A stretch of 9,795 nt of DNA. Origin: Candidatus Omnitrophota bacterium (GTDB taxonomy: Bacteria; Omnitrophota; Koll11; Gorgyraeales; Gorgyraeaceae). The stretch spans positions 1-9,795 of the forward strand of contig JAHIRR010000322.1 of assembly GCA_018818505.1 (NCBI GenBank). Direction: 5' to 3'. Both the position numbers and the translations under genes were made by a program. The notes below the pieces were generated by a model. It was not told the origin of the DNA. It did no database searches and saw only the letters and a program-made list of their open reading frames with translations. Shown piece after piece: positions 1 to 9,795 of this stretch. Numbering within the stretch: position 1 is the stretch's first letter; every line of letters begins with the position of its first letter.

Positions 1-1
1 C

Positions 2-940
2 ATGCCAGATCTTCATGAGATCCCCCACAAATTAATTGACAATATCTCAAAAGTCATTGTAGGCAAGAGAGAGGTTATCGAGTTTGTCGTGATTAGCATT
101 ATGGCCAATGGCCATGTTTTATTAGAAGATGTGCCTGGCCTTGGCAAGACAATGCTTGCCAGGTCCCTTTCAAGATCCATAGACTCTGATTTTAAGAGGA
201 TTCAGTTTACGCCAGATCTTTTGCCGTCTGATGTCACAGGCGTTTCTATATACAATCAGAAGACAGGGGAATTTGAATTCAAAAAAGGCCCTATATTCGC
301 GAATATAGTGCTTGGCGATGAAATAAACCGCACTACTCCGAGGACCCAGTCCGCGCTTTTAGAGGCCATGCAGGAGTTTAATATCACTGTTGATGGCGTA
401 TTGAGAAAATTGCCTGAACCATTTTTCGTTATAGCCACTCAAAACCCTATAGAGTTTCATGGCACATACCCTCTTCCAGAGTCCCAAGTCGATAGATTCC
501 TTATGCAGCTTGCAGTAGGATATCCTTCGAATCAGGAGGAGGTAAAAGTCCTTACCAGAAACCTGAAGGAGTCGCCCCTGGACACCCTGCAGAGCGTTGT
601 GAGCGTACAGGATATCATTGATGTGCAAAAGGCAGTGATGTCTCTTCATATAGAGCCGCGGATCACAGAATACATCGTAAAGATCATTTCCACGACAAGA
701 GAATTGCCAGGCGATATAAAGCTTGGCGCAAGTCCTCGCGCATCACTCGCGCTTATGCGCACTGCAAGGGCCCTGGCCTTTCTTGACAAAAGGGATTATG
801 TAATACCTGATGATATAAAAAGATTAGCGCTTTCTGTGTTAAGGCATAGGATCATACTTCAGCCGCGTTCCATAGTCCGTGGCCTCACGCAGAAAGACAT
901 AGTAAGCCATATATTAAAAAAGGTTCCAGTGCCGGCCTAA
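2..940 (+). CDS. MoxR-family AAA+ ATPase
   Basis: This is a cytoplasmic MoxR-type AAA+ ATPase, a family thought to act as chaperones that use ATP to assemble or activate partner proteins, often von Willebrand-type proteins encoded next door. Visible motifs are Walker A (VPGLGKT, residues 44-50), Walker B (VLGDEINR, 103-110), a sensor-1 region (ATQNP, 145-149), an arginine-finger region (ESQVDRF, 160-166) and the sensor-2 motif GASPRA (242-247). The C-terminal lid is complete, ending in a TAA that overlaps the next ATG. The 312-residue length is normal for the family, but the ATG lies at the second base of the window. The ribosome binding site cannot be seen and a slightly longer N-terminus is possible. 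It is the first gene of a MoxR/DUF58/TgpA-like operon. The family assignment is firm; the actual client is inferred from context to be the DUF58 protein or the membrane protein downstream. Confidence 0.95.
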   Translation: MPDLHEIPHKLIDNISKVIVGKREVIEFVVISIMANGHVLLEDVPGLGKTMLARSLSRSIDSDFKRIQFTPDLLPSDVTGVSIYNQKTGEFEFKKGPIFANIVLGDEINRTTPRTQSALLEAMQEFNITVDGVLRKLPEPFFVIATQNPIEFHGTYPLPESQVDRFLMQLAVGYPSNQEEVKVLTRNLKESPLDTLQSVVSVQDIIDVQKAVMSLHIEPRITEYIVKIISTTRELPGDIKLGASPRASLALMRTARALAFLDKRDYVIPDDIKRLALSVLRHRIILQPRSIVRGLTQKDIVSHILKKVPVPA

Positions 941-2169
941 TGTTTACTTCAAAAAGCATCTTTCTTCTTATAACAACCATTCTTCTTCTTGCTATTGCGT
1001 GGAATACTGACATAACAATGGTCTATATATTCTTCGTGATAGCCTTTGTCATATTTGTCCTTTCTTTTGTACACTTGCAGATCAATATTCCTGATATCTC
1101 TTTAAGCAGGATATTACAAGACACGGCATTTGAAGGCGATGTGTTTAATGTTAAGATGGAGATTAAAAATAAACGCGTCATAAATGCTTCTTTTTTTGAA
1201 ATAATAGATGTGGTTCCATTTGCGCCGCCTGATGAAAAAAGGCCATCATTGTTTATATTGGATATAAAAGCCAAAAAGAAGGTATCTTTCAGGTATACGA
1301 TCAATTGCTATAGAAGGGGCTTATGGAAGATAGGCCCGATATCTGTTATTTCTCAAGATGCGCTTGGGTTTTTCAAGATGAAAAAGATCTTTAATGTGTT
1401 CGCTGATGTTTTGATCTATCCAGAACTATTCAAGATCTTTTCATTTCCGCCTCTTGCAAAAGGCTCTGTCTCATGGATGGGAGTAGAGACTACAAGGATA
1501 GGCGGTGACAGTCATGAGTTTTTCGGAGTAAGGGAATACCAGAGGGGTGATGCCATGAGCCGCATACATTGGCCTTCAACAGCCAGGCATAATAAATTGA
1601 TCGTAAAACAGTTTGAGCGCAATGTATTGCAGGAGGCGACCATAGTTATTGATTTGAAGAAAGAACACGATATCGGCGTAGAAAAAGAGACGACTCTGGA
1701 GTATTCAGTGAAAATAGCAGGGTCTATTGCTAAATATCTCCTGAACGAAGGCACCCTCGTACAGATGATGGGTTATTCAAGAACAGCGATGACGCTGCCT
1801 TTTGGCAAAGGCGAATCGCATCTGCATAAGATGTTAGAATATCTTGCAAAGGTTCGTTCGGATGGTAAATTTTCGTTATCTCAGACGCTCGAAGAAGCCA
1901 GTTTTATTACACCAAATAGCTCTACACTTATAACGATAATGCTGGATAATGATATGGCTGCCCTATTAAGCCTTGTTCAATTCAAGGCAAAGGGGATAAG
2001 GTTAATAACTATAGTTCTCTCAACTTCTACATTTGGCCAGTTGGCAGAAGGCGGTCACCTTGACATAGAGGCTGCAAGAAAATTTGACGAGGCGCTCGCT
2101 GGCCTGGAGGGATACGCCTACAGGATCTCGAAAGGCGATGATTTAGAGAAGAAGTTCGAGACGGTGTGA
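940..2169 (+). CDS. DUF58 domain membrane-anchored protein
   Basis: This DUF58-family protein of 409 residues is the usual companion of MoxR ATPases. Two N-terminal hydrophobic segments (about residues 7-21 and 25-45) should anchor it in the inner membrane. A beta-rich region follows, then the DUF58 signature around 193-226, with EFFGVREY, RGD, RIHWPSTAR and a downstream K/E pattern. The last part (about 232-400) looks like a von Willebrand A-type fold beginning IVIDLKKE, but it lacks the DxSxS metal-site motif at that strand, so metal-dependent adhesion is doubtful. The ATG overlaps the moxR stop as TAATG, which implies translational coupling; no good Shine-Dalgarno sequence is close. The role is not established for the family. 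A scaffold or client protein for MoxR in envelope or surface biology is the usual inference. The family call is secure; the function is not. Confidence 0.9.
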   Translation: MFTSKSIFLLITTILLLAIAWNTDITMVYIFFVIAFVIFVLSFVHLQINIPDISLSRILQDTAFEGDVFNVKMEIKNKRVINASFFEIIDVVPFAPPDEKRPSLFILDIKAKKKVSFRYTINCYRRGLWKIGPISVISQDALGFFKMKKIFNVFADVLIYPELFKIFSFPPLAKGSVSWMGVETTRIGGDSHEFFGVREYQRGDAMSRIHWPSTARHNKLIVKQFERNVLQEATIVIDLKKEHDIGVEKETTLEYSVKIAGSIAKYLLNEGTLVQMMGYSRTAMTLPFGKGESHLHKMLEYLAKVRSDGKFSLSQTLEEASFITPNSSTLITIMLDNDMAALLSLVQFKAKGIRLITIVLSTSTFGQLAEGGHLDIEAARKFDEALAGLEGYAYRISKGDDLEKKFETV

Positions 2170-2186
2170 TCTATTAGGTTTTTTAA

Positions 2187-2373
2187 ACCACAGAGAACAC
2201 AGAGAGAAACTATAATTAAAAAAAACTCTGTGTCCTCTTTTTGGAAAAACATTAAAACTCTTTTAGTCTTGAAAATATAAGAGTTTTTGTTAAGTAAACA
2301 TTGGATATTGGCTAATTAAAGTCTAACAGAGCACACAGAGGAAATTATAAAAAATCTCTGTGTTCTCTGTGGT
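2187..2373. repeat. 187-bp CACAGAG inverted-repeat element (MITE-like)
   Basis: The ends are an 18-bp perfect inverted repeat: ACCACAGAGAACACAGAG at 2187-2204 and its exact complement at 2356-2373. Each end also forms its own hairpin. Bases 2192-2204 pair with 2226-2238 (12 of 13), and 2326-2340 pair with 2356-2370 (14 of 15). The element therefore holds four related CACAGAG boxes in +,-,+,- order. It encodes no protein and shows no clear target-site duplication. It fills most of the 210-base gap between the DUF58 and TgpA-like genes. From memory, CACAGAG boxes like these recur in intergenic DNA of many unrelated bacteria; this has not been checked here. A small non-autonomous mobile or REPIN-like element is the best guess. 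Confidence 0.8.
2254..2287 (+). other. A+T-rich hairpin inside the CACAGAG element
   Basis: AAAACTCTT at 2254-2262 is perfectly complementary to AAGAGTTTT at 2279-2287, with a 16-base loop. The right arm runs into a T-rich stretch (TTTTTG), which gives it a loose resemblance to a rho-independent terminator. However, the stem has only two G-C... C-G type strong pairs and would be weak. It may reduce read-through from the DUF58 gene or may simply be part of the element. Confidence 0.3.
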
Positions 2374-2379
2374 ATATTT

Positions 2380-3999
2380 ATGGATAGGGACGCGTTATCT
2401 TTTCACTTTGCAAATCTGGGATTGGTGTTGATCGGACTTTTCAGTATCCAGGGGATCATAAATCCTTTTGTCGCTGTACTCCTGATACCTGGTACGATCG
2501 CGGGTTTTCTTGTAAGCTGGCGGATCAGGAAATCCAGGCCTCAGCACATGGATACCTTCATAGGGATGTTATCTCTCGCGGCAGTGGTTGTGATAATGGG
2601 AGGGCTTTTTGATAAGGCCTTAACATTTGATAATCTTCTGACGGGTTTTTCTATAGCCCTGGCATGGCTTACGCTTTTCCAGAGTTTTGGCCTAAAAACA
2701 GAAAAAAGTTATGCGATGCTGCAATTCATATCAATATGTCTTTTAATCTCATCAGTCTCACTTGCCCTGGAACAGGAACCGCTCTATATGGCGATGCTTG
2801 CGGCTTTTTTATTTATCTTTATCTTTGCGATGCGTTTGAGTTTGGTATGCGAGAGAAAAAACAAAGGTTCTCTTATAGTGGGAAATCAGGAAGAGATAAT
2901 GAGTTTATGGCAGCAGATAAAAGTGGCCGCGATGATGTTTTCTTTTGTTTTAATAGTCGGGTCCATGGCCTATCCCTTTGTCCCGCGTTTTGAGAATCTA
3001 TCTTTAAAAGGGCTGCCCTCTACGCTTTTAGGGATCCCAGAGAAGATCCCGCTTTTAAAGTTATTGCAGCAAGCGCCGGAAACACTAAAGGATAATAAAA
3101 AAAAGAAAAAAGAACAGATCGTAAATACCAGAGAGAGAAAGAGAGAAACCCAAGGCGTAAGGATAAGACAAGAGGAATTAATACAGGAGACAGAAGGAAA
3201 GGCCAAAAAGGCGATTGAGCAGCGTTTTCGCGCAGAAGAATTCAATAAGGAAATAGATGTTTTTAAAGTAAAAACCCTTACGATATATTCAGATTATGAC
3301 GAAGTTCCCCTTGGTGAGCAAATTAGACTTGAAGCGGAATTGACCATGAGTGACGAGTCTATTATTCCAGCAGCAAGGCTCGTTGACTGGATGACCAGCG
3401 GGACTGTAGAAGTGTCTATAGATAATGAGGGGAATCTCAAGCCAAAAGAACAGGGAATTGTGCAGGTATCCGCGTCTTTTCTTGGAACATTTAGCAATGA
3501 TCTATATATTAAGATAACGCCCCCTGTAAAACCAATAAAGAAAAAGAGCCCCTTGTATTATTCATTTATTAGCTTTTTGTGGCTTTTGGTTTTAGGGCTT
3601 TTATTCTTTGCTGTAGTCATGTTTATTAGAAGCAGGCGCTTGCAGCAATTGGCAATTACGAATCCAAAGGCGTTTATAAAGGAGATTTACAGCATTCTAT
3701 GCAGGGGTTTTAAAGTATACGGCGTTTCTAAATTTGATTATGTTGCGGCAAGGGAATTCTTTGAATCTGTAAGGTCTATTTTATCAGATAATCCAAAGCC
3801 CATGCATGATATAACAGAAGGTTTTTTAGAGGCCCGTTTTTCTATACACAATATATCTAGTGAGCATTCTCAGCAGAGCCTGGGATTTTTTCACGGGGTC
3901 AAGGATGTTGTTTTAGGGAGGGATCAAGGAAAGCATTTCTGGAAGAATATGGCATTTAAGGCGCTGCTGTTAGATGCGTTGCTGATACCTAAGACTTGA
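2380..3999 (+). CDS. TgpA-like membrane protein with Ig-like domain in place of transglutaminase
   Basis: This 539-residue membrane protein occupies the third place of a MoxR/DUF58/TgpA operon. The N-terminal part (residues 11-200) has about seven hydrophobic segments and ends in a PFVPRF motif, as in the TgpA membrane domain (DUF3488). Next come a lysine/glutamate-rich, probably coiled-coil stretch (237-292) and an Ig-like beta domain (about 296-381, containing VKTLTIYSDYDEVPLGEQ and ending YIKITPP), which resembles Big_2 folds. A further membrane segment (394-416) and a cytoplasmic DUF4129-like tail (about 427-515) follow. No transglutaminase Cys-His-Asp core is present between the membrane parts. 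ATG 2380 is the first in-frame start after a stop at 2317-2319. No Shine-Dalgarno sequence precedes it, because the CACAGAG element lies directly upstream. Domain identities are judged by eye; the enzyme loss is clear from the sequence, but the function is unknown. Confidence 0.8.
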   Translation: MDRDALSFHFANLGLVLIGLFSIQGIINPFVAVLLIPGTIAGFLVSWRIRKSRPQHMDTFIGMLSLAAVVVIMGGLFDKALTFDNLLTGFSIALAWLTLFQSFGLKTEKSYAMLQFISICLLISSVSLALEQEPLYMAMLAAFLFIFIFAMRLSLVCERKNKGSLIVGNQEEIMSLWQQIKVAAMMFSFVLIVGSMAYPFVPRFENLSLKGLPSTLLGIPEKIPLLKLLQQAPETLKDNKKKKKEQIVNTRERKRETQGVRIRQEELIQETEGKAKKAIEQRFRAEEFNKEIDVFKVKTLTIYSDYDEVPLGEQIRLEAELTMSDESIIPAARLVDWMTSGTVEVSIDNEGNLKPKEQGIVQVSASFLGTFSNDLYIKITPPVKPIKKKSPLYYSFISFLWLLVLGLLFFAVVMFIRSRRLQQLAITNPKAFIKEIYSILCRGFKVYGVSKFDYVAAREFFESVRSILSDNPKPMHDITEGFLEARFSIHNISSEHSQQSLGFFHGVKDVVLGRDQGKHFWKNMAFKALLLDALLIPKT

Positions 4000-4024
4000 C
4001 TTTTTGCAGGACTTACTGTATTAT
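3996..4024 (+). promoter_or_regulatory. Sigma70-type promoter upstream of guaB3
   Basis: TTGACT at 3996-4001 is separated by 17 bases from TATTAT at 4019-4024. Both boxes differ from the sigma70 consensus at one position, and the spacing is ideal. The -35 box overlaps the stop codon of the preceding membrane protein gene, so the promoter is tucked into the end of that gene. Transcription would start near 4031 and give a leader of roughly 165 bases containing the whole GTTAC palindrome before the ribosome binding site. Confidence 0.75.
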
Positions 4025-4047
4025 ACACAGAATAAAACTCGTGGGAC

Positions 4048-4168
4048 GGTTACGGTGACGATGCTCGTATCGGTTAGGGTTACGTCATCGGTCACGTTTT
4101 AATCTCACGTAACCCTAACCGCTGACGTAACCGTTACGGGCATCGTAACCGTAACCGTTACCGTAACC
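4048..4168. repeat. GTTAC/GTAAC long palindrome, hexamer-phased
   Basis: The inner stem is a perfect 15-bp pairing of 4071-4085 with 4107-4121 around a 21-base loop. The outer stem pairs 4048-4069 with 4135-4156: 20 Watson-Crick pairs, one G-T and one mismatch. The right arm carries 13 unpaired bases (4122-4134) and a short extension to 4168. GTTAC occurs at 4049, 4079, 4133 and 4157, and GTAAC at 4109, 4127, 4145, 4151 and 4163. Every one of these nine positions is a multiple of 6 from the others, so the element reads as about twenty hexamers in one register (GTTACG, GTGACG, GTAACC and variants). It lies in the leader of guaB3, 12 bases before the Shine-Dalgarno sequence. Its function is unknown. 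Confidence 0.85.
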
Positions 4169-4180
4169 TTTTAGATTAGC

Positions 4181-4187
4181 AAGGAGG
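4181..4187 (+). promoter_or_regulatory. Ribosome binding site of guaB3
   Basis: AAGGAGG lies 7 bases before ATG 4195 and is an almost perfect Shine-Dalgarno sequence. It selects this ATG over the in-frame ATG at 4201, which would be 13 bases away. It lies outside the palindrome and so should stay accessible when the hairpin forms. Confidence 0.85.
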
Positions 4188-4194
4188 CATTGTC

Positions 4195-5355
4195 ATGGGC
4201 ATGTGGGTTGGAAGAGGGAGAAAGGCGCGAAGGTGTTATGGATTTGATGAGGTAGCTCTTGTGCCAGGCTCTATTACGATAAATCCTAACGAGGTAGATA
4301 CGAGCTGGGAGCTGGCAGGCAAGAAATACAGAATACCGATACTTGCCGCTGCAATGGATGGCGTGGCGGATGTGAAGTTTGCTGTAGAGATGAGTAAACT
4401 TGGCGGCGTAGCTGTTTTAAACCTGGATGGTGTGCAGACCCGCTATGAGAATCCTGACGAGATACTTAAAAAAATAGCAAAAGCAAGTCCGCAGGAGGCC
4501 ACAAAGCTTGTGCAATCCCTTTATGTTAAACCCATAAAAGAAAAACTTATCACAAAGAGAATAAAGGAAATAAAGAAAAAGAACGCGACTGCATCTGTAA
4601 GCACTATTCCGCAGACCGCGGAGCGCTTTGGCAGGCTTGCGCAGGACGCGGGCGCGGACATATTCGTGGTCCAGTCTACAGTGATAAGCGTGCATCATAT
4701 GTCCAAGGAATATAAAGTAGTCGATTTTGCCAAGTTCATAAAATCTATGAAGATCCCTGTAATACTGGGAAATTGCGTTACGTATTCTGTTGCGCTTGAG
4801 CTGATGGAGGCCGGGGCAAGCGGGATCCTGGTTGGCATAGGCCCCGGAGCGGCCTGTACCACAAGAGGTGTCCTTGGCATAGGCGTGCCGCAAGTCACAG
4901 CTACTTCAGATACCTCGGCAGCGCGCGATTTTTATCACAAGAAGACAGGAAAATACATACCGATTATTACAGACGGCGGCATGGATTCAGGCGGAGATAT
5001 CTGCAAGGCTTTTGCCAGTGGCGCGGATGCAGTGATGGTTGGCTCCGCGTTTGCCCGGGCGCAAGAGGCGCCAGGAAAAGGATATCACTGGGGCATGGCT
5101 ACGCCGCACGCAAACCTGCCAAGAGGTACGCGGATCCGCGTGGGTACAACCGGGACACTGGAAGAGATATTACTTGGACCTGCAAAGCTCGATGATGGCT
5201 CACAAAACCTTGTCGGCGCGTTAATGACCTCAATGGGAAATGTCGGCGCAAAAGATATAAAAGAAATGCAATTGACCGAAATCATAATAGCCCCATCTAT
5301 TAAGACAGAAGGAAAACTCCTCCAGCGAGCGCAGGGGATAGGGATGGGAAAATAA
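4195..5355 (+). CDS. guaB3: GuaB3-type IMP dehydrogenase-related protein
   Basis: This is a (beta/alpha)8-barrel protein of the IMP dehydrogenase/GMP reductase superfamily, 386 residues long. It follows the GuaB3 pattern throughout: an N-terminal GRGRKARRCYGFDEVALVPG (residues 6-25), SWELAGKKYRIPILAAAMDG (37-56), the catalytic-cysteine loop GIGPGAACTTR (214-224, Cys221), and the phosphate-binding stretch DGGMDSGGDICKAFASGADA (260-279) with VMVGSAFARAQEAPG following. The usual YRGMGS flap is replaced by YHWGMATPHANLPRG (297-311), as in other GuaB3 proteins. There are no CBS (Bateman) domains, so the normal purine-nucleotide allosteric control of GuaB is absent. Cyanobacterial GuaB3 has been reported to oxidise IMP to XMP with NAD, the first committed step to GMP. 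I infer the same reaction here, though some GuaB3 proteins lack a proven activity. The gene has its own promoter and is flanked by GTTAC palindromes. Confidence 0.88.
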   Translation: MGMWVGRGRKARRCYGFDEVALVPGSITINPNEVDTSWELAGKKYRIPILAAAMDGVADVKFAVEMSKLGGVAVLNLDGVQTRYENPDEILKKIAKASPQEATKLVQSLYVKPIKEKLITKRIKEIKKKNATASVSTIPQTAERFGRLAQDAGADIFVVQSTVISVHHMSKEYKVVDFAKFIKSMKIPVILGNCVTYSVALELMEAGASGILVGIGPGAACTTRGVLGIGVPQVTATSDTSAARDFYHKKTGKYIPIITDGGMDSGGDICKAFASGADAVMVGSAFARAQEAPGKGYHWGMATPHANLPRGTRIRVGTTGTLEEILLGPAKLDDGSQNLVGALMTSMGNVGAKDIKEMQLTEIIIAPSIKTEGKLLQRAQGIGMGK

Positions 5356-5361
5356 ATGGAA

Positions 5362-5507
5362 GTTACATTTGAAGGTTACAAGAGGTTACAAGAAGTTACA
5401 GAAGGTTACAAGAGGTTACGAAAGAGTGTGGATGTCAACGCTTTTAAAGTAACTTCATGTAACATCTTGTAACATCCTGTAACTTCTTGTAACATTACGT
5501 TCGTAAC
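5362..5507. repeat. GTTAC/GTAAC long palindrome, decamer-phased
   Basis: The left arm holds GTTAC at 5362, 5375, 5385, 5395, 5405 and 5415. The right arm holds its complement GTAAC at 5449, 5459, 5469, 5479, 5489 and 5503. The inner five copies in each arm are exactly 10 bases apart, and the outermost copy sits 13 or 14 bases further out. The arms are therefore mirror images about position 5434, with a 29-base centre (5420-5448). The pentamer is invariant in all twelve copies. The 5-base linkers (AAGAG, AAGAA, AGAAG and similar) pair only in part. The element fills nearly all of the 176-base gap between guaB3 and dnaE, begins 6 bases after the guaB3 stop and ends 24 bases before the dnaE start. 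It is not a classical terminator, since no T-run follows. Confidence 0.9.
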
Positions 5508-5531
5508 CTCCATGGAAGCAAATACGCAAGC

Positions 5532-8500
5532 ATGCATCATTCCGATTTCACACACCTCCACGTCCACACGCAGTACAGCCTCCTTGATGGAGCATGCCTA
5601 ATAAAAAAACTTACTGATAGCGCAAGGCGCATGAAGATGCCTGCTGTCGCGATGACAGACCACGGCAACATGTTTGGCGCGATAGAATTCTATCAAAGCT
5701 GCGTGCAGAATGGCGTAAAACCCATCATAGGGTGTGAGGTTTACGTAGCGCCAAAGAACCGGCTCGATAAGACTGTTTACGCCGGAGGCGAGACATCAAA
5801 CCATCTTATACTCCTGGCAAAGGACGAGACAGGGTATAGAAATCTAATGAAACTTGTTACTATCGGCTATCTGGAAGGCTTTTACTATAAGCCGAGGATC
5901 GATAAGGAAATATTGTCTAAATATTCAGAAGGCCTTATAGGGCTTTCAGCCTGCCTTAAGGGCGAATGCGCGCAGCTTGCCATTAACAAAAAAGAAGAAA
6001 AAATAAAAGAGGTGGCAGGCCAGTATCGCGAGATCTTAGGCAAGGATAATTTCTATTTTGAGATCCAGAATAATTCTATCCCGGAACAGGGAACAGTAAA
6101 TACCACCCTTATAAACCTGGGCAGGGCCATGGACATAGGGATCGTTGCGACAAATGACGTGCATTACCTTAGTAAGGACAGCGCCAGGGCGCACGAGGCG
6201 CTTCTCTGTATCCAGACGCAGACTACTCTGGATGATCCAAAACACATGAAGCTGCAGACAGACCAGTTTTATTTCAAGTCACCAGAGGAGATGAAGGCGC
6301 TTTTTAAGGATGTGCCTGAGGCGATTCAAAATACCATAAGGATAACAGAACGCTGCAATCTGGAGCTGGATTTTTCAAAGACATATTTACCGCACTATGC
6401 GGTGCCCGAAGGCATGACGCGCGAAAAATACCTTAAAGACCTTTGCGAGGAAGGCTTAAAAAAGAGATATCCAGGCGTACCCTCTGAGGTAAAACAAAGA
6501 CTTGAATACGAATTGGATGTAATCAATAAATCCGGGTATACAAGCTATTTTCTGATTACGAGGGATTTTGTGAGTTTTGCAAAAGACAAAGGCATAGCAG
6601 TCGGCCCGGGCAGGGGCTCCGCGGCAGGAAGCATAGCAAGTTTCTGTCTCGGCATAACAGACATCGACCCATTGAAATACAATCTTCTTTTTGAAAGGTT
6701 CTTGAATAGAGAACGCGTTAGCATGCCTGATATTGATATAGATTTTTGCTATGAGCGAAGAGGAGAAGTGATAGATTATGTCATAAAGAAATATGGCCAG
6801 GAAAATGTAGCGCAGATCATAACATTTGGCACAATGGCGGCAAGAGGTGTCATAAGGGATGTTGGCAGGGTCATGAATGTACCTTATGCTGATGTGGACA
6901 AGATCGCCAAGATGGTACCAACGGATCTAAATATAACGCTGGACCTTGCTCTTGAACAAGAGCCAGAACTCAAAGGCCTTTACAAAAAAGATCCTATCAT
7001 AAAAGAACTCATCGATACATCAAGGCATCTCGAAGGCCTTACGCGCCACGCGTCTACTCATGCCGCGGGCGTGGTAATAAGCGAGGATGTTCTATCAAAT
7101 CACGTTCCTCTTTTTAAGACAGGAGACGGCCAGATCTCAACAGGCTATGCCATGGCCTCGCTTGAAAAGATAGGCCTTTTAAAAATGGATTTTCTGGGCT
7201 TGAGGACGCTCACAGTTATTCAGGAGGCCGTAAAGATAATAAATAGAGTAAACAATATTGAATTGAACATCGAGGATATAGCGATAGATGATCTAAAGAC
7301 ATATAAACTTTTGGGCAGGGCGCAGACAATGGGCATATTTCAGTTGGAAAGTTCAGGCATGAGGGATCTTTTGAAGAAGCTAAAGCCTGAGGAGTTTGAG
7401 GATATTGTGGCGCTCCTGGCGCTTTATAGGCCTGGCCCTATAGGAAGCGGTATGCTTGATGATTTCATGAAGCGAAAGCACGGCGAAGTGGATGTGAGGT
7501 ACGATCATCCGTTACTCGAGTCTATCTTAAAGCCGACATACGGGATCATTGTGTATCAGGAACAGGTAATGATGATTGTGTCTAAGCTGGCAGGCTTTTC
7601 TCTTGCCCAGGCAGACCTCCTGCGCCGCGCGATAGGCAAGAAGACGCCTGAGATAATGGACCAGCAGCGCCGCGCGTTTATTGAAGGCGCTGTGAAGAAC
7701 AGGATCGACAGGCGCATTGCCGAGAAGATCTTTAATTTCATAGAGCATTTTGCGGGGTATGGTTTTAATAAGAGCCATTCTGCCGCGTACGCGATGATCT
7801 CCTACAGGACCGCGTTTTTAAAGGCGAATTACCCTGTTGAATTTATGGCCGCTCTTCTAACAAGTGAAAAAGATAACACAGATAAGATAGTCGAGTACAT
7901 AAATGAGGCGGAAGAGATGGGCATGAAGATCTTGCCGCCTGATGTAAATGAGAGTTTTGCTAATTTTACAATGGTTGAAAAGAACACTATACGCTTTGGC
8001 CTGGGAGCTGTTAAAAATGTCGGTCAGACTGCTATAAATTCTATTATTGAGGCAAGAGAGGAGCACGGTGCCTTTAAGTCTTTGTGCGAGTTTTGCGAGT
8101 ATACGGACTCGCGCCTGGTAAATAAGAAGGTGATGGAGAGCCTTATAAAGTGCGGCGCGTTTGATAGTCTTGGTTTTAAAAGGGCACAGCTCATGGTTAT
8201 GCTTTCAAGGGCAATGGATATAGCGAGCTCCATACAGAAGGAAAAAACATCTGGACAGATGCTTCTTTTTAATGACAGGAAAATGGAAGACGCTCCGCCG
8301 GATATAAAGGAGTGGCCAGAGGGCCAGCTCTTGCATTTTGAGAAAGAGATGATTGGTTTTTACATAACAGGACATCCTCTTGCCAAGTACGAGAGGGAGC
8401 TTAATGAATACTCTACAGCTAATAGCAGCGAACTTAAGGATTTAAAGGATGGCCAAAAGGTCTGGTTTGGCGGCATAATCAATAAGGTTAAGAGCACTGT

Positions 8501-8960
8501 CACAAAGCGCACTGGCGAGAGAATGGCTATTATGATGATAGAGGATTTAGAAGGCAAGGTCGAGGCCCTGGCTTTTCCAGCGTCGTACAAGAATGTGTCA
8601 AAGTTTATAAGGCCTAATTTTGCTGTGTTTGTAAGCGGCAGGTTGAATCTTAAGGAGGATCGCCCTAAGATAATAGTCGAGGAGATCATACCCATAGAAG
8701 AGGCGCGCACGCGCTTTACCCAGGCAATTTCCATAGACCTTATCTCGCTCGGCATGGAAGAGGCTATGCTTAAAAGATTAAAATCTGTCTTTGCAAGACA
8801 CAGAGGCACTACCCCAGTATATCTAAATGTCTCCACCAAAAGAAACGGCGCCTACCGCATCCAGGTCGACAATGACCTGTTCGTAAGCGTCACCAACGAC
8901 ATGCTCACCGAATTAGAAGAATTCGTCAGCCGCGACCACATCAGGTTTGAGAAAAATTAG
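5532..8960 (+). CDS. dnaE: DNA polymerase III subunit alpha (DnaE1 type)
   Basis: This is the complete replicative DNA polymerase alpha subunit, 1142 residues, close to the roughly 1160 of E. coli DnaE. Order of parts: PHP domain (about 5-280) beginning HLHVHTQYSLLDG; C-family polymerase core with GPGRGSAAGS (358-367), catalytic Asp400 and Asp402 in PDIDIDF, and Asp553 in KMDFLGLRTLT; helix-hairpin-helix region (about 800-880); clamp-binding motif QMLLF (909-913); OB fold (about 975-1055); and a C-terminal domain of the kind that meets tau. The PHP ligands His10, His12, Asp19, His44, Glu69, His91, Cys141, Asp209 and His211 are all present, which suggests metal-dependent 3'-5' proofreading. 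ATG 5532 is the only start between an in-frame stop at 5490 and the PHP motif. Its ribosome site is weak (GGAAG about 13 bases upstream). No terminator is seen after the stop. Confidence 0.98.
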   Translation: MHHSDFTHLHVHTQYSLLDGACLIKKLTDSARRMKMPAVAMTDHGNMFGAIEFYQSCVQNGVKPIIGCEVYVAPKNRLDKTVYAGGETSNHLILLAKDETGYRNLMKLVTIGYLEGFYYKPRIDKEILSKYSEGLIGLSACLKGECAQLAINKKEEKIKEVAGQYREILGKDNFYFEIQNNSIPEQGTVNTTLINLGRAMDIGIVATNDVHYLSKDSARAHEALLCIQTQTTLDDPKHMKLQTDQFYFKSPEEMKALFKDVPEAIQNTIRITERCNLELDFSKTYLPHYAVPEGMTREKYLKDLCEEGLKKRYPGVPSEVKQRLEYELDVINKSGYTSYFLITRDFVSFAKDKGIAVGPGRGSAAGSIASFCLGITDIDPLKYNLLFERFLNRERVSMPDIDIDFCYERRGEVIDYVIKKYGQENVAQIITFGTMAARGVIRDVGRVMNVPYADVDKIAKMVPTDLNITLDLALEQEPELKGLYKKDPIIKELIDTSRHLEGLTRHASTHAAGVVISEDVLSNHVPLFKTGDGQISTGYAMASLEKIGLLKMDFLGLRTLTVIQEAVKIINRVNNIELNIEDIAIDDLKTYKLLGRAQTMGIFQLESSGMRDLLKKLKPEEFEDIVALLALYRPGPIGSGMLDDFMKRKHGEVDVRYDHPLLESILKPTYGIIVYQEQVMMIVSKLAGFSLAQADLLRRAIGKKTPEIMDQQRRAFIEGAVKNRIDRRIAEKIFNFIEHFAGYGFNKSHSAAYAMISYRTAFLKANYPVEFMAALLTSEKDNTDKIVEYINEAEEMGMKILPPDVNESFANFTMVEKNTIRFGLGAVKNVGQTAINSIIEAREEHGAFKSLCEFCEYTDSRLVNKKVMESLIKCGAFDSLGFKRAQLMVMLSRAMDIASSIQKEKTSGQMLLFNDRKMEDAPPDIKEWPEGQLLHFEKEMIGFYITGHPLAKYERELNEYSTANSSELKDLKDGQKVWFGGIINKVKSTVTKRTGERMAIMMIEDLEGKVEALAFPASYKNVSKFIRPNFAVFVSGRLNLKEDRPKIIVEEIIPIEEARTRFTQAISIDLISLGMEEAMLKRLKSVFARHRGTTPVYLNVSTKRNGAYRIQVDNDLFVSVTNDMLTELEEFVSRDHIRFEKN

Positions 8961-9203
8961 TCAGCAGACTATACCCTAATACTTTGATTTTATTGTAGTT
9001 AAAGAAAAAAATATGTCTTGAATTGCGGTTTCTTTATGGAATAATTAATTTAGAACGTATAAATATAGAACAACTCAAAAGTCTGATAGCACGGAAAGAA
9101 TAAGGTATGGAAACAGAAGAAAAAGACAGAGGCCAATTATCCTTTGGATTCATGTGACAAAGGAAGCCCACGAAAAACTGGGGAAACTCCACGGATTATA
9201 TAG
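8961..9203. other. A+T-rich intergenic stretch without a clear gene
   Basis: No RNA gene, strong hairpin or terminator is visible between the dnaE stop and the promoter at 9204. A 16-codon frame (METEEKDRGQLSFGFM, 9107-9157) has only a poor AAGG upstream and is not called as a gene. Two other short frames read like protein but lack a proper start; they are described under the possible gene remnant. Confidence 0.5.
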
Positions 9204-9207
9204 TTGA
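8999..9207 (+). pseudogene. Possible remnant of a small gene
   Basis: Two overlapping + strand frames look coding-like but neither has a convincing start. One, open from 8999 and ending at TAA 9101-9103, includes NLERINIEQLKSLIARKE. The other, open from 9049 and ending at TGA 9205-9207, is basic in its middle part and ends with WIHVTKEAHEKLGKLHGLY, a phrase reminiscent of ribbon-helix-helix or antitoxin-type DNA-binding proteins (VT.EAHEKL). One frameshift could join them into a protein of about 60 residues. This could equally be chance in A+T-rich DNA. The resemblance is from memory, and confidence is low. Confidence 0.2.
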
Positions 9208-9232
9208 CTTATATATATTTTTGAGGTATTAT
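9204..9232 (+). promoter_or_regulatory. Sigma70-type promoter upstream of the 3'-end gene
   Basis: TTGACT at 9204-9209 and TATTAT at 9227-9232 are separated by 17 bases. These are exactly the hexamers and spacing seen before guaB3. The spacer is A+T-rich (TATATATATT). Transcription would begin near 9239, giving a leader of about 50 bases before ATG 9288. Confidence 0.7.
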
Positions 9233-9278
9233 AAAAATAATTATAAACATTTCAAAAAGTTTAGAATATAAAGTGCTT

Positions 9279-9283
9279 GGAGG
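9279..9283 (+). promoter_or_regulatory. Ribosome binding site of the 3'-end gene
   Basis: GGAGG ends 4 bases before ATG 9288. The spacing is short but usable. Together with the promoter at 9204 it makes this start credible despite the missing 3' end. Confidence 0.7.
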
Positions 9284-9287
9284 AAAT

Positions 9288-9795
9288 ATGAAAAATTTTA
9301 AGGTATATAAATTCACGATAGGTATTTTATGTATTATTGCTTTTACTGCTATTAATTTTAACTTAAATATGAAACACAAACGCACATCCCTATTAGAGCA
9401 TATTGAGCAGTTCGGTGATAGAGGAACACTGAGAATACCTCTACCATCTAGGGTTGAAGAGTTGTTGCCTGAGGGTGACATACTCACGGATGAATTGGTA
9501 TTCAGCATAAAAAAAAATATAAATGATGTAGTAAGTGATTTAACTAAAAGATTGGAGAAAAAAGAGCTGAATTGGAGACTTTTTAGGATTTATTTAATTG
9601 ATATTGACTATGATATATTTAAGCTAAGAAAGCAAATAAGAAAAGGAAAGAAAAAGCCTTATCTAATAGATGAAGTAGTTAAACATTTGATAGAACAGTT
9701 AAAGAATAACAAAGAATTGTTTACGGACGATTTTTTTGGAAGCGCGCCGACAGAAGCTTTTACAGAATTTCTTGGCTTAACAGGTGTTGAAGCAG
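9288..9795 (+). CDS. Hypothetical membrane-anchored protein (3' end outside window)
   Basis: The frame is open from ATG 9288 to the window edge (169 complete codons, no stop). It has its own promoter (9204-9232) and a GGAGG ribosome site. The N-terminus is basic, followed by one hydrophobic segment (about residues 10-25), so a signal anchor or uncleaved signal peptide is likely; there is no lipobox cysteine. The remainder (about 32-169) is charged and mostly helical in character, with lysine-rich stretches such as LRKQIRKGKKKPYLIDE (113-129), and should lie outside the cytoplasmic face. I do not recognise the family. Base composition is much more A+T-rich than dnaE, and codons such as AAA, ATA, TTA and AGA dominate, which suggests a recently acquired or weakly constrained gene. 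Confidence 0.75.
   Translation, partial: MKNFKVYKFTIGILCIIAFTAINFNLNMKHKRTSLLEHIEQFGDRGTLRIPLPSRVEELLPEGDILTDELVFSIKKNINDVVSDLTKRLEKKELNWRLFRIYLIDIDYDIFKLRKQIRKGKKKPYLIDEVVKHLIEQLKNNKELFTDDFFGSAPTEAFTEFLGLTGVEA

Follow-up and report, generated by a model that had tools for sequence, protein, structure and literature searches.

A mirror array of GTTAC decamers between guaB3 and dnaE in a Candidatus Omnitrophota genome, probably a gene-less copy of a dispersed IVS-like element

Why should twelve exact copies of one pentamer stand in two facing rows between two protein-coding genes? The window, by which we mean the whole stretch of DNA that was analysed, comprises 9,795 nt of contig JAHIRR010000322.1 (assembly GCA_018818505.1) from a Candidatus Omnitrophota bacterium. 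The upstream neighbor of the array is a gene for a GuaB3-family protein that ends at 5355 (TIGR01304, 455.8 bits with a cut-off of 342.1), and the downstream neighbor encodes DNA polymerase III alpha, starting at 5532 (NF005298). The closest relatives of this GuaB3 protein (best four) belong to Candidatus Omnitrophota MAGs and show 87–88% identity.

The array can be sub-divided into a left arm, a loop, and a right arm. The left arm (5362–5419, forward strand) possesses six GTTAC cores, which start at 5362, 5375, 5385, 5395, 5405, and 5415 (spacings of 13, 10, 10, 10, and 10); its first linker is 8 nt long and is followed by the purine-rich 5-nt linkers AAGAG, AAGAA, AGAAG, and AAGAG. The right arm (5449–5507, reverse strand) possesses six GTAAC cores with pyrimidine-rich linkers, starting at 5449, 5459, 5469, 5479, 5489, and 5503 (spacings of 10, 10, 10, 10, and 14). 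Between them lies a loop of 29 nt (5420–5448, no strand) without an ORF, in the place where, by comparison, the gene-bearing relatives carry the ORF of a four-helix-bundle protein. The twelve exact copies, mostly at a 10-base pitch, are centred on 5434–5435, and the two arms of about 58 nt each, 29 nt apart, are 81% complementary over 48 nt. Counting of positions and profile matches reproduced everything that the first-pass annotation had described here, that is, the copies, their spacings, the centre, and the guaB3 and dnaE neighbors.

One way of assessing such regularity is to shuffle the surrounding sequence. Four 10-base GTTAC-GTTAC steps on one strand were seen in 0 of 2000 dinucleotide shuffles of the 500 nt round the array, the shuffle maximum being one, and the forward strand of the array folds at −70.5 kcal/mol with a z of −9.35. 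At the array edges, a 7-nt direct repeat, ATGGAAG, can be read from the forward strand at 5356–5362, where its last base is also the first of the outermost GTTAC, and again at 5512–5518. It is possibly a target-site duplication, though such a pair is partly expected anyway because the linkers are purine-rich.

The first-pass annotation had held that a sole array, missing from relatives, would more likely be a local tandem amplification with no function. Among 285 genomes of the phylum, 20 contain GTTAC-N5-GTTAC-N5-GTTAC, and none contains the reversed pattern; the genomes, which are given G numbers here, are mostly MAG-derived. A looser pattern that allows gaps of 1–8 between GTTAC copies was found in 10 of 21 genomes, with three matches in all for its reversed control, and a strict detector of inverted arrays, which misses degenerate ones, reported 10 arrays in the 1.13 Mb of 80 loci plus the window and none in shuffles. 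When every 5-mer was tallied at pitches 6–15 in G024, G203, and G202, three genomes picked because of their GTTAC arrays, GTTAC came out as the top core at the 10-bp pitch in each, with other cores dominating pitches 7–9. The linkers of these arrays are alike within a genome and different between genomes (GAGAG in G024, TTAAA in G202, and TAATG or TAATA in G203).

A relative, G013, has a copy that matches the window array at 74% over query positions 17–155 (E 1.8e-19), with linkers in common and the same odd spacer of 9 nt at an outlying unit. This copy sits at the junction of two ORFs, both glycosyltransferase-like by eye, one of which it overlaps at the 3′ end. The array in the window is therefore not alone, given the 20 genomes and this copy. 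G024 has several copies that vary in their number of complete units, and other repeat arrays adjoin some of them.

Two unusual cases were seen among these arrays. The decamers enter coding sequence at the 3′ ends of ORFs at L168, 9102–9126 (G008), and at L099, about 1498–1629 (G013), where they appear to supply C-terminal residues. In G202, loci L222–L226 hold composite dispersed repeats, in which an array of GCGTATC-like heptamers is joined to an array of GTTACTTAAR decamers, in most of them followed by AAGTAAAC; the repeat of L226 is tandemly duplicated.

What, then, is kept in these arrays? When 416 units that adjoin exact GTTAC pairs are aligned, for the selection of which a match to GTTAC was not required, the core positions carry 0.56–0.90 bits per position versus 0.17–0.42 bits at linker positions. 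In the two-armed elements (10 of 67, each arm having three or more exact units), facing linkers match at 0.63 versus 0.64 when shuffled (P 0.79), so that linker pairing as the constraint is not supported. Since conservation is stronger in the cores than in the linkers, and linkers opposite each other match like shuffled ones, it is GTTAC, more than pairing, that is kept, as the first-pass annotation had supposed. Its remark that the pentamer never varies holds inside the window array but not across the family, where GTTGC, GTTTC, GTTGG, and others are found.

At two loci, G177:C15 and G030:C70, a small gene is flanked left and right by GTTAC arms; the G030 copy contains a single in-frame stop. 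For the protein from G177, profile searches return PF05635 (23S_rRNA_IVP) and TIGR02436 (four helix bundle protein), and the single PDB sequence found for it at E of 1 or less is Xanthomonas XCC0516, 2gsc (E 2.2e-4). PF05635 gave 97 matches in 22 of 30 genomes, of which 74 (the other 23 were left out), together with seven members of the same clade from other genomes, make up the sample of 81 IVPs used below; L418, L419, and L431–L433 are discussed outside that sample. At least three copies of a shared inverted 5-mer were present in the 200-nt flanks of 41 of the 81 IVPs, the other 40 being below three, versus 2 of 53 control ORFs from the same loci and 12 of 727 from larger regions; in direct orientation, that number of copies was reached for eight of the 81. 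Periodic flanks (z of at least 3) were found for 72 of 81 IVPs versus 155 of 727 control ORFs. By eye, most of the elements have arm letters of their own.

A co-occurring DNA-binding protein or transposase had been suggested, and a four-helix-bundle IVP does exist beside the arrays, as a putative binder of them. The window array has the inverted arms of GTTAC-type 10-bp units that mark what we call the decamer-armed IVP element, with L337–L340 as the loci for comparison; the genes of these elements make up the decamer clade. A gene of this clade was found in only four of the 20 array-bearing genomes, where its arms are partly the very arrays that were counted. A search for PF05635 in 17 of these 20 genomes found no match in G024, G197, and G008, nor did a search of the array-bearing G013; the absence from these four may reflect incompleteness or may be real.

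Plasmids show the arrangement as well. Inverted short-tandem flanks were recognized by eye at seven of the eight plasmid IVPs read, from 36 records with a match; the eight comprised seven cyanobacterial plasmids and one of Gemmatirosa. The exact-word score of plasmid locus L430 is only 1, and the arrays round the IVP of L427, a Pseudanabaena plasmid, are direct, not inverted. In G306, L418 shows the arm pattern and L419 is without a clear array. On the cyanobacterial plasmids of L424, L427, and L428, IVP genes lie inside CRISPR-Cas operons with short-repeat arrays around them, twice in the order cas6-IVP-cas4 and once as cas10-IVP-cmr3. IVP genes in cas loci have been listed before (PMC3936711), and insertion of an element may explain them. 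Viral contigs searched with one IVP as query returned no relative, and the heptamer-type protein of L309 has a distant relative in Avd of the diversity-generating retroelements (NF033474 and PF22296, both below cut-off).

Unit length can be set against the protein tree. When 285 genomes were searched with the GTTAC-flanked protein as query, 10 of them yielded a total of 11 decamer-clade members, selected by protein only. Their flanks have pitch 10 in 10 of the 11 and pitch 9 in the remaining one (L339); among the other 70 IVPs, pitch 7 was called in 55 and pitch 8 in 11, and shuffled flanks reached z of at least 3 in 0 of 81. The 11 form one clade with an SH-aLRT of 100, in a tree in which 26 of 78 inner branches are unresolved. 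Pitch labels require 11 changes on this tree versus a shuffled mean of 21, with 0 of 300 shuffles as few; with the decamer clade taken out, they require nine versus 10.5, with 19 of 300 as few. The signal therefore rests mainly on one event, because without that clade the labels hardly follow the tree. With this limit, the length of the repeat unit seems, from the sequences compared, to go with the branch of the IVP protein.

The letters of the arms behave differently. A GTT-type core (GTTAC, GTTGG, or GTTYC) was recognized by eye in nine of the 11 decamer-clade members, with GTAGTAGGGG-type units in L346 and L347. Over all IVPs, arm letters and protein identity show no overall correlation (Mantel rho 0.0002, 154 of 300 permutations as high), and sharing of letters is found mainly between IVPs above about 60% identity. 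The sister IVPs L319 and L335 of G198 have a common GTCAC core at pitches of 8 and 7, respectively, so that the core was kept and the unit length changed. When the search for the clade was carried to other phylum sets, it was found in two of 44 genomes, at three places, and in 0 of nine elsewhere, where an empty answer shows little. Of these new relatives, L431 has GTTAC at pitch 10 upstream and a called pitch of 13 downstream, L432 has pitch 10 on both sides with another core, and in the truncated L433, GTTAC copies are spaced 13 and 11 when inspected by eye, with a program call of 6.

Arrays without a gene are seen in G202, where four gene-less hairpins match both arms of a decamer-clade IVP element (L217:7974–8097, L218:4104–4218, L219:17119–17318, and L221:5793–5901). 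In each, the match to the upstream arm precedes that to the downstream arm, and the space between them is far too small for an IVP gene. Some arm matches cross over because the arms resemble each other, and shuffled copies of the same sequences gave no match. All four hairpins thus show what defines a MITE, that is, an internal deletion with ends like those of the gene-bearing element. Elsewhere in G202, one arm or only its outer part is matched, for example, at L217:11086–11250 and in L222, L223, L224, and L226. The window array would stand to a putative gene-bearing parent as these shells stand to the IVP element.

Orientation distinguishes the gene from the arms. Both neighbors are visible for 76 of the 81 IVPs, of which 66 point along both, three against both, and seven lie in other gaps; in the 69 codirectional gaps, this amounts to 66 co-oriented and three opposed. 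One-armed GTTAC arrays in codirectional gaps are without strand bias (20 sense and 18 antisense), and three of the four G202 shells lie in such gaps, one of the three co-oriented. Since gene-less arrays are without bias, the bias seems to belong to the IVP gene and not to insertion, as expected if the gene relies on the operon transcript. Insertion at the RNA level, an idea that the co-orientation had raised, was set aside on the same ground.

There are signs of purifying selection on the IVP gene. Six of 13 pairs gave a dN/dS value, between 0.04 and 0.13, with dS above 2 in four of the six; the two pairs with dS below 2 (0.28 and 1.31) have ratios of 0.107 and 0.132. Of the other seven pairs, one contained a stop and was left out, and six yielded no value.

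Taken together, we consider that the window array is probably a gene-less, internally deleted and MITE-like, copy of a dispersed IVS-like element with decamer arms. IVS elements without an ORF exist. The architecture of the elements, their dispersal, the link between clade and unit, the sharing of arms in G202, and the signs of selection are all demonstrated in this analysis; the remainder of the scheme is a proposal. The full element would consist of an arm of head-to-tail short units, a gene for a 23S-rRNA-IVP/S23 four-helix-bundle protein, and the arm again in inverted orientation. The subclass in the window would have 10-bp GTTAC-type units and be tied to one protein clade, with other clades using mostly 7-bp and some 8-bp units. 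A solved S23/IVP homologue is a pentamer (PMC4990558), and a multimeric IVP may read the arms unit by unit, in which case core and pitch would be kept while the linkers drift. The full element would be expressed from the host operon transcript, and its long stem in the mRNA would be cut by RNase III, like the IVS in rRNA, so that insertion between the genes of an operon would be tolerated. The element is presumed to be mobile and moved by some enzyme.

If the array served its neighbors, one might expect it to be kept between guaB3 and dnaE. In 16 relatives, the gap between these genes ranges from 6 to 155 nt. It measures 6–22 nt in L003, L007, L008, L009, and L012 and 31 nt, unstructured, in L001; in the other ten relatives, it is 65–155 nt long, and most of these gaps fold well. 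A word inverted at least twice per strand is present in eight of the ten longer gaps, for example, CAGAA in L002, TGCGT in L004, ACTTG in L006, and TAAGC in L014, among others, and GTTAC is never that word. The gap of L015 contains a one-armed GTTAC run with a 7-bp pitch. As a position for inserts, the gap is tolerated and not conserved, and the effect of the insert on guaB3 and dnaE is most likely close to neutral. A regulatory site of these two genes is not supported, because relatives have either a short gap or other inserts.

This bears on the readings in which the array works in place. The array might be a cooperative binding site, where a chromosome-structuring or regulatory protein would bind GTTAC from one side of the helix and a symmetric complex would be held by the two facing arms, acting on guaB3 and dnaE or on the chromosome. 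The exact 10-bp steps agree with this, as does a core better conserved than linkers that match like shuffled ones. Tandem 7- and 8-mers of Geobacter metallireducens, which also come in pairs, were likewise interpreted by the authors of that study as possible IHF/HU sites (PMC2700814). The gap in relatives, however, is without a GTTAC mirror array or has other inserts, and helical phasing, which the first-pass annotation had offered as the reason for the pitch, is not supported, since the pitch is 7 or 8 bp in sister elements built alike and about 9 in one related class. Placement gives no help either: of 52 GTTAC arrays with both neighbors visible, 44 lie in codirectional gaps, four in convergent gaps, three in divergent gaps, and one inside an ORF, which is about the background rate (555 of 622 adjacent ORF pairs are on the same strand). 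We regard a binding site as unlikely.

The same placement is, by this comparison, not terminator-like, with convergent gaps not enriched, and this weakens the other suggestion of the first-pass annotation, a large RNA hairpin at the 3′ end of guaB3 that would act locally as a terminator, attenuator, or mRNA-stability element. Structurally, such a hairpin is plausible, given the very stable fold of the array and the good folding of most of the longer gaps in relatives. Against it, a terminator and promoter scan of 5200–5700 found none, and no short G+C-rich stem with a T run; an Rfam scan of the window returned 0 matches at gathering score; facing linkers pair no better than shuffled ones; and six relatives have only the short gaps mentioned earlier, all of them unstructured. 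A local RNA role is accordingly quite improbable. The REP/BIME elements, moved by a REP-associated tyrosine transposase (Y1_Tnp), deserve mention since REPs commonly occur as pairs of opposite orientation (PMC3733652), PF01797 is present in 19 of 21 genomes searched, and two arrays lie less than 2 kb from a Y1_Tnp gene (G154:C2 and G177:C15). In both cases, though, another gene lies between transposase and array, the 10-bp GTTAC pair is in none of the regions examined round transposase genes of G202 and G203 (L301–L305), and the window array consists of two long tandem arms round a loop, not a 20–40 bp palindrome. We regard a REP/BIME origin as very unlikely. None of the six main window ORFs scanned is a Y1_Tnp gene, though such genes are common elsewhere in the genomes of relatives. 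A local and neutral amplification, through slippage during replication and switching of template, would account for the variation in unit number between the copies in G024, but it is already disfavoured and, in our estimate, scarcely credible: core and pitch recur in the 20 genomes with no reversed pattern, linkers are common to unrelated loci of different species, and array pitch is linked to protein clade.

The window contains two further inverted arrays, absent from the first-pass annotation, which should be distinguished from the GTTAC decamers. One, at 4049–4167 upstream of guaB3, has GTTACG-type units of mixed orientation, many of them 6 nt or a multiple of 6 apart, and is part of a fold of −74.2 kcal/mol. 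The other, at 2187–2373, has CACAGAG units at pitch 9; it includes a perfect 18-nt inverted repeat, ACCACAGAGAACACAGAG, at 2187–2204 and 2356–2373, with further CACAGAG units. In relatives, PF13366 (PDDEXK_3) genes have arrays like it on their flanks (ACCACGAAG, ACCACAGAG, and others). In a sample of 19 loci out of 45 listed matches, from which mostly fragments were left out, pitch 9 was called in eight of the 19, and at least three inverted words were present in nine of the 18 with flanks long enough versus one of 16 controls. The array at 2187–2373 likely represents the shell of a second class of element.

How does the proposed element compare with known systems? The nearest is the intervening sequence (IVS) with S23p in the 23S rRNA gene of Coxiella burnetii, which has complementary ends that form a long stem, as in the window array, and a four-helix-bundle ORF inside, like the full element, whereas the window array is without an ORF (PMC4990558). 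In its 5′ part, the Coxiella IVS has short tandem repeats whose number varies between strains, namely (GACAGAT)n, with two or three heptamers and a degenerate one 5′ of the start of S23p (PMC4990558). These heptamers tie the rRNA elements to the intergenic elements described here. The IVS is excised by RNase III, which has a site at the first repeat, and, according to the authors, S23p is unlikely to be produced in vivo, and its reading frame is in decay (PMC4990558). In contrast, the window array lies between the protein genes guaB3 and dnaE and not in a 23S rRNA helix, its units are 10-bp GTTAC units and not heptamers, and some relatives have several dispersed copies per genome.

Other short-repeat families share parts of this pattern. 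The GGGAATC repeats of Xanthomonas and the GGGGA(C/T)T repeats of Nostoc are also short units in intergenic tandem arrays, with 70 and 75 inverted array pairs in two Xanthomonas genomes, but they are heptamers and are discussed as G-quadruplex repeats (PMC4692102); the terms S23, four helix, and intervening are absent from the main text of that paper. In G. metallireducens, the octamer/heptamer "global regulator binding sites" and the GGACCGG elements resemble the array in being tandem, paired on opposite strands at variable distance, and multicopy, yet they have other units, and a link to a four-helix bundle is absent from the portion of the text consulted (PMC2700814). The TAACTGA heptamers of the Beggiatoaceae are likewise multicopy short tandem intergenic units; unlike the array, they are direct repeats, with a single indirect set in the genome that was analysed, lie mostly near start codons, and have been proposed as sites of a post-transcriptional regulator (PMC4679880). 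REP/REPIN sequences with their RAYT are dispersed, intergenic, and palindromic, like the array (PMC3733652), which, however, differs in build, as noted earlier, and has no adjoining RAYT in the loci examined.

A wider proposal can be put forward tentatively, and we would give it somewhat less than an even chance. S23/IVP proteins may be the partners that read the arms of mobile elements, and these elements may form a large class, so far unrecognised, that occurs in several phyla; protein clades would fix the unit length (7, 8, or 10 bp), with a fast turnover of the letters. Members of this class, or its gene-less shells, would then include the GTTAC mirror array, the canonical rRNA IVS, and the paired heptamers known from Geobacter and Xanthomonas. 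In the open-licence literature, supplements excluded, we found no paper that links the S23/IVP clade to repeat length.

The function of S23/IVP and the origin of the IVS were called unclear more than 25 years after discovery (PMC4990558). The rule that relates clade to repeat length leads to a direct biochemical test, in which a decamer-clade protein is paired with decamer arms and a heptamer-clade protein with heptamer arms, and it could unite several short-repeat families that have been described separately. For those who annotate the genomes of uncultured bacteria, many strongly folding "intergenic hairpins" in operons would then be the shells of elements and not regulators.
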